NCBI RefSeq assembly: GCF_013839515.1
Contig: NZ_JACDNQ010000011.1
Span: 1 to 64,000 of the forward strand
DNA length: 64,000 nucleotides
Origin: Natronomonas salinimetallica
Lineage (GTDB): Archaea > Halobacteriota > Halobacteria > Halobacteriales > Haloarculaceae
Direction of reading: 5' to 3'
This document shows positions 1 to 64,000 of the stretch, one piece after another; the first letter of the stretch is position 1, and each line of letters starts with the position of its first letter. The translations under genes and the position numbers were made by a program. A model generated the notes under the pieces. It worked only from the letters and a program-made list of their open reading frames with translations, did no database searches and was not told the DNA's origin.

Positions 1-72
1 GAAGCCTCCCGCTTCAATTCCTTTGATTTAGCGACCGATCCCGCCGCTGTCTAGTGATTCAACAGAGCCGTT

Positions 73-190
73 TCATTTGATTTCGTCCACCAGTATCATT
101 TGATTTCGTCCACCAGTATCATTTGATTTCGTCCACCAGTATCATTTGATTTCGTCCACCAGTATCATTTGATTTCGTCCACCAGTATCA
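73..190. repeat. Tandem array of a mobile-element terminus, 5 x 23 bp
   Basis: Five identical 23-bp units start at 73, 96, 119, 142 and 165 and are followed by a final TCA at 188-190. Each unit is TCA plus a 20-bp stretch ending GTCCACCAGTA. This is the right terminus, together with the flanking TCA, of the 108-bp inverted-repeat element found whole at 33190-33297 and, inverted, at 52130-52237. The bases just before the array (about 50-72) only weakly resemble the interior of that element, so the rest of the copy seems lost. There are no spacers, so it is not a CRISPR array. Confidence 0.9.
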
Positions 191-198
191 AATTGACC

Positions 199-225
199 CC
201 CTCCCACGACTGAACTCGTGGGCTC
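199..225. repeat. Hairpin resembling an IS200/IS605-type end
   Basis: A 7-bp stem CCCACGA (203-209) and TCGTGGG (216-222) enclose a 6-base loop. Haloarchaeal IS200/IS605-type elements often carry a similar short hairpin near one end, so this may be a leftover of such an element; no tnpA or tnpB sequence is next to it. Equally it could be the terminator of a gene lying to the left of the window. Identity is inferred from appearance only. Confidence 0.35.
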
Positions 226-295
226 TCTCCTGTACTCTCTGTAGGGGGCGACGCCGAACGCGTATCCTTAAAAGTCCGCGTCTCGAAATGTGCGT

Positions 296-859
296 ATGAA
301 ACACGTCACAGTGCCGAAGGACCGGATCGGCGTCCTGATCGGCGAGGGGGGTGAAACGATGCGTGAGATCGAAGCGCGCGCGGAGGTCCGCCTCGATATC
401 GACTCCGAGACGGGGTCGGTCCGCGTCGAGTCGGTCGGCGACCCGATCACCGGCCTCAACGGTCCCGACATCGTCAAGGCGATCGGCCGCGGGTTCGCCC
501 CCGAGGACGCCCTCCGGCTGCTCGAAGACGACATGCAGATGTTCGAACTCGTCGACATCGAGGCCGCGACACGCAACAAAAAGGACCTCCGGCGGAAGAA
601 GGGCCGGCTCATCGGCGAGGGGGGCCGGACCAGAGAGCTGATGGCCGAACTCAGCGGTGCCGACGTCGTCATCTACGGGACGACGCTCGGAATCATCGGC
701 TCACCCGAGCAGGTCGACGCCGTCCGCAGCGCCGCCGAAATGATCCTCGACGGCGCGCCCCACGGCGCGGTCTACTCGTTCCTCGAACGCCGCCACAACG
801 AGATGCGCTCGAACGACATCGAGTACCACCAGTTCGCCGACGGCTCCCGGTCGGCGTGA
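296..859 (+). CDS. KH domain RNA-binding protein, archaeal Pno1/Dim2-like
   Basis: A 187-residue protein with two KH-type units, each carrying the GEGG version of the GxxG RNA-binding loop (LIGEGGETMREIE near the N-terminus, LIGEGGRTRELM in the second half). This is the domain pattern of archaeal Dim2/Pno1 (Krr1) proteins, which bind the 3' end of pre-16S rRNA during small-subunit maturation and work with the Rio1 kinase. A GTG at 290 is in frame, but I chose ATG 296 because an A/T-rich TATA-like stretch (CTTAAAA, 266-272) lies about 27 bases upstream, giving the leaderless arrangement usual here. The upstream neighbour is not a gene but the element-derived tandem array. Confidence 0.88.
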   Translation: MKHVTVPKDRIGVLIGEGGETMREIEARAEVRLDIDSETGSVRVESVGDPITGLNGPDIVKAIGRGFAPEDALRLLEDDMQMFELVDIEAATRNKKDLRRKKGRLIGEGGRTRELMAELSGADVVIYGTTLGIIGSPEQVDAVRSAAEMILDGAPHGAVYSFLERRHNEMRSNDIEYHQFADGSRSA

Positions 860-1050
860 ACCGTCTCGGCCTGCTCCGGCGGTAGAACGGACGGGACGAT
901 ACCAACGGACCCGCCGACAGCCCGAAACCGTCCGACTGCGGCGCGAGCGCCGGAACCGCGACGACCGAATATAAAATAGTTTTGTGCGGAGGTGTCACAC
1001 GGTGATCCGGGACCCGTCCGGCGGTTTTTCGTCCGGCGTTTCAGCAAGAT

Positions 1051-1057
1051 TTATATA
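1051..1057 (+). promoter_or_regulatory. TATA box of the thermosome gene
   Basis: TTATATA is centred about 30 bases before ATG 1085, predicting transcription start within a few bases of the start codon, i.e. a leaderless or nearly leaderless mRNA. The preceding CAGCAAGA may act as the BRE. Confidence 0.7.
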
Positions 1058-1084
1058 GAACCACAGACAATCATTCGGACGACT

Positions 1085-2779
1085 ATGGCACAACAGATGG
1101 GCAACCAGCCGATGATCGTCCTCTCCGAGGAGAGCCAGCGAACCTCCGGACAGGACGCACAGTCGATGAACATCACCGCCGGAAAAGCGGTCGCCGAGTC
1201 CGTACGTACGACGCTCGGCCCCAAGGGGATGGACAAGATGCTCGTCGACTCGACGGGTAACGTCGTCGTCACGAACGACGGCGTCACCATCCTCGGTGAG
1301 ATGGACATCGAACACCCCGCAGCGAACATGATCGTCGAGGTCGCAGAGACACAGGAGGAAGAGGTCGGCGACGGGACGACCACCTCGGTCGTCGTGGCTG
1401 GCGAGCTCCTCTCGCAGGCCGAAGACCTCCTCGAACAGGACATCCACGCGACGGTGCTGGCACAGGGGTATCGCCAGGCCGCCGCCGAGGCCAAAGAGAT
1501 CCTCGGCGACATCGCGATCGACGTCGACGCCGAGGACACCGACGTGCTCGAATCCATCGCCGCGACGGCGATGACCGGCAAGGGCGCGGAGAACTCGAAG
1601 GACCTGCTCTCCGAGCTCGTCGTCGACTCGGTGCTCGCGGTCGCCGACAACGACGATATCGACACGGACAACATCAAAGTCGAGAAGGTCGTCGGCGGTG
1701 CCGTCGACGAGTCAGAGCTCGTCGAGGGCGTCCTCGTCGGCAAGGAGCGCGTCCACGACAACATGCCCGCGCTCGTCGAGGACGCGGACGTCGCGCTGCT
1801 CGATACGGCGATCGAGGTCAAAGAGACCGAGATCGACGCCGAGGTCAACGTCACCGACCCCGACCAGCTCGAGCAGTTCCTCGAACAGGAGGAAAAACAG
1901 CTCCGCGAGATGGTCGACACGCTCGTCGACGTCGGTGCGGACGTCGTCTTCTGTCAGAAGGGCATCGACGACATGGCCCAACACTACCTCGCCCAGGAGG
2001 GTATCCTCGCGGTCCGTCGCGCGAAGAAGTCCGACATGAAAGCGCTCGCGCGCTCGACGGGCGGCCGGCTCGTCTCCAACATCGACGACATCACCGACGA
2101 CGACCTCGGCTTCGCCGGCTCGGTCACCCAAAAGCCCATCGCGGGTGACGAGAAGATCTTCGTCGAAGACGTCGAGGAGGCCCGCGCGGTCACGCTCATC
2201 CTCCGCGGCGGCACCGAACACGTCGTCGACGAGATCGAACGCGCCATCGAGGACAGTCTCGGCGTCGTTCGTACGACGCTCGAGGAGGGCAAGGTCCTCC
2301 CCGGCGGCGGCGCTCCCGAGATCGCGCTGGCGCTCGGCCTGCGTGACTTCGCCGACTCCGTCGAGGGTCGCGAACAGCTCGCCATCGAGGCCTTCGCCGA
2401 CGCGGTCGACGTCATCCCGCGGACGCTCGCCGAGAACGCCGGGCTCGATCCGATCGACTCGCTCGTCGAGCTTCGGAGCCGACAGGCCGACGACAGCACC
2501 GCCGGCCTCGACGCCTACACCGGCGACGTCATCGACATGGAAAGTGAGGGCGTCGTCGAACCGCTCCGCATCAAGACGCAGGCCATCGAGTCCGCCACCG
2601 AGGCGGCCGTGATGATCCTCCGCATCGACGACGTCATCGCCGCGGGCGACCTCAAGGGTGGCTCCAGCGACGACGACGACGACGAGGCACCCGGCGGCCC
2701 CGGCGGCGCAGGCGGTATGGGCGGCGGCATGGGCGGTATGGGCGGCGGCATGGGCGGCGGCATGGGCGGCATGATGTAG
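1085..2779 (+). CDS. Thermosome subunit (group II chaperonin)
   Basis: A 564-residue CCT/TCP-1-type chaperonin subunit that forms double-ring ATP-driven protein-folding complexes in the cytosol. The N-terminus [13 protein letters not shown], the ATP-binding GDGTTT (residues 95-100), the [13 protein letters not shown] motif and the C-terminal glycine/methionine-rich GGM tail (about residues 538-564) are all diagnostic. The frame stays open upstream to 992, but the TATA box at 1051-1057 and the family N-terminus fix the start at 1085. Haloarchaea usually carry two or three paralogues; which one this is cannot be told here. A T-tract (2859-2864) about 80 bases past the stop may terminate transcription. 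Confidence 0.97.
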
Positions 2780-2858
2780 GCCGCGCTCCGCGAGTACCGA
2801 CTCCACGTCCGCCCCCGAGGCCGCTGTCGAATCGCTCGAATCCGTTCGAACATCACTA

Positions 2859-2864
2859 TTTTTT
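2859..2864 (+). terminator. T-tract after the thermosome gene
   Basis: Six consecutive T residues in an otherwise GC-rich 216-base gap, about 80 bases beyond the stop codon. Archaeal RNA polymerase terminates intrinsically at such T-tracts; no strong stem precedes it. Confidence 0.4.
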
Positions 2865-2995
2865 CCCGAGACGGCCACCGCAAAACGGAGCGCGTGTCGT
2901 GACACGAGATCGACTGCCACAGCCGGGCCGTCCTGCGATCCCCGATAGGTTTTTGTCGGTCGCTCGGTAAGAACTGTCATACGACACGCCCATCG

Positions 2996-5107
2996 ATGAG
3001 CGAACAGGACCCCGTCTTCGGCTTCGAACCGCTCGAGGATCCCCCGGGCGTCGAGGTCGTCGACCGCCTCGAACGGCTGCGGTACCGGCTCCACGCCGAC
3101 CGACCGGTCTCGCCGACCCCGATCGACACCGACCCGTTTTATTTTCCCGTCGACAGCGCGGTCGGGATCACGGCCGGGGAGGTCGTCCTGCCGACGGTCG
3201 TGACGGTCTGTGTCCGAAACGACGCGGGCGAGATGGTGACCGAGGTCGGCCACCTCGAGGAAGGATCGGTCGGCGAGGGGAGCTACGTCCTCGAGTTGGG
3301 CGCACAGATCAAGACCTACGTCGAAGTCGAGGGACCGATCGAGATCACGGCGACGCTCCTGGAGACGCGCATCGAGTTCGACGGGCCGAGAGAGTTCCGG
3401 ATCGGCGCGCAGTCGTGGCACGACCGGCCGACGGCGACGGTGACGACCACGGCCGATCCCCACGACGTGATGGCCGCGGTGAGCACGTTCGGGTCGGCGC
3501 TGAAGACCACCTCCCCGGAGCGGTCGTTTCCCTCCCTGCGGGGACATCCCCCGGCGGTCGAACTCGGCGACCGACTGGATGTGCCGGACTCGGTCGAGTC
3601 CCCCGAGACGGGGATCAGCTTGGAGCTCCCGCCGACCCGGGGAGCCGTGTACGCGGCCGCGCCGCTGGCGTACTATCTGGGTGCCGACGTCGTGGCGGGA
3701 CCGGAGCCGCGGTTGGTGACCGATACGGGCTTCGAGTACTCGCTTTCCTCGCCGAAGTCCTTCGAGGAGAACGTCGAGCGGACGCTCAAGCGGCTCTTCG
3801 TGTTGGACTGTGTCACCCGGACCGAGGGGCTCTACGAGATCGATCTACGCGCCCGCAACGACGTCGAGCAGTACGTCGACCTCGACTGGGGTCGGCTCTA
3901 CGAACGGCCCCTGGCCGAGCAGGTGGCGACGTACCTGGAGGTCCCGTACGCGCTCGTCGAGGACGTCGTTCCGGAGTGGCGACTGACGGTTCACGTCGAG
4001 ACGACGGACGAAACCGTCGAGCAGTTGCCGTTCGTCGTCGACGACCTCGCGGTCGTACGGACGGCCGATACGCCCGACACGGCGCAGCCGGAGGCCGGGT
4101 CCACGGCGGCGCTGACGCGAAACGGCGTCCTCACGCGGTCGGTCGCCGGGCCGACCGACGCCGGGGCAGAGAAGCCGGCCTACGTCCAGCCCCGGTCGTC
4201 CGGCTCCCTCGAACAGGCCTGGATCGGCGACCGCATCCCCATCGGCGCGAGCAAGCTGACGGCGGCGGCCTTCCGGAACCGCCTCGATCGGGAGACGACC
4301 GAGGGGGACATCTCGATCACCATCGTGTTGAACGACCCGCGGATGCGCGAGGAGCGCGACCTCGTCGGCGACGTCTACGGCGACCGGGAGAACCTGCCCT
4401 TCGACGTCCGGGTGCGGCGGGATCTGACCGTCGAGGGACTCCGCGAGGCGTTCGGGGCGGACCGAAACTTCCTCCACTACATCGGCCACACCGAGCGGGA
4501 CGGCTTCGAGTGCGCCGACGGCACCCTCGATGCGTCGACGCTCGGATCGACCGGCGTCGACGCGTTCCTCCTGAACGCGTGTAACTCCTATCGCCACGGT
4601 CTGGAGGTCATCGAGGCCGGGGCAGTCGGCGGCATCGTCACGCTGAACGACGTCCTGAACGACGGCGCGGTACGCATCGGCGAGTTGATCGCCCGGCTGT
4701 TGAACGCCGGCTTCCCGCTCCGCGCGGCGCTGACGATCGCCCGCGAGGAGTGCGTCCTCGGCGGCCAGTATATCGTCGTCGGTGACGGCGGCGCGACCGT
4801 CACGCAGGCCGCGGGCCGGACCCCGAACGTCCTCGACGTGACACCTGAGGGGGACGGCTTCGAGGTCGAAATCAAGACCTACGCGACCGACGAGGCGGGG
4901 CTCGGAAGCGTATTCAAACCGCACATCAGCGGCAACGGGGAGCACTTCCTGAGCTCGGGTGAGATCGCGTCGTTTCACGTCTCCCAACAGGAGCTCATCC
5001 GGTTTTTCGAGCTGGAGAACGTACCGGTTCGACACGACGGGGAACTCTCCTGGAGCCACTCCTTGACAGTCGACGATCTGCGGCGGCCAATGTCGCCGCA
5101 GTACTGA
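2996..5107 (+). CDS. CHAT-domain (caspase-like) protein
   Basis: A 703-residue protein without signal peptide. Its C-terminal part (about residues 420-640) looks like a CHAT domain, a caspase-fold cysteine protease relative: His494 and His498 in LHYIGHT and Cys529 in LNACNSY are the expected catalytic His and Cys, followed by a glycine-rich segment (AVGGIVTLND). The N-terminal 400 residues are beta-rich and match nothing I can name. CHAT proteins in bacteria act in programmed cell death and in defence (for example the gasdermin- and Csx29-activating proteases); a substrate for the haloarchaeal type is not known to me. It stands alone between the thermosome gene and a convergent response regulator gene, so context does not suggest a partner. 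Confidence 0.75.
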   Translation: MSEQDPVFGFEPLEDPPGVEVVDRLERLRYRLHADRPVSPTPIDTDPFYFPVDSAVGITAGEVVLPTVVTVCVRNDAGEMVTEVGHLEEGSVGEGSYVLELGAQIKTYVEVEGPIEITATLLETRIEFDGPREFRIGAQSWHDRPTATVTTTADPHDVMAAVSTFGSALKTTSPERSFPSLRGHPPAVELGDRLDVPDSVESPETGISLELPPTRGAVYAAAPLAYYLGADVVAGPEPRLVTDTGFEYSLSSPKSFEENVERTLKRLFVLDCVTRTEGLYEIDLRARNDVEQYVDLDWGRLYERPLAEQVATYLEVPYALVEDVVPEWRLTVHVETTDETVEQLPFVVDDLAVVRTADTPDTAQPEAGSTAALTRNGVLTRSVAGPTDAGAEKPAYVQPRSSGSLEQAWIGDRIPIGASKLTAAAFRNRLDRETTEGDISITIVLNDPRMREERDLVGDVYGDRENLPFDVRVRRDLTVEGLREAFGADRNFLHYIGHTERDGFECADGTLDASTLGSTGVDAFLLNACNSYRHGLEVIEAGAVGGIVTLNDVLNDGAVRIGELIARLLNAGFPLRAALTIAREECVLGGQYIVVGDGGATVTQAAGRTPNVLDVTPEGDGFEVEIKTYATDEAGLGSVFKPHISGNGEHFLSSGEIASFHVSQQELIRFFELENVPVRHDGELSWSHSLTVDDLRRPMSPQY

Positions 5108-5125
5108 CACCGCCCTCGCTTAGCT

Positions 5126-6052
5126 TTACTCGTCGCAGTCGTGGTCCCAGAGGATGCCGATACAGCCCAGTTCGTCGTGGTACTTGATCGAGCCGCCGTG
5201 GACCTCGACGTGGATCCCGTCGCCGTTGGCCCGCTCGCCGGTGAACTCGTACTCGAAGGTATCGTGGGCTTCCGGATCCATCTCGATGAAGGTCCGTAGC
5301 GTCGATTCGGCCGCCTCGTCGGCAGCGATGACGACCGGCGATGCCCCGACGAGTTCTTCTTGTGCGTACCCGAAGACGTCCGCGAACCGTTCGTTGACGT
5401 AGACGAACTCGTCGCCCTGGACGATGAACACGCCGGCTAGATCCTGTTCGACCAGCCGCCGGTACCACGACAGCGTCTCCCAAAACTGCTGTCTGGCCCG
5501 GTAACGCTCGATGACGTTCCTGACGCGGTTCGCGAGCACCTCGTATTGATCGGTGCCGGCCCCCTTCTGCATGTAGTCTGTGACCCCCGTGGCGATAGCC
5601 TCGCTTGCGATCTCCTCGCTGCCCTTGCCGGTGAAGAGAATAAACGGGAGGTCCGCATACCGGTCACGGACGATCTCGAGGAACTCGATCCCGTCGGTGG
5701 TCGGCATGTCGTAGTCGCTGATGACACAATCGAAGGCCCCGTCCTCGAGGCGGTCGAGCGCCTCGACGACGGTCGTCGTCGTCGAGACCGTGAGATCGTC
5801 GTCGATCCGCTCCAGATAGGTCGCCGTCAGGTCGCTTATCGCCGGATCGTCGTCGACGTGGAGGACGCTGACCTCTTTTGTGTCCGCGTCCGCGGACACC
5901 GGAACCGGCACCTCGATGGCGTCCTGATCGAGGCCCTCCGGTATCTCGCCCCTGAGGAGGGGTGGTTTCCCATCTCGAAGCGGGGGATCACCGCTGAAGG
6001 CCGAACGGGAGATCGCCACCCGCTCGCTCCGTTCTCGCTTGCTCGTGTTCAT
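5126..6052 (-). CDS. Response regulator receiver-PAS protein
   Basis: A 308-residue two-module signalling protein: a CheY-like receiver (about residues 60-180) with the acidic cluster HVDDDP and phospho-acceptor Asp113 in ISDYDMP, then a PAS domain (about 193-300) with FEYEFTGERANGDGIHVEV. There is no kinase, DNA-binding or other output domain, a common haloarchaeal type that probably works through protein contacts. The frame is open to an ATG at 6091, but a TATA-like TATTTAGG lies about 6098-6105, so transcription should begin near 6070 and ATG 6052 (MNTSKRER) is the better start. Residues about 12-40 are arginine/proline-rich, unlike the family, and contain a perfect short hairpin at DNA level (5949-5962), so the true protein may begin later. 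Confidence 0.85.
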   Translation of the reverse strand: MNTSKRERSERVAISRSAFSGDPPLRDGKPPLLRGEIPEGLDQDAIEVPVPVSADADTKEVSVLHVDDDPAISDLTATYLERIDDDLTVSTTTTVVEALDRLEDGAFDCVISDYDMPTTDGIEFLEIVRDRYADLPFILFTGKGSEEIASEAIATGVTDYMQKGAGTDQYEVLANRVRNVIERYRARQQFWETLSWYRRLVEQDLAGVFIVQGDEFVYVNERFADVFGYAQEELVGASPVVIAADEAAESTLRTFIEMDPEAHDTFEYEFTGERANGDGIHVEVHGGSIKYHDELGCIGILWDHDCDE

Positions 6053-6499
6053 GTGTGGGATCAGCCCTACCACCGGGTACTCCCCATGCACCTAAATATG
6101 TTGTATACCCGGCCAACACGTCGGCGCTCCGAGCACCCCTGTGGGATTCGGAGAAGGGACCACCCGGCGACGAGTGAGAGCCGCCTCCGGCGACCATCGG
6201 GGCAACGGGTGAGAGCCGCCCCGGTTCCGTGGCCGTTCCCCCGGCCCGGCGTCGACGGGGGCTCCCGAACGGTCGTCGGTACCGACTACCGCCCGCCCCG
6301 GCACCGTTCGTCGCACCGAATCACCTTTTGCATCGAGCCGGCCCCGATCGAGCGGCGGACATCGCCGTATTCTCCTTTTCTGTGGAACAGTTGCGTTCAT
6401 CGCACAATTTTCTTAAACTTTTAACTTAATCTAATTAAAATTATGTAGGAAAGTATCAAATAAATTTAATATCAACCCGGTCGGTTGGTATCCTGTATC
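6053..6499. other. Long gene-free region between divergent genes
   Basis: About 450 bases without a convincing gene. The part to 6370 is GC-rich with short open frames lacking conserved features. From about 6405 to 6475 the sequence is very AT-rich (TTTTCTTAAACTTTTAACTT and on), which is exceptional in this window and probably holds the promoter of the small gene at 6500 (AATTTAATAT at 6463-6472). The TATA box of the response regulator gene is near 6098-6105 on the other strand. Confidence 0.6.
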
Positions 6500-6631
6500 A
6501 TGTCAGATACAGACATCGCGGCGTACCTGCGCGAGCACCCTCGAATGATGGGCGTACTGTTCACACTGACTGTCCTGCTCACGCAAGTGGGATCCGTTGC
6601 GGCGACGGCGAACGGCAGCACGATCAGTTAG
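6500..6631 (+). CDS. Small single-span membrane protein (43 aa)
   Basis: A 43-residue open frame: a hydrophilic N-terminus MSDTDIAAYLREHPRMM, then a hydrophobic segment of about 20 residues (GVLFTLTVLLTQVGSVAATA) and a short polar tail. Haloarchaeal genomes contain families of tiny proteins with this same LREHPRM-membrane span layout (I recall them as the DUF7503 type); the function is unknown. An AT-rich promoter with a TATA-like element about 30 bases upstream supports expression. It is convergent with the aminotransferase gene. Confidence 0.7.
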   Translation: MSDTDIAAYLREHPRMMGVLFTLTVLLTQVGSVAATANGSTIS

Positions 6632-6730
6632 ACCCGCGGACGCGGCGACGTTCTTTTTCCGGGAAATCGGACGGACAGCGACGAGCTGACGGACTCGTTC
6701 GCCGATGGGAGCATCGATAGAGCCGCGTCG

Positions 6731-7879
6731 CTACCGCACCGCGGCCGTCGCCCCGCGCATGACTTCGAGTGCCTCCTTCAGCGTCTCGACGTCGGTCGCA
6801 TAGGAGATCCGGGCGTGGCCGGCCCCACCCTCGCCGAAGGCCTCGCCGGGGACGACGACGACGCCGCGGTCGATGACCTCGTCGACCCAGCCGTCGGGGA
6901 CGCGCGGCATCGCATAGAAGGCACCCTCCGGCGTCGGCACGTCGAGGCCCATCCCTTCGAGGCCCTCCAACACGACGTCGCGGCGCGTCTCGAAGGCCGA
7001 CCGCATCTCCTCGACGCGGCCCTGTGGCCCCGAAAGCGCCGCCTCGGCGGCGTACTGGGCGGGCGCGGACGCACAGGCCTGGACGTACTGGTGGACCCGG
7101 AGCATCCGCTCGATTCGTTCGGTGGAGGCACTCACCCACCCGAGCCGCCAGCCGGTCATCGAGTAGGCCTTCGAGCAGGCGTTGACGACCGCGACGTTGC
7201 CCGAGTCGGTGAAGTCGGCGGGCGAGTGGTGTTCGCCATCGAAGACGAACGGTTCGTAGACCTCATCGGAGAGACACAACACGTCGTGTCGGTCCGCGAT
7301 TCGGGCGAACTCGCGCATGTCGTCCTCGCTTTGGACCGCACCGGTCGGGTTCGCGGGGCTGTTGACGACGAACAGCGCCGTCTCGTCGGTGATGGCGTCC
7401 TCGACGGCGTCGGGTGCCATCGTGAGGTCCTCGCGCAGGTCGACGGGCTTCGGTTCGCCGCCCGCCAGATGCGTCAACGCCTCGTAGGAGACGAAGCCGG
7501 GGTCGGGGTAGACGACCTCCTCGCCCGCCTCGACGTGGGCCTCGATGGCGATGTGGAGTGCCTCGCTGCCGCCCGCGGTCGCGATGACGTCGTCGGGATC
7601 GACGGAGAAGTCGTTGTCCCGGTCGTGTTTCGCCGCGATGGCGTCCCGTAACGACTGGGTGCCCTTGTTGGACGTGTAGGCGTCCGTCGCCCCCGATTGG
7701 ATCGCCTCGATCGCCGCCTCGCGGGCGTGATTCGGGGTCGGAAAGTCCGGTTGTCCCAACCCGAGGTTGATCGCGTCCTCGCCGGCCGCTTCGAACACCT
7801 CTCGGATGCCGCTGATCGAGATCCGCTCGACGCGGGATGAAAACCGACTCATACGGACGGGGGCGTCCGGAACAGCCAT
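6731..7879 (-). CDS. Class I/II PLP-dependent aminotransferase
   Basis: A 382-residue fold-type I aminotransferase, related to aspartate aminotransferases. Seen: LGLGQPDFPTP near the N-terminus, NSPANPTG (about 173-180), DEVYEPF, and the cofactor lysine Lys237 in ACSKAYSMTGWRLGW. It would transfer an amino group between amino acids and 2-oxo acids with pyridoxal phosphate; substrate (aspartate, or aromatic or branched amino acids) cannot be read from the motifs. The frame is open to 8014, but ATG 7879 or 7852 (MSRFSSRVERIS) fit the family start. A TATATA-like stretch near 7970 on this strand would leave a leader of several tens of bases. Confidence 0.9.
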   Translation of the reverse strand: MAVPDAPVRMSRFSSRVERISISGIREVFEAAGEDAINLGLGQPDFPTPNHAREAAIEAIQSGATDAYTSNKGTQSLRDAIAAKHDRDNDFSVDPDDVIATAGGSEALHIAIEAHVEAGEEVVYPDPGFVSYEALTHLAGGEPKPVDLREDLTMAPDAVEDAITDETALFVVNSPANPTGAVQSEDDMREFARIADRHDVLCLSDEVYEPFVFDGEHHSPADFTDSGNVAVVNACSKAYSMTGWRLGWVSASTERIERMLRVHQYVQACASAPAQYAAEAALSGPQGRVEEMRSAFETRRDVVLEGLEGMGLDVPTPEGAFYAMPRVPDGWVDEVIDRGVVVVPGEAFGEGGAGHARISYATDVETLKEALEVMRGATAAVR

Positions 7880-8125
7880 AGTTCTGCCGTGTCGCCGCGG
7901 GAGGCGGTGGACGGAGAACGCACGGCGGAGCGGCGTCACGGGGGACCCCAAATAGCAGCAATAATATCCTGTATATCGGACGATCTTTCGAACGGGCAGC
8001 CCCGGATAGACCACGTTATAGAGGGCCTCTACGTCCGATCCTACGTTCCGCCTCCGTCATACGTCGGGTCCAGCGCTACCGCTACCTGTCAGTGAATACG
8101 TATGGCCCCCGTATTCCCTATACGG

Positions 8126-9142
8126 ATGGAATTCGACTTCTCACGGCGCGAGTATCTCGGCGGGCTCGGTGCGGCACTGGCTACCGGGAGCGCGGGCTGT
8201 CTCGGAAGCGGCGGCGGCGGCTCGCTGGAGGAACTCACCGTGGCGTACATGCCGATCTATCCCGATCTACAGTATTTCGTCATGGAGGGCGAGGGCTACC
8301 TCGGCGAGATCGACGCCGAAATCGACGGCCGGGAGTTCACGGACGGGCCGGCGATCGTCCAGGCCTACGGCGGCGGCGACGTCGACGTCGCGATGTTCGG
8401 CATCGTCCCCTCGATGATCGTCATCGACCGGGGGATCCCGGCGCAGGTGACGGCGGCGAACATCGTCGAGCCGATGGGGATCATGGCCGACGAGGAGTTG
8501 CAGTCGCTTTGGGCCGACCACGGAGCCGACGCCTTCGACGTCTGGGCGGACGAACACGGTCGACGCTTCCGGTTCGGGACGTTCCCACAGGGGTCGGTCC
8601 CGGACGTGTTGCTCCGGTACTGGCTCGGGGACGTCGTCGGCGTCGACCCCGAGTCGGCGGTCGACATCATCGAGATCAACGGCGCGAACGCCGTCTGGCA
8701 GGCGATTGCGGGCGGCGAGATCGATGGTACGTCGATCATGGAGCCGGTACCGACGATCGCCGCGGAGGAGGGTTCGGACGTGACGATGTTCCGCACGGCG
8801 AGTGAGATCATGCCCGGACAGCCCGCGGCGGTGACGCTCATGAGCGACGCGGTCAGAGAATCGCCGCTCGCGGCGCAGTTCGTCGAACAGCACGTCCGGG
8901 CGACGGAGTTCATCGCCGATAACCCGGACGGGACGGCCGAGCACGTCGAGAGCGGGATCGGGATGCCCGCGGAGCGCGCCCGGCGGGCCCTGGATTCGCC
9001 GCTGTCGAACTTCGTCACCGACCCGCGGGAGATCGAGAGCGGGACGGAGGTCTTCGCCGAGTTCGCCCACGACAACGGCCAGATCGACGAGCAGCTGACG
9101 ACCGAGGGGATCTTCGATTACGATGTCTACGACAGCATATAA
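8126..9142 (+). CDS. ABC transporter substrate-binding lipoprotein (SsuA/NrtA/TauA-like)
   Basis: A 338-residue extracellular binding protein. The N-terminus has a twin-arginine signal (SRREYLGG) and a lipobox ending SAGC, so it should be exported folded and lipid-anchored at the cell surface. The mature part has the type 2 periplasmic-binding fold of the nitrate/sulfonate/taurine family ([27 protein letters not shown]-like GDVDVAMFG). It is first in an operon with the permease at 9170 and the ATPase at 9970. An earlier ATG at 8102 is in frame, but ATG 8126 gives the normal Tat signal. Substrate is not determinable; sulfonates, nitrate or a thiamine precursor are possible. Confidence 0.9.
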
Positions 9143-9169
9143 TCACCGACACGGTGAGTGAGCACACGG

Positions 9170-9973
9170 ATGGCAACGAAGACCGACGTAGACGAAGCAT
9201 TCGACGGGTACGTCGAGGGCTCGCTCGGGGCGATCGACCCCCGGCGGGCGGTCCTCGGGACCGCCGGGATCGCCGGCTTTCTCGCGCTGTGGTGGGCCGT
9301 CTCGCTCACCCAGCCCGCGTTCGTGTTGCCGTCGCCGGCCGCCGTCGGCGAGACGTTCTACGCGGAGGCCGCAAGCGGCGAGATGGCGACCGCGATCGGC
9401 CAGAGCGTCCGTCACTGGATCCCAGGTGCCGCGATCGGGACCGGCCTCGGCGTCGCGGCCGGGGTCGGTCTGGCGTGGAGTTCTCTCGCCGACGACGTCT
9501 CCGCGCCGATCGTCCGGACCCTGCGACCGGTGCCGCCGCTGGCGCTCATCGGCTTTGCGATCGCGTGGTTCGGTATCAACCACGCCGGGGCGGCCTTCAT
9601 CATCGCCGTCGGCGCGTTCTGGATCAACTTCTACGCCGCCTACGGGGGCGTCGAGGGCGTCTCCGAGGACCTCCTGGACGTCGCCCGCAGCCTCGGCGTC
9701 GAGGGCGATTTCGAGTTGCTGCGATCGGTCGTCGTCCCCGCGGCCTCCCCGGAGATCCTGACGGGGATCCGGACGGGGATCGGGCGGTGTTGGATGCTCG
9801 TCGTCGCCTCCGAGATATTCGGCGTCCCGGGCATCGGACGGCGCATCCTGCGCGCCTCGAACAACCTTCAGGTCGACGTCGTGATCGCGTACATTCTCGT
9901 GTTGAGCCTGCTGTTCTTGCTCGTCGACGTAAGCTTCAGGGCGGTCCAACGGAGGTTGCTCGCGTGGCGATGA
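9170..9973 (+). CDS. ABC transporter permease (SsuC/NrtB/TauC-like)
   Basis: A 267-residue inner-membrane permease with about six hydrophobic spans and the binding-protein-dependent transport signature around residues 165-215 ([18 protein letters not shown], then [19 protein letters not shown]), which contacts the ATPase. It sits 27 bases after the binding-protein gene and overlaps the ATPase gene by ATGA at 9970-9973, so the two are translationally coupled. A GTG at 9158 is possible but ATG 9170 is preferred. Confidence 0.92.
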
Positions 9974-10737
9974 CGGCCCACGGTACGCACGTCCGGGTCG
10001 CGGACATCGCCAAGCACTACGAGGGCACGGAGGGACCGATCCGGGCGCTGGAGGACGTCTCCTTCGGCGTCTCGGAGGGCGAGTTCGTCTGTCTCGTCGG
10101 CCCCTCCGGCTGTGGAAAGACGACGCTGTTTCGGATCATCGCCGGCCTCGAATCGGCGACGGCGGGCGACGTCTTCTTGAACGACGAGCGAGTCGACAGT
10201 CCGACGCCGGACATGGGCGTCGTCTTCCAGGAGTATCACCTCTTTCCGTGGCGGACCGTCCGGGGGAACGTCGCGTTCGGCCTCGAAAAAAGCGACGTCG
10301 CCGGTGAGAAACGCGGAGAACGGGTCGACCGCCTGATCGAGTTGGTCGGCCTCGAGGGGTTCGGCGACAGCTACCCCAAAGAGCTCTCGGGCGGCATGAA
10401 ACAGCGCGTCGCCATCGCGCGGGCGCTGGCGGTCGATCCCGACTTGCTGCTCATGGACGAACCCTTCGGTGCCGTCGACGCCCAGACGCGCGAGATGCTG
10501 CAGACCGAACTGCTCGACATCTGGCGCGAGACCAAAAAGACCGTCCTCTTCGTCACCCACGACGTCGAGGAGGCGGTGAAACTCGCCGACCGGATCGTCG
10601 TGATGGCCAAGGAGCCGGGGCGGGTCCGGGAGGTCGTCGACGTCGATATGTCGCGCCCGCGGGTCCGCTCGGACGCCGAGTTCGGCCGCTATTACGAGCG
10701 CGTGCTGGGGCTCATCCGCGGCGAGCGGGCCGTCTGA
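9970..10737 (+). CDS. ABC transporter ATP-binding protein (SsuB/NrtD/TauB-like)
   Basis: A 255-residue ATPase that powers the transporter. Walker A is GPSGCGKTT (residues 44-52), the signature is [15 protein letters not shown], Walker B is [12 protein letters not shown], and the switch histidine follows in VTHDVEEAV. The [13 protein letters not shown]-loop is typical of the SsuB/TauB group. Starts inside the permease stop codon and ends the operon; a convergent small gene follows after 3 bases. Confidence 0.94.
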
Positions 10738-10740
10738 GGT

Positions 10741-10893
10741 TCACTCGCTCTTTCGCGCCTCGCGGAGTTCCTCGATGTGGCGTTCGAGCCTGCGGAGCGT
10801 CGCGTCCGCGTCGGCGTAGCCCTCCTCGTACTCGCCGTAGGCGTCGTCGGCCTTCTTTAGGAAGCGCTCGATGGCGTCGGCGGCGTCGGTCAT
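10741..10893 (-). CDS. Small acidic coiled-coil protein (50 aa)
   Basis: A 50-residue highly charged protein (MTDAADAIERFLKKADDAYG...) that is predicted helical throughout, with heptad-like spacing in RRLERHIEELREARK. No domain is recognised. It is convergent with the ABC operon, three bases between stops, and divergent from the surface protein gene. Amino-acid composition and third-position GC are normal for the window, supporting a real gene. Confidence 0.6.
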   Translation of the reverse strand: MTDAADAIERFLKKADDAYGEYEEGYADADATLRRLERHIEELREARKSE

Positions 10894-11020
10894 GGCTGGT
10901 ATTCGGTCGGTCGGGTCAAAAGCCGGACGGTGTGAAATCGATTCGATGCGCACGGCAGCGCCCGTTTCGGCCGCCGAAACAGGTCACGACTTGATAATCG
11001 GATCGTGTGAATCCCGCATA

Positions 11021-13933
11021 ATGGCTGTATCTCCCGCTCGCCCGCCGCTGCGCGTGCGCCGGTTCGGAGCGGTCTGTCTCTGTGTCGCCCTCGCGGCGCT
11101 CGTCGGTGTCGGGCTGGCCGGCGGGACGGCGGCGGCACAAAGCGCGGCGACGATAGAAAACGTGGCAATCGACGACGACGAGGGCCTCGCGGGCGTCACG
11201 GATACCCACAGGGTGACCGTCGAGACGGCGAACACGGCGGGGACGGACGCGACGGTCGAACTCGATTTTACGGGGTGGCCCGCCGATCGGACGGAGAACA
11301 TCGACGTCGTGACCGGACGGACGGTGGAGGGGCCGACGGACGACGGCGTCCAACTCAAACCGGAGGGCGGGACGGTCGTCGTCGACATCAGAGTCACGCA
11401 CCCGACGACGGCGGGCGACGTACCGATCGAGGCGGCTCTCATCGGGGACTCCGGCGGTCGTCTCGGGTCCGAATCGGCGTCGATCACGGTCGAGTCGGTG
11501 GACTTCGAGCCGTCACTCGGTAGCACCAAAATCGACGCCTTCGGCGCGGAAGCGGATCACACCACCGAGTTGACCGGACTCGACAACGCGCTGCCGTCCG
11601 ACGTCGTGGTGATCTCGTCGCCGGATCTGACCGACGACGAACTGTTCGAGATCCTCGACGGGGACGAACGGGAGACCGTCTACCGTCGCGGTGGCGAGAT
11701 TCGTCTCGAGCCTCCCGCGACGCAGAGTGAAACGCCGATCGAGCTGTCGTTTCGGGACTTCGATGCCGCGAGCTACCGGTTCGATCTCTACCCGGAGCGG
11801 TTCTCCGAGGACTGTTCGGAGCTGCCGCCGAATGACAGATGTCCGCGGCTGGAACTCGACGTGATCGAGCCCGACGTCGAGGGGTCGTTCGATACCGACC
11901 GCCACGAGGTGTCGGCCGGCGATATGGTGACCGTCGATATGAGTATCAGCGGCGTCGACGGGGGGTATCTACTCGTCGGTGCCGACCACAAGGCACGGGA
12001 GGGCAGGCCGACCAACCTCTTCGACATCGTCTACGTCGAGGGGGGAACGTTGACGATCAACACCCGCCTGCTCGGCACCAGCGCCGATACCGAGGACGTG
12101 TATATGACCGACGGTACCGTTCGGAGTTACCTCCATGACCCACCGACGGGCGAAACGGAAGGGGGAGGCGAAAAACGCCTCTCGGAGGTCCGCTTCAGGG
12201 GCGAGGACGGCCGCCGGACCTGGGAGAGCCTGACGACCTTCCGCGAGGAGATGGGGATGGGACCGCTGCCCTGGCCGGTGCAAGCCGAGCGCTACCGGTT
12301 CGTCCTCGGCGCGGACGGGACCGTCGAGTTGCGCGAGGACGGCATCGCCGACTTCGCTCATCCGATCGCGCGCTCGAACCTGCAGATGACCGAACCGGGC
12401 GTCGAGTCGGTCGAGACGTACGTCGCCCCCCGCGGCCCGGCAAACGAGTTCGAGACCCCCGGCGATATTGGCTCACTGACCGACGGGATGACCCAACGGG
12501 AGACGGTCGCAAAGGAAGACCGGCTCGTCTTCGAGGTGAACGCAACCGGCATCTACGGGGCGCTTCATCACCTCGCCGGCGAGGAACCGGACACGTTCGA
12601 GGAGGGGATCCACCCCGAGGTGTTTCAATCCCTGCTCGGTCTCACGGACGAGGGGATCGTCCTCGAAGCCCTCCAGACGGACATGACGTCGAACGAACCG
12701 CGGACCGAACTCGACCTCGGTGGGGCGACGGACGGCGAGGCGTACGTGCTGCCCGACATCGACGAGAACAACGAACGCGTGGTCGACGGGCGGTTCTACC
12801 TCGTCGTCGACACCCGGGACGCGGGCGCGTTTGAAAACGCGTTCAGCGACGGCGAGAGCGACGACTTCGAGTTCGAGTACGGCTACGAATCCCCGCCCGA
12901 GGAGCGCTACCGCTTCGGCAACGACGCGCTCTCGACGCGACCGGAGCCGTTCGACCCGGAGTCCGAACCGACCGAGGACGGCACCGAACACTACCCGTAT
13001 CTGAACCGGGCGGAGACCGGCACCACGGAGACGGTCCCGTTCACGGTCGCGGAGTCGTACGCCGAGTACGACCGGACGACGAATCAGGGTCAAGTCGCGC
13101 TGTCGAACGGGACGAACGTCACACTGACCGGCGAGACGAACGTCGCGCCCGCCTCGGAGTTCTACATCCAGATCGTCGCCGACGACCGCTCGAATCCGAC
13201 GCGGATCACCATCGACGACGTCGACGTCGACGAGAACGGCACGTTCGAGGCCACGAAGGACCTCTCCGTGCTCCGGGTCGGGGAGGGCGTCGAGGTGGAG
13301 TTCTACGCCGAGGACCGCATCGTCGACAAGCGCGGCGGGGTCGTAAGCGGCGACCGCGGGACGCCGAGTCGCTTCGTGATACGCGAGGCGCCCGACCGGG
13401 TGACCGCCGGAACGGCCGACCGGGTGACGGTCGGAGCGGTGATCGAAAACACCGGGGCCGCGACGGAGTCGAAGCCGGTCGATCTCCGGATCGGCGGCGC
13501 GGACGTCGACTCGGTCCGGCGGACGCTCGCCGGCGGTGCGAACCGATCGGTCGAACTCGACGCCGGGACGCTGGAGGAGGGCACCTACCGGTACGTGCTC
13601 TCGACGCCCGACGACGAGGCCGTCGGCGAGTTGGCCGTCGGGCGTGCGGCTCCGGTCGGCGTGGTCGATACCGAACGCGACGACGGCGATGAGGGCGGCG
13701 AGGACGGTACCGACGACGGCGATGAGGGCGGCCAAGACGGTACCGACGACGGCGATGAGGGCGGCCAAGACGGTACCGACGGCGACAACAGCGACGACCC
13801 GGGGCTCCCGACCGACGACGTGCTCGGGATGCTCGGGGCGCTCGGGGCGCTCTCGGGTGCCGTCGGGGCGGAACACGCCGTCGGCGGGGCGGCGGTCGTC
13901 GGCGGGATCCACGTGCTCGGCTACTGGGTATGA
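11021..13933 (+). CDS. Large secreted surface protein (BGTF-type)
   Basis: A 970-residue exported protein. A signal peptide (about residues 1-35: arginine-rich start, hydrophobic core, GGTAAAQ) is followed by a long series of beta-rich domains. The layout (N-terminal domain on gene-transfer-like surface folds, central VSAGD and EVNATGIYGAL segments, late CARDB-like module) resembles haloarchaeal BGTF surface glycoproteins. Near the C-terminus a very acidic linker made of three near-identical 12-residue repeats (DDGDEGGQDGT type; DNA 13680-13790) leads to a glycine/alanine-rich hydrophobic tail (LGMLGALGALSGAVG) that may anchor it. Several N-x-S/T sites are present. Alternative starts further upstream lack a signal peptide. 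Role is probably cell-envelope structure or adhesion. Confidence 0.75.
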   Translation: MAVSPARPPLRVRRFGAVCLCVALAALVGVGLAGGTAAAQSAATIENVAIDDDEGLAGVTDTHRVTVETANTAGTDATVELDFTGWPADRTENIDVVTGRTVEGPTDDGVQLKPEGGTVVVDIRVTHPTTAGDVPIEAALIGDSGGRLGSESASITVESVDFEPSLGSTKIDAFGAEADHTTELTGLDNALPSDVVVISSPDLTDDELFEILDGDERETVYRRGGEIRLEPPATQSETPIELSFRDFDAASYRFDLYPERFSEDCSELPPNDRCPRLELDVIEPDVEGSFDTDRHEVSAGDMVTVDMSISGVDGGYLLVGADHKAREGRPTNLFDIVYVEGGTLTINTRLLGTSADTEDVYMTDGTVRSYLHDPPTGETEGGGEKRLSEVRFRGEDGRRTWESLTTFREEMGMGPLPWPVQAERYRFVLGADGTVELREDGIADFAHPIARSNLQMTEPGVESVETYVAPRGPANEFETPGDIGSLTDGMTQRETVAKEDRLVFEVNATGIYGALHHLAGEEPDTFEEGIHPEVFQSLLGLTDEGIVLEALQTDMTSNEPRTELDLGGATDGEAYVLPDIDENNERVVDGRFYLVVDTRDAGAFENAFSDGESDDFEFEYGYESPPEERYRFGNDALSTRPEPFDPESEPTEDGTEHYPYLNRAETGTTETVPFTVAESYAEYDRTTNQGQVALSNGTNVTLTGETNVAPASEFYIQIVADDRSNPTRITIDDVDVDENGTFEATKDLSVLRVGEGVEVEFYAEDRIVDKRGGVVSGDRGTPSRFVIREAPDRVTAGTADRVTVGAVIENTGAATESKPVDLRIGGADVDSVRRTLAGGANRSVELDAGTLEEGTYRYVLSTPDDEAVGELAVGRAAPVGVVDTERDDGDEGGEDGTDDGDEGGQDGTDDGDEGGQDGTDGDNSDDPGLPTDDVLGMLGALGALSGAVGAEHAVGGAAVVGGIHVLGYWV

Positions 13934-14098
13934 GGTGGCGACGACGTCCCCTTCGGGCGGGGCGTCACCGCGGCCGTCGGTCGGGGGACCGTCGCGAGCG
14001 GAGGGCCGGCGACAGGAGAAGCCGGCGCGGGCGCGCCGGGCGGCCTCGGGGGCATCGGACTCCACAAGGGATATCCGACGCACTCACCCAGTAGTGGC

Positions 14099-14602
14099 AT
14101 GGGCGAACACGGCCGTCGTCGATTTCTCAAGACCGCGAGCGTCGGCATGACCGCAGCGATCGCCGGATGTGGCTCCAGCGAGGACGCCCCGGCCCAATCG
14201 AGCACCGAGGATCGGGTGACCGTCACCGTCGGGATCGAACCCGATCGGGACGCCATCCAGACCAGCCAACAGGAGCTCATCTCGGAGGTCGAAGCGGGCA
14301 ACGTCACGCAGGCGGAGGCCGCAGAGCAGTTCTCCGAGGAGCGATCGAAGATCCTCGCCGAGGCGGCAACAGAAGCACAGGAACGTCTCGAATCCAACGG
14401 CGCTGAGATTGAGGCCGTCGACGAGGAAGCGAGTCTTTTACGGGCCACCGGCGATCCGGCGGCACTCGTCGGGATACTCACTGACGATCGGATTTCGGCT
14501 ATCCTGGAGGCCAGCGCCTACGACGAACTCACCGAGTCGGCGGACGGCGGCGACAACGCGACGGCGGACGACGGCGCGGACGGGAACGCGACGGACGAGT
14601 GA
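14099..14602 (+). CDS. Tat lipoprotein of unknown function
   Basis: A 167-residue protein with a twin-arginine signal (RRRFLKTASVG) and lipobox AIAGC (Cys24), so a surface lipoprotein. The mature part is acidic and largely helical (QEAAEQFSEERSKILAEAA region, likely coiled coil), then an alanine/aspartate-rich tail with NAT glycosylation-like sites. I recognise no domain. It stands alone after a 165-base GC-rich gap and ends 128 bases from the convergent DUF58 gene. Confidence 0.7.
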   Translation: MGEHGRRRFLKTASVGMTAAIAGCGSSEDAPAQSSTEDRVTVTVGIEPDRDAIQTSQQELISEVEAGNVTQAEAAEQFSEERSKILAEAATEAQERLESNGAEIEAVDEEASLLRATGDPAALVGILTDDRISAILEASAYDELTESADGGDNATADDGADGNATDE

Positions 14603-14730
14603 GTCGCGGCCACCCGCATCCGAGCGGCCCCTGTGTCGGTCACGCCGTCGTTGCCCCCCGCAGCGTCCGACGAAAACGATCGGTCACGCCGCGCTGTCTC
14701 CGTCCCCGCAGCGTACCCAGTCTTTTCATT

Positions 14731-15585
14731 TCACCCGATCCACGCCCGCTCGAAGGCGTCGTAGAACGGCTCGTCGGTCCGGACCCGGACGTACGCCCCA
14801 CCCTGGGCGACCGTCGCCGACTCGATGGCGTCCCAGTGGGCCTCCAGGCGCTCCCGGTAGCGGCGCTGGGTGCGCGGGCTGAAGTACGTCCGACGGCTGG
14901 CGTCGGTTTCGAGACCCTCGAAGATCGCCTCGCCGTCGACCGGCGGCGACAGCGCCTCGGGTGCGACGGCGTGGACGACGAGGACGTCGTGGCCCGATAG
15001 CGCCTCCACGCCCGCCTCGAAGACCTCGGGGTCGAACAGACAGTCGCTCGCGATCACCACGAGCGATCGGGAGGTGATCGTCCCGGCGTAGGCCGACAGC
15101 GCCGCCCCGGGGTCGGCCCGGCCGTCCAACGTGACGTCGTTGAGCCGGTCGATCACCGACAGCAACGCCCCGGTGGTCGCGGCTCCGCCGTCGAGTCGCT
15201 CGTGGGTCTCCCCGAACGTCGACAGCCGGAAGTCGTTGTGTTCGGACGCGAACAGATAGCAGTATCCGAGCCCGATCTTGGCGGCGGACTCGAACGTCGC
15301 CCGGTCGGCGAAGGCCATCGATTCGCTGCGGTCCAAGAGGACGTGGACCGTGAGGTTTCTCTCGGTCTCGAACTGCCGGACGTAGAGTTCGTCGCTGCGG
15401 GCGTAGACCGTCCAGTCGATGAGGCGGGTGTCGTCGCCGGGGACGTAGCGCCGGTGGTCGCTGAAGACGAGCCCCTCGCCGAGCTCCGTCGAGCGCTGCT
15501 CGCCGCGCTGTCGGGACGAGCTCCGGCGGTCGATCTTCGGGTCGAAGCGATCCAGCACCGACAGGAAGTCGGGATCGATCGCCAT
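14731..15585 (-). CDS. DUF58 domain protein of the MoxR operon
   Basis: A 284-residue protein. DUF58 hallmark is the DWTVYARSDELYVRQFE segment, followed by a degenerate VWA-like fold with a DxSxS metal site (DRSESM). DUF58 proteins are nearly always encoded beside a MoxR ATPase and VWA proteins, as here, and are thought to act with them as a chaperone or assembly unit for envelope or metal-containing complexes; the client is unknown. Last gene of the six-gene operon, 4 bases after the MoxR stop. Confidence 0.9.
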   Translation of the reverse strand: MAIDPDFLSVLDRFDPKIDRRSSSRQRGEQRSTELGEGLVFSDHRRYVPGDDTRLIDWTVYARSDELYVRQFETERNLTVHVLLDRSESMAFADRATFESAAKIGLGYCYLFASEHNDFRLSTFGETHERLDGGAATTGALLSVIDRLNDVTLDGRADPGAALSAYAGTITSRSLVVIASDCLFDPEVFEAGVEALSGHDVLVVHAVAPEALSPPVDGEAIFEGLETDASRRTYFSPRTQRRYRERLEAHWDAIESATVAQGGAYVRVRTDEPFYDAFERAWIG

Positions 15586-15589
15586 CGGC

Positions 15590-16543
15590 TCAGAGCAGCC
15601 CCGCGATCACGTCGTCGGGCGTCACGCCGTCGCGTTCGGCCCGGAAATCGACGATGACGCGGTGGCGCAACACCGGCCTGGCGATCGCCTCCAGGTCCGC
15701 CTCGCTGACGTAGGCCCGCCCCTCCAAGAGCGCCCGCGCTTTCGAGCCGACGACGAGCGCCATGCTCGCCCGCGGACTCGCACCGTACTCCAGGCGGTCG
15801 GCCTCCCGAGTGTCGGCGACGAGTCTGACCGCCCGCTCGCGGATGTCGTCGGCGATCGGGACCTGCCGGACGAGCCCCTGGATCGCCCGCAGTTCCGAGC
15901 CGCTCATGACCGTCTCGACGGGCGGTGCGGGATCGATCGACCCCGTATAGCGGTCGACGATCGCCAGCTCGTCCTCGAACGGCGGCGGCTCGATCGTTAT
16001 CTTCATCGTAAAACGGTCCCGCTGGGCCTCCGGCAGCGGGTAGGTGCCCTCCTGGTCGATCGGGTTCTGCGTCGCGAGCACGAAGAAGGGTTCGGGCAGT
16101 CCGCGGGTCTCTCCGCCCGCCGTGACCTGGCCCTCCTCCATCGCCTCCAGCAGGGCGGCCTGTGTCTTCGGCGTCGCCCGGTTGATCTCGTCGGCCAACA
16201 CGACGTTGGCGAACACCGGTCCCTCCTCGAAGACGAACACGCGCTCGTCGCCCGACTCGCGGATCACCTCCGTCCCGGTGATATCCGACGGCATCAGGTC
16301 GGGCGTGTTCTGGATGCGCGAAAACGAGAGGTCGACCGTCTCCGCGAGCGTCCGGATCAACAGCGTCTTGCCGAGCCCCGGCTGGCCCTCGAGCAGGGCG
16401 TTGCCGTCGGTCAACAGACAGACGAGCAGCTGTCTGACGGCCGCCTCCTGGCCGACGATCCGCTCGCGGATCTGGGCTTCGACCCGCCCGACCTGTGCGC
16501 CCGCCGTCTCCACGTCAAGCCCCTCGCTTCCCGGCTCACTCAT
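15590..16543 (-). CDS. MoxR-family AAA+ ATPase
   Basis: A 317-residue AAA+ ATPase. Walker A GQPGLGKT is at residues 53-60, Walker B VVLADEINRA follows, then sensor 1 ATQNPIDQEGTYPLPEAQRDRF, the sequence typical of MoxR. MoxR ATPases remodel or activate protein complexes together with VWA-domain partners, which are encoded upstream. The start ATG 16543 overlaps the end of the preceding gene by 8 bases. A longer frame upstream lacks family similarity. Confidence 0.95.
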   Translation of the reverse strand: MSEPGSEGLDVETAGAQVGRVEAQIRERIVGQEAAVRQLLVCLLTDGNALLEGQPGLGKTLLIRTLAETVDLSFSRIQNTPDLMPSDITGTEVIRESGDERVFVFEEGPVFANVVLADEINRATPKTQAALLEAMEEGQVTAGGETRGLPEPFFVLATQNPIDQEGTYPLPEAQRDRFTMKITIEPPPFEDELAIVDRYTGSIDPAPPVETVMSGSELRAIQGLVRQVPIADDIRERAVRLVADTREADRLEYGASPRASMALVVGSKARALLEGRAYVSEADLEAIARPVLRHRVIVDFRAERDGVTPDDVIAGLL

Positions 16544-17576
16544 CGCTCGACCCCCCACGGATCCGCTCGTTGTACTCGCGCACGAGGTCGGCCTCCTTGG
16601 GCCGTCTTTCGTCGGTGAACTCCGCCTGCGAGGCGTCGACGTCCGCCGGATCCACGTCGAAAGAGCCCCCGGTGTAATCGCCGCCGCCGGCGGCCGAGCC
16701 GCTTCCCTCCCCGCGCAACCGGAGCGCGCTGTCCTCCGTGCCGCGCTCGACGTCGCCCTCCTCGCCGAGGAGATCGGTTCCGCCGCCCGATCCGGAGGAA
16801 CCGCCGCCCGTACCGCCCCCGCCGCCGCCACCGCCCCCGCCCGCGGTCGCCTCGATCTCCGCGTCCCCGCCGCCGATGGGCGAGATCCCGAGTCCCGCCA
16901 CCGCGACGCTCGCGGCGCTGCACACCGCGATCGCGGCGACGACGGTGAGGAGCTGTCGCCGCCGGAGGAACACCCGACTCGACGTCCCCTCGAGCCGCCC
17001 GAGCACGTCCCGATACAGCTCCGCCGCAACCGGGGTATCGACGTCGCGTTCGGCGCTGTCCCTGGCCGTCCGCAGCGCCTCCTCGACGACCGGGTTGTCT
17101 GCCTCGAAGCGCTCGACGTCGAGGCGGTCGTACCGCAGCGCAGCGTCGGCGACGAGCCACGATCCCGCCGTTACCGCGGTCGCGAGACCGGCCCCCGAGA
17201 CGGCGACGGGATCCGGAAGGACGACGCCCACCGACCCGAAGGCGTCTGTGAGCCCGCCGGGAATCGGCACCGAAAACAGCGCCGCGGCCCCCACCTCGGT
17301 CGCCGTGACCTGCAACGACAGCCGGAGGGCGACGAGCACCAACATCGCGTCGAGACCGGCCTGCAACAGCGCCGCCTTCTTCGCCTCCCGGCGGATCTCC
17401 GAGACGGCCGCGAGCAGCTCCTCGCGGGCGTGGGCTGTGTCCCCGGTCGCCGTCCCCGCCCGGTCGTTCGCCCCCGCCCGGTCGTCCGAGGGCTGTGACC
17501 CGTCGTTCGCCCCCGCCCGGTCGTCTGAGGGCTGTGACCCGTCGTCTGAGGGCCGTGGCTGGCGGTCGCTCATCAT
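16536..17576 (-). CDS. Haloarchaeal membrane protein of the MoxR operon
   Basis: A 346-residue membrane protein. A polar N-terminus contains a perfect 13-residue duplication (GSQPSDDRAGAND twice, DNA about 17460-17545). Two hydrophobic hairpins (about 75-140) and a single span (about 207-230) follow, then a glycine-rich linker (run of ten glycines) and an acidic tail. It matches a haloarchaea-specific family found in MoxR/DUF58 clusters (I recall it as DUF7502). Starts by ATGA overlap with the coiled-coil gene and overlaps the MoxR start. Function unknown; it could tether the MoxR machinery to the membrane. Confidence 0.75.
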   Translation of the reverse strand: MMSDRQPRPSDDGSQPSDDRAGANDGSQPSDDRAGANDRAGTATGDTAHAREELLAAVSEIRREAKKAALLQAGLDAMLVLVALRLSLQVTATEVGAAALFSVPIPGGLTDAFGSVGVVLPDPVAVSGAGLATAVTAGSWLVADAALRYDRLDVERFEADNPVVEEALRTARDSAERDVDTPVAAELYRDVLGRLEGTSSRVFLRRRQLLTVVAAIAVCSAASVAVAGLGISPIGGGDAEIEATAGGGGGGGGGGTGGGSSGSGGGTDLLGEEGDVERGTEDSALRLRGEGSGSAAGGGDYTGGSFDVDPADVDASQAEFTDERRPKEADLVREYNERIRGGSSDE

Positions 17577-18148
17577 CCGGCTCCTTGATCGGCTTCGAGT
17601 TCGTCGATCCTATCATTTAATTCGGCTATCTCGTCGTTCAACTCGGCGTTCCTGCGCTCCAGGCTGTCGACGTCGTCCTGCAAATCCTCTTTCTCGTCCT
17701 CCAACTCGGCGTTCTCGTCCTCCAACTCGTCGACGCTCTCCTCCGCGTCGGCCAGTTCATCGCGGGCCGCCCCGAGGTCCGAGCGCACCCGGCGTACCTC
17801 CGCCTCCGCCTCGGCGAGGTCGTCCTCGGTCGCCGCCAGCTCCGATTCGGTCGCCTCGAGTTCGGCCTCGGTCTCGTCGAGCCGGGCGAGTAGCTGGTCG
17901 CGGTCCTGTTCTCTCGTTTCGAGTGTCGACTCGGTCTCGTTGAGCTCCGTCTCGCGCGCTTCGAGCGTCGCCTCCGTCGCCTGGAGTTCCGCCCGCAGTT
18001 CCTCGTTTTCCGCCTCCAGGTCGGCGTTCGTCGACTGTAGCTCCGAGCTCGCGGCCTGATACACCGCGGTCGTGCCGACCAGCCCGCCGGCCGCGACGAG
18101 GAGGGCGATGAGCACCGTCGTGTCGATGTGGCCGCCGATGTATCCCAT
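17573..18148 (-). CDS. Membrane-anchored coiled-coil protein
   Basis: A 191-residue protein: an N-terminal membrane span (residues about 10-30, TTVLIALLVAAGGLVGTTAV), then about 150 residues of continuous glutamate- and leucine-rich heptads (ELEATESELAATEDDLAEAE and similar). Such sequence forms a long coiled coil. It lies in the MoxR operon, two bases after the second VWA gene and overlapping the next gene by ATGA. A structural or scaffolding role for the complex is an inference. Confidence 0.8.
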   Translation of the reverse strand: MGYIGGHIDTTVLIALLVAAGGLVGTTAVYQAASSELQSTNADLEAENEELRAELQATEATLEARETELNETESTLETREQDRDQLLARLDETEAELEATESELAATEDDLAEAEAEVRRVRSDLGAARDELADAEESVDELEDENAELEDEKEDLQDDVDSLERRNAELNDEIAELNDRIDELEADQGAG

Positions 18149-18150
18149 CG

Positions 18151-20535
18151 CTACGACCTCGTGTCTCCGACGGTATATATTTCTCCCAGCCGCCGGAGGG
18201 CGACCTCGCCGAGGTAGACGACGAGCGCGAGCGCGAGCAGTACCCACGCGAACGAGCGCTGGATCGCGCGCTCGCGGGTCGACTCCGAGCGGGTAAACGC
18301 CGCGATTTCGGCCGTCTCGGACGGGGCAAACACCGCCCCGCCGGTCCGGTCGACCGCCGCCTCGAGCGCCGAGGACTGCCCGACCGCCCCGTACTCCTCG
18401 GCGTAGTTGACGGCGTACTCGGCGTCGAGTACCGAGCCGTAGCCGACCGTCTCGGGCGTGATCGTCGCCTCGAAGCGCTCGGTGTCGGCCCGGACGAACC
18501 GCAGGTCCGTCCCCTCCGGCCGCGTCGCCCCCCGGTGGACGACCGTCGTCTCCGTCCCGCGGTTGGCGTCCGCGACCGAGGTCACGTTCGTCCGCTTGCG
18601 ACGGGGGTCGCCGATGGCCCAGTTCACGGAGCGCGTCGTGAGTTCGGCGTCGGGTGCCCGCAGGAGGCCGCCGAGGCTCCCGTCGTCGCCGTAGGCGGTC
18701 ACCGAGACGACGCGTCCGAGCCCGAAGCGCCAGCTCGTGATCGCCGGCTCGCCCTCGCTCGTCGTGACCAGGAGGCGGGCCCCCTGGCGGGGGTCGACAT
18801 CGTTTGCGGCGGCCGGGTCCGACTCGGTCTCGACGCCGTCGGTGATGAAGTGCGTGCTGTCGAGGACGACGAGCGAGTCGGCCTCCGGCGGGGCCGCCTC
18901 GGTGTCGAACAGAAGCCGGAGGCGCTCGGTCTCGTCGGGCTGGAGGTACGTCCCCCCGGTCGCGCCCGCGATCTCGGCCATGCGGTCGTCCTCGCGCCAC
19001 CAGCCGAACCCGACGCCCGTCACCCGCACGTCCTCGGCGGCGAGTTCCCCGGCGGCGGCGAGCGGCTGGTCGGAGTCGTCGACCCCGTCGCTTATCAAGA
19101 TCACCTCGCCGCCGCCCTCGAGCAGCGCGCCGCCGGCGCGCAGGCCCGCCCCGATGTCCGTCCCCCCGCCGGCCTGCAGCCGCCGGATCGTCTCTCTGAG
19201 TTCGGGGCGTTCGCTCTCCAGGGGGCGGAGCTCCGAGACCACCTGCGCCCCGCTGTCGAAGGCGACGATGCCGAGGCGGCTGTCGTCGCCGATCTGCTCG
19301 ATGACGTCGAGGGAGAGCCCCCGGATCCGGGGCATGCCCTCCTCGGCACTGCCGGAGACGTCGATCACGAGGACGACGTCGTCGCCGCCCGCGCGCTCCT
19401 CGAAGCGGACCGGCAGCATCGTCGCGATCGACGAGGACGCGTAGCCGCCGCGCCCGTAGGCGTTGTCGCCCCCGGCGACGACGACCCCGTTGCCGTCGGC
19501 GGCGTACGCCTGAAGCGCGCCGACGTCGCCGAGGTCCTCGGCCGCGAGGTCCTGAATCACGACGGCGTGATACGCCTCCAGGGCCGCCCGGTCCGGTACC
19601 GATTCGGCGCGGGTGACGTCGTAGAGCCCCTCGAGGTACGTCTCGAGCGGGTAGTCGACGCGGGAGACGTACAGCACCTCGGGGGGCTCGACGACCGTGA
19701 CGACCCGGCGGAAGACGGTGTTTCGCTCGAACCCGGCCTCGTCGCCGGCGTCGATCGTCGCCTCGATCCGGTGATCGCCCGGCTCCTCGAAGGTGTGTTC
19801 GAGGTCGACCGACGCCGTCCCCGTCACCGTCTCCTCGTGGAGTACCTCGCCGTCGGCCCTCACCGTAAGCTCCGCGCTCGCATCGCCGACGCCGCCAACG
19901 GAGACGAGAAGCGACTCCGTGGCCCCGGCGGTCGTGGTCTCGGGGGCCTCGAGGGTGACGAGCCGTTCGGCACGCGCCGGGTCGATCCGGAGCGTGCTGA
20001 TCGTGGCGTTTCGCTCGGCGGCGACGTCGACCGCCGCCCCCAGGCTGCGGCCCTCGGTCACCCGGCCGTCGGAGAGCAAGAGGACGTGTGACCCCGCCTC
20101 GACGCTCCGAAGCACCTCGTCGCCGATCGGCGATGACTCCCCGGTCGCGATCGTCGTCCGCCGGACCGGGACGCCCTCGGCTTCGATCGAGTCGGCGATC
20201 GCCGCCGCGTCGGCGTCGTAGGCGTCCATGCTTGCCGAGTCGTCGACGAGCAACTGTACCTCCGGATCGCCCACGGATCGGCTGACGTCGACGACGTAGG
20301 GGCCGGCGGCCGCGGTGACGAGCAGGACGGCGAGGAGCACCCGCGAGACGATCATGAGCGTCCGGGTCCGCCCCGTCGGCGCGCCCGGCCCGACGTTCCA
20401 GTAGAAGGCGAGGGCGACGGCGGCGAGTGCGACCGGGAGCGCGGCGATCAACAGCGGCCGCTCGAAGCCGACCGGCCCGATCGACCCGACCGACTCGACG
20501 ACGCCGACGGCGAAAGCGACACCGGCGGCCATCAC
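18151..20535 (-). CDS. VWA-domain membrane protein, BatA/BatB-like
   Basis: A 794-residue protein. Two N-terminal spans (about 25-65) precede a first VWA-like region beginning LLVDDSASM (about residue 95), then an extracellular beta-rich stretch, a glutamine-amidotransferase-like region and a second VWA domain with an intact-looking metal site VIDVSGSAEEGM (about residue 395). A C-terminal span (about 757-778, SFAWVLLALALVVYLGEVAL) returns to the membrane. VWA domains bind partner proteins through a divalent metal. ATGA overlap with the gene before it shows tight coupling in the operon. Confidence 0.85.
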   Translation of the reverse strand: MMAAGVAFAVGVVESVGSIGPVGFERPLLIAALPVALAAVALAFYWNVGPGAPTGRTRTLMIVSRVLLAVLLVTAAAGPYVVDVSRSVGDPEVQLLVDDSASMDAYDADAAAIADSIEAEGVPVRRTTIATGESSPIGDEVLRSVEAGSHVLLLSDGRVTEGRSLGAAVDVAAERNATISTLRIDPARAERLVTLEAPETTTAGATESLLVSVGGVGDASAELTVRADGEVLHEETVTGTASVDLEHTFEEPGDHRIEATIDAGDEAGFERNTVFRRVVTVVEPPEVLYVSRVDYPLETYLEGLYDVTRAESVPDRAALEAYHAVVIQDLAAEDLGDVGALQAYAADGNGVVVAGGDNAYGRGGYASSSIATMLPVRFEERAGGDDVVLVIDVSGSAEEGMPRIRGLSLDVIEQIGDDSRLGIVAFDSGAQVVSELRPLESERPELRETIRRLQAGGGTDIGAGLRAGGALLEGGGEVILISDGVDDSDQPLAAAGELAAEDVRVTGVGFGWWREDDRMAEIAGATGGTYLQPDETERLRLLFDTEAAPPEADSLVVLDSTHFITDGVETESDPAAANDVDPRQGARLLVTTSEGEPAITSWRFGLGRVVSVTAYGDDGSLGGLLRAPDAELTTRSVNWAIGDPRRKRTNVTSVADANRGTETTVVHRGATRPEGTDLRFVRADTERFEATITPETVGYGSVLDAEYAVNYAEEYGAVGQSSALEAAVDRTGGAVFAPSETAEIAAFTRSESTRERAIQRSFAWVLLALALVVYLGEVALRRLGEIYTVGDTRS

Positions 20536-22322
20536 AGCTCACCCCGGTATTTCAGGTATCCGAGTTCGAGCAGGCCGACGAGCAACGCGCCGAGGGCGAG
20601 CCACGGCGTGAGCGACCGCGGCGTCGACCCGGTCTCGACCGTCCCCGTCTCGGCCTCGATCGGCTCGGAGACGACGTCTGACTCCGACGGCGAGCGCAGG
20701 CTGACGCCGTATCGGGTCGTCGCCGTGTCGTAAAACCCCGTCTCGGTCGGTTCGAGCCGCGCCGTCTCGACGGCTCCGTCGCCCGTCTCGACGACCGTCG
20801 GCGCATCGAAGGTGATCGCCTCGCCGCTCCGTCGGTTCAGTTCCTCGATCGGCGTCCGCCCGGCGGCGTAGTTGATCGCCTGCCGCCAGAAGACGGGGTA
20901 GCGGTAGTTGTATTTGAACGCCGAGTCCTCCTCGATGTAGCCGTAATACATCGCCCGCCCGGAGCCGACCTCGTCGACTGCGATCATTGGGCTGCCGTCG
21001 TCGGCCACCGCGAGCGCCTCCCCGCGCTGGAGTGCCCCGGAGAGGTACGCCTCCGCGGGGACGAAGCCGATTCCGTCGACGACGGGATGGGACGCGGCGG
21101 TTCGGACGTCCGTCCGGACGCCGACCTCCTCGGGCGCTATGAGCGCCAACCCGCCGTAGCCGACGGCCCCGAGATCGTCTTGGCTCTGGACGACGACGCC
21201 CGACCCGTCCTCGACGTCGCCGCGGACGTCGGCGATCGTCCCCTCGAGGACCCGTTCGGGATCGACGTTGCTGAACACGACGACGTCGTAGCCGGTGGCG
21301 TCGGAGACCGGCGGAGCGGCAACGTCGACGCGGACGTCGCCCATCACGTCCAGCGCCGCCAGCAAGAAGCCGTTCCGGTCGTTCGTCACGACGAGCGTCT
21401 CGATCGTCCGGTCCGCCGGGGCGGCCACGTAGGCGACGTCGTCGGTCCGAAAGGAGTCGCCGGGCGAAAGCCGCAGTTCCCCGCCGCCGTCGGGGAGCGG
21501 AAGCGTCACCTCGGTGACGTCGCCGGGGGCCAACGCGACCGTCTCCGTCGAATCGCCGAGGGAGACGTCCCGCGTCTGTTCGGTCTCGCCGCCGTTCGTG
21601 ACGACCGCCGTCGCCTCCGTCGCCGTCACCGACAGGTCGACGATCCCGACGTTGTCCTCGCCGCCGCCGCCGACCCGGCGGACGACGACCTCCTCGCCAC
21701 CCGCCCGGACGCTCTCCGCCGCCGCCTCCCAGTCGGTGTCGTCGACGAAGTCGCTGACGACGACGATCCGCCGGGCGTCCTCGTGGGCGTCGGCAGCGAC
21801 CCTGATCGCCCGCCGGAGGTCGCCCTCGGCCTCGACGACGGACAGCCCGGACAGCGCCGCGGCCGTCGCCTCGCGGTCGCCGTCGGCGATCTCGATCGTC
21901 GGCTCGGGGGCCGTGGTGACGAGCGTCGTCCGGTCGCCCGTTACCCCCTCGGCGGTGTCGACGGCGCGTTCGAACCGCGTCGCGTCCCCGTCGGTCGTCG
22001 CCATGCTCGCGCTGGTGTCGAGGACGACGACCGTCTCGCCGGATGTACCGCCGGGCAGCGGGACCTGCGGCCCGGCGAGCGCCAGCGGGATCGCGACGAG
22101 AACGAGCGCCTGCAGCAGGAAGATCGTCGACATACGAAACCGATCGCGGATGCGTTGCTGTCGGCTGTCACCGTCGCCCTCGGTGAGGAACTCGACCGTC
22201 GGGAGGTCGTACCGGCGCGGGTCGGGGCGGACGAGATACAACACGACGAGCGGGATCAGCGCCGCGAGGCCGAGCAATCCGAGCGGGCTCGCGAGCGACC
22301 CGCCGGCCTGAAGGAGGGCCAT
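20532..22322 (-). CDS. BatA N-terminal and VWA-domain membrane protein
   Basis: A 596-residue protein that opens the MoxR operon. The N-terminus SLASPLGLLGLAALIPLVVLYL is the BatA/aerotolerance-regulator membrane module, with a second span near residue 65 (STIFLLQALVLVAIPLALAG). A VWA domain follows with metal-site motif VVLDTSASMA (about 95-104). The middle is beta-rich; the last 20 residues (LTPWLALGALLVGLLELGYL) form a membrane span. An in-frame ATG at 22364 would add 14 residues; ATG 22322 fits the family. A tandem array of 20-bp units lies just upstream. Confidence 0.85.
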   Translation of the reverse strand: MALLQAGGSLASPLGLLGLAALIPLVVLYLVRPDPRRYDLPTVEFLTEGDGDSRQQRIRDRFRMSTIFLLQALVLVAIPLALAGPQVPLPGGTSGETVVVLDTSASMATTDGDATRFERAVDTAEGVTGDRTTLVTTAPEPTIEIADGDREATAAALSGLSVVEAEGDLRRAIRVAADAHEDARRIVVVSDFVDDTDWEAAAESVRAGGEEVVVRRVGGGGEDNVGIVDLSVTATEATAVVTNGGETEQTRDVSLGDSTETVALAPGDVTEVTLPLPDGGGELRLSPGDSFRTDDVAYVAAPADRTIETLVVTNDRNGFLLAALDVMGDVRVDVAAPPVSDATGYDVVVFSNVDPERVLEGTIADVRGDVEDGSGVVVQSQDDLGAVGYGGLALIAPEEVGVRTDVRTAASHPVVDGIGFVPAEAYLSGALQRGEALAVADDGSPMIAVDEVGSGRAMYYGYIEEDSAFKYNYRYPVFWRQAINYAAGRTPIEELNRRSGEAITFDAPTVVETGDGAVETARLEPTETGFYDTATTRYGVSLRSPSESDVVSEPIEAETGTVETGSTPRSLTPWLALGALLVGLLELGYLKYRGEL

Positions 22323-22390
22323 CGTACTCGGCCGAAGGGGACGGAGCCACATGTGTTTGACCATCGGGTCGCGGTGGCGAGACCGAGGGT

Positions 22391-22500
22391 CGCGGTGGCG
22401 AGATTGCGATGGCAGTGGCGAGATTGCGATGGCAGTGGCGAGATTGCGATGGCAGTGGCGAGATTGCGATGGCAGTGGCGAGATTGCGGTGGCGGTGGCG
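22391..22500. repeat. Tandem array, 20-bp unit
   Basis: Four identical 20-bp units (AGATTGCGATGGCAGTGGCG) occupy 22401-22480, with degenerate half-units on both sides (22391-22400 and 22481-22500). It fills most of the 213-base gap between the start of the MoxR operon and the end of the DUF192 gene. The period is not a multiple of three and no gene crosses it. Confidence 0.95.
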
Positions 22501-22535
22501 TTGCGGCCGGTATCGGTATCGACGCCCCCGGCGTG

Positions 22536-23120
22536 TCACCCGTCGAGTTCGAACGCCAGCCGGTCTCCGACGTCGACGCCGCGTTCCGCGGTCCACTCGT
22601 AGTTCACTTCGAGGACGTACTGGCCCCGCCCCGGATACCGCTGGTCGGTGCCGTCCTCATCGGGGCCGGGCGCGGGGGCGTGGTGGATCCCCGTGATCGT
22701 CCCCGTCGAATCCGCGTAGACGATATCGATCCCGAAGTCCATCCGCCGCATAACGAACGTCCGGTCGGCGACCGATCCGAAGACGAACAACATCCCGCGG
22801 TCCGCCGGCAGCGATTCGGTATCGCTCAGCCCGGTGTATCGGAGGTCGTCCGTGTCCGCGATGGCCGCCGTTACCGTGCCGAGTGACTCGCCGTCCGGCG
22901 TTTCGACGCGAACCGTGGTCGTCTCGTAGCCCTCGTGGACCGGGTCGAAATCCGGCGTCTCGGTCCCGGGCGTGGACGTCCCGTCCGCCCCCGTTTGCGT
23001 CGCGCTCTCCGATCCCCCGTCGCCGGCCGATTTCCCGTCGCCGGCCGATCCGGCGTCGAGACAGCCGGCGAGGGTAGCAAACGTCGCCCCGGCCGTCGCA
23101 AGACACGTCCGGCGATCCAT
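22536..23120 (-). CDS. DUF192-domain lipoprotein
   Basis: A 194-residue exported protein: MDRRTCLATAGATFATLAGC is a Tat-like signal with lipobox Cys20, followed by a serine/threonine/glycine-rich linker (GKSAGDGGSESATQ) and a DUF192 domain (about 75-190; TGLSDTESLPADRGMLFVF, then RMDFGIDIVYAD). DUF192 is a small beta fold of unknown function common in exported proteins. TTTTATGTAT near 23143-23152 on this strand gives a start site about at ATG 23120, which fixes the start and makes the mRNA leaderless. Confidence 0.88.
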   Translation of the reverse strand: MDRRTCLATAGATFATLAGCLDAGSAGDGKSAGDGGSESATQTGADGTSTPGTETPDFDPVHEGYETTTVRVETPDGESLGTVTAAIADTDDLRYTGLSDTESLPADRGMLFVFGSVADRTFVMRRMDFGIDIVYADSTGTITGIHHAPAPGPDEDGTDQRYPGRGQYVLEVNYEWTAERGVDVGDRLAFELDG

Positions 23121-23220
23121 GTCGTCCGGTTCGGACGGACGATACATAAAACAGGGGAGGGGCGGTCGCGGTTCGCCGCCGATCCACGCGAGGGACGAGC
23201 GACAGCCCGATACGTACCAC

Positions 23221-23310
23221 GGCGCGGATCGGAACGACGGCGCGGATCGGAACGACGGCGCAGATCGGAACGACGGCGCGGATCGGAACGACGGCGCAGA
23301 TCGGAACGAC
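23221..23310. repeat. Tandem array, 18-bp unit
   Basis: Five 18-bp units GGCGCRGATCGGAACGAC, alternating only at one position (G/A). It lies in the 233-base space between the divergent DUF192 and subtilase genes, directly upstream of the subtilase TATA box, where it could affect promoter activity. Confidence 0.95.
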
Positions 23311-23321
23311 GGCGGCCGGCA

Positions 23322-23330
23322 GTATATATT
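23322..23330 (+). promoter_or_regulatory. TATA box of the subtilase gene
   Basis: AGTATATATTTTC is centred about 28 bases before ATG 23354, predicting a leaderless transcript. Confidence 0.7.
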
Positions 23331-23353
23331 TTCGAGGCCCCAACGCCCGGTCG

Positions 23354-26300
23354 ATGGCTCCTGCCCCGCGTGCCCCCCGTTCGGGCCGACGTCTCGCGGC
23401 GCTCGCGACGCTCGTCTCGATCGTGCTGTTTTCGGCCTGTCTCGGTACGCTGGCGGCCGTCGGGACCGCGGCTGCCGAAACGGGGGCCGTCGGCCCGGTC
23501 GGCGACGCCGGCGATACCGAAGCGACGCCCCCGGCCCCGGCGCAGACGCCGCCCTCGCCCGCGGACGCGACCGGCGAGGGCGTCACCGTCGCGATCCTCG
23601 ACAGCGGCATCGACGACGGCCACCCCGACCTCCGGGGACGCGTCACCGAACGGGTCGACCTGACCGGCGCGGAGCCGACCCACCCCGACCGCGGGACGGA
23701 CGCGAGCGGCCACGGGACGTTCGTCGCGGGCGTCCTCGGCGGCAGCGGGGCCGCAAGCGACGGCGACCACGCCGGCGTCGCGCCGGGCGCGGCCCTCGTC
23801 GATGTCCGTATCATGGCCGAGAACGGCGACGCCGACGAGGCGACCGTCGCCGAGGGCATCGAGTACGCCGTCAGCGAGGCCGACGCCGACATCGTCCTGT
23901 TGAGCCTCGAAAGCGTCGGCGCCGCCCCCGCAACCATCGAGGACCGCGTCGAGTGGGCGACCGATCGGGGCGTCCTCGTGGTCGCCTCGGCGGGCAACCG
24001 CGGCGGCCCCCGCTCGGTCACCACGCCCGGGACGTCCCGGAGTGCGCTCACCGTCGGCGCGACCGACCGCGAAGGGGGGATTTGGGCCCGCTCCGCCTGG
24101 GGGCCGACTTCCGCGGGCGTATTTAAACCGGAGCTGCTCGCGCCCGGCGAGGGGATCGTCGGGCCGCGCGCCGGGGACGGCTGGACGGACGACCCCTACG
24201 CCCGTCGGAGCGGCACGAGCATCGCGGCGGCCCGAGTCGCGGGCGTCGCCGCGCTCGTCCTCGAATCCGAGCCCGGCCTCGGGCGGGCGGCGATCGAGCG
24301 CCGGCTGACGAGTACCGCGCGACCGATCGGAAACGGCCCGGAGGGGGTCGCCGATCCGGTCGCCGAGACGTCCGACGGAGACGGGATCGCCGAGACGTCC
24401 GACGGAGACGGGATCGCCGAGGGGACGGGGGCCGGCGAGGTCGACGCCGAACGCGCGCTCGCACCCGACATCGTCGCCGACGGGGTCGTCGATCTCGGCG
24501 TCGTCGACGACGAGGACTCGGTGACCCGGACGGTGACGTTTCGGAACCGCGACGACCGCCGCCACGAACTCGACTTCGATCTCGCCCTCCGGAACGCCGA
24601 TACGGGCGAGGGGGCCGGAGGCGCGCTCTCGTTGAACCGCAGTGGCCTCTCGCTCGCGCCGGGCGAACGGGCGGCGGTCGAACTCCGGGTCGACGGGGCC
24701 GTCCCCTCGGGAGCCCACGTCGGGGCGATCCGGTATGCGGTGGGCGGGGAACCCCGGTCGGTCGCCGTCGGGTTCGTCCGCGGCGGGCGTCTCACCGTCG
24801 AGAAGCGGCCGCTGTCGGCGGGCGACCGCGTCGACGGCGACGAACTGCTCGTCTTCACCGAGGGGGACACCCACAGCGAGGTCCTGGAGTTCGAGGGGAA
24901 CACCGCGAGCGTCTTGGCCGGGGGCGGCACCTACGTCCTCTGGTCGGCCGGCGTCGACGACGCGACCGGTTCGTTGGTGTTTCTCTCCGAGCGGCTCCGG
25001 GTCGACGGCGATACCCGCGTCGTCCTCGACGAGGCCGAGACCGTCCGATCGGGAGTCGACGCCACCGCCCTGGAGGTGCGCTATGGCTCCCTCGAAAACC
25101 GCTCGGTCGCGGCGTCGATGGTCACCGAGACCGCCGGTGGAACCGAACGGCTCTCCCGGCGCGTCCTCGACGCCGACAACCGGACGATCCGAGTCTCGCG
25201 GGACCGCGAGACCGCGCTCACGGCGACGTACCTGCTCACGACGGCGACCGACGGCGAGGGGCTGGACGCGGCGGACGTCTTCCATCTGAGCAACCACGTC
25301 AGGTGGACGCGGTGGGCCACCCGACGGGAGGTCCACCCCGCGGACCTCGAAACGACCACCTACCGGATCGGGCGGACGACGGTCGACCGCACCCCGGAGG
25401 TCCAAGAGCGGACGTCGGTCCGGCGGAGTCGGGGCGGCCGACAGCTGTCGTGGTTCGGGCTGGGCGATCGCCCGATCCAGCGCGTCCACCGGACGCCGGA
25501 GATCGACCACGAGCGTCACCTCCGGCTCGACGGCTGGCGGGCGGCGCTCTCCGCGCCGGCGGCGGGCAACGCGGCCGGGAACGTCAGCGCGCTCTCACAC
25601 CCGCTGTTCGCGCGGGCGGACGTCGAGATCCGCGACGGGGTCGCGTCGGTCGAGGCGCGGCCGCTCGCCGACGGCGCGGGCACCGAACTCCACGCCGGCG
25701 ACAAGCACACTGTCGCCGTCGCCGTCGGCGGCACGGTTCGGGCCGAACGCCGCAGCGAGCGTCCCGTGATCGACGTCGGGTCGGTCCCGATCGCCGAGGG
25801 CGACTCGCTGTCGGTGCGGATCGACGGCGCGAACCCGGATGGCCGGCTCTCGACGCGGACGCGAACCGCGGTGACGCTCCGAGGCAACGACACCGATCCG
25901 GGGGCGTCGGTCCCGCTGCTCCGGGACGTCCGCCTCGAGGCCCCCACGCCGACGAACGCGGCCGGGCCGGGGACGGTGCCGATCCGGATCCGCACCGCGG
26001 CGCGGGAGGAAATCGCGGAGGCGACCGTCTGGTATGCGCCCGACAGCCCCGAGACGCCGCCGTGGATCGACGGCTCGGCGTGGGAGCGGACGCCCGCAGG
26101 GTTCGGCTACCGGGGGCTTCGGGCCACGGTCGAGGTCCCCGACGACGCCGATACGATGAGCCTCGCGGTCGGCCTCGAGTCGGAGGCGGGGAGTACGGTC
26201 CGGACGATGACGGCCGACGCCTTCCACGTCGGGCGCGCGCCGAACACGTCGACGCGGTTCATCGAGGGGCGGCTCCTGCGGGCCGACGGCGGCGTCGCCG

Positions 26301-27094
26301 ACAACGACACCGTCATCGCGGCCCCGACCGACGGCGACGACCCCTTCGTCGCGTCGACGGGATCGGACGGGCGCTTCAGCCTCGACGTGCCGAAAGACGA
26401 GCCCTACGACGTCCAGTACCGCCGCGGCGACCTGTGGGACGACGCGCCGACGGCCCCCGGCCGCCCCGACTTCTACTCGCTCGGGCGGGTCGAGGCGACC
26501 GAGGACACGACGCTCGACCGGACGCTGCCGTCGCCGACGACGCTCGACGTCCGCGTCCGCGACGAGCGCGGCGTGGTCGTCGAGAACGCGACCGTCCGGA
26601 TCGCCCACCGCGCGGGCAACGCCACGAGCGCCGCGGAACTCACGACGGACGGAAACGGGAGCGTCGCGCTCGGCCCGACGCCCGGCTTGCACCTGGCCGG
26701 GACGGTCAACGTCACCGTCGACGCGCCCGAGGAGCCGCCCTTCGTCGGGTCGACGCTCCGGCGGACGGTGACCCTCGAGGGCGAGCGCACGACAGAGCGG
26801 TTCGTCATCGAGAACGACGCGCCGACCGCGGCGCTGTCGACGAGCCGGACCTGGATGCTCGAGGGGACGCCGACGACGCTCGACGCGGGCGACAGCGACG
26901 TGCCCGCCGGCCCCGCCGAGTACCGCTGGGACCTCGACGGCGACGGGTCGGTCGATCGGGTGACCGACTCGCCGACGACGCGCTATGCGCCCCCGCTCGG
27001 CGAGACCGAACCCTCGGTGACGGTCGTCGACGCCGCGGGCAGGCGCGCGAACGCGACGGTCGGGCCGATCCGGGTGACCGAGGAGTGGGAGTAG
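23354..27094 (+). CDS. Large secreted subtilisin-like serine protease (S8)
   Basis: A 1246-residue exported protease, about three times the size of haloarchaeal halolysins. Signal peptide at about 1-42 (ending GTAAAE); peptidase S8 domain about 72-350 with catalytic Asp83 (ILDSGIDDGHPD), His120 (SGHGTFVAGVL) and Ser289 (GTSIAAARVAG), all present, plus oxyanion region ASAGNRGG. After the protease come about 800 residues of beta-sandwich-like domains, a carboxypeptidase-regulatory-like segment (RLLRADGGVADNDTV) and a PKD-like domain at the end (PAEYRWDLDGDGSVD). An 8-residue duplication (ETSDGDGI twice, DNA about 24367-24414) closes the protease domain. There is no C-terminal membrane anchor. 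Probably degrades proteins outside the cell. Confidence 0.9.
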   Translation: MAPAPRAPRSGRRLAALATLVSIVLFSACLGTLAAVGTAAAETGAVGPVGDAGDTEATPPAPAQTPPSPADATGEGVTVAILDSGIDDGHPDLRGRVTERVDLTGAEPTHPDRGTDASGHGTFVAGVLGGSGAASDGDHAGVAPGAALVDVRIMAENGDADEATVAEGIEYAVSEADADIVLLSLESVGAAPATIEDRVEWATDRGVLVVASAGNRGGPRSVTTPGTSRSALTVGATDREGGIWARSAWGPTSAGVFKPELLAPGEGIVGPRAGDGWTDDPYARRSGTSIAAARVAGVAALVLESEPGLGRAAIERRLTSTARPIGNGPEGVADPVAETSDGDGIAETSDGDGIAEGTGAGEVDAERALAPDIVADGVVDLGVVDDEDSVTRTVTFRNRDDRRHELDFDLALRNADTGEGAGGALSLNRSGLSLAPGERAAVELRVDGAVPSGAHVGAIRYAVGGEPRSVAVGFVRGGRLTVEKRPLSAGDRVDGDELLVFTEGDTHSEVLEFEGNTASVLAGGGTYVLWSAGVDDATGSLVFLSERLRVDGDTRVVLDEAETVRSGVDATALEVRYGSLENRSVAASMVTETAGGTERLSRRVLDADNRTIRVSRDRETALTATYLLTTATDGEGLDAADVFHLSNHVRWTRWATRREVHPADLETTTYRIGRTTVDRTPEVQERTSVRRSRGGRQLSWFGLGDRPIQRVHRTPEIDHERHLRLDGWRAALSAPAAGNAAGNVSALSHPLFARADVEIRDGVASVEARPLADGAGTELHAGDKHTVAVAVGGTVRAERRSERPVIDVGSVPIAEGDSLSVRIDGANPDGRLSTRTRTAVTLRGNDTDPGASVPLLRDVRLEAPTPTNAAGPGTVPIRIRTAAREEIAEATVWYAPDSPETPPWIDGSAWERTPAGFGYRGLRATVEVPDDADTMSLAVGLESEAGSTVRTMTADAFHVGRAPNTSTRFIEGRLLRADGGVADNDTVIAAPTDGDDPFVASTGSDGRFSLDVPKDEPYDVQYRRGDLWDDAPTAPGRPDFYSLGRVEATEDTTLDRTLPSPTTLDVRVRDERGVVVENATVRIAHRAGNATSAAELTTDGNGSVALGPTPGLHLAGTVNVTVDAPEEPPFVGSTLRRTVTLEGERTTERFVIENDAPTAALSTSRTWMLEGTPTTLDAGDSDVPAGPAEYRWDLDGDGSVDRVTDSPTTRYAPPLGETEPSVTVVDAAGRRANATVGPIRVTEEWE

Positions 27095-27173
27095 CGTCCC
27101 CTGTAGTTCGGGCGGACGCCGGGGCGAACGACGGTCGTGTCGAGTAGGGTGGCGTAACTGCTACAAAAATCAG

Positions 27174-29135
27174 CAGTGAACAGCAGTCCTTCGATACAAA
27201 TAGAACCCAAACGCCTAATAGATATCGAGTATATACTGCAGATATGGCTGAGTTCACGTTCGAGGGCAGAGAAGCCCTTGAGAAAGAAGCAAAACCCGTT
27301 GGCGGAGGCGCACACGTCCACGTCCCAAAAGACTGGATTGGAGAAAAAGTCGCCGTCATCCGCCTCGAACAACAAGAAAACGAAGACGACGAGTAACACA
27401 ACATGGCGTCAACACACCTCTCACTCCCACTCCGCCTCCCCTTCGAGGAGCAAGAACGCCACGCTCGATTAGACACACTCACAACCAGCGTTGCAAATAC
27501 GCTCATCGAGCAATACTGGACGCCCGAACACCTCACCGGGATTGATGAATACTCGTATCAAGCGTGGAAATACTTTGACGAAGCCGAAGCGTTCGGAAGC
27601 GTTGACTTGTATCTCCCGAGTCGGTACAAACGGTGCGTGATGCAGAAGGTTGGGGAAACACTCCGAAGTCATGCTGACAAACGCGAAGCGTTCCAATCCA
27701 TCCAGTCCGTTCTTCCCGACCACAAGATTCGACGCATCGACACTCGGAGAATCAAGGAACGACTCTGGGACTCAGAGGAATACCTCAAATCTGGGTACGT
27801 TGACTTGCTAATCGGGCAACTCAATTCGTACTACGACCGCCACGGGTGCTTCCCTGAATCATATTTCGAGTTGCAAGAGTGTCCATCGTACTCGAAAGGT
27901 GTGCTTCCGTACTCGGCTGACGATGGCCCCGCTTCCGGGCAGGCTGTCAAATACGAGTACAGCGAAGATACGCAGACACTCACGGTCAAACTCAAAACAC
28001 CGGATACAGTCGAACCCGAGACTCGTGGTGACTGGACGTGGACGGAACACGAATTGGAAGGATACGAAGCGTTCCACGAACTCTTAGAACACGGCAGTCT
28101 CTCCGCACCCGCCTTCCACCCCACACAATCGAAAACCGGGAACGAATACTACGAACTCTCGTTCCCCGTTGAGGTTGAACACCAAGAGAAATCGAGCGAC
28201 GTGGAAACCGTCTTGGCGATTGATGGTGGCCTCCGAAAAGACGCTACCGCAGTCGTTGTCAACGAGAACGGAGAACAACTTTCCACGCCGTACTTCATTC
28301 AGAACACCGAGCGAGAGCGGATGCAGAATCTCGCTCGTGAACGTAACCAACTCAACTCCAAGTTGGCATATCTGCGTCGAGGAGGGCGTGACCACACGGA
28401 CTCGTTCACACAGGTTCAGGCAGAGTACGAGCGTGTGAACAACAAGATTCGGCACAAGCGAGTGCAGTTGGTTCATGATGTAGCGAATCAAGTGCTTGCT
28501 CTCGCGTTGGTGTACGACGTTGACGCGATTATACACGAAGACCTACGAAGTCTGTCACCGCCTCGTGGCGAAGGACAACTTTCGTGGGAGTTGTCGTCGT
28601 GGGCGCGGCGAGAAATCATCTCGAAAATCGAGTACCGGGCTGACATCGCCGGACTGTACATGGATAAAGTACGTCCGGGCAACACGAGTCGGTCGTGCCC
28701 TCGGTGCGGCGCGACCGGGCATACCACGAAGTCTCCCGACCACTCGTTTGAGGTGTGGTGTGGGGGCCACTTCCGGTGCGACAACGCCCGCTGTGGCTTT
28801 CAGGCCGACCGGGATTACGTTGGTGCAGTCAACGTGGCGCGTGTGTTCTTCAGCGAGACAGCAACGCTGGAACACGGTTTCACGTCCTCGTATATCGGGG
28901 ATTCTGAAATCGTGCCAGCTAGCCGTTCCGCTGGCTCGCGTCTCGTGTTCGGTGAAGCACCTATCGTGTTTACCGGACATTCGGAGAAAGTTGTGATTGC
29001 TGGTGGCGGGTCGTGCTTCATAGCGCCCGCTGTCACCCCGATAGAGACGAAAAACAATAGCAGTAACAACGATTCAGTGTCAAGCCCAGCGACACACAGC
29101 ACCTCTCAGTTCGTTAAGAGGACTGCTGTTTACTG
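27174..29135 (+). mobile_element. TnpB-type IS element (IS200/IS605-like, no tnpA)
   Basis: A low-GC island (roughly half GC against about two-thirds around it) carrying a DUF2080 gene and tnpB. I place its approximate limits at a 17-bp inverted repeat with one mismatch: CAGTGAACAGCAGTCCT at 27174-27190 and its complement at 29119-29135. A second small hairpin (CTGCT/AGCAG) is at 27159-27174, and CCTCT/AGAGG at 29102-29121 near the right end. No tnpA is present, so movement would need a transposase in trans. True element ends are not proved by these repeats. Confidence 0.7.
27244..27396 (+). CDS. DUF2080 transposon-associated protein
   Basis: A 50-residue protein (MAEFTFEGREALEKEAKPVG..., GAHVHVPKDWIGEKVAVIRL) of the DUF2080 family, small SpoVT/AbrB-like or regulatory proteins encoded immediately before tnpB in many haloarchaeal elements. 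It ends 6 bases before tnpB and is surely co-transcribed. A TATA box GTATATACT at 27227-27235 gives a short leader. It may regulate tnpB; this is an inference from position. Confidence 0.9.
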   Translation: MAEFTFEGREALEKEAKPVGGGAHVHVPKDWIGEKVAVIRLEQQENEDDE

Positions 29136-29145
29136 CCGAAAATAG
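27403..29145 (+). CDS. tnpB: RNA-guided endonuclease TnpB
   Basis: A 580-residue TnpB. RuvC residues are present: Asp274 (LAIDGG), Glu379 (IIHEDL) and Asp471 (ADRDYVGAVN), with a zinc ribbon CPRCG...CDNARC between the last two, so the nuclease looks intact. TnpB cuts DNA guided by an RNA derived from the 3' end of its own element, which keeps the element in place after excision. It is longer than the usual 370-420 residues: about 95 residues follow RuvC-III (from RVFFSETATLEHG), lacking known domains, and probably overlap the guide-RNA scaffold. GC content is clearly lower than in neighbouring genes, showing recent arrival. Confidence 0.93.
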   Translation: MASTHLSLPLRLPFEEQERHARLDTLTTSVANTLIEQYWTPEHLTGIDEYSYQAWKYFDEAEAFGSVDLYLPSRYKRCVMQKVGETLRSHADKREAFQSIQSVLPDHKIRRIDTRRIKERLWDSEEYLKSGYVDLLIGQLNSYYDRHGCFPESYFELQECPSYSKGVLPYSADDGPASGQAVKYEYSEDTQTLTVKLKTPDTVEPETRGDWTWTEHELEGYEAFHELLEHGSLSAPAFHPTQSKTGNEYYELSFPVEVEHQEKSSDVETVLAIDGGLRKDATAVVVNENGEQLSTPYFIQNTERERMQNLARERNQLNSKLAYLRRGGRDHTDSFTQVQAEYERVNNKIRHKRVQLVHDVANQVLALALVYDVDAIIHEDLRSLSPPRGEGQLSWELSSWARREIISKIEYRADIAGLYMDKVRPGNTSRSCPRCGATGHTTKSPDHSFEVWCGGHFRCDNARCGFQADRDYVGAVNVARVFFSETATLEHGFTSSYIGDSEIVPASRSAGSRLVFGEAPIVFTGHSEKVVIAGGGSCFIAPAVTPIETKNNSSNNDSVSSPATHSTSQFVKRTAVYCRK

Positions 29146-29150
29146 GAACG
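28990..29150 (+). ncRNA. Candidate reRNA (omega RNA) at the tnpB 3' end
   Basis: In TnpB elements the guide RNA scaffold overlaps the 3' end of tnpB and runs to the right end, with the guide taken from the flanking DNA. Here the last roughly 150 bases of tnpB are AT-rich, poor in codon conservation and contain hairpin CCTCT/AGAGG (29102-29121) just inside the inverted repeat. Boundaries are guesses. Confidence 0.35.
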
Positions 29151-29169
29151 GTTCCGCGTCGGCTCGGGC

Positions 29170-30150
29170 TCACTCGGAGGAGTCTAATCGCGGGACGTCA
29201 CCGAGGTCGTCGCGGCGCTCCCCGGACAGATACGCCTCGTAGTACCCCAGTCCTCGAACGCCCGTGAGAAGCGTCGAGAGCGCGCCGAAGGCGAGCCGAT
29301 CGCGTAGCGGGAGGTCGGGTTCGGGGCGTTTGATCCCGCTGGGGCGGGGCGGAACGCCGGGCGTCCCGTAGCGGTCGGGGTGGTACCGCTGGAGTTGACA
29401 GAGGCCGCGGCCGACCCGGCGGTCCTTTTTAACGTGTGCGCGGAGACTGTCCCTGGTTGGGTGATACATCGTAACGTCGGCGGCGAAGTGGCGGTCGTAG
29501 CCCGCCTCCGAGACGCGGTTGCCGAACTCCTTGTCGCCGCCGGAGACGAGGCGGTGATCGAAGAGGCCGACGTCGGCGAAGACGTCGCGGCGGACGAACA
29601 GACAGCAGGTCGGGGCGAACCCCTGCTGTTCGAGATAGCCCTCGACGGGAAAGCCCGTGTGGTGGTCATAGCGGGCGGCGAGTGAGGGATCCTCGGGGAG
29701 CGTGATGTCGACGTTACAGCCCATGTAGTCGGCGTCGGCGGTCTCGAACGCCGCGAGTGCGGTGTCGAGCCAGTCTTCGGGGACGGTCATGTCTGCGTCG
29801 ACGAACGCGAGGATCTCCGCGTCGGTGTTTCGGATGCCGGTGTTGCGGGCGGCGTAGGAGGATTGGACGTCCGTCTCGTGGTGGAGGGTGACCCGGTCGT
29901 CGTCGTACGAACGGACGACGTCGGGGGTGCGGTCGGTGGAGTCGTTGTCGACGACGACGACCCGGTACTCGCGGTCGGTCGACTGGGCGAGCAGCGAATC
30001 GAGGGTCGTTCGGATCCCCTCGGGGTCGTCGTAGACGGGGACGACGACGGCGACGTCGGGGGGCGTATCGGTCCCGGTGGCCGCGTCACCGGAGGTGTCG
30101 GCGTCGGGACCGGAGTCGGCATCGGAATCGGAGTCGGTGTGTCCTGTCAT
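29170..30150 (-). CDS. Glycosyltransferase family 2
   Basis: A 326-residue enzyme. After an acidic 30-residue N-terminus (D/S/G/T-rich), the GT2 (GT-A) fold starts with VAVVVPVYDDPEGIRTTLDSL, then VVVDNDSTD and the metal-binding DADM (about residue 119). No clear transmembrane span except a weak hydrophobic stretch near the C-terminus. It would transfer a sugar from a nucleotide- or dolichol-phosphate donor in S-layer glycan or polysaccharide synthesis; sugar unknown. Stop codon is 25 bases from the tnpB stop, so the IS sits directly beside the glycan island. Confidence 0.88.
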   Translation of the reverse strand: MTGHTDSDSDADSGPDADTSGDAATGTDTPPDVAVVVPVYDDPEGIRTTLDSLLAQSTDREYRVVVVDNDSTDRTPDVVRSYDDDRVTLHHETDVQSSYAARNTGIRNTDAEILAFVDADMTVPEDWLDTALAAFETADADYMGCNVDITLPEDPSLAARYDHHTGFPVEGYLEQQGFAPTCCLFVRRDVFADVGLFDHRLVSGGDKEFGNRVSEAGYDRHFAADVTMYHPTRDSLRAHVKKDRRVGRGLCQLQRYHPDRYGTPGVPPRPSGIKRPEPDLPLRDRLAFGALSTLLTGVRGLGYYEAYLSGERRDDLGDVPRLDSSE

Positions 30151-30217
30151 GCGGTGGCTTTCCCGTCGATCGGAGTCGATGATCGAAGCGCCGGCGCTCG
30201 GGCCGCCGGCGAGTCGG

Positions 30218-31663
30218 TCAGCGAAGGTAGCCGAGGTCGGCGAGTCGGTCCTCGACGTCCGCCTCGACCGTCCCGGCGTCCCCCCGCAGGTCCATCGATT
30301 CGAGTGCCGCGAAGGCGTCCTCGACTCGCTTCGAGCCGTCCCGGTCGACCGGGATCGCCTCCCGGGCGTCGCGGATTCGCAGCGCGAGCGCGTCCTCGCC
30401 GCGGACGGCGTACTTCATCGTGTGGTCCCCGGAGCGCTCGTAGACCGCGCGCCAGGGGCCGTAGTAATCCGTCGCCGCCTCGGTGCTCCCCTCGAAAATG
30501 CCGTCGTGTTCGGTGAGAAGCCGTTCGGTCGAGGCGACGACCGGTCCCTCGGGGACGAACGAATCGCGCGACGCCGAGCCGTCGAGCGCCGCCCGGACGG
30601 TGTCGGGAAACGCGGCGAGGGTCGCCGGCGCGTCGACGGTGACCGGGTCGGTCTGGCCGGGGTAGCTGACGACGAGGGGGACGTGCGTCAACACCTCGTG
30701 GATTCCCCAGCTGTGATCGACCAGCCTCGTCCGGCCGGTGAGGCGGCTGATCTCGCCGAACCCCTCGCCGTGGTCGCTCGTGAGCACGACGAGGGTCTCC
30801 TCGTGGACGCCCGCGTCTTCGAGCCCCTCGAAGAGCCCTTCGAGGTGGGCATCGAGTTGGCGGATCGCCCCGTCGTAGAGGTGTTCGAACGCCTCCAGTT
30901 GCCACCAGGGGCGTCCCCGAACGAACTCGTTCGCCGGCGGCTTCTCGAACTCGGCGTGGAGCGTGCGGAGCGTCTCGCCGCCCCAGCGGTCGTATCGCTC
31001 GGCCGGGTCGTAGGGGAAGTGGGCGTCCATTAGATTGAGACACGCGGCCCAGGGGCGGTCGTCGGCTCCGTCGCCGTTCCCGGTCGCCCACCCGAGGAAC
31101 CCGTCGATCAACTGCCCGGAGTCGGGCGTCCCCTCGGCGGAGCCGCGCCGCTTTTGATAGAGGTGGTAAGCGCCGTTGTAAAGCGACCTGAGCGGGTATT
31201 CGTCCCGAAGGGCGCGCTCGAGGTTGCCCGCGATGCCGTCGTGCGTGGCCGAATCCGTCGGGCCGCGGGCACCGGGGAAGGGTTTGTTCGACGACCCCGA
31301 AAACGTCTGCGTCATCGCGTGGTCGAAGGGGTCTGTCAGGTTCGAGGCGTGTGCGAGCACGGAGTTGACCGTGAAAACCCCCGTCCGGTAGCCCAGGGCC
31401 GAAAGCTCCTCCCAGACCGTCGTCTCGGGGCGCAGTCGGTCCTCGTGGCGCGTGATGCCGTGTTCTTCGACCGCCGCGCCGGTCCAGAGGCTGGCGTGGC
31501 TCGCGACGCTGTGGATGCCGGGGGATCTGGCCTGCCGGTAGGTGGTCGCGCCGTCGGCGTACGAGGAGAGAAACGGGGTCGTATCGCGGTGGTGCCCGTA
31601 CAGCCCCACGTTCTTCGCGCGGACGCTGTCGAGGACGACGAGCAGGACGTTGGGGCGACTCAT
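30218..31663 (-). CDS. Sulfatase-family protein
   Basis: A 481-residue alkaline-phosphatase-superfamily enzyme. MSRPNVLLVVLDSVRAKNVGLYG holds the first metal-binding Asp; SPGIHSVASHASLWTG holds the candidate nucleophile region, with no Cys for formylglycine, and the second metal site is LTSDHGEGFGE. Without the CxPxR motif it may be a phosphodiesterase, phosphoglycerol- or sulfo-transferase rather than a true sulfatase. It ends VEDRLADLGYLR, an ending common to haloarchaeal members. Same strand as the GT2 gene, 67 bases before it, so likely one transcript for surface glycan decoration. Confidence 0.88.
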   Translation of the reverse strand: MSRPNVLLVVLDSVRAKNVGLYGHHRDTTPFLSSYADGATTYRQARSPGIHSVASHASLWTGAAVEEHGITRHEDRLRPETTVWEELSALGYRTGVFTVNSVLAHASNLTDPFDHAMTQTFSGSSNKPFPGARGPTDSATHDGIAGNLERALRDEYPLRSLYNGAYHLYQKRRGSAEGTPDSGQLIDGFLGWATGNGDGADDRPWAACLNLMDAHFPYDPAERYDRWGGETLRTLHAEFEKPPANEFVRGRPWWQLEAFEHLYDGAIRQLDAHLEGLFEGLEDAGVHEETLVVLTSDHGEGFGEISRLTGRTRLVDHSWGIHEVLTHVPLVVSYPGQTDPVTVDAPATLAAFPDTVRAALDGSASRDSFVPEGPVVASTERLLTEHDGIFEGSTEAATDYYGPWRAVYERSGDHTMKYAVRGEDALALRIRDAREAIPVDRDGSKRVEDAFAALESMDLRGDAGTVEADVEDRLADLGYLR

Positions 31664-31734
31664 CCGCCCACACGAACGTCTCGGATCGGTTTATCCGTTC
31701 GGGTTTCGAGGACCGGGGCGCTCCCAGTACTGTT

Positions 31735-33114
31735 ATGACGCCTACTCGAAAACATCCGGACAGCATGGAGTTGCACGACATCCCCTTGCGCGCGGTCCGC
31801 AAATACCGCCGGGACGGGTGGCGCGAACTCCTCCGGGAGGGGGCGGCCGTCCTGGTGGAGGACGTCCTGTTCTACCGCCTCGCCTACCGTCGGTACCTCC
31901 GCGGGCGGATCGACACGGTGTCGCGGTCGGACCTCCGGGCGGCCCCGGACTGCGTCGTCTCCGAGCCCCACGAGGGGTCGATGCGGATCAAAGCGAGTGG
32001 GGGGTTCCGCGGGCGGGCGACGCCCGAGCGCTACGACCCCGGCGACCGGTTCGTCTGTGAGGTCCCCGAGGCGACGGTGTTGGGGCCGGCCGGGCCGGGG
32101 GTGAACGCCGAGGGGCGCGTGGTCGTCGACACCGTCGCCACCCCGCCGCTCGGACCGCGACGGACCGGCGTCACCCTCGCGAAATCGATGCGCTCGAGCG
32201 GAGTCCGACGGACGCTCGATGCGCTCTCGGGGGGGCCGCCCCCGACGCCGGATCACCGCTTCGGGACCGCCGCGCTCGCGGTCCCGCCGTGGCTCAACTA
32301 CTACCACTGGACGATGGAGTGTCTGCCCCGGATCCGGCTGCTCGAGCGCTACGGGGCGGCCACGGGTCGATACCCCACGCTCTTGGTCCCGCCGGAGCCG
32401 CCGGAGTGGGTCGAGGAGTCGCTCTCGCTCGTCGACTACGCCGGGGACGTCGCCCGCTTTGCGGGCGGGATCGCCGCCGTCGAGACGCTCGTCGTGCCCA
32501 CGTTCCCGGACCCGACGCCCGCCGAGTGCGCGTGGCTCGGCGACCGAATGCGAGCGTCGGTATCGACGGCGGGAGCGGAACCGACGGCGGGAGCGAAACC
32601 GGCGGCGGAACCGACGGCGGGAGCGAAACCGGCGGGAGCGAAACCGGCGGCGGAATCGGGCGACGGCGACCGGAAACCGAACGACGACGGGCCGTCGGAC
32701 GGCCACGGGGGAAGCGAACGCATCTACGTCGCCCGCGGGGACGCGACCGTCAGACGCGTCGCGAACCGGGACGAACTCCAGGGCGTGCTCGACCGGTACG
32801 GGATCGACACCTACCTCCCCGGCGAGTTGAGCGTCCGCGAGCAGGTCGCGCTGTTCTCGCGGGCCGACCTCGTCGTCGGTCCCCACGGCGCGGGCCTGAC
32901 GAACGTCGTCTTCGGCGAGGACCTCGCCGTGGTCGAACTGTTCGGCGACAAGCGGATCGCGACGTTCGATCGGCTCGCGGCGGCCCTCGGCCACGAGTAC
33001 GCCTTCGTCGAGGGCGAAGGGGTCGGGGTCGACGTCCGGGTCGACACGGCGGAACTCGACCGGGCAATCGCCCGCGTCCTCGACGAGGAATCCGCCGATC
33101 GAAAGGACTTATAA
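31735..33114 (+). CDS. Glycosyltransferase family 61 (DUF563)
   Basis: A 459-residue protein with the DUF563/GT61 layout: WLNYYHWTMECLPRIRLLE in the middle and VGPHGAGLTNVVF near the C-terminus, both diagnostic. A low-complexity insert of about 35 residues made of repeated AGAKPAAEPT (DNA about 32570-32655) splits the two halves and is unusual for the family. It would transfer a sugar, such as xylose or N-acetylglucosamine in other organisms. Divergent from the sulfatase gene (71 bases between starts). Start ATG 31735; ATG 31765 (MELHDIPL) is an alternative. The stop TAA is shared in antisense with the sulfatase fragment that follows. Confidence 0.85.
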   Translation: MTPTRKHPDSMELHDIPLRAVRKYRRDGWRELLREGAAVLVEDVLFYRLAYRRYLRGRIDTVSRSDLRAAPDCVVSEPHEGSMRIKASGGFRGRATPERYDPGDRFVCEVPEATVLGPAGPGVNAEGRVVVDTVATPPLGPRRTGVTLAKSMRSSGVRRTLDALSGGPPPTPDHRFGTAALAVPPWLNYYHWTMECLPRIRLLERYGAATGRYPTLLVPPEPPEWVEESLSLVDYAGDVARFAGGIAAVETLVVPTFPDPTPAECAWLGDRMRASVSTAGAEPTAGAKPAAEPTAGAKPAGAKPAAESGDGDRKPNDDGPSDGHGGSERIYVARGDATVRRVANRDELQGVLDRYGIDTYLPGELSVREQVALFSRADLVVGPHGAGLTNVVFGEDLAVVELFGDKRIATFDRLAAALGHEYAFVEGEGVGVDVRVDTAELDRAIARVLDEESADRKDL

Positions 33115-33180
33115 GTACCCGAGCTGTTCGAGGCGGTCCTTCGCAGGGACGGTTCCCGTTTCGGGCGTCCCAGAGGCAAT
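33109..33180 (-). pseudogene. C-terminal remnant of a third sulfatase-family gene
   Basis: Reading the minus strand into the TAA formed by TTATAA at 33109-33114 gives ...GTPETGTVPAKDRLEQLGYL and stop. The ending DRLEQLGYL is the same family ending as in the two neighbouring sulfatases (DRLADLGYLR and DRLEALGYR). Only about 22 codons remain; upstream on this strand an in-frame TGA and then the 108-bp inverted-repeat element (33190-33297) follow. It is the tail of a gene lost by deletion. Confidence 0.7.
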
Positions 33181-33186
33181 CGATGC

Positions 33187-33300
33187 TCATACTGACGGAC
33201 AAAAGAATGTACACACGACGCACGAGGATCACGCCGTTCGACGGAGCGAACAGCGGATCACTCGTGAGTCGGTTTCATTCGATTTCGTCCACCAGTATCA
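33187..33300. mobile_element. Short inverted-repeat element, class B (copy 1)
   Basis: A 108-bp element at 33190-33297, flanked by the direct repeat TCA (33187-33189 and 33298-33300). Ends TACTGACGGACAAAA and, inverted on the right, TACTGGTGGACGAAA. Its interior carries a hairpin (GCCGTTCG/CGAACRGC). Nearly identical (about three mismatches) to the inverted copy at 52130-52237; its right end is the unit amplified at 73-190. No coding capacity. Confidence 0.92.
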
Positions 33301-33407
33301 GTTCACACGGTAGAGATGCGTTCAGTGAATCGGTATCAGCGGGTGATTCTCTATAACGGGCCTCAGGAATCAACGCCTCTGGTAGGAATCTTCCGGTCGC
33401 CGGTGGC

Positions 33408-34397
33408 TCACCGATACCCGAGCGCCTCGAGTCGGTCCTCGACGTCTTCCTCGGAAGGCGATCGCTGCTCGACCGGCGGGTCGGCGCGGATCGCCGGCCG
33501 ATCCGCGGACTCGACAACGAACCACGGCACCTGGACCAACTCGGGGAGGTAGACGCCGTAGGGGTGGCCGTACTTGCGCCGGGAGGGGATCGGCCGGAAG
33601 CGCTCGCCGACGAGGTTGCCGTGATCCGCCGACAGCACCGTCCGACCGGGGAGGGCGTCCGCCAACCCTCGGGCGTGATCGAGGGCGATATCGAGGTTCT
33701 CTCGGTAGGCATCCCAGACCACCTCGACGTCGAGGTCGTCGCCGTTGCGCAGGCGTTGCCAGACGGAGTCGCCCTCGACGGCCCCTCCGCCGTTGGGGCT
33801 ACCGTTGGTGTCGGACGTGTCGGCCCGCCACCCCCGCGCGTCGATTCCCCGCCCCGTCTCGCCGATGAACGGGTAGTGAGGCTGCATGAAGTGGACGATC
33901 AGCCGCTTGTCGGGAAACCGGTCGCGGGCCGACAGGGCCGCCTCGACGACGGTCTCGGGGCGGACCGTCTGCAGGTCGTCGTCCCACTCGGCGAGCAGGT
34001 CGACCACGGCGTGAAACGTGCCGTCGTCGAGCCCCAACCGCGGCAGGTAGGGGTTCGTGTTGACGTACACCGTGTCGTGGAACGTCCCGTCCCCGAAGTT
34101 GCGCTCGAGAAACTCCTCGCTCGTCGACCCGAGCGAGATCCGCGACTCCAGGTGGCACTCGCCCCCGACGCGCCCGGCGACGGCGTCGGCGCGTTCGGCG
34201 AACATGTCGTACCGGCAGGCGTCCAGAAGGACGAGGGCGTCCCACTCCTCCGCGATCACGCGCGTTCCGGGACCGTATCGCGCGCGGAAAGCAAGGTTGT
34301 TGAGTTCGATCGGGACGTAGCCGAGCGTGGCCTTGGCCGTCTCCACCAGCCCCCGCGTCTCGTAGACGTGTTTCGCCCGCCGGAGGTGGTGTCGCAT
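33408..34397 (-). CDS. Sulfatase-like protein of the glycan island
   Basis: A 329-residue alkaline-phosphatase-superfamily protein, shorter than the 481-residue neighbour. EWDALVLLDACRYDMF holds the first metal site and a Cys, HFMQPHYPFIGE and VLSADHGNLVGERF hold later metal ligands; the end is EDRLEALGYR. Start ATG 34397 (MRHHLRRAKHVYETRG) is the family-like beginning; the frame is open to 34472. A substrate is not evident; in this context it likely acts on sulfated or phosphorylated surface glycans or lipids. Divergent from the flippase gene. Confidence 0.82.
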   Translation of the reverse strand: MRHHLRRAKHVYETRGLVETAKATLGYVPIELNNLAFRARYGPGTRVIAEEWDALVLLDACRYDMFAERADAVAGRVGGECHLESRISLGSTSEEFLERNFGDGTFHDTVYVNTNPYLPRLGLDDGTFHAVVDLLAEWDDDLQTVRPETVVEAALSARDRFPDKRLIVHFMQPHYPFIGETGRGIDARGWRADTSDTNGSPNGGGAVEGDSVWQRLRNGDDLDVEVVWDAYRENLDIALDHARGLADALPGRTVLSADHGNLVGERFRPIPSRRKYGHPYGVYLPELVQVPWFVVESADRPAIRADPPVEQRSPSEEDVEDRLEALGYR

Positions 34398-34554
34398 ATG
34401 TGGGGGTTGCCCGGACGAACACAATAGCGCTGCGGTCGGTCGTCGGGGGTCGACGACGGGGGCGTCACCCACGACGATTCCGCGACGGCTGCCCGCGGGA
34501 TCGAAGCGTCTTTCAGCGCTGCTTGCGGACTCATTTTCGAACCCTTAGTCCGTC

Positions 34555-36006
34555 ATGAACCTGGGACAGACGTCGCTCGTGTACTTCCTCTCGCGATTGG
34601 CAGCGTCCGCCCTGGGGTTCGTGGCGACGGTGTACTTTGCCCGCCTGCTCGGCGCGGACGCCCTGGGGATCTACTACCAGGTGGTCGCCTTGGTCTCTTG
34701 GCTCGCAATCTTCGGGCAGGTCGGTCTCTCGGGGGCGGTCTCGAAACGGGTCAGCGAGGGCGACGACCGAAAGCGATACGCCGCGGCGGCGGCGGTATCG
34801 ATCGGCGGACTCTTTGCGGTCCTCGCCGTCGCGCTCGCGCTGTCTCGGTCGTACGTCGACGCCTACGTCGGCTACCCGGCAACGGGCTACGTCGTCGCCT
34901 TGCTGTTCGCCACGCTCGCGTGGTCGACCGTCGCGTCGCTTCTGAGCGGCCTCCACCGCGTCGGCACGCAGGGAGCCCTCCAGACGGTGAAGACGGGGGG
35001 ACGGGGGCTCCTCCAGATCGGCACCCTCCTCGCCGGGTTCGAGCTCGCCGGTGTGTTCTTCGGCTACGTCGGCGGGTTCCTTGTCGCGACCGTCTTCGGC
35101 GCGGCCGTCGTCGCCCGCGAGCTTTCGGGGATCGCGATCCCCCGACGGCGTCACTTCCGGAGCCTCGTAGAGTACGCCAAGTTCGCCTGGCTCGGGCGGC
35201 TCCAATCGCGGCTGTTCAACTACACCGATGTCCTCGTATTGGGGGTTTTCGTTCCGTCATCGCTCGTGGGCATCTACGCCGCCGCCTGGGGCATCGCGCA
35301 GTTTCTCATCCTCTTCGCCGGGGCGATCAGTTCGACGCTGTTCCCGGAGATGAGCCGCCTCTCGGCGGACGGGAGCCCCGAGGAGGTTCGTTCGCTCACC
35401 GAGGACGCTCTCGCCTACGCCGGATTGCTGTTGATTCCGGGGCTCGTCGGCGGGCTGATCGTCGGCGAGCGACTGCTGGCGATTTACGGCGAGGCGTTCC
35501 GGCGGGGGACGACGATACTCGCCGTGTTGATCGTTGCGAATCTGCTCATGAGCTATCAGAACCAACTTCTCAACACGCTCAACGCGATCGATCGTCCCGG
35601 TCGCTCCTTTCGGGTCAACGCCCTCTTCGTCGTCTCGAACGTGTCGTTGAACGTCGTCTTGATCTACCTGTACGGCTGGCTCGGCGCGGCGGTCGCGACC
35701 GCGCTCTCGGTCGCGGTCAGCCTCGTCGTCGCCCACCGCTCGCTCGGTGCGATCGTCGACTTCGCGATCCCCTACGGCGAGATCGGCCGCCAGTGGCTCG
35801 CCGCGCTCGTGATGGGCGGGGTCGTCCTCGCCGGCCGCTGGGTCGAAGACACCTACCGCCTCCTCGGCCACAACGTCGCCACCGTCGTCGCGTTGGTCGG
35901 CCTCGGTGCCGGCGTCTACTTTCTGGCCCTGCTCGCGCTCTCCGCGCGGTTTCGGGCGACCGTCGACCGGAACCTCCCGGTCGAGGTGCCCCTCGTGTCG
36001 GGATGA
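34555..36006 (+). CDS. Oligosaccharide flippase (Wzx/MATE-like)
   Basis: A 483-residue polytopic membrane protein with 12-14 hydrophobic spans starting at residue about 8 (SLVYFLSRLAASALGFVATVYFARLLGADALGIY), the hallmark of the polysaccharide biosynthesis/Wzx family. Such proteins flip lipid-linked oligosaccharides to the outer face of the membrane. It fits between sulfatase-like and glycosyltransferase genes, completing a glycan assembly set. Start ATG 34555 follows a short AT-rich patch (CGAACCCTTAGTCCGTC). Confidence 0.92.
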   Translation: MNLGQTSLVYFLSRLAASALGFVATVYFARLLGADALGIYYQVVALVSWLAIFGQVGLSGAVSKRVSEGDDRKRYAAAAAVSIGGLFAVLAVALALSRSYVDAYVGYPATGYVVALLFATLAWSTVASLLSGLHRVGTQGALQTVKTGGRGLLQIGTLLAGFELAGVFFGYVGGFLVATVFGAAVVARELSGIAIPRRRHFRSLVEYAKFAWLGRLQSRLFNYTDVLVLGVFVPSSLVGIYAAAWGIAQFLILFAGAISSTLFPEMSRLSADGSPEEVRSLTEDALAYAGLLLIPGLVGGLIVGERLLAIYGEAFRRGTTILAVLIVANLLMSYQNQLLNTLNAIDRPGRSFRVNALFVVSNVSLNVVLIYLYGWLGAAVATALSVAVSLVVAHRSLGAIVDFAIPYGEIGRQWLAALVMGGVVLAGRWVEDTYRLLGHNVATVVALVGLGAGVYFLALLALSARFRATVDRNLPVEVPLVSG

Positions 36007-36047
36007 CGACCCCGTGCTCCGGCCCGCGGACGCCGGCGGGGGTCGGG

Positions 36048-37004
36048 TCACGCCTCCCGCAACACGTCACGCCGGAGCAGCCCGTAGACGTATCCAAGCC
36101 CGACCGCCCCCGTAAACGCGACCATCGCGCCGACCCGTTTGAGCTCCGGGACCGACGGCCCGAGGACGCCCGCCTCGAGCCGGGACGGGATGCGCTCCGT
36201 GAGCAGCCGTTTCAAGAACGCGCTCTCGTTGCCCTGGCTGCCGGGATACAGGATCGCCAGCACGCGCTTGGAAAAGCCCTGCCAGAAGGAACGAAACAGC
36301 AGCCACCGGAAGTCGCCGCGGTACGCAAAGAGCTTGTGGTGGACGACGGCGTCCTCCGTGTAGATGACGCCGTGGCCGTAGCGCTCCCGCAGCCGGATGC
36401 CGACCGGGGCCTCGTGGGCCTGGACGTGGCGATCGCCCTTCCGGCCGGTGTTCGGGTCGTAGCCGCCCACGGAGAGAAACGCCGAGCGTCGATACGAGAC
36501 GTTCGACCCGTAGGTGTTTCGCACCTCCTCGCCGTCGGTGGCGAAGCCCCGCTCCGTACAGCCGACGAGCCAGTAGAACTCCTCGGGGAAGAACTCGGGC
36601 TTGGCCGTCTGCCAGTCGGGGGCGACGTATCCCCCGGCGGCGAGCGTGTCGGTCGTCTCGTAGACGTCGACCAGCCGCTCGACCCAGTCCGGTTCGGCGA
36701 CGGCGTCGTCGTCGATGAACGCGACGACCGTCCCCGACGCCAGCCGTGCGCCCTCCGTCCGGCTGTAGGAGATGCCGCGGTTCTCCTCGTTGCAGTGGAG
36801 AACGATGTCGCCGTCGAAGCCCGCGGCGGCGTCGCTGCCGGGGCCGAAGCGCTCCCGGACGTGCTCGAACACCTCGTCGTTGCCGTCGACGACGAGAACG
36901 ACCTCCAGCTCCTCGTGGGTCTGTGCGAGCACGCTCTCGACCGCCTCGATGAAGGGCTCGAGGCGGTCCATCGCGTACGTACAGACGACGACGGAGACGT
37001 CCAT
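36048..37004 (-). CDS. GT2 glycosyltransferase, AglG/AglI-like
   Basis: A 318-residue enzyme with GT2 start DVSVVVCTYAMDRLEPFIEA, VVLVVDGND, and metal-binding IDDDAVAEPDW (about 102-112), then GYVAPDWQTAKP and YGSNVSYRR. This strongly resembles haloarchaeal AglG-type glucosyl-dolichyl-phosphate glucuronosyltransferases of S-layer N-glycosylation; the exact sugar is inferred. The C-terminal 30 residues (VGAMVAFTGAVGLGYVYGLL) form a membrane span. Convergent with the flippase gene, 41 bases between stops. Confidence 0.85.
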   Translation of the reverse strand: MDVSVVVCTYAMDRLEPFIEAVESVLAQTHEELEVVLVVDGNDEVFEHVRERFGPGSDAAAGFDGDIVLHCNEENRGISYSRTEGARLASGTVVAFIDDDAVAEPDWVERLVDVYETTDTLAAGGYVAPDWQTAKPEFFPEEFYWLVGCTERGFATDGEEVRNTYGSNVSYRRSAFLSVGGYDPNTGRKGDRHVQAHEAPVGIRLRERYGHGVIYTEDAVVHHKLFAYRGDFRWLLFRSFWQGFSKRVLAILYPGSQGNESAFLKRLLTERIPSRLEAGVLGPSVPELKRVGAMVAFTGAVGLGYVYGLLRRDVLREA

Positions 37005-37080
37005 TACTCGACCGGTTCAACGCCGCCGGGAATAAGCATTCTGAACCCGAGAAGGGAGCCCCCGGCGGCGGTCTCGGCGG

Positions 37081-37413
37081 CTACCCGAGATCGAGTTCGC
37101 TCTCGCCGGCGAGGATCCGATAGCTTTCGAGCGTCCCGGCCATCGGTGGCGCGTCCTCGTCGTCCTTTCTCTGCGTGCCGTAGTCCATCCACCGGCCCCC
37201 GGAGTAGCTGTACATCTCGAAGGCATCGTCCGTCTCGATCACGATGTCCACGACGGGCGTCTCGGGGGCGTCCGCCGGGACCGTCGCCGACCGAACCGCG
37301 CTGTCGGCGTCCATCACCCACACGGCGAGTCCGTCCGCGCCGAGTCGGTCCGCGGCCTCCGCCTCGGAGAGCGGCCCGTCCGGCCAGCCGTCCGCGGGTT
37401 TCGGTTGTTCCAT
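37081..37413 (-). CDS. Conserved haloarchaeal hypothetical protein (110 aa)
   Basis: A 110-residue acidic soluble protein. It begins with a proline-rich segment, then LSEAEAADRLGADGLAVWVMD, a short beta-rich core (VDIVIETDDAFEMYSYSGG) and a polar tail. I recognise no named domain. Same strand as, and 67 bases after, the large histidine kinase gene, so possibly in its transcript. Confidence 0.65.
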   Translation of the reverse strand: MEQPKPADGWPDGPLSEAEAADRLGADGLAVWVMDADSAVRSATVPADAPETPVVDIVIETDDAFEMYSYSGGRWMDYGTQRKDDEDAPPMAGTLESYRILAGESELDLG

Positions 37414-37476
37414 ACGGGCGGTACGTTCCCCACGGACAAAGGCGTTCGTGGCGGCGGTCGCGTCCGGGCCGGACGG

Positions 37477-40400
37477 CTACGCGATCGGCAACTCGACGAC
37501 GAACACCGCCCCCTCGCGGTCGTCGCCCCCCGTGGAATCCCGTTCGCCCCCGTCTTCGACGCGGACCTCGCCGCCGTAGCGGCCGACGAGCGTCTCGACG
37601 AGATACAGCCCGAGCCCCGTTCCCTCGCTGTCGAGCCCCATCTCGCCCTGTTCGAAGATCCGCTCCCTTCGCGCCTCCGAGATCCCCGGCCCGTTGTCGG
37701 CGACCCGTACGGCCACGGCCTCGTCGCCGCAGGTCGCCGATACGACCACCTCGGGGACGTCCTTGTCGTTGTGCTGGATCGCGTTGGACAGCAGGTTCCG
37801 GAACACCGATTCCAACATATCGTCGGCACACACCGTGACGTCCGGAATCGACCCATCGACCCGCACTATCGCGTGCTCGTAGTTCGAGCGAACGTCGTCG
37901 ATCTCGGCTTCGAGCACGGAACGAAGCGGCACCGGACGGTGCTCGGCGTCGGCCTGGAGCATCACCTGGGTTACGTCCCGTGCGGTCGTGGTGATGCCGA
38001 CCGCGTCACGGGCCGCTTCGAGTATCTGCTCGAGGTACGCCTCGCCGTCCGCGTCGACGTATGCCCCCAGCATGTCGGCGTAGGCCAACACGAGCTGGAG
38101 GTCGTTGCGAATGTCGTGGCGGACGGCCTGGTTGAGCACTTCGAGGCTGTCGCGCTGTTCTTCGAGCCGTCTCTCGTACTCCTTGCGTTCGGTCACGTCA
38201 CGGCCGTATCCGAGGACGACCGTCTCGCCGCTTTCCGGGAGTTCGTACGGGATCTTCGTCGTTTCGAGTATGCGGGTCTCGCCGTCGACGGTCGTCAGTT
38301 CCTCGGTGACGTTCATCGATTCGCCGGACTCGATGACCTCGATGTCGTCTTCGTGGAACGCTTCGGCCTCCTCGAGGTTCGGGATCACCGCCGACTCCGA
38401 GGCCCCCTCGATGGCTTCGGGCGTCGAGCCGTACGCCTCGGCGGTCGCCTCGTTCGCCAGCAGGTACTCGCCCTCGCGGTTCTTCAAGAAGAGCAGGTCC
38501 GGCACGAGGTCGATGATGTGTCGGAGTTCCTCTCGGGTCCGCTCGAGTACCCGCTCGTACTCCTTGCGCTCGGTCACGTCGATGTGGACGCCCACGGCAC
38601 GGACCGGCTCACCGTTCCCGTCGCGGTCGACGATCCTGCCGACGTCCCGGATCCACTTCCAGTCGCCGTCGGCCGTCCGCATCCGGTGTTCGGTGTCGTA
38701 GTAGTCGGTCTCGCCTGCGATGTGTGCGTCGAGGGCCGCCTCGACATCGTCAACATCGTCGGGATGGACGCGTTTCTCCCAGGCGTCGAGGTGGGGCTCG
38801 ATCTCATCGAGCGAGTAGCCAAGCATCTGCGCCCACTGTTCGTTGAATTCCATCTCGTCCGTGGTCATATCCCAGTCCCAGATACCCAGGTTCGCCCCCT
38901 CGACCGCGAGCTCGAGGCGCTCTTTGACCTCACGGAGCTCTCGCTCCCGTTCTTTTTGCTCCGTGATGTCGCGGACGACACAGACCAACGCCCCGTCCCC
39001 CACGCTCGTCAGCGACAGTTCCTGTGGAAACGTCGTTCCGTCCGCCCGGAGCCCGGTCGCCTCCCCCCGCCATTCTCCGGTCTCCTCGAGTGCGGGCAGG
39101 GCCGTCGACTCCAGTCGCTCGATCTCGTCGTCGGTATAGAGCATCCGCCACGTGTTCCCGATCAGCGCGTCCGGGTCGTCGTATCCGTAGACCGCAGCGT
39201 GGGCCTGGTTCGCGTAGACGTAGTGGTTTCCCTCGTCGATGATCGCCATGCCGTCCATCGACGCCTCCATCGCCTCCGCCCGTTCGAGTACTTCCCTGGC
39301 CCGCTTGCGGTCCGTGATGTCGACGTAGAGCGCGTGGGTGCCGACGATCTCGCCGTCGTCGCTTCGACGCGGTGTCGCCTGGAGAAGCGTGACCAGCCGT
39401 TCGCCCTCCGCCGTGACGAACGCGCGTTCTTGGGGGGTGAACTCCCCCTCGAGCGCCCGTTCGTACCCGCCCTCGTCGAGCAGCCGCTGTACCGACTCGT
39501 CGGTGTACAGCTCCGCGAGCGGCCGGTTTCGAAGCTCCGAAGCGGCGTATCCGAGTGTTTCGGCGAACCGCCGGTTGCAGTCCTCGATGACCGGTTCGCC
39601 GCCCGACTCGCGCGTGAACGCCATCATCACCGGCGCGTCCTCGAACAGCTCGCGGTACTGCGATTCGTACCGCTGTTGGATGCGAATTCGGTGGTACGCG
39701 TGTGCGATGGTCTCGGCGAACTCCCCGAGCAACGACCGCTCGTCGGCGTCGAACGCCGCCGGACGGTCCGAATAGACGTTCAATACCCCATGGAAGGATC
39801 CGTCGTATTCGATCGGCACGGCGGCGCTGGAGCGATACCCCCGTTCGAGCGCGTCCTCACGCCACGGACCGTATGCGGGGTTTTCGGCGATGTGTTGGAC
39901 CACCTGGATCGAGCGCGTCTTGACCGCCTTCCCGGTCGGTCCCTGCCCGGTCGCGCTGTCGTCGACGGTGATCTCGACCTCGTCGAGATAGTCGGAATCC
40001 CGCCCGGCCGACGCCCGCGGCCGTATCCGATCGCGGTCGGTGTCGACGGTCCCGATCCACGCGAACACGTAGGGATCGGCTTCGGCAAGCCGCTCGCAGA
40101 CCCTGGTTTCGACCTCCTCGCGGGTCCTCGCCCGGACGAGGTCGGATTGGATGTCCCTGACGAGGTCGGCGACGCGCTCGTACTCACTCGCCTGTCGCGT
40201 CTCGCTCGCGGCGACGATCCGCTGTGCGAGTGCTTCGAAATGGGCGGCCGAATCGTCCCTTCGCACGTAATCCGTGGCGTTCTCGGAGATCGCTTCGGAT
40301 GCGACCGCCTCCGAACCGTCCCCCGTGTACAGAATAAACGGCACATCGGGCCGCCGGTCTCGGACCTCCGACAGAAGCGCCAGCCCGTCTATGCCGGACT

Positions 40401-40578
40401 CCCCGTGGTCCGAGAGCACACAGTCGACCGGCTGGCGGCGCAGGTGTTCGAGCGCGTCCTCGGCCGTCGCGACCGGCGTGACGTCGAGTCGGTCGTCCGC
40501 CCGTTGGAGCTTCTCGACCGTCTCTGCCCCAGTGCCGGATCCGTCGTCGACGGTTAGTACCTGGATCCGATCCGCCAT
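37477..40578 (-). CDS. Receiver-GAF-multi-PAS hybrid histidine kinase
   Basis: A 1033-residue soluble sensor kinase. Order: receiver domain (1-125) with acceptor Asp57 (VLSDHGESG); GAF domain (about 135-305); four PAS/PAC units (about 308-430, 432-550, 555-690, 690-800), each ending in a DITDRKR/DVTERKEYER-type linker; HisKA phosphorylation site AVRHDIRNDLQL; and HATPase with N box NLLSNAIQHND and G boxes VADNGPGI and GTGLGLYLVE. No membrane span, so the signal is intracellular (redox, light or gas are usual for PAS/GAF). No response regulator is adjacent except its own receiver. Confidence 0.92.
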   Translation of the reverse strand: MADRIQVLTVDDGSGTGAETVEKLQRADDRLDVTPVATAEDALEHLRRQPVDCVLSDHGESGIDGLALLSEVRDRRPDVPFILYTGDGSEAVASEAISENATDYVRRDDSAAHFEALAQRIVAASETRQASEYERVADLVRDIQSDLVRARTREEVETRVCERLAEADPYVFAWIGTVDTDRDRIRPRASAGRDSDYLDEVEITVDDSATGQGPTGKAVKTRSIQVVQHIAENPAYGPWREDALERGYRSSAAVPIEYDGSFHGVLNVYSDRPAAFDADERSLLGEFAETIAHAYHRIRIQQRYESQYRELFEDAPVMMAFTRESGGEPVIEDCNRRFAETLGYAASELRNRPLAELYTDESVQRLLDEGGYERALEGEFTPQERAFVTAEGERLVTLLQATPRRSDDGEIVGTHALYVDITDRKRAREVLERAEAMEASMDGMAIIDEGNHYVYANQAHAAVYGYDDPDALIGNTWRMLYTDDEIERLESTALPALEETGEWRGEATGLRADGTTFPQELSLTSVGDGALVCVVRDITEQKERERELREVKERLELAVEGANLGIWDWDMTTDEMEFNEQWAQMLGYSLDEIEPHLDAWEKRVHPDDVDDVEAALDAHIAGETDYYDTEHRMRTADGDWKWIRDVGRIVDRDGNGEPVRAVGVHIDVTERKEYERVLERTREELRHIIDLVPDLLFLKNREGEYLLANEATAEAYGSTPEAIEGASESAVIPNLEEAEAFHEDDIEVIESGESMNVTEELTTVDGETRILETTKIPYELPESGETVVLGYGRDVTERKEYERRLEEQRDSLEVLNQAVRHDIRNDLQLVLAYADMLGAYVDADGEAYLEQILEAARDAVGITTTARDVTQVMLQADAEHRPVPLRSVLEAEIDDVRSNYEHAIVRVDGSIPDVTVCADDMLESVFRNLLSNAIQHNDKDVPEVVVSATCGDEAVAVRVADNGPGISEARRERIFEQGEMGLDSEGTGLGLYLVETLVGRYGGEVRVEDGGERDSTGGDDREGAVFVVELPIA

Positions 40579-40630
40579 TACCTCGTGGTGACACGAGAAA
40601 TTGATGAGTCTTTTGATGCGGTACTGCCGG

Positions 40631-40639
40631 TTAGTATTT
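40631..40639 (+). promoter_or_regulatory. TATA-like box before the DUF5788 gene
   Basis: TTAGTATTTTAC is centred about 30 bases before GTG 40665 in the divergent gap with the kinase gene; it supports the GTG start and a leaderless mRNA. Confidence 0.55.
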
Positions 40640-40664
40640 TACCCTCCGCCCCGGAGAGGCGGAC

Positions 40665-41102
40665 GTGCAGGAGTACGAGCGCAAACAGCTCCTCGAACGG
40701 ATCGGTCGGGAGGGATCGACGCTCGGCGTCGACATCCCCGAGCGGATCGAGATCCAGGGCGAGGAGATACGTCTCCGGGAGTTCGTCTTCGAAATCAAGC
40801 GCCGGGAGACGGTCCCGCCGGGCGAACGCGACCGCGTCGAGCGGGCCAAACGCAACCTGCGGCGCGAACGCCTCGAACGAAAGGAACTGATCGAGGCCGG
40901 CGAGATCGACTTCGAGGCGGGTGAACGGGCCGCCGGCGTCATCATCGGTATCGACCGGGCCCTGGAGGCCCTCGAGACCCTCGGCTCCGAAAGCGTCGCC
41001 CGGGAGGCCGAGCGGAGCGAAACCGCGGACACGAAACGCTGGATGGACTTCCTCAAGAAGGCGCTCGGACAGGACGACGGGCCGGAGGTGCGGGGACGGT
41101 GA
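40665..41102 (+). CDS. DUF5788-like haloarchaeal protein
   Basis: A 145-residue charged, mostly helical protein (QEYERKQLLERIGREGSTLGVDIPERIEI; LREFVFEIKRRETVPP), which I recognise as the haloarchaeal DUF5788 family, function unknown. It begins with GTG. Followed 40 bases later by polX on the same strand, so probably an operon of DUF5788, polX and the Mut7-C gene; a role in nucleic-acid metabolism is a guess from that company. Confidence 0.75.
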   Translation: MQEYERKQLLERIGREGSTLGVDIPERIEIQGEEIRLREFVFEIKRRETVPPGERDRVERAKRNLRRERLERKELIEAGEIDFEAGERAAGVIIGIDRALEALETLGSESVAREAERSETADTKRWMDFLKKALGQDDGPEVRGR

Positions 41103-41142
41103 TCCGGGACCCGCGGACGGACGCGACGAGCGGGGGACGCCG

Positions 41143-42885
41143 ATGAACCACAATGCCGCCGTCGCCGACCGACTGGAGGAGATGGCGGCTCACCTCGAGG
41201 CGCGCGACGTCGAGTACAAACCGAACGCCTACCGCCGGGCGGCCGATAGCGTCCGAAGCAACGCCGTCTCCGTCGACCGCCTCCACGCCGAGGGCGGCGA
41301 GGACGCCATCGCCGAGATCGACGACGTCGGCGAGGCGATCGCCGCGAAGACGGCGGAGTACGTCGAGACCGGAACGATCGGGGAACTCGAAGAGCTCCGC
41401 GAGGGCCTCCCCGTCGAGATGGACGCCCTGACGGCCGTCGAGGGCATTGGTCCCAAGACCGTCGCCTCGCTGTACGACGCCCTCGGCATCGAGACCCTGG
41501 ACGACCTCGAGGCGGCCGCCGAGGCCGGGGAGATCCGGACGGTGAAGGGCTTCGGCGCGAAGACGGAGTCGAACATCCTCGAAAACATCCCCTTCGCCAG
41601 GGAGGCCAGGGCCCGGAGCCTGCTCGGGGACGCCCGCCCCGTCGCCGATCGTCTCGTCGCCTTCTTCGAGAGCCACGACGCGGTCGAAGCCGTCGAGACG
41701 GCCGGGTCGATCCGGCGGTGGCGGCCGACGATCGGCGACGTCGACGTGTTGGTGGCCAGCGAGGCGGGCGAACGCGTCGTCGACCTGTTCGCCTCCTGGG
41801 AAGGGGCCGACTCGGTGATCGAAGCCGGGAGCAACAAGGCCTCGGTCCGCGCCGAGGGCGAACGCGTCGACCTCCGCGTCGTGGTCCCGGGGGAGTTCGG
41901 CGCGGCCCTGCAGTACTTTACGGGCAGCAAAGACCACAACGTCGCGCTCAGGAACCGCGCGATCGGGATGGGGCTGAAGGTCAACGAGTACGGCGTCTTC
42001 GACGTCTCCGGGGTCGACGATCCCGACGGCGGCCAACGCGTCGGCGACCGGGTCGCGGGCGAAACCGAGGCGGACGTCTACGACGCCGTCGGGCTGTCGT
42101 TCGTCCCACCGGACCTGCGCGAGGACCGCGGCGAGATCGAACGGGCGGCCGAGGACGCCCTCCCGACACTCGTGGAGACGGCCGACGTCCGCGGGGACCT
42201 CCACCTCCATACGACCGCCTCCGACGGCTCGGCGACGGTCGAGGAGATGGTCGAGGCCGCCGCGGAGTACGGCCACGAGTACGTCTCCGTCGCCGATCAC
42301 GCCACCGGGCCGGGGATGGTCGGCGGCGTCGGGCTGGACGACGACGGGCTGTTGGCCCACGCGGACGCGATCCGGGCGGCCGACGACGACGCGTCGATCG
42401 ACGTCCTCGCCGGGGTCGAGGCGAACGTCGGATCGGACGGCTCGATCAGCGTCGGCGATGACGTCCTCGACGCGCTCGATTGCGTGGTCGCCTCGCCGCA
42501 CAGCGCCCTCGACGGCGACGGCACCGACCGACTCGTCGCCGCGGCCGAACACCCCGCGGTCGATATCCTCGGCCATCCGACCGGCCGGCTGTTGAACCAG
42601 CGCCCCGGCCACGACGTCGACATCGAGCGGCTCGCGGCCGCGGCGGCGGCGCACGGAACGGCCCTGGAGATCAACGCCGACCCCCGGCGGCTGGACCTCG
42701 GGTCGAGACGGGTCAAGGCCGCGATCGAGGCCGGTGCGACGGTCGTGATAAACACCGACGCGCACGGGACGGGCGCCTACGCGAACGCGCGTTTCGGCGT
42801 CCACACCGCCCGTCGCGGGTGGGCGGAACCGGCCGACGTGTTGAACTGCCGGGACGCGGCGGGCGTTCGGGCGTTTCTCGGATGA
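41143..42885 (+). CDS. polX: DNA polymerase/3'-5' exonuclease PolX
   Basis: A 580-residue family X polymerase fused to a PHP phosphoesterase. N-terminal 8-kDa-like and helix-hairpin-helix units (VEGIGPKTVASLYDALG; VKGFGAKTESNIL) bind DNA; the palm carries GSIRRWRPTIGDVDVLV with the metal-binding aspartates; the PHP domain starts at His354-x-His356 (GDLHLHTTASDG) and continues with VADHATGPG and INTDAHGTG. This architecture fills gaps and trims ends in base-excision repair. The stop overlaps the next start by ATGA. Start ATG 41143 gives the family N-terminus. Confidence 0.96.
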   Translation: MNHNAAVADRLEEMAAHLEARDVEYKPNAYRRAADSVRSNAVSVDRLHAEGGEDAIAEIDDVGEAIAAKTAEYVETGTIGELEELREGLPVEMDALTAVEGIGPKTVASLYDALGIETLDDLEAAAEAGEIRTVKGFGAKTESNILENIPFAREARARSLLGDARPVADRLVAFFESHDAVEAVETAGSIRRWRPTIGDVDVLVASEAGERVVDLFASWEGADSVIEAGSNKASVRAEGERVDLRVVVPGEFGAALQYFTGSKDHNVALRNRAIGMGLKVNEYGVFDVSGVDDPDGGQRVGDRVAGETEADVYDAVGLSFVPPDLREDRGEIERAAEDALPTLVETADVRGDLHLHTTASDGSATVEEMVEAAAEYGHEYVSVADHATGPGMVGGVGLDDDGLLAHADAIRAADDDASIDVLAGVEANVGSDGSISVGDDVLDALDCVVASPHSALDGDGTDRLVAAAEHPAVDILGHPTGRLLNQRPGHDVDIERLAAAAAAHGTALEINADPRRLDLGSRRVKAAIEAGATVVINTDAHGTGAYANARFGVHTARRGWAEPADVLNCRDAAGVRAFLG

Positions 42886-43382
42886 CCGGCGGAGTCCCCA
42901 CGGGCGAGGGCGGGGGCGGGGAGACGCCGATCCGACCCGAGACCGACCGGCTGCTGCTCGACGTCATGCTCGGTACGCTCGCCGTCTACCTCCGGGTCTG
43001 TGGATACGATACGGCCTACGCCCTCGACCGCGGGATCGAGTCCGACGACCGCCTCGCCGCCCTCGCCGAGGCGGAGCGCCGACGGCTCCTCACCCGTGAC
43101 GTCGAGTTGGCCGACCGCGTCGAGGGGGCGATCCTGCTCACGGAACGGGACGTCGAGGCGCAGGTGGCCGAACTCCGGCGGGCGGGCGTCGAACTCACCC
43201 CCGAGGAGGAGCCCTCCTACTGCGGGCGGTGTAACGGCCGGCTCCGGGAGGTCCCCCCGGACGCCGACACGCCCGAGTACAGCCCGGATCCCGACGAAAC
43301 CGACTGCTGGCGCTGTCGGTCCTGCGGACAGCTGTTCTGGAAGGGAAGCCACTACGAACGGATGACGTCGGTACTGTCGTGA
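42882..43382 (+). CDS. Mut7-C RNAse-domain protein
   Basis: A 166-residue protein: a PIN-like Mut7-C fold (LLLDVMLGTLAVYLRVCGYDTAYA, then LTRDVELADRV and ILLTERD) followed by a zinc ribbon (CGRCNGRL...CWRCRSCGQLFWKGSHY). Mut7-C proteins are predicted RNases. It overlaps polX by ATGA, so translated with it. The end of the gene is followed after one base by the direct repeat TCA and an inverted-repeat element. Confidence 0.9.
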   Translation: MTGGVPTGEGGGGETPIRPETDRLLLDVMLGTLAVYLRVCGYDTAYALDRGIESDDRLAALAEAERRRLLTRDVELADRVEGAILLTERDVEAQVAELRRAGVELTPEEEPSYCGRCNGRLREVPPDADTPEYSPDPDETDCWRCRSCGQLFWKGSHYERMTSVLS

Positions 43383-43383
43383 C

Positions 43384-43496
43384 TCATACTGTCGGACGTA
43401 ATTTCGTGAATACCTGAATCGTTCAGATAGACGAAACCGTACTGTGACACGACGCTCAGAGATTTTCGATTCAAGTAGTTACGTCCGACAGTATCA
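43384..43496. mobile_element. Short inverted-repeat element, class A (copy 1)
   Basis: A 107-bp element at 43387-43493 between direct repeats TCA (43384-43386 and 43494-43496). Termini TACTGTCGGACGTAA and its complement match over 15 bases; a second paired part (TACCTGAATCG/CGATTCAAGTA) follows after an internal loop ATTTCGTGAA. Same length and structure as the copy at 52907-53013. It begins one base past the Mut7-C stop codon. Confidence 0.92.
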
Positions 43497-43531
43497 GACG
43501 GATCGTCGTCGCGCTACGACAACAGCCCGTC

Positions 43532-44482
43532 TCACGTATTCGGCGACCACTCGACGCAGGCCTCCATGTCGTCCATCGGCTCGTCGTAAAACCCACAGTA
43601 GGGGACGAGCGCCTCCTCCTCCGTTCGGACGTACCGAAAGTGCGCGCAGTTGCCGCAGTAGCGGTCGCTCATCGGTGCCGACGGCTCCTCGTCGAGGAAC
43701 TCCGCGTCGTCGGAAACGCCCGGCTCCCGTATCGAGGCGGCGTCGGTACCCCCGTCGGTCGGACTCGGGGTCGGGCCGGCCGATCCGTCGGTCTGACCTG
43801 CCGTCCTGTCGGTCCGGGACCGGTCGCCGTCGGCTCCCGACGCCGACCGATCGCTGGCGGCCGTCCGTTCTCCCGACGACGGGCGGTTCGTCTGTGTCTC
43901 GGCCTCGCCGTCCGGCGTGGCACCGAACGTTCCGATCCCGCTGAGCCGACCGCGTAGCTCCTCGTTCGAGACCTCGACGATCCGGGTTTCGCCCCCCTTC
44001 GTGATCTCGAGCGACACCGTGCCGCCGGGATCGTTGCGTGCTTTGAAGCTCGCAACGGCGCTGAACAGACACCAGCTCGTGACGATCGCGCCGACGAAGT
44101 ACGTCGCCGAGACGACGAGCGTCATCGTCGTATCGCCCGAGCCGCCGACCCAATCGACCGGGTACCAGCGGGCGAACATCCCGACGCCGGCCAGACAGAC
44201 GACTGCCCCGACCGCGGCGGCCGACTGGAGTCGGCGCGAGGCCCTCGGCAACGCGACCACGGTCCCGAAGAGGACCGCCGGGAGCCCGATCCCGCCCAGT
44301 ACGCCGGCCAGTTCGCGCGACTGATACTGCCCGAGCCCGAGAGACGAGCCGACCCCGGTCGACGCGACGACGAGGCCGGTCGTGACGAGTACGGCCCCGA
44401 TCCCGAACAACGCGACACCAGCGTACAGCCGCCGGAGGCCGGCCCCACCGCCCCCCCTGTAGACCTCCGTGAGGCTAGCCAT
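43532..44482 (-). CDS. Haloarchaeal membrane protein with C-terminal Cys motif
   Basis: A 316-residue protein: four hydrophobic spans in the first 140 residues (LRRLYAGVALFGIGAVLVTTGL on), then a cytosolic beta segment VSLEITKGGETRIVEVS, a long Ser/Thr/Asp/Gly-rich disordered region, and a C-terminal cluster RYCGNCAHFRYVR...PYCGFYDEPMDDMEACVEW with four Cys, as in zinc or iron-sulfur binding CGNC proteins. I recall it as a DUF7139 family; function unknown. Start ATG 44482 (MASLTEVYRGG). Confidence 0.75.
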   Translation of the reverse strand: MASLTEVYRGGGGAGLRRLYAGVALFGIGAVLVTTGLVVASTGVGSSLGLGQYQSRELAGVLGGIGLPAVLFGTVVALPRASRRLQSAAAVGAVVCLAGVGMFARWYPVDWVGGSGDTTMTLVVSATYFVGAIVTSWCLFSAVASFKARNDPGGTVSLEITKGGETRIVEVSNEELRGRLSGIGTFGATPDGEAETQTNRPSSGERTAASDRSASGADGDRSRTDRTAGQTDGSAGPTPSPTDGGTDAASIREPGVSDDAEFLDEEPSAPMSDRYCGNCAHFRYVRTEEEALVPYCGFYDEPMDDMEACVEWSPNT

Positions 44483-44570
44483 ACGGGACGTACTTCGCCG
44501 ACCCACAAAACACTATGTCAGACGGGCGCAAGACGGATCGCCGTTCGACCGCTACGGATCGGGGTGCGCG

Positions 44571-44672
44571 CCGCACGGATCGCCGTTCGACCGCCGCGCG
44601 CCGCACGGATCGCCGTTCGACCGCCGCGCGCCGCACGGATCGCCGTTCGACCGCCGCGCGCCGCACGGATCG
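44571..44672. repeat. Tandem array, 30-bp unit
   Basis: Three identical 30-bp units (starting CCGCACGGATCGCCGTTCGA) at 44571-44660 plus 12 bases of a fourth; a diverged unit is upstream (44530-44560). It lies between the divergent start at 44482 and the 3' end of the pantoate ligase gene, ending 11 bases from that stop codon. Confidence 0.95.
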
Positions 44673-44682
44673 ACACGACGGG

Positions 44683-45423
44683 TCAAACGTCTCGGATCCG
44701 TTCTTCGGCGGCCGCGAGGGCGTCCTCGGGGTCGAACGAGTCGACGATCGCATCCAGCGTCCCGTCGTCGGCGTCGGCCAACTCAACCGCGTGTTCGATC
44801 ATGTTCGGCACCGCCCGGATCAGGTTGTCGACGATCGGCACCGCCGCCGACCGCGCCGACCGCGACATCGGGTTGAGGTCGACGACGAGTTCCGTTTTGC
44901 CCATCGCGGCGAGCGCCTCGGCGCGGTCGCCGTCCTCGAGCGGCACCAACACGACGTCCGCCGCCCCGATCCCGTCGGCATCGACCTTCGCGCGCTCGTG
45001 GTCGAGACCGGGGATCCGGCCGTCCGCCGTCGATCCCTTGACGGTTTCGGCCCCGTGTTCGCGGAGGTGTGTCTCGATCCGTCCGATCCGTTCGTCGGTC
45101 CGGTTGAAGAGGTTGACCTCGACGTCGGCACCGGTCGCCTGGGCCAGGGCGACGATCTCACCCGGCGCGAGCGCGGCGACGTTGCCGTTGACCGACAACA
45201 CCGGGTGGTCGGCGCGGAGCAGGTGGGCGGCGGCGACGCGTTCGGCGTCGTCGGCGCTGGGGATCGTCTCCTCCCCGAGCAGGTAATCGAACGCCTCGCC
45301 GCGACCCTGCGCGATGAGTCCCTGCCTGGACGTGAGCCCACGGTCGACGCCCGCCTCGATGCGATGTCGCGTCAGAAGCGACTCGTATCTGGGATGCGAT
45401 TCCGGGATCTCCGGGCCGGTCAT
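44683..45423 (-). CDS. 4-phosphopantoate--beta-alanine ligase
   Basis: A 246-residue archaeal phosphopantothenate synthetase. Diagnostic stretches: IPESHPRYESLLTRHRIEAGV, GLIAQGRGEAFDYLLGE, LSVNGNVAALAPGEIV, and DLNPMSRSARSAAVPIVDNL. In archaea this enzyme joins 4-phosphopantoate to beta-alanine with ATP, replacing bacterial pantothenate synthetase, and works after pantoate kinase in coenzyme A synthesis in the cytosol. Monocistronic here. Confidence 0.95.
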   Translation of the reverse strand: MTGPEIPESHPRYESLLTRHRIEAGVDRGLTSRQGLIAQGRGEAFDYLLGEETIPSADDAERVAAAHLLRADHPVLSVNGNVAALAPGEIVALAQATGADVEVNLFNRTDERIGRIETHLREHGAETVKGSTADGRIPGLDHERAKVDADGIGAADVVLVPLEDGDRAEALAAMGKTELVVDLNPMSRSARSAAVPIVDNLIRAVPNMIEHAVELADADDGTLDAIVDSFDPEDALAAAEERIRDV

Positions 45424-45525
45424 ACCCCTCGTGGGGCGTCATCGACCAAAAGGCTCCCGTTCGTCGACGCTGCGGTCGCCGTTCGAACCCGCCGGCTTTA
45501 ATCGCCGCCGCCGACAGTCCCCGAC

Positions 45526-45732
45526 ATGGACACTGACGAACTGCGGGCGACGCTCGGCGAGACCGGCGTCGCCGGCGTCGCCCTGTTGTGTCTCGGACTC
45601 GTGATCGTCGGCCGTGAGAACCGCCGTGCGGCGCTCGGTTCCGCCGCGGTCGTCCTCGGCAGCGGGCTGATATGCCACGGCCTCGTCGGCTCCGTCCTGT
45701 CGTCCATGGGGATGGGCTACGAGGACCTGTGA
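45526..45732 (+). CDS. Small two-span membrane protein (68 aa)
   Basis: A 68-residue protein with two hydrophobic spans (TGVAGVALLCLGLVIVG and GSAAVVLGSGLICHGLV) and the ending SVLSSMGMGYEDL. Similar small proteins with an SSMGM end are widespread in haloarchaea (possibly DUF7470). GGCTTTAATC about 30 bases before the ATG serves as TATA box for a leaderless mRNA. Function unknown. Confidence 0.75.
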   Translation: MDTDELRATLGETGVAGVALLCLGLVIVGRENRRAALGSAAVVLGSGLICHGLVGSVLSSMGMGYEDL

Positions 45733-45787
45733 TCGGTCGGCCCCCGTCGACCGAGCGACGTGCCGGTAGGGGGCCAAACCGACCGTA

Positions 45788-46600
45788 TCACACCGAGCAG
45801 GTCTCCTCGTACTCGACCTCTTGGATCGACTCGATCCCGCCCTCGCCGCAGATCGGACAGTCCGGGCGCGGCTCGATGGCGATCTCCCGGAACGTCATAT
45901 CCGCGGCGTCGTAGAATATCATCCGGCCATCGAGGGTTTCGCCGTACTCCAAGACGAGTTTGACCGCTTCCGTCGCCTGGATACAGCCGACCGTCCCCGG
46001 AAGCACGCCCAGGACGCCGGCGCTCGCACAGTCGGGGACGGTACCGGGCTCGGGGGCCTCCGGGAAGAGACACCGATAGCATGGGCCGCCCTCGGTGGCC
46101 TCGAAGGTCGTCACCTGCCCCTCGAAGCGCAGGATCGCCCCGTGGGCGAACGGGACGCCCGCGAGCGTGCAGGCGTCGTTGACCAGATACCGGGTGGCGA
46201 AGTTGTCCGAGCCGTCGACGACGACGTCGTAGGTCTCGAGCAACGCCTCGATGTTGTCGGCCTCGACTCTGGTCTCGTGGGATCGGACCGTCACGTCGGG
46301 GTTCTGTCGCTCGACGAACTCGCGGGCGGATTCGACCTTCGGGCGGCCGACGTCCGGGTCGCCGTGGATGACCTGTCGCTGGAGGTTCGAGCGCTCGACG
46401 ACGTCGTCGTCCGCGATCCCGAGCGTGCCGACGCCGGCCGCCGCCAGATACTGAATGACCGGCGAGCCGAGCCCCCCGGCCCCGATACAGAGCACCTCCG
46501 AATCGAGCAGTCGCGCCTGGCCGGCGGGACCGACGTCGTCCATGATGATGTGTCTGGAGTAGCGATCGAGCTGGTCGGCGTCGAGAGCGAGTCCCGCCAT
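45788..46600 (-). CDS. ubaA: UbaA, E1-like SAMP-activating enzyme
   Basis: A 270-residue ThiF/MoeB-family adenylyltransferase. Nucleotide site GAGGLGSPVIQYLAAAGVG, RSNLQRQ arginine finger region, catalytic Cys191 (PDCASAGVLGVLPG) and zinc-binding CYRC (174/177) with CPIC near the end are all present. In Haloferax volcanii the orthologue activates SAMP1/2 for protein conjugation (sampylation) and for tRNA thiolation and molybdopterin synthesis. Size and start RYSRHIIMDDVG match. Convergent with the small membrane gene. Confidence 0.95.
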   Translation of the reverse strand: MAGLALDADQLDRYSRHIIMDDVGPAGQARLLDSEVLCIGAGGLGSPVIQYLAAAGVGTLGIADDDVVERSNLQRQVIHGDPDVGRPKVESAREFVERQNPDVTVRSHETRVEADNIEALLETYDVVVDGSDNFATRYLVNDACTLAGVPFAHGAILRFEGQVTTFEATEGGPCYRCLFPEAPEPGTVPDCASAGVLGVLPGTVGCIQATEAVKLVLEYGETLDGRMIFYDAADMTFREIAIEPRPDCPICGEGGIESIQEVEYEETCSV

Positions 46601-46718
46601 ATCCGTCCGTTACGCGTCCCGGTATAAAATGCGCTGGGTGTGTATACTGACCGCCGCCCGGTCGAGCATCGCCAAACCGTGCGAACGGTGACCGACGACG
46701 CCGGTACGACGACCCGTC

Positions 46719-47453
46719 TCAGGCCTCGCTTGCGTCGTTTTGCCGCATCAACACCACGACCGCGAACGGCGAGAGGAACGCGATGACGGCCGAGAGGCCG
46801 AACAGCGCGAAGACGCTGTTGTCGCCTTTCATCGCCGGCGGGACCTCCCCGTCGCCGCCGTCGCTTCCGTCGCCGCCGTCTCCGCTTCCGCTGCCGTCGC
46901 TTCCGTCGCCGCCGTCTCCGCTTCCGCCGCCGTCGCCACCACCGCCGCCGACGGTCATCTCCCCCTCCGAGACGTCCGGAACGCCCTCGCCGTTGCCGAC
47001 CACGACCGCGCCTTTCATTCCGACGCTCGAGTGTGGGCTACAGACGTACGTACTGATGCCGTCGCTCTCGAAGGTGATCGGGTAGCGCGTTCCGGCTTCG
47101 TCGGCGAGGTCGCTTCCGTATCGCTCCCCGGTTTCCCGTTCGACGACGTTGTGGGTCCCCCCCTCGCCGGTCCACTCGAAGACGACGGTCGTGCCGACGT
47201 CGACGTGGACCGCCGGCGGCCCGAACGCGAGGGCGTTCTCGCCGGCACCGACCTCGACTGTCACCTCGTCCTCGCCGGTCATGTCGACCGTTCCGTCGTA
47301 GTTGTTCGCGTCCTCGAACCATCCGCCGTAGTCGAACTCCTCCTGTGCGTAGGTCGGTTGGGCTGCCCCCGTCGCCGCCGCGGCCGTTGCCGCACCGACA
47401 CCGACACGGAAGAGATCGCGCCGGGTCATCCCGGCCCCGTCGTTAGTAGCCAT
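46719..47453 (-). CDS. Halocyanin-domain blue copper protein
   Basis: A 244-residue exported protein: Tat signal (TRRDLFRVGVGAATAAA), then a cupredoxin domain (about 40-155) with type 1 copper ligands His101 (GTHNVV), Cys138, His141 and Met146 (YVCSPHSSVGM). A repeated glycine/aspartate linker (DGGDGSDG units, DNA 46850-46945) and a C-terminal membrane span (SVFALFGLSAVIAFLSPFAVVVL) anchor it. It would carry electrons at the outer membrane face. TATA-like AAAAATAAACC at 47473-47485 on this strand fits start 47453. Confidence 0.93.
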   Translation of the reverse strand: MATNDGAGMTRRDLFRVGVGAATAAAATGAAQPTYAQEEFDYGGWFEDANNYDGTVDMTGEDEVTVEVGAGENALAFGPPAVHVDVGTTVVFEWTGEGGTHNVVERETGERYGSDLADEAGTRYPITFESDGISTYVCSPHSSVGMKGAVVVGNGEGVPDVSEGEMTVGGGGGDGGGSGDGGDGSDGSGSGDGGDGSDGGDGEVPPAMKGDNSVFALFGLSAVIAFLSPFAVVVLMRQNDASEA

Positions 47454-47507
47454 TCGTGTCGGTCCTTGTCGGTCGGTTTATTTTTACTTTAGGATTGCGA
47501 CGCACTG

Positions 47508-47903
47508 TCACTCCTCGTCGTCGAACTCGAGGGCGACGGAGTTCATACAGAAGCGCTTGCCCGTCGGGTCCGGGCCGTCCTCGAAGACGTGGCCGAGATG
47601 GCCCCCACAGCGCGCACAGACGACTTCGGTTCGGACCATCCCGTGGCTTCTGTCCTCTCTGAGTTCGACAGCGCCCTCTTTGGCATCGTAAAACGAGGGC
47701 CATCCCGAGTTCGAATCGAACTTCATCCCCGAATCGAACAGTTCGGCCTCACAGCCGGCACACCGGTAGGTGCCGTCCCCGTCCGTCCCGAGGTGGTCTC
47801 CGGAGAATTTCGGTTCGGTCCCCCGTTCGCGGAGGATCCGATACTCCTCGTCGGTGAGCACCTCGCGCCACTCCTCGTCCGTCTGCGGGACTTCGGACTC
47901 CAT
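47508..47903 (-). CDS. msrB: Peptide-methionine (R)-S-oxide reductase MsrB
   Basis: A 131-residue MsrB that reduces methionine-R-sulfoxide in proteins. Zinc cysteines are Cys48/Cys51 (YRCAGC) and Cys96/Cys99 (VCARCGG); catalytic Cys119 is in GKRFCMNSVALEF; SGWPSFYD and HGMVRTEV are family motifs. Frame is open far upstream, but that part is repeat-derived, so ATG 47903 is the start. MsrA lies 4 kb away on the other strand. Confidence 0.96.
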   Translation of the reverse strand: MESEVPQTDEEWREVLTDEEYRILRERGTEPKFSGDHLGTDGDGTYRCAGCEAELFDSGMKFDSNSGWPSFYDAKEGAVELREDRSHGMVRTEVVCARCGGHLGHVFEDGPDPTGKRFCMNSVALEFDDEE

Positions 47904-47964
47904 ACCCCCGTTTCGGTCTCCAGCGGCTTTGCCGTTGTGGGGGCGGCCAACCACGGTGCGCCCT

Positions 47965-48062
47965 CGCCGTCGGCGGCCGGGACCGGGACGGGCCGTAAAC
48001 CCAAAGAGGCCCCCGCCGTCGGCGGCCGGGGCCGGGACGGGCCGCAAACCCAAAGAGGCCCC
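47965..48062. repeat. Direct repeat, 2 x 49 bp
   Basis: Two adjacent 49-bp copies differing at two positions, each containing GGGCCGYAAACCCAAAGAGG. They lie between the divergent msrB gene and the 59-residue gene, ending 17 bases before that ATG, thus in its promoter region. Confidence 0.93.
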
Positions 48063-48079
48063 CGCCGGTCGGTACGAAC

Positions 48080-48259
48080 ATGCGCACCGAAGCCGAGATT
48101 CGCGAGCGGATCGAGACACTGGAAGCCGAATACGACGACTACGACCCGCCGTCGTCGGAGTTCGAGGACACCGCCGAGGTCGCCGTCCTGCGGGCGATCG
48201 AAGAGCTCGAGTGGGCCCTCGAGGAGTACGACGGATCGGGCGGTTTCACGACCTCCTGA
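48080..48259 (+). CDS. Small acidic helical protein (59 aa)
   Basis: A 59-residue acidic protein: MRTEAEIRERIETLEAEYDD, then a second helix EVAVLRAIEELEWALEEYDG, and tail SGGFTTS. It looks like a helical hairpin; no family is recognised with certainty. Composition is typical haloarchaeal. Its TGA stop (48257-48259) is also the target-site repeat of the inverted-repeat element that starts at the next base, so the insertion reconstituted the stop. Confidence 0.7.
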   Translation: MRTEAEIRERIETLEAEYDDYDPPSSEFEDTAEVAVLRAIEELEWALEEYDGSGGFTTS

Positions 48260-48338
48260 TACTGTCGGCTATGATTTCGTGAAGCTATCGCGTCACCGTC
48301 GCGCGAATAGCTTGAGATAGGTATACCCGACAGTATGA
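48257..48338. mobile_element. Short inverted-repeat element, class C (copy 1), at a stop codon
   Basis: A 76-bp element at 48260-48335 between direct repeats TGA (48257-48259, the stop codon of the preceding gene, and 48336-48338). Ends TACTGTCGG / CCGACAGTA; the inner arms AAGCTAT/ATAGCTT also pair, around a core CGCGTCACCGTCGCGCGAA. Confidence 0.92.
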
Positions 48339-48381
48339 GCGGCGAGGCTTTCGCTTTCGTAACCGCCGCGGCGACGGCCCC

Positions 48382-48461
48382 TCATGCCGCCGGCGTACGT
48401 TCTGACGCGATCGCGCCACCGGCGCGCGAATCGCGCGATACCGGGATCGCCGACAGTGTCA
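48382..48461. mobile_element. Short inverted-repeat element, class C (copy 2, diverged), at a stop codon
   Basis: A 74-bp element at 48385-48458 between direct repeats TCA (48382-48384 and 48459-48461). Ends TGCCGCCGG and CGACAGTG; the core CGCGCCACCGGCGCGCGAA matches copies at 48260 and 61459. TCA 48459-48461 is the TGA stop of the permease gene on the minus strand. Confidence 0.8.
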
Positions 48462-50762
48462 CGCCTCGTCCTCGTGGCCGACGCCACTCCGAGTGTCGTC
48501 CTCGTGCGCGCCGGCACCGAAGAGGCGCTCTCGAATCCCGCGGTCGTGTTTCTTCTCCGCGAGCAGTACCGAACAGTCGACGTCGTAGAGCACGTCCAAC
48601 ACGAGCGACCCCCGGACGAGCCGCGAGAGCAGCCCCCGTTCGGTCGCGCCGATGACGAGCAGCGTCGCGTCGGCGGCCGCGCGAGCGATGTTCGCCTCGA
48701 CGTCGCCGGTTTCGACCCGCAACTCGGTGTCGTCGAGGCCGTGTTCGTCCGCCCACGGTTCGAGGAACGCCCGACCCTCGGCCTCGTCGTCAGCGACGTG
48801 TAAGACCGTTACCTCCGAGCCGAACTCCGCCCGCAGGGTCCGAGCAACGGCGGCCGAAAGGTCCGAATCGGGGCCGCCGGCGGTCGGCAACAGGATCCGC
48901 GAGGGGTCGAAGCCGCGGTCACGGAAGACGAGGAAATCACACGGCAGTGAGTACGCGAGTTCGTCGATCGCCGACTCGGCGCGCCCGGGCGAGCCGTGGG
49001 CGTCCTCGCCCCAGCCCATCACGGTGACGTCCGCGCCGTAGGTTCGGGCGGCGTCGAAGATCTCCTCGAACGTCCGGTGTGAGAGGACGACGTGTGTCTC
49101 CACGTCGGCACCGAACGTCTCGGCGTCGGTCTGGGCACGCTCGAGGAGGTCGCCGGCGGCATCGTGGGCACCGCGGTCGCGGGCGGCCTCCAGTGACGTC
49201 TGATCGGGAACGTTTGCGATGTTGACCGCGACGACCGTCCCGTCGTTCTGTTTGGCGATGGCGGACGCGAGCGTGATGAGGTGCTGTTCGGTTGCGGGGT
49301 TCGAAAGCGGTACCATCACGCGGTAATCGTCACCCTCCGGCTGGACGGAGGTCGCCGCAGAGACGGCGACGTCGGGGAGTTTACCGGAGCGATCGAGAAT
49401 CCAGCCGGCGAGGACGCCGCGGGACTCGACGCGGTTTCGCGCGTAGCCGAAGTACCAAAGCGCCGCGAAGACGGTCAGTCCGGCCGAGAGCACGATGACC
49501 CGCCATTCGATGTAGGCGATGAGCGCGAAGGACGTTACCGCTCCGACGAGCGGGACGAGGGGATATAGCGGCACCTCGAAATCGGGGTCATACCCCGTAG
49601 GCTCGGCCTCCCGCATCACGATCAACGCGACGTTCAAGAGACCGTAGACGATGAGGTGTAACACCGATCCCGCGGTCGCAAGTATCTCGAGGTTGCCGGC
49701 GAGCAAGAAGACGACGATGAGTAGACCGGTGAGGGCGATCGACTTGTAGGGCGTGCCGAAGCGCTCGTGGATCTCGTTGAGGCTCGGCGTGATGATTTTC
49801 TCTCGGCCCATCGCGAAGTTGATCCGTGAGGACGAGAGAATCGAGGCGTTCGCCGAGGAGGCCGTCGCGAGCAGCCCACCGAACAGCAACATCCCCCACC
49901 CGAGTACGCCCAGATCGAACCCGAGGGCGCTGTACTGGCCGAAGAGCAACTGTGCGGCGTCAACGACCGCCGTATCGTTGCCCGCGACGAGGTCGTTCGG
50001 TACCGCGGCTAACAACACGAGCAAGAAGAGCCCATAAACAACCGTCACGAGGACCACACTCCCGATGACTGCCCGGGGGAGGTTTCGACCGGGGTCTTTG
50101 ATCTCCTCGGCGACCGACGTGATCTGGACGAAGCCGAGATACGAGACGAAAATGATGGCGGTGACGGGCAACACCTCGGCCGCCGCACCGGGCGGTGCGA
50201 GCGGCCGCAGCGAGTCGAGGTCGGCGTTGAACAGACCGACAACGGTAAACAGTCCGAGAATTCCCAAGAGCAAAAGCACGATGACGATCTGGAGGCCGCC
50301 GGTCTCCTTCGCGCCGAAATAGTTGACCGCGATGAAAAACAACGCCCCGACGAGGCCGATCACCTGTGCGGCCTCCAAGAACAGCGGGCCGACCGACAGG
50401 GCGGGCGCGCCGACGAGGGTGTTGACGTATTCGCCGAGGCCATACATATAGAACGCCGAGGCGAACGCGAGCCCGAGCCAGTTCGCCCAGCCGCTGATGG
50501 AGCCGAAAAGCGGCCCGAGTGCCTCGTTGATATAAAAGTACGCGCCGCCCGATTTCGGCATCGCGGTACCGAGTTCCGACGCCGAAAGTGCCGTAAACAG
50601 CGCGATGACGCCCCCGAGGACGAACGTAGCCGCGGCGAGCGGTCCGGCCCGGAGTACTGCCGTCCCCGGGAGGACGAAGATCCCCGCACCGATCATCGTC
50701 CCGACGCCGATGGTGAGGGCGGCCAACGGGCCGAGGTCCTTTGCGAGCTCCTCGTCACTCAT
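48459..50762 (-). CDS. APC-family amino acid permease fused to two UspA domains
   Basis: A 767-residue protein. Residues 1 to about 440 are a 12-span APC-superfamily transporter ([15 protein letters not shown] in span 1, [36 protein letters not shown]). Two universal-stress-protein domains follow (about 460-605 and 610-750), the second with [11 protein letters not shown] and [17 protein letters not shown]. Usp domains bind ATP or cyclic nucleotides and may gate the transporter according to energy state, as in other haloarchaeal permease-Usp fusions. The cargo amino acid is not identifiable. Its stop codon is the target of an inserted short element. Confidence 0.92.
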
Positions 50763-50927
50763 CCGCTCTCACCCGCATGTCGGCGATCGAATATTCGAGA
50801 GATTGAGAAACGATGTCGGAAAAGCATGTCCGGCTGTTTCATCGCGTCGGGTTTATATATTCCTAAACGCCAACACCGTGGAACGACGATCGAACACTAC
50901 CGCCGGTCGTCGGCCCCGACGCCGTCG

Positions 50928-50936
50928 AAAATTTAT
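50928..50936 (+). promoter_or_regulatory. TATA box of the usp gene at 50962
   Basis: AAATTTATAAACC is centred about 28 bases before ATG 50962, a leaderless arrangement. A second TTATATATT at 50851-50859 may belong to the divergent permease gene. Confidence 0.65.
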
Positions 50937-50961
50937 AAACCGAGGGGCGGTAATCCCGAAC

Positions 50962-51402
50962 ATGACGACTGCATCCGAATCCGGTCCCCGGCCTCTGCTC
51001 GCGCACGTCCTGTTGCCCGTCGCGAACGAGGCGGACGCGCTGGCGACCGCGACGGCACTCGAGCCGTACGGCCCGGAACGGGTGACGGCGCTCCACGTCG
51101 TCGAGAAGGGTGGCGGCGTCCCCGACAAAACGCCCGTCGAGCAGTCCGAAGAACTGGCCAAGGCGTCCTACGCCGCCGTTCGCACCGTCTTTCCGGACGC
51201 GGACGAACACACCGCCTACGCCCGTGACGTCGTCGGCGCGATCTTCGAGGCCGCCGAGGACGTCGATGCGAACGCCATCGCCTACCGATCCCGCGGCGGA
51301 AACCGAATCATGCAGTTCCTCTCCGGGGATCGATCGTTAAAGCTCGTTACAGACGCGGATCGACCCGTCATCGCGCTCCCGCACGACGGAGCATCCGAAT
51401 GA
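50962..51402 (+). CDS. Universal stress protein family
   Basis: A 146-residue UspA-fold protein (HVLLPVANEADALATATALE; ALHVVEKGGG; NAIAYRSRGGNRIMQFLSGD). The usual ATP-binding G-2x-G-9x-G-S/T loop is only partly kept (SRGGNRIMQFLSGDRSLKL), so nucleotide binding is uncertain. Divergent from the permease-Usp gene with a shared 199-base control region, suggesting joint stress control. Confidence 0.85.
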   Translation: MTTASESGPRPLLAHVLLPVANEADALATATALEPYGPERVTALHVVEKGGGVPDKTPVEQSEELAKASYAAVRTVFPDADEHTAYARDVVGAIFEAAEDVDANAIAYRSRGGNRIMQFLSGDRSLKLVTDADRPVIALPHDGASE

Positions 51403-51574
51403 ACCGCGGAGGATGAGCAGCGTCGACGGGGGCAGTCAGTCGATGGCCCTGCGCTATCGCTTCCGAGCGTATCGCATCCCGATGTCATTCGCGGCGTCGT
51501 GATCGGCCCTTCGGCCGGCAGTAGCCGGTGGCCTCGACGCGACGATTCAAGCCCTTCGAGCCCCAAACGGCGGT

Positions 51575-52129
51575 ATGCCCGAGTCCAGCCACGACCACGA
51601 CGGCGACCTCGAAACCGCGACGCTCGGCGGCGGCTGTTTTTGGTGTATCGAGGCCGTGCTGAAGGAACTCGATGGCGTCCAGTCGGCGACATCTGGCTAC
51701 GCCGGCGGCCACGTCGACGATCCGAGTTACGAGGCGGTCTGTCGTGGTCGGACCGGCCACGCCGAGGTCGTCCAGGTCGCGTTCGATCCCGGGACGATCG
51801 GCTACCGCGACCTGCTCGAGGTGTTCTTTACGGTCCACACGCCGACGACGCTGAACCGCGAGGGTCCCGACGTCGGCAGCCAGTACCGCTCGGCGGTCTA
51901 CTACCACGACGACGACCAGCGCCGGACCGTCGAGGCGGTGATCGAGGACGTCGAACCACTGTACGACGACGACATCGTCACGGACGTCGAACCCCTCGAG
52001 ACGTTCTACCCGGCCGAGGAATATCATCAGGACTACTTCGAGAAGAACCCGGACGATACCTACTGTACGGTCAACGTCAATCCGAAGCTGTCGAAACTGC
52101 GAGAGAAACACGCCGAGTTGGTGACCTGA
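51575..52129 (+). CDS. msrA: Peptide-methionine (S)-S-oxide reductase MsrA
   Basis: A 184-residue MsrA. Catalytic Cys21 is in GGCFWCIE; SGYAGG, TGHAEVVQVAFDP, DVGSQYRSAVYY and AEEYHQDYF are all family motifs. It repairs methionine-S-sulfoxide; in Haloferax MsrA is also reported to drive UbaA-dependent sampylation under oxidative conditions. Its TGA stop (52127-52129) is the target repeat of the inverted-repeat element beginning at 52130. Confidence 0.96.
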   Translation: MPESSHDHDGDLETATLGGGCFWCIEAVLKELDGVQSATSGYAGGHVDDPSYEAVCRGRTGHAEVVQVAFDPGTIGYRDLLEVFFTVHTPTTLNREGPDVGSQYRSAVYYHDDDQRRTVEAVIEDVEPLYDDDIVTDVEPLETFYPAEEYHQDYFEKNPDDTYCTVNVNPKLSKLREKHAELVT

Positions 52130-52240
52130 TACTGGTGGACAAAATCAAATGAAACCGACTCACGAGTGATCCGCCGTTCGCTCCGTCGAACGGCGTGATC
52201 CTCGTGCGTCGTGTACACATTCTTTTGTCCGTCAGTATGA
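52127..52240. mobile_element. Short inverted-repeat element, class B (copy 2), at the msrA stop codon
   Basis: A 108-bp element at 52130-52237 between direct repeats TGA (52127-52129, the msrA stop, and 52238-52240). It is the inverted copy of 33190-33297, about 97% identical. Ends TACTGGTGGACAAAA and, inverted, TACTGACGGACAAAA. Confidence 0.93.
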
Positions 52241-52280
52241 GGCTATCGGGGCGGAGAGCGTCGAGACGAGCGCTGTCGCG

Positions 52281-52362
52281 TCGGACCGGGGAGTGCTGTC
52301 AGATCGGACCGGGGAGCGCTGTCAGGTCGGACCGGGGAGTGCTGTCAGATCGGACCGGGACG
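52281..52362. repeat. Tandem array, 23-bp unit
   Basis: Three 23-bp units TCGGACCGGGGAGYGCTGTC + ARA/AGG starting at 52281, 52304 and 52327 plus a partial fourth at 52350. Lies in the 231-base gap between the element after msrA and the usp gene at 52472. Unrelated to the 23-bp array at the window start. Confidence 0.93.
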
Positions 52363-52471
52363 GCGCGCGCGTGCCGGACGGCCGCCGCCGCGAACGCCCT
52401 CGGGGACCCTCCGGTCTCACCCCCTGCGACACTGGGACAGTTCTTTGTATCGGTGGGGGGATGACTCGTAT

Positions 52472-52906
52472 ATGTACGACCGAATCCTGCTACCGACTGA
52501 CGGAAGCCGAGGAAACAGCCGAGCGGTCGACCAGGCGATCGGCCTCGCCGGGGAGACCGACGCGGTACTTCACGCGCTCTTCGTCGTCGAGGACATCCCC
52601 TCCGCACCGGAGATGAGCGACGGCCAGTTCCAGGCGCGGCTCGAGCAGATCGGCGAGGAGGCGATCGAGGACATCCGCGCCCGCGCCGACGACGCCGGCG
52701 TCGAGATCGAAACCGCCATCGAGAACGGCGATCCCCACCGGGCGATCCTCGAGTACGCCGACGAGGAGGCGATGGATCTCGTCGTGATGGGAACCCACGG
52801 CCGCAGCGGACTCGATCGGTACCTGCTCGGCAGCGTCACGGAACGCGTCGTCCGGGCGTCGGACGTGCCGGTCCTCACCGTCCGCGTCGAGGACGACCAG
52901 GCCTGA
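52472..52906 (+). CDS. Universal stress protein
   Basis: A 144-residue UspA protein with the complete ATP-binding pattern: YDRILLPTDGS at the start and VMGTHGRSGLDRYLLGSVTERVV near the end. A likely dimeric ATP-binding stress protein in the cytosol. ATG 52472 is preceded by CGTATAT at 52468; a longer frame begins at 52445. The TGA stop (52904-52906) is the target repeat of the following element. Confidence 0.93.
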   Translation: MYDRILLPTDGSRGNSRAVDQAIGLAGETDAVLHALFVVEDIPSAPEMSDGQFQARLEQIGEEAIEDIRARADDAGVEIETAIENGDPHRAILEYADEEAMDLVVMGTHGRSGLDRYLLGSVTERVVRASDVPVLTVRVEDDQA

Positions 52907-53016
52907 TACTACCGGACGTGATTTCGTGAACATCTGAATCGCCGCAGGTCCAGGCGTCCGGTAGAGCGTAGCTGTAGACTGGACCGCGATTCAAGTAGGT
53001 ACGTCCGGCAGTATGA
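52904..53016. mobile_element. Short inverted-repeat element, class A (copy 2), at a usp stop codon
   Basis: A 107-bp element at 52907-53013 between direct repeats TGA (52904-52906, the stop of the usp gene, and 53014-53016). Ends TACTACCGGACGTGA and TACGTCCGGCAGTA; it shares ATTTCGTGAA, CTGAATCG and CGATTCAAGTAG with the copy at 43387. Confidence 0.92.
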
Positions 53017-53021
53017 CCGCG

Positions 53022-53384
53022 TCACCGATAGCCGAACGTCCGGAGCGAGGCCGATCCGGCCGCGACGGCGAGCGCGGCGGCGAGGGCCGCGACGAGGAGA
53101 AACGCCGGCGACGTCCGCACACCGTAGCCCGCAGCACCCACGGCGGCGAACGCCGAGACCGCGGTCAGCCAGATCCATCCGACCCCCACGAGCGCACCTC
53201 GGACGGTGATGATTCCGTCCCGGGAAGTGTCGTCCCATTCGCTGTCGGGGGTGTTCTGACTCCCGTCGGGGGCGTCTTGACCCCTGCTGAGGGCGTCTTG
53301 ACTCCCGTCGGGGGGATCTCGGTCGACACCGTTACCCGCGGTATCTGCCCCCGTGATCTCCGCCCCTGGCTCTCCGTCGACCAT
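53022..53384 (-). CDS. Small membrane protein with acidic N-terminus (120 aa)
   Basis: A 120-residue protein: 55 polar residues with a repeated DGSQDA/DGSQNTP pattern (DNA 53255-53320), then two hydrophobic spans (ALVGVGWIWLTAVSAFAAVGAAG and AFLLVAALAAALAVAAG) and a short tail. No known domain. Divergent from the gene at 53483, with 98 bases between. Confidence 0.65.
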   Translation of the reverse strand: MVDGEPGAEITGADTAGNGVDRDPPDGSQDALSRGQDAPDGSQNTPDSEWDDTSRDGIITVRGALVGVGWIWLTAVSAFAAVGAAGYGVRTSPAFLLVAALAAALAVAAGSASLRTFGYR

Positions 53385-53482
53385 ACCAGACGGTGGGCGT
53401 CGGGACGGATAACTCGCCGCATCGGCCCACGGACGTACCACTGCCGATAGCTTATTGTCGGCGCGTGTGTCCACCTTCGAGT

Positions 53483-53899
53483 ATGCCCGACATCTCCGTC
53501 TCCGAGGCACACCTCGAACGGCTCGAGGAGATCCGCGAGGAACTCGACGCCGTCTACGTCGGCGAATACGGAACCGTCCGGCCGGCTGACGCCCTGCAGT
53601 ACCTGCTCGATACGTACACGCCGCCGGACGCGGGCGGCGGGGCCGACGCCGAGCCGGATCGCGACGCCGATGCTCGCGCCGACACCGACCCCTCGACACC
53701 GGGCGGAGAAAACGGCGGAGACGGCGATACCCCGGAGGACACCCTCCAGCAGGCCATGAGCCTGCTCGATGCCCACGGCGATCGCTGGCGCGAGTCGGGC
53801 GGCGACGAACCCTACGAAGTCGACCTCCCCGACGGATCCACGACGGGGGTCCGAACGAAGGACGACGTCAAGCGGCTCCTGTTCAAACACTGGCGGTGA
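53483..53899 (+). CDS. Conserved haloarchaeal protein with helical N-terminus (138 aa)
   Basis: A 138-residue soluble protein. The first 45 residues (DISVSEAHLERLEEIREELDAVYVG, then RPADALQYLLDTY) look like the small helical antitoxin/RHH-like modules of haloarchaea; an acidic Gly/Asp/Ala linker follows and a C-terminal part (MSLLDAHGDRWRESGG...VDLPDGSTTGVRTKDDVKRLLFKHWR) ends in a basic helix. DNA binding is possible but unproved. The stop codon lies two bases before a tandem array that resembles the gene's own end. Confidence 0.65.
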   Translation: MPDISVSEAHLERLEEIREELDAVYVGEYGTVRPADALQYLLDTYTPPDAGGGADAEPDRDADARADTDPSTPGGENGGDGDTPEDTLQQAMSLLDAHGDRWRESGGDEPYEVDLPDGSTTGVRTKDDVKRLLFKHWR

Positions 53900-53900
53900 C

Positions 53901-54020
53901 GACACGTCCCCGTCGAATGCCGGCGGCGACGACACGTCCCCGTCGAATGCCGGCGGCGACGACACGTCCCCGTCGAATGCCGGCGGTGACGACACGTCCC
54001 CGTCGAATGCCGGCGGTGAC
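53901..54020. repeat. Tandem array, 4 x 30-bp unit
   Basis: Four 30-bp units GACACGTCCCCGTCGAATGC + CGGCGGYGAC, differing at one position, directly after the stop codon of the preceding gene (53899) and 39 bases before the stop of the convergent protease gene. The unit's end CGGCGGTGAC echoes CTGGCGGTGAC, which holds the stop codon. Confidence 0.95.
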
Positions 54021-54058
54021 GCTCTGGCCGCCCCGTCCGCCGCGGTGCCGTCTCCCGT

Positions 54059-55210
54059 TCACTCCAGCGGGGACGCCGCCTCGACCGACCGGCGCTCACG
54101 CATGACGTTCATGGCCGTGACGAGATCGGATCTGGTCACGATGCCGGCGAGCGATCCCGACTCGTCGACGACTAACAGCCGCCCGATGTCGCCGCTTCCG
54201 AGCCGCTGCATCGCCTCTACCGCCTCGGTCTCGGGCTGCACCGACTCCAGATCGGAACTCATCACGTCCCCGGCCGTGGTCGCCTGCCGGGCCTCCGGGT
54301 CGACGTCGCGGACGTCCTCGAGCGTAACGATGCCGACGAGCCGTCCCGAATCGAGGACCGGATAGCCGGTGTGACGCTCGCGAAACATCCGATCGAGCAT
54401 CTCGGCGAGCGATTCCGTCGGTTCGACGGTCCGGAGTTCCCCGACCGGTGTCATCACGTCGCCGGCGCGAACCCCTTCGAACGTCGCTTTCAGCGCCGTC
54501 TGCCGCCCCTCCGCTGCCGCCGCGATGTAGACGAAGAACGCGACCGCGATCAAGAAGGGGTTGAACACGAGGAGCCCGAGAAACGCCAACACGACCGCGA
54601 AGGATTTCCCCACGGAGACGGCGATTTCGGTCGCCGCCACGCGGCTTCTGGTCCGCCCGAGTAGTGCCCTGAGCACCCGACCGCCGTCCAGCGGGAACGC
54701 CGGGATCATGTTGAACACCGCGAGAACGACGTTCAACACCGCCAGATACCCGACGACGAACCGCGCCGGATCCGACGGGATGGCGTCGAGAAACAGAACA
54801 CAGCCGACGCCGATGGCGACGCTGACGACCGGCCCGCCGAGCGCGATCCACAGTTCGTGATTCCAGCGGTCGGGCTGTTCCTCGGGGCGTGCGATACCGC
54901 CGAGCAGCCACAGGGTGATCGATTCGATCCCGTAGCCGTATCGCCGTGCGACGGCCGCGTGGCCCAGTTCGTGGAGCAGTACGCAGACGAAAAGTCCGAT
55001 CGCCGCCGCGAACCCGATGATCCACGGCAGCATCCCCTCGGTCAGCACGTCGACGTCGAGGCCGGCGTCGAGAGTGACGTTGAGCGCGTCTGCCGCCTCG
55101 GGCATCCCGCTGGCGATGAGATACGCCATCACGGGCAGGATCAAAAGAAGCGTGACGTCGAGTTTGATCGGGATCCCGGCGATGGATCCGATCCGAAACC
55201 CTTTGAACAT
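54059..55210 (-). CDS. Site-2-type M50 metalloprotease with CBS pair
   Basis: A 383-residue membrane protease. The zinc site is His80-Glu81-x-x-His84 (LLHELGHA) with the third ligand Asp175 in NMIPAFPLDGGR; about six spans surround them. Two CBS domains follow (about 245-300 and 310-370; VMTPVGELRTVEPTES and VMSSDLESVQPETE), which bind adenine nucleotides and may switch the protease. S2P-like enzymes cut regulatory proteins within the membrane. TGAGGAGTTAGGT just before the ATG is a plausible Shine-Dalgarno site, rare here. Confidence 0.94.
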   Translation of the reverse strand: MFKGFRIGSIAGIPIKLDVTLLLILPVMAYLIASGMPEAADALNVTLDAGLDVDVLTEGMLPWIIGFAAAIGLFVCVLLHELGHAAVARRYGYGIESITLWLLGGIARPEEQPDRWNHELWIALGGPVVSVAIGVGCVLFLDAIPSDPARFVVGYLAVLNVVLAVFNMIPAFPLDGGRVLRALLGRTRSRVAATEIAVSVGKSFAVVLAFLGLLVFNPFLIAVAFFVYIAAAAEGRQTALKATFEGVRAGDVMTPVGELRTVEPTESLAEMLDRMFRERHTGYPVLDSGRLVGIVTLEDVRDVDPEARQATTAGDVMSSDLESVQPETEAVEAMQRLGSGDIGRLLVVDESGSLAGIVTRSDLVTAMNVMRERRSVEAASPLE

Positions 55211-55371
55211 ACCTAACTCCTCACACAGGACGGCAAAGAACTTTTTTCATAGAAATCCGGACGCGAGCCGAGCGTACCTCACCCCGAAACCGGCAGTGAG
55301 CGCCGGCATATCGGGTGGATCCGAGCGCGAACCGTACGTTTCTTACCCGGCTGCCGCGTTCCCGTACTCAC

Positions 55372-56139
55372 ATGGACGAGACCGTATTGCTCACCGGGGC
55401 GAAAGGATCGGTCGGAACGGCCATCCGAGAAGGGCTGGCCGACGAGTACGACTGGCGATACCTGTTTCACAATCCGCCGCCGTTCGACCCCGACCATCCC
55501 CATCTCGTCGGCGACGTCACCGACGAGGCCCTCGTGGCCGAGGCCTGCGAGGACGTGGAGGCGGTGATCCACCTGGCCGGGGACCCCCGGCGGGACGCCC
55601 CCTGGGATTCGGTCCTCGAAAACAACATCCACGGGACGAAACTGCTCTACGACGCCGCCGTCGACGCGGGCGTCGAGACGTTCGTCTTCGCCTCCTCGAA
55701 CCACGCCGTCGGCCACTTCGAGACCGACCGGAAGCCGGACCTCTATCGGGCCGACGACGACTTCCGACTCGACGGGACCGAGCTCCCCCGCCCCGGCAAC
55801 CACTACGGGATCTCGAAGGCGGCCGGCGAGACCATCGGGCGGTACTATCACGACGAGTACGGCATCGACGTCTGTAACATTCGGATCGGAAACCTCACCC
55901 GGAACCACCCGCCGATCGACTACGAGCGCGGACAGGCGATGTGGCTCTCCTACCGCGATTGTGCCCACATCCACGACCGTGCACTGTGTGCCAACTACGA
56001 CTACGAGATCGTCTACGGCATCTCCGATAACGACCGCAAGTACTACTCCCTAGAGCGCGCGAAGGAGGCGTTGGGCTACGAGCCACGGGACAACTCCGCG
56101 GAGTGGGACGGCGAGGATCGGGACACGCCGAGTGGGTGA
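55372..56139 (+). CDS. azf: NAD-dependent glucose-6-phosphate dehydrogenase Azf
   Basis: A 255-residue extended-SDR enzyme. NAD site LLTGAKGSVG (residues 6-15), HLAGDPR, ASSNHAVG and active-site Tyr145-x3-Lys149 (NHYGISKAAGE) are present; DYERGQAMWLSYRDCAHI and YGISDNDRKYYS are hallmark stretches of haloarchaeal Azf, which oxidises glucose-6-phosphate with NAD+ and starts the archaeal oxidative pentose phosphate pathway. Without memory of Azf it would be called an NAD-dependent epimerase. ATG 55372 gives the family N-terminus. Confidence 0.88.
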   Translation: MDETVLLTGAKGSVGTAIREGLADEYDWRYLFHNPPPFDPDHPHLVGDVTDEALVAEACEDVEAVIHLAGDPRRDAPWDSVLENNIHGTKLLYDAAVDAGVETFVFASSNHAVGHFETDRKPDLYRADDDFRLDGTELPRPGNHYGISKAAGETIGRYYHDEYGIDVCNIRIGNLTRNHPPIDYERGQAMWLSYRDCAHIHDRALCANYDYEIVYGISDNDRKYYSLERAKEALGYEPRDNSAEWDGEDRDTPSG

Positions 56140-56194
56140 AACCACACCGTCCGACCGAGAGCGACGGCGGCCCCCCGGATCATCGGGTGTATCG

Positions 56195-56371
56195 CTACGC
56201 GGGTTTGAACCCGAGTATCGTCCCACACGCGCCACATCTGTACACCTCGGCCGATCCCTCGACGAACCTGAATCGGTCCAGATCGATCTCGGGGACGTCC
56301 GGGACCGTCTCGATGTCGTCGTGGGTGAGATCCTCGTCGCAGGTTTCACAGTAGAACGTGTCGTCTGCCAT
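56195..56371 (-). CDS. Small zinc-ribbon protein (58 aa)
   Basis: A 58-residue protein with two CxxC knuckles, YCETCDEDL near the start and YRCGACGTILG near the end, so a single zinc ribbon. The middle is acidic. Such small proteins are frequent in haloarchaea and often essential for protein contacts or biofilm control, but this one is not assigned. Start ATG 56371; convergent with azf. Confidence 0.8.
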   Translation of the reverse strand: MADDTFYCETCDEDLTHDDIETVPDVPEIDLDRFRFVEGSAEVYRCGACGTILGFKPA

Positions 56372-56470
56372 GCCGGACGTACAGCTCCCGCACATACATA
56401 CCTTGCTACGGTGTGTCGGAAGTGCCACGACCACCTCGCGGGCAATCCCCGCGCCGGACGGCGGGCCGTC

Positions 56471-57616
56471 CTAGCCCCGAAGGGCCTCAACCGGCGGGTC
56501 GTTCGCCGCCTTCCAGGCCGGGTACAGCCCGCTTACCACGCTCGCGAAGACGGCGAACCCGAAGCCATAGAACAGATACCGCACACTCTCCCAGCCGAAG
56601 ACGAGCATCGGGTCCCCGGTGAGAACGTCGAACAGGACGAGCCCGGCCCCGAGCGACAGGACGGATCCGACGAGTCCGCCGATGATCCCGAGGAAGGCCG
56701 CCTCCGCGAGTATCATTCGGAGCACCTCACCGCGTCGGATCCCGACGGCGCGCAACACGCCGATCTCGCCGCGGCGCTCTATCGTACTCATCAGCATGAT
56801 GTTGAGGATCGCGACGCTCGCGACGACGAGCGAGATTAGCCCGATCCCGAGCAGCGCCAGGTTGAGCGTCCCCAGAAAGGAGTTGATGTCCTCTTGGGTT
56901 CCCGCGAAGCTCGTGACGCTTAGTATCTCCTCGTCCTCGTCGTTGAACTCGGCTTCGAGCGTGTCGGCGATGTCGGTGGCGGCGTTGCCGTCCTCGGCGA
57001 CGACCGTCACCGTATCGTAGTGCTCCTGCTCGGAGAGCGCAGAGACCGGGAGGACGAGCTCGTCGCCTCCGGGTCCGAACCCTTCGTCGGACTCGATGAA
57101 CCCCCGGAGTCGGTACAGCGTTCCGTCGTACTCCACGGGATCGCCGAGTTCGAGACCGAGTTCCGCCGCCGTATCGGCGCTCAACAGCGCACCGGAGCGA
57201 AGTCGCTCGGGGGCGACGCCGGCCGACGTCTCATAGAGCACGTCCGCCCGTGTCACTCCCGAGACGGTGACGCGCGTCCGCTCGCCGCTCCGTGTCGAAA
57301 GCGTCGTCGCGTTGGATTTTTGCGGGACCACGTCGGCGTCAACGACGACGCTCCGGATGTCGTCCACCTGGCCGTCGGTGACGCCGTCCTCGTCGCTGTC
57401 AGCTCCCGACGAGACGCTTACCTCGTTCGTCAGGCTGCCGAGGTTCGTATTCGCCTGCTGTTGGATCGCCGCCCCGGCCATGCCGAGGGAGACGATAGCC
57501 ACGACGCCGATGATGACCCCGAGCGTCGCCAGGCCGGTTCGGGCGCGGTTGCGCCCGAGGTTCTGCCACGCGATCTCGACGCTCGGAAACCGACGCAACA
57601 GACCCAGGCGGGTCAC
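56471..57616 (-). CDS. ABC transporter permease, MacB type
   Basis: A 381-residue permease: N-terminal span (about 22-48, GLATLGVIIGVVAIVSLGMAG), an extracellular MacB-PCD-like domain (about 50-240), and three C-terminal spans in an FtsX domain (LLGIGLISLVVASVAILNIMLMS, ERRGEIGVLRAVGI signature). Starts at GTG 57616 inside the stop of the ATPase gene (GTGA overlap), so translation is coupled. MacB-type systems move lipoproteins, peptides or toxins out of the membrane rather than import. Confidence 0.93.
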   Translation of the reverse strand: MTRLGLLRRFPSVEIAWQNLGRNRARTGLATLGVIIGVVAIVSLGMAGAAIQQQANTNLGSLTNEVSVSSGADSDEDGVTDGQVDDIRSVVVDADVVPQKSNATTLSTRSGERTRVTVSGVTRADVLYETSAGVAPERLRSGALLSADTAAELGLELGDPVEYDGTLYRLRGFIESDEGFGPGGDELVLPVSALSEQEHYDTVTVVAEDGNAATDIADTLEAEFNDEDEEILSVTSFAGTQEDINSFLGTLNLALLGIGLISLVVASVAILNIMLMSTIERRGEIGVLRAVGIRRGEVLRMILAEAAFLGIIGGLVGSVLSLGAGLVLFDVLTGDPMLVFGWESVRYLFYGFGFAVFASVVSGLYPAWKAANDPPVEALRG

Positions 57617-58290
57617 GACTGGATCCTCCCATCGATCAACTCGACGACCCGATCCGTATACTCGAGCAGCTGTTCGTCGTGCGTGACGGCGACGATCGCG
57701 ACGCCCTCGTCGTCTTTCAACCGGGTGAGCTCCGTCAGGACCGTATCGCTCGTGTCCTGATCTAAGTTTCCCGTCGGTTCGTCGGCGAGGACGACGTCCG
57801 GCTTGTTTATCAGTGCCCGGGCGATGGCGACGCGCTGGCGCTGGCCGCCGGACAGTTCCTCGGGCGTGTGCGTGGTCCGGTCGCCGAGCCCGACCCGTTC
57901 GAGCAGATCGACCGCCCGGTCGCGTCTGTCGACGGACGTATCCCACCGCGACGGGAGCTCGACGTTCTCGACCGCGGTGAGCATAGGTAACAGATGAAAC
58001 GCCTGGAAGACGAACCCGAGTTTCGAGCGGCGCTCCTCGGTGAGTTCGTCCTCCGTGAAGTCGGTCACGTCCGTGCCGTCGAGATGCACGGTTCCCTCGG
58101 TCGGCGTATCGAGCAGTCCGATCATGTTGAGCAGCGTGCTCTTTCCCGATCCCGACGGCCCGATGATCGTCACCATCTCGCCGTGGCGGGCGTGGAAGTC
58201 GACCCCTTTCAGCGCCTCGACGACGCCCTGACCGCTCTCGTAGCGCTTGACGACGTTCTCGATCTCGATGACGTTTACTGTCTGCGCCAT
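57613..58290 (-). CDS. ABC transporter ATP-binding protein, LolD/MacB type
   Basis: A 225-residue ATPase. Walker A GPSGSGKST (44-52), Q-loop FVFQAFHLLP, signature [15 protein letters not shown], Walker B VVLADEPTGNLD, switch His in VTHDE. The LLPMLTAVENVELP stretch is typical for the LolD/MacB/FtsE branch. Second gene of a three-gene operon: overlaps the preceding secreted protein gene by 16 bases and the permease by 4. Confidence 0.95.
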   Translation of the reverse strand: MAQTVNVIEIENVVKRYESGQGVVEALKGVDFHARHGEMVTIIGPSGSGKSTLLNMIGLLDTPTEGTVHLDGTDVTDFTEDELTEERRSKLGFVFQAFHLLPMLTAVENVELPSRWDTSVDRRDRAVDLLERVGLGDRTTHTPEELSGGQRQRVAIARALINKPDVVLADEPTGNLDQDTSDTVLTELTRLKDDEGVAIVAVTHDEQLLEYTDRVVELIDGRIQS

Positions 58291-59525
58291 ATGAGCACAC
58301 CCACGACGAGTACCACGATCGCGCCGAGGCCGATTCCGATCGCCTCGAGCGGTAGGCCACCTCCCCCGCCCGAACCGCCGTCCCCGCCGCTTTCGACCGC
58401 CGGCGTCACCCCGCCGGCCCCCGAGAGGTCGATGCGCTGAGTCGTCCGCATCCGCTCGTTTTCGGCGACGTACGAGATCTCGACCGGGACGGACGACGCG
58501 TTCGCCGGCGTCTCGGCCGTGAGTTCGAAGGTCGCGAACTCGCCCGCCTCGACCTCCCCCACGAAGTACCTACCGGAGGGGGAGACCGGCCGTACGCCCC
58601 CGGTATCCGGGATCTCTACGAGTACCGACCCGGCGTCGGTACCGCCGACGTTCGAGGCGTCACCTTCGAGTGTGACCCCCGTCGCCGTTCGCGTCGCCTC
58701 GACGCTCGTGAGCAGCACCTCGCCGAGTACCTGCTCTCGCTCCCGCAGGTCGATGGTGTGGGTGGCGGTATGTGTTCGATCGTTCGCCGTGAACGTGGCC
58801 TCGAACGTGACGACGTCGTCCGAGACGCCCCTGGTGTCAAAGGCGGCCGTCTGATTCGTCTCGGGCTCCATGTCGAACAGATACGCCCGGTCGATCACCG
58901 CGTCGTCCGCGCTGGCCGTTATTTCGACGTCGGTCAACTCCGTGTTGCCGGCGTTCGTGATATCCAGGTCGGTCGTCCCGTACTGGCCGTTGTCGGCGTC
59001 GGCATCCAGTTGGGCACGTACCCTCGGTTCGTCGACGTCGAGTATCAGCGGGCTCTGATACGTCTGGATCGTGCCGTCCTCGCTTTCGACGACGACGTTC
59101 ACCGTGAGGTCTCTCTCGCCGGGCGTCCCGAACGTCACCGATACCGGGATCGTGACCGAACCGCCCGGATCGAGGGTGCCGACGTCTTCGATCCGGGTGA
59201 ACGTCTTCGCCCCCGGCGCCGTTCGGACGTACACGTCGTTGATATCGAGGGTCCCGTCGCTGCTTTCGAGGTTAGAAACGGTGGTCTCGATGAGTACGCT
59301 GTCGCCCGTGATCGGTTCGTCGGTGGTCACGTTCACCGAGGAGATCTGGCCGTTCGCCTGCGCTGCGGACGTGGATATCGACGCGGTAGCGAGCCCCCCG
59401 AGAGCGAGAGAAAACACCGCACAGAACAACAGCACCCGACGTTTGCGCACGAATAGCGTCTCCGTCCCCATCGGATCGTCGGCACGCCCCCCAAGCCGGC
59501 GGGCGACCGTGTCAAAACCATACAT
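58275..59525 (-). CDS. Secreted CARDB-like protein of the MacB operon
   Basis: A 416-residue exported protein: signal peptide/span (about 33-52, VLLFCAVFSLALGGLATASI), about three beta-sandwich repeats of the COG1361/CARDB S-layer-associated type (SVNVTTDEPITGDSVLIETTV; DLDITNAGNTELTDVEI; EGDASNVGGTDAGSVLVEI), a glycine-rich linker and a C-terminal span (AIGIGLGAIVVLVVGVLIW) followed by RRQ. It probably works with the permease as an adaptor at the cell surface. TTTACTT near 59556-59562 on this strand fits ATG 59525; ATG 59471 is the alternative. Confidence 0.85.
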   Translation of the reverse strand: MYGFDTVARRLGGRADDPMGTETLFVRKRRVLLFCAVFSLALGGLATASISTSAAQANGQISSVNVTTDEPITGDSVLIETTVSNLESSDGTLDINDVYVRTAPGAKTFTRIEDVGTLDPGGSVTIPVSVTFGTPGERDLTVNVVVESEDGTIQTYQSPLILDVDEPRVRAQLDADADNGQYGTTDLDITNAGNTELTDVEITASADDAVIDRAYLFDMEPETNQTAAFDTRGVSDDVVTFEATFTANDRTHTATHTIDLREREQVLGEVLLTSVEATRTATGVTLEGDASNVGGTDAGSVLVEIPDTGGVRPVSPSGRYFVGEVEAGEFATFELTAETPANASSVPVEISYVAENERMRTTQRIDLSGAGGVTPAVESGGDGGSGGGGGLPLEAIGIGLGAIVVLVVGVLIWRRQ

Positions 59526-59602
59526 CGATTGCTGATTACGGATAATCACCTGCGAAAGTAAACTGTTATCATCAATCGACCGGATGCCGCCGACTCGCCC
59601 GG

Positions 59603-59678
59603 AGTGGTCTCGATCGGTCGGAGTGATCTCGATAGACCGGAGTAGTCTCGACTGATCAGAGTGATCTCGATCGGCCGG
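59603..59678. repeat. Degenerate tandem array, 4 x 19 bp
   Basis: Four imperfect 19-bp units beginning AGTGGTCTCGATCGGTCGG between the divergent start at 59525 and the DUF309 gene end. Units differ at several positions, so it is older than the perfect arrays elsewhere in the window. Confidence 0.85.
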
Positions 59679-59747
59679 ACGAGGGAGTCGGTACGCCGGC
59701 CGACGTCCGTGTCGATCCGTCTGTCACCGGGACGGTCGCATCCCGAA

Positions 59748-60374
59748 TCACTCGAACAGTCCCTCGACGTCGGCCGTCCGCGTCCGACGACGGCCGACGT
59801 GCTCGCGCAAGCGCTGGCGTACGATCGGGGTCGGATCGCGTACGTAATCCAGCGTCAGCGTCACGAACGGGCTCGACTCGTCGCCGTCGTCGAGGGCCGA
59901 TTCGGCGTAGCCGGCCGCCGCACGGAGCAGGTCGTCGTCGGTCGTCCCGGCGACGGCCTCGGCCGCGGCGACGACCCCTTCGGGGGTGAGATCGTACACA
60001 CCGATCGCCTCCGGGCCGACGGTTTCCGGGCCGTCGAGGCGGATCTCGGGCGGTTCCTCGCGCTCGCCGAGGGTCGGGTCGGCCGCGAGCCGATCGAGCC
60101 ATCCACCGAGTGCGTCGACGTCGATCACCTCACAGCCATCTAAGTGCCCGGATGCGCTTTCTGCGAGGTCGGGCGCACTTTCTGCGAGGTCGGGCGCTCC
60201 CGGCTCGTTCCCCCCGCGGGAGTTATATACCGCGGCGCTCGCCTGAACCAGCCCTCGGAGACACTCCCCGCGCTCGCCCGCGGGCGATCCGAGCCACCGT
60301 TCTTCGAGCGGTTCGCGGGCGGCGAGATAGCGTCCCGCATTGTAGAGGGCGATTCCGACCCGCATGCGGTCCAT
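59748..60374 (-). CDS. DUF309-domain protein
   Basis: A 208-residue cytosolic protein. The DUF309 helical core is at the N-terminus (GIALYNAGRYLAAREPLEERWL, then GLVQASAAVYNSRGG). A small in-frame duplication PDLAESA-PDLAESA (DNA about 60141-60190) follows. The C-terminal half is acidic and alpha-rich. Function of DUF309 is unknown. It follows the usp gene at 60421 on the same strand after 46 bases, so may share its transcript. ATG 60374 or 60365 can serve. Confidence 0.85.
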   Translation of the reverse strand: MDRMRVGIALYNAGRYLAAREPLEERWLGSPAGERGECLRGLVQASAAVYNSRGGNEPGAPDLAESAPDLAESASGHLDGCEVIDVDALGGWLDRLAADPTLGEREEPPEIRLDGPETVGPEAIGVYDLTPEGVVAAAEAVAGTTDDDLLRAAAGYAESALDDGDESSPFVTLTLDYVRDPTPIVRQRLREHVGRRRTRTADVEGLFE

Positions 60375-60420
60375 GTCTCCCCTTTCCGGCCACGTGTACA
60401 AATGGGCGTCGCCGGGTCGG

Positions 60421-60855
60421 CTACGCCGCGTCGAGCGGAACGACGAGCGTCTGGCAGTCGGTCTCGGTGATGACGTCCTGGGAGACGCTGCCGAGCATCC
60501 GGCGCTCGTGGCCGTTGGCCCCCCGCGACCCCATCACGATGAGATCGGCCCCGATCTCGTCGGCGTAGGCGATGATCTCCTCGCCGGGGCGGCCCCGTCG
60601 AACGATGCCCTCGTGTTCGAGTCCCGCCTCCGATGCGGCCGCCGTGACGCCCTCGACCGCGTTTTCGGCGTTGGCCGTGAGCTCCTCGTCGACGGCGTCG
60701 GTCAGTCCCTCCTCCAGCGTGAGGAACACGCCCCTATCGATGACCGAGAGGGCGTGGATCGTCGCCTCTCGTCGCATCGCGATGTCGGTCGCCGCGTCGA
60801 TGACCGCGCCCATCTGTTCGCCGCCGTCCGTCGGAACGAGTATGTCGTCGTACAT
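60421..60855 (-). CDS. Universal stress protein
   Basis: A 144-residue UspA protein: YDDILVPTDGGEQMGAVIDAA at the start and the ATP loop VMGSRGANGHERRMLGSVSQDVI near the end, all G residues present. Divergent from a second usp gene at 60997, sharing a 141-base promoter region. Start ATG 60855; the open frame upstream lacks family similarity. Confidence 0.93.
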   Translation of the reverse strand: MYDDILVPTDGGEQMGAVIDAATDIAMRREATIHALSVIDRGVFLTLEEGLTDAVDEELTANAENAVEGVTAAASEAGLEHEGIVRRGRPGEEIIAYADEIGADLIVMGSRGANGHERRMLGSVSQDVITETDCQTLVVPLDAA

Positions 60856-60996
60856 CGGGTTCGTTCCCACGTTGCTCGCGAGGGAAGTAAACGGGTTCGA
60901 ATGGCGACGGGCGGCGGACGGGACAGACCGCTCGGCCGCTCTCGCTCGACGGGAGCCGGCAAAAAACATAGGTATCCCCACCAAGGAGTCCAAAGT

Positions 60997-61446
60997 ATGT
61001 ACGACAGCATCCTGTTGCCGACCGACGACAGCGCCGGCATGGGCCGAGCGGTCGAACACGCCCTCGACGCCGCGAGCCGGTACGACGCGACCCTACACGT
61101 GCTCTACGTCGTCGATACGGACACCTACGGTACCTACTCCGGCGACGAGTACGTCCACGAACTCGAGGGGCTCGAAAGCGCCCTCGAGCAGGCCGGCGAG
61201 GAAGCGGTCGAGGCGATCGTCGAGACCGCCGAGGCGGCGGGCGTCGAGACGGAAACCGCCATCAGACACGGCGTCCCTCACGAGGAGATCCTCGCGTACG
61301 CCGAGGAGGCCGACGCCGGGCTCACCGTCATCGGCTCGAAGAACCGGTCCGGGGAGTACCGCCGCCTGCTCGGGAGCGTCGCCGAACGGGTCACCCGGAT
61401 GGCCGAACGGCCGGTGACGGTGGTCAAGACGCCGGTCGACGAGTAG
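60997..61446 (+). CDS. Universal stress protein
   Basis: A 149-residue UspA protein: YDSILLPTDDSAGMGRAVEHAL, VLYVVDTDTYGTYSGDEYVHE and ATP loop VIGSKNRSGEYRRLLGSVAERV. A Shine-Dalgarno-like AAGGAG (60983-60988) lies 8 bases before ATG 60997, unusual in a region of mostly leaderless genes. It forms a divergent usp pair with 60421-60855. Confidence 0.93.
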   Translation: MYDSILLPTDDSAGMGRAVEHALDAASRYDATLHVLYVVDTDTYGTYSGDEYVHELEGLESALEQAGEEAVEAIVETAEAAGVETETAIRHGVPHEEILAYAEEADAGLTVIGSKNRSGEYRRLLGSVAERVTRMAERPVTVVKTPVDE

Positions 61447-61455
61447 GGGGCGACG

Positions 61456-61537
61456 TCACGCTGCCGGCTATACGTCCGTGACGAGGCCACGTCACCGGCG
61501 CGCGAGTACCGTACAATCCGAACAGCCGGCGGTATCA
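61456..61537. mobile_element. Short inverted-repeat element, class C (copy 3, diverged), at a stop codon
   Basis: A 76-bp element at 61459-61534 between direct repeats TCA (61456-61458 and 61535-61537). Ends CGCTGCCGGCTATACG and, inverted, TACCGCCGGCTGTTCG; core CACGTCACCGGCGCGCGAG matches copies at 48260 and 48385. TCA 61535-61537 is the TGA stop of the JAMM gene on the minus strand. Confidence 0.78.
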
Positions 61538-61942
61538 CTCCCGAATCGGCTCGCGCTCGAAGCGCCCGCCCCGCCAACGCCAGCTTCCCAGATTCGCCCC
61601 GCCGTCGGCCAGCGAGACGATGACGTAGGAGTAGCCCGGCCACGCCGCGAGCCGGGCGTCCGTGGCGCTCGGTTCGAGCGGTCCTCGGGGATGTGAGTGA
61701 TAGAACCCGACGACGTCGAGGCCCGCCGCCTCGATCCTCTCGAGGACGACGAGTTCGGCTTTCGGGGCGATCTCGTAGCGCGTGTGTGGGGTTTCGGCCG
61801 CGTTTCGGGCCCGGTCGGTCCGCTCGACGGCCGAGGGCTCCCCGTGGCTCCCGGCGAGGACGCCGACGACCTCCTCGGGAGCCCCCTCGCGGGCGTGTTC
61901 GACGAGCGCCATACGATGTGCGTTCGGGAGTTCCAGCGTCAT
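61535..61942 (-). CDS. JAMM/MPN+ metalloprotease, desampylase-like
   Basis: A 135-residue Mov34/PAD-1 family enzyme with a complete JAMM zinc motif: Glu24, His82-Ser-His84 (YHSHPRG), Ser92 and Asp95. It resembles Haloferax HvJAMM1, which removes SAMP modifiers from proteins and takes monomers from precursors. The UbaA gene is 15 kb away in the same window. Two bases after the BtuF-like gene on the same strand, so co-transcribed with it; its stop codon is an element insertion site. Confidence 0.9.
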   Translation of the reverse strand: MTLELPNAHRMALVEHAREGAPEEVVGVLAGSHGEPSAVERTDRARNAAETPHTRYEIAPKAELVVLERIEAAGLDVVGFYHSHPRGPLEPSATDARLAAWPGYSYVIVSLADGGANLGSWRWRGGRFEREPIRE

Positions 61943-61944
61943 GC

Positions 61945-62868
61945 TCAGGCGTCCCGTCGGATCGCCGTGAGCGGTCGGCTCATCCACGGCTCCGGGACGT
62001 CGAACGTCTCCGGCTGTATCAGCGCCGCGAGTACCTCGAGCGTCTCGACGAGGCGGGGGCCGGGGCGATTCATCAGATGGTGTCCGTCGATCGCGTAGAT
62101 CCGGTTCATGCGGACGGCCCGGAGGGTCGACCACCCCTCCCGGCCGGTCAGGTCGTCCCGGTTTCGGGCGGTCTGGTCGAGTTCGAACCCACAGGGCGCG
62201 GCCACGAGGACGTCGGGGTCGTACTCGCGGATCTCCGCCCACTCCCTCGGCGTCGAGGCGTCGCCGGGATCGGCGAGTCCGTACTCGCCGCCGGCGAGTT
62301 CGACCAGTTCGGGCACCCAGTGGCCGGCGACCATCGGCGGCTCGAGCCAATCGAGGACGACGACTTCCGGGCGGAACGGACGCTCGTCGGCCGCCGTCGC
62401 GACGCGGTCGATGCGGTCCCGCAGGTCCGAACGGAGTTCGGCCGCCCGTCCGCGCCGTCCGAGGGCCTCGCCGATCACCTCGATATCCGAGAGGACGTCC
62501 TCGACGCTGTGGGGGTCGGTCGTCAAGAGCTCACACGCCAGTCCAAGCTCCTCGATCGCCGACTCCACGACGACGGTGTCGACGGCACAGACGTCACAGA
62601 TGCCCTGTGCGATGACGACGTCGGGGTCTGCGGCTTCGAGCGCCTCCCGGTCGATCCGGTAGACACCGCCCTCGGCGGCCGACTCCCGGACCTGGCTGTC
62701 GATCTCGGCGCTGGACGCCGAGGCGTCGATTCGCGATTCGACGACGGATGGGGTGTCGGCGACCGCCGGGGGGTGATCACACTCGTGGGACGTCGCCACC
62801 GGCTGGACACCGAGGGCGGCGACGATCTCGGTCGCGGACGGCAGCAGGGAGACGACGCGGGTGGACAC
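61945..62868 (-). CDS. Cobalamin/metal-chelate ABC binding protein (BtuF-like)
   Basis: A 307-residue helical-backbone metal receptor (RVVSLLPSATEIVAALGV; PDVVIAQGICDVCAVD; EPPMVAGHWVPELVELAGG; DPDVLVAAPCGF). The family includes BtuF for vitamin B12, but there is no signal peptide or lipobox and no transporter genes next to it, so it may be a cytosolic or solitary member. The start ATG 62868 fits. It likely shares a transcript with the JAMM gene. Confidence 0.85.
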   Translation of the reverse strand: MSTRVVSLLPSATEIVAALGVQPVATSHECDHPPAVADTPSVVESRIDASASSAEIDSQVRESAAEGGVYRIDREALEAADPDVVIAQGICDVCAVDTVVVESAIEELGLACELLTTDPHSVEDVLSDIEVIGEALGRRGRAAELRSDLRDRIDRVATAADERPFRPEVVVLDWLEPPMVAGHWVPELVELAGGEYGLADPGDASTPREWAEIREYDPDVLVAAPCGFELDQTARNRDDLTGREGWSTLRAVRMNRIYAIDGHHLMNRPGPRLVETLEVLAALIQPETFDVPEPWMSRPLTAIRRDA

Positions 62869-62925
62869 GGATATATCGTTCCTCCTACCGACGCTTCGCC
62901 CGCGAGCGAAATGAATCCCCCGCCC

Positions 62926-64000
62926 CTACATCGACTCGGGCGCTTCGACCCCGAGGACGTCGAGGGCGTTGGCGACGGTGTGTCGGGCCGCGACGACGAG
63001 CGCAAGCCGGGCCGCACGCGTACGGTCGTCCTCGGCCGTCACGACCGGGCACTCGCGGTAGAACCCGTTGAAGCGGTCGGCGATCTCGCGGGTGTAGGTC
63101 GCGATCCGGTGTGGCTCGTGGGCCTCCGCGGCACCCTCAATGATGCCGGGGAAGCGCGCGATCGCCGAAAGCAGGTCGCGCTCGGCGTCGCTCGACAGCA
63201 CCGAGACGTCGAGTTCGGGCTCGATCCCCTCGGCCTCGCTCTCGATCCCCCGACAGCGCGCGTGGACGTACTGGACGTAAGGTGCCGACTGGGCCTCGAA
63301 ATCGAGGGCGCGCTCCCACTCGAAGGTGATCGCCTTGGCCGGCTGTTTCGAGACGATGTCGTAGCGGACTGCGCCGATCCCGACCTGTCTCGCGATTCGT
63401 TCGACGTCGGCCTCGTCGAGGTCGTCGTCGCGGAGTCGGTCGTCGAGCCGCTCTTCGACCTCCGCACGGGCGCGGCCGATCGCCTCGTCGAGCAGGTCGT
63501 CGAGTTGGACTCCGGTGCCCGCCCGCGTCGACATCTTCCCCTCCGGGAGGTTGACGTACGAGTAGATGACCGTATCGAGGCCGTCGGTGTCGTTGCCGAG
63601 GTCCTCCAGGGCCGACCGGAGCTGGCGGGCCTGGAGTTTGTGGTCCTCACCGAGCACCGTCACCGCCCGATCGTAGGTGTCGAACTTCCACTCGTGGTGG
63701 GCGAGATCCCGCGTCGTGTACAGCGAGGTGCCGTCCGAACGCAGGAAGACGAGGTTCTTTTCGATCTCCTCGAACTCGAGTTGCCAGGCGTCGTCCTCGT
63801 AGACCGCCCGATCGTGGTCTTTGAGGCGGGCGACGACGTCGTCCGTGGAGCCGTCACGCATGAACCGGGTCTCCTTGACGAACTCGTCGAACTCCGCGGG
63901 GAGGCGAGCGAGACAGCGGCGCATCCCGTCCAATACGGTGTCGACGACCTCCGTGACGCGTTCGTACGTCCGCTCGTCGCCGGCTTCGAGCCCCTGCATG
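62926..64000 (-). CDS. argS: Arginyl-tRNA synthetase, C-terminal part (runs off the window)
   Basis: About 358 residues of a class I aminoacyl-tRNA synthetase; the 5' part lies beyond 64000. Seen: [35 protein letters not shown], the KMSTRAG (KMSKS-type) loop, then the DALR anticodon-binding domain ending [18 protein letters not shown]. It charges tRNA-Arg with arginine. Complete enzymes are about 580 residues, so roughly 220 are missing. Confidence 0.97.

What the first reader, a model, noticed from the sequence alone, without database searches (positions are those of the whole stretch)
73..190. Element terminus multiplied as a 23-bp tandem array
The array is five copies of TCA plus the terminal 20 bp of the class B element. 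In whole class B copies a TCAT sits 23 bp inside the right end, matching the target TCA at the boundary, so slippage or repeated one-ended events between TCA and TCA would generate exactly this unit. The rest of the element is gone. It may be a trace of aborted transposition, and it lies just upstream of the KH-protein gene, whose usual upstream neighbours are not seen.
Basis: partly seen in the sequence, partly recalled or inferred. Interest (0 to 1): 0.6.

Follow-up and report, generated by a model that had tools for sequence, protein, structure and literature searches.

The report
Repeated tip of a haloarchaeal mini-transposon
The last 23 bases of one copy of a small, very common mobile element were copied at least five times in a row, most likely by DNA-copying slippage, and the rest of that element is not lost but lies on another piece of the assembly, split off by a larger inserted jumping gene.

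Summary
The array is real: window 73-190 is five perfect 23-bp units (TCA plus the terminal 20 bp of the class B element) plus a closing TCA. It is the only such array found in this genome and 19 congeners. Class B is a 108-bp MITE: 63 intact copies were examined, and 58 have a matched 3-bp TNA target duplication.

The window begins at a contig end. Positions 1-69 are the end of a collapsed IS5-family element inserted in this class B copy with an 8-bp duplication (GTTTCATT). The remaining left arm of the element lies on contig C17, with the matching TCA. So the element is interrupted, not gone, and nothing indicates aborted transposition.

Contigs at this IS overlap by exactly 96 nt (k about 97). 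At that k an array of six or more units differs from five by a single 97-mer, so "five" is only a lower bound.

Best mechanism: slippage or unequal exchange between the internal TCA and the TCA target duplication, then ordinary minisatellite growth. This is a known kind of event. One oddity remains: the array is on the only IS-interrupted copy among 33 with a TCA duplication (1/33, post hoc).

The parts
1..69 (-). End of a multi-copy IS5-family insertion sequence, collapsed in the assembly; its transposase gene lies off the window, pointing away from it
   Evidence: Same 69 bases at the ends of C12, C10, C13, C4 and C28 with different continuations; complete relative with transposase in L079
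70..77 (.). GTTTCATT, 8-bp target duplication of the IS inside class B
   Evidence: Complement AATGAAAC directly after the other IS end on C17 and C7 end
70..95 (+). Right-end 26 bp of the interrupted class B MITE, including array unit 1 (73-95)
   Evidence: Identical to the right end of intact class B copies
73..187 (+). Tandem array, five identical 23-bp units (73-95, 96-118, 119-141, 142-164, 165-187); lower bound
188..190 (.). TCA, right copy of the class B target duplication (left copy on C17)
   Evidence: C17 arm ends GTCAGTA|TGA, that is TCA|TACTGAC in this orientation
191..247 (+). Target-side sequence with a hairpin (CCCACGACTGAACTCGTGGG), probably a remnant of another mobile element; not shared with the nearest congener
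   Evidence: Similar stretch in L103; fold z -3.8 for 190-250; homology to G003 begins at 248
267..274 (+). TATA-like box CTTAAAAG of the KH gene, intact
   Evidence: Conserved in four congeners
296..859 (+). KH-domain protein gene, arCOG04150

Best explanation
A class B MITE (108 bp, non-coding, imperfect terminal inverted repeats, 3-bp TNA target duplication) inserted at a TCA site upstream of the KH gene. This placed a TCA directly outside its right end, 23 bp from a TCA inside that end. An IS5-family element inserted 26 bp from the right end with an 8-bp duplication, before or after the array formed. Replication slippage or unequal exchange between the two TCAs duplicated the 23 bp, and once a 23-bp direct repeat existed, ordinary minisatellite slippage or exchange raised it to at least five identical units. 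Shown: anatomy, both kinds of target duplication, exact unit, uniqueness, and that the copy number is a lower bound. Inferred: slippage as the mechanism, its order relative to the IS, and the pairing of C17 with C3. No function is needed to explain it.
For: Five perfect units in the TCA-to-TCA phase. Class B is a MITE with matched TNA duplications in 58 of 63 copies. IS ends, matched 8-bp duplications and the left arm on C17. The array copy has a TCA duplication, as TCA-TCA slippage requires. Perfect identity of units fits a recent origin. Minisatellites arising from mobile-element pieces bounded by short repeats are described (PMC6947457).
Against: Only 3 bp of repeat start the process, shorter than the 5-10 bp cited in PMC6947457, and 32 other copies with a TCA duplication show no array. 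Flank homology of this copy is not better than that of the others. The C17-C3 pairing rests on target duplications, not on reads or gene order.
Confidence: 0.62

Rival explanations
1. Transposase-made array: the MITE's transposase joins the right end of one copy to the internal TCA (a TNA target) of a sister copy, a one-ended event that adds exactly one 23-bp unit each time. IS interruption, by separating the two MITE ends, could favour such faulty events.
For: The internal TCA fits the TNA target rule and gives exactly this unit. The array copy is one of only two IS-interrupted copies seen.
Against: No transposase for this family was found in the genome. The event does not need a TCA duplication, and the one array has it, though about half of copies do. 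No other array among 63 intact copies.
Confidence: 0.15
2. The IS triggers it: breaks or repair at the IS end, 3 bp from the first TCA, start the duplication, which then grows by slippage.
For: Among 33 copies with a TCA duplication, only the IS-interrupted one has the array.
Against: Noticed after the fact; one event. The other IS-interrupted copy (C12, TAA duplication) has no array.
Confidence: 0.12
3. Repeated nested insertion of class B into the internal TCA of its own right end, each leaving one 23-bp unit on the right.
For: Such insertion gives the right-hand sequence exactly; one MITE inside another is seen in a sister family at C12:120645.
Against: It would leave a stack of left arms; C17 shows one left arm only, followed by ordinary sequence. 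No class B copy was found inserted at the internal TCA of another.
Confidence: 0.03
4. Assembly artefact: the array is not in the genome.
For: It lies at a contig end next to a collapsed IS.
Against: A k-mer assembly with k about 97 needs 97-base stretches lying wholly inside the array and across both of its borders. Only the copy number is uncertain.
Confidence: 0.05
5. The array is a functional upstream regulatory repeat of the KH gene.
For: It ends about 105 bp upstream of the start codon.
Against: The conserved TATA-like box lies downstream of it and is intact; upstream sequence is not conserved among congeners; no notable structure in the array; found in one species only.
Confidence: 0.03

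Closest known systems
Minisatellites born from transposable-element pieces flanked by short direct repeats (Haber and Louis model, reviewed in PMC6947457)
   Same: A piece of a mobile element bounded by short repeats becomes a tandem array of identical units
   Different: Archaeal; the starting repeat is 3 bp, and one of the two copies is the element's own target duplication
MITEs of haloarchaea (Haloquadratum, PMC3119063)
   Same: Short, non-coding, inverted ends, fixed-length target duplication, many copies
   Different: The transposon supplying the transposase was not found here; one copy carries the amplified tip
IS5-family insertion sequences of haloarchaea
   Same: Transposase of the related IS matches the IS5_2 model; inverted ends GATTCAACA(G/C)AGCC; 8-bp duplications at five of six paired sites here
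   Different: The full element is not assembled in this genome; two of six copies sit at the same GTTTCATT site of class B MITEs

Membership tests
MITE (class B) | Short non-coding element with terminal inverted repeats | tested here: met
   61 of 63 copies are 108 bp; ends TACTGACGGACAAAA and TACTGGTGGACGAAA
MITE (class B) | Fixed-length target duplication | tested here: met
   Matched TNA triplet in 58 of 63 copies
MITE (class B) | Transposon with the same ends that supplies the transposase | tested here: inconclusive
   None among PF01609 matches of this genome and G003; other transposase families and collapsed copies not covered
PATE / IS200-IS605 type | No terminal inverted repeats and no target duplication (PMC3119063) | tested here: not met
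   Class B has both
IS5-family insertion sequence (window 1-69) | IS5-type DDE transposase | tested here: inconclusive
   Relative L079 encodes it (IS5_2, 237.7 bits); the copy here is known only by its ends, 83-84% identical at this end
IS5-family insertion sequence (window 1-69) | Constant target duplication | tested here: met
   Identical 8 bp on both sides at five of six sites
TE-derived minisatellite | Head-to-tail identical units derived from a mobile element | tested here: met
TE-derived minisatellite | Copy-number variation between strains | not testable with these tools
   One genome per species is held

The most novel reading that the evidence does not exclude
Interruption of a MITE by another IS next to its end leaves an orphan transposon end that the MITE's transposase repeatedly joins to the TNA site 23 bp inside itself, so that the end amplifies as a tandem array: a new route from transposon to minisatellite.
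Probability: 0.08. Interest if true: 0.5.

Novelty: new member of a known kind. Interest (0 to 1): 0.2.

Why it matters
It is a clean, recent archaeal example of a mobile-element end turning into a minisatellite, in which the element's own target duplication supplies one of the two short repeats. It also shows how a contig end inside a collapsed IS can make an interrupted element look like a lost one, and how assembly k-mer size can cap the apparent copy number of a tandem array.

Tried and rejected
IS200/IS605 (PATE) origin of class B: rejected, because it has inverted ends and TNA duplications. IS6-family identity of the IS, suspected from its GGCTCTGTTGAA end: not supported by the PF13610 search, whose only hit was below cut-off; the relative's transposase is IS5 family. 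Extended flank homology as the reason this copy expanded: rejected, since it ranks no better than most of the 33 copies with a TCA duplication. Nested insertions: disfavoured. Secondary structure of the array: nothing unusual. Checking the C17-C3 join by gene order: inconclusive, since no relative examined shows C17 sequence upstream of the KH gene and upstream genes vary. Exact scan of GTDB genomes for two-unit arrays: none. Looser scan for the element tip: three Bacteroides records only, taken as chance or unrelated because they are not archaeal. Class B in the plasmid and phage collections: none.

Full report
The observation. Window 73-190 is exactly (TCATTTGATTTCGTCCACCAGTA)x5 followed by TCA. 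Shuffles of the window give no match to the unit. It is the only place in this genome, and in the 19 congeners searched with up to three mismatches, where the class B tip is doubled; the single other hit, in G017, is one three-mismatch match and not an array of this unit. An exact scan of the GTDB genome collection found no doubled tip either, with the window's own species possibly left out.

Where it lies. The window is G000:C3:1-64000, so base 1 is a contig end. Window 1-96 is identical to the reverse complement of the end of contig C12, and window 1-69 recurs at the ends of C10, C13, C4 and C28. These are one end of a multi-copy insertion sequence that the assembly collapsed. A complete relative in another genome of the same order (L079) encodes a 278-aa IS5-family transposase (IS5_2, 237.7 bits), and close relatives of that protein are found on many haloarchaeal plasmids. 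The other end of this IS was found at C25, C16, C1, C17 and at both ends of C7.

The missing part of the element. Two of the other-end contigs, C17 and the end of C7, carry the rest of a class B element directly after the IS end, beginning AATGAAAC, the complement of the GTTTCATT at window 70-77. So the IS inserted in class B with an 8-bp duplication. The class B target duplications pair the contigs: C17 (TCA) with C3 (TCA, the array), and C7 end (TAA) with C12 (TAA). Other copies of the IS also have matched 8-bp duplications (AATTAAAC for C16/C28, GTTTTAAC for C7 start/C10, GGATAGAC for C1/C4); C25/C13 is unmatched. The pairing rests on duplications, not on reads, but under either pairing a class B left arm lies beyond the IS. 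The two interrupted copies differ at a base of the class B arm (GGATC/GAATC, both variants present in intact copies), which suggests two independent insertions at a preferred GTTTNATT-like site (inference).

What class B is. Sixty-three intact copies were examined; 61 are 108 bp, and 58 have the same TNA triplet on both sides (TCA 32, TGA 12, TAA 9, TTA 5). The ends are an imperfect inverted repeat (TACTGACGGACAAAA and TACTGGTGGACGAAA), and the interior is a long hairpin (z -5.7). It is a MITE. Related MITEs with TACTG ends are present too, one of them inserted inside another. No transposase with such ends was found among PF01609 matches in this genome or in G003.

The copy number. The IS-end contigs tested (six on one side, five on the other) diverge from a sister contig exactly 96 nt after their start, so the assembly graph used k of about 97. 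An array of five units plus TCA (118 bp) holds no repeated 97-mer. Arrays of six or more contain the same 97-mers plus one. Five is therefore the value at which this assembly stops being able to count, and the true number may be larger.

Mechanism. The unit extends from the TCA inside the right end to the TCA of the target duplication. Slippage or unequal exchange between the two gives the first duplication, and the 23-bp repeat then expands easily. This matches the described origin of minisatellites from mobile-element pieces bounded by short repeats (PMC6947457), with a shorter initiating repeat. One-ended joining of the right end to the internal TCA by the MITE's transposase would give the same letters and is not excluded. 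It does not require a TCA duplication; this copy has one, but so do about half of all copies, so that is weak evidence for slippage. Nested insertions are disfavoured because only one left arm lies on C17. What marks this copy among 33 with a TCA duplication is the IS end 3 bp from the first TCA. The chance is 1 in 33, noticed after the fact, so it is a lead and not a result. Flank homology does not mark it.

Relation to the KH gene. The KH protein is arCOG04150. Sequence shared with the nearest congener starts at 248, and the TATA-like CTTAAAAG at 267-274 is conserved in four congeners. Upstream genes vary; in G003 the upstream reading frame looks like a photolyase (my reading of the translation). 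The array therefore lies outside the core promoter, and nothing suggests a function. Positions 191-247 look like a remnant of another mobile element.

Verdict. A true, probably recent, low-copy minisatellite made from the tip of an IS-interrupted MITE. The anatomy is well supported, slippage is the likeliest mechanism, and the kind of event is known.

Noticed in passing
contigs C7 end (80902-80974) and C12 end (243983-244078): A second class B copy is interrupted by the same IS at the same GTTTCATT site, with TAA duplications and no array: a hot spot, or a composite that moved as a unit.
   Followed up: partly
contigs C25 start and C13 end: IS junctions without matching 8-bp duplications (GACTCATC and GTATAAAG): a likely rearrangement through IS copies.
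   Followed up: no
window 43387-43493 and 48260-48335; C12:120645-120820: Several further MITE families of about 100 bp with TACTG(N)(C/T)GG ends and TNA duplications; at C12 one is inserted in another. Their transposase was not found.
   Followed up: partly
window 191-247: Hairpin sequence TTGACCCCCTCCCACGACTGAACTCGTGGGCTCTCTCCTGTACTCTCTGTAGG resembles a stretch in L103 and looks like an IS200/IS605-type end remnant.
   Followed up: partly
contig C17 (L124) 1-13275: A phosphonate (C-P lyase, phn) gene cluster with two PhoU-like genes lies next to the other arm of the interrupted element.
   Followed up: no
window 52268-52359: Another four-copy tandem array with a 23-bp period, of unrelated sequence, about 116 bp from a class B end; possibly coding.
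   Followed up: no
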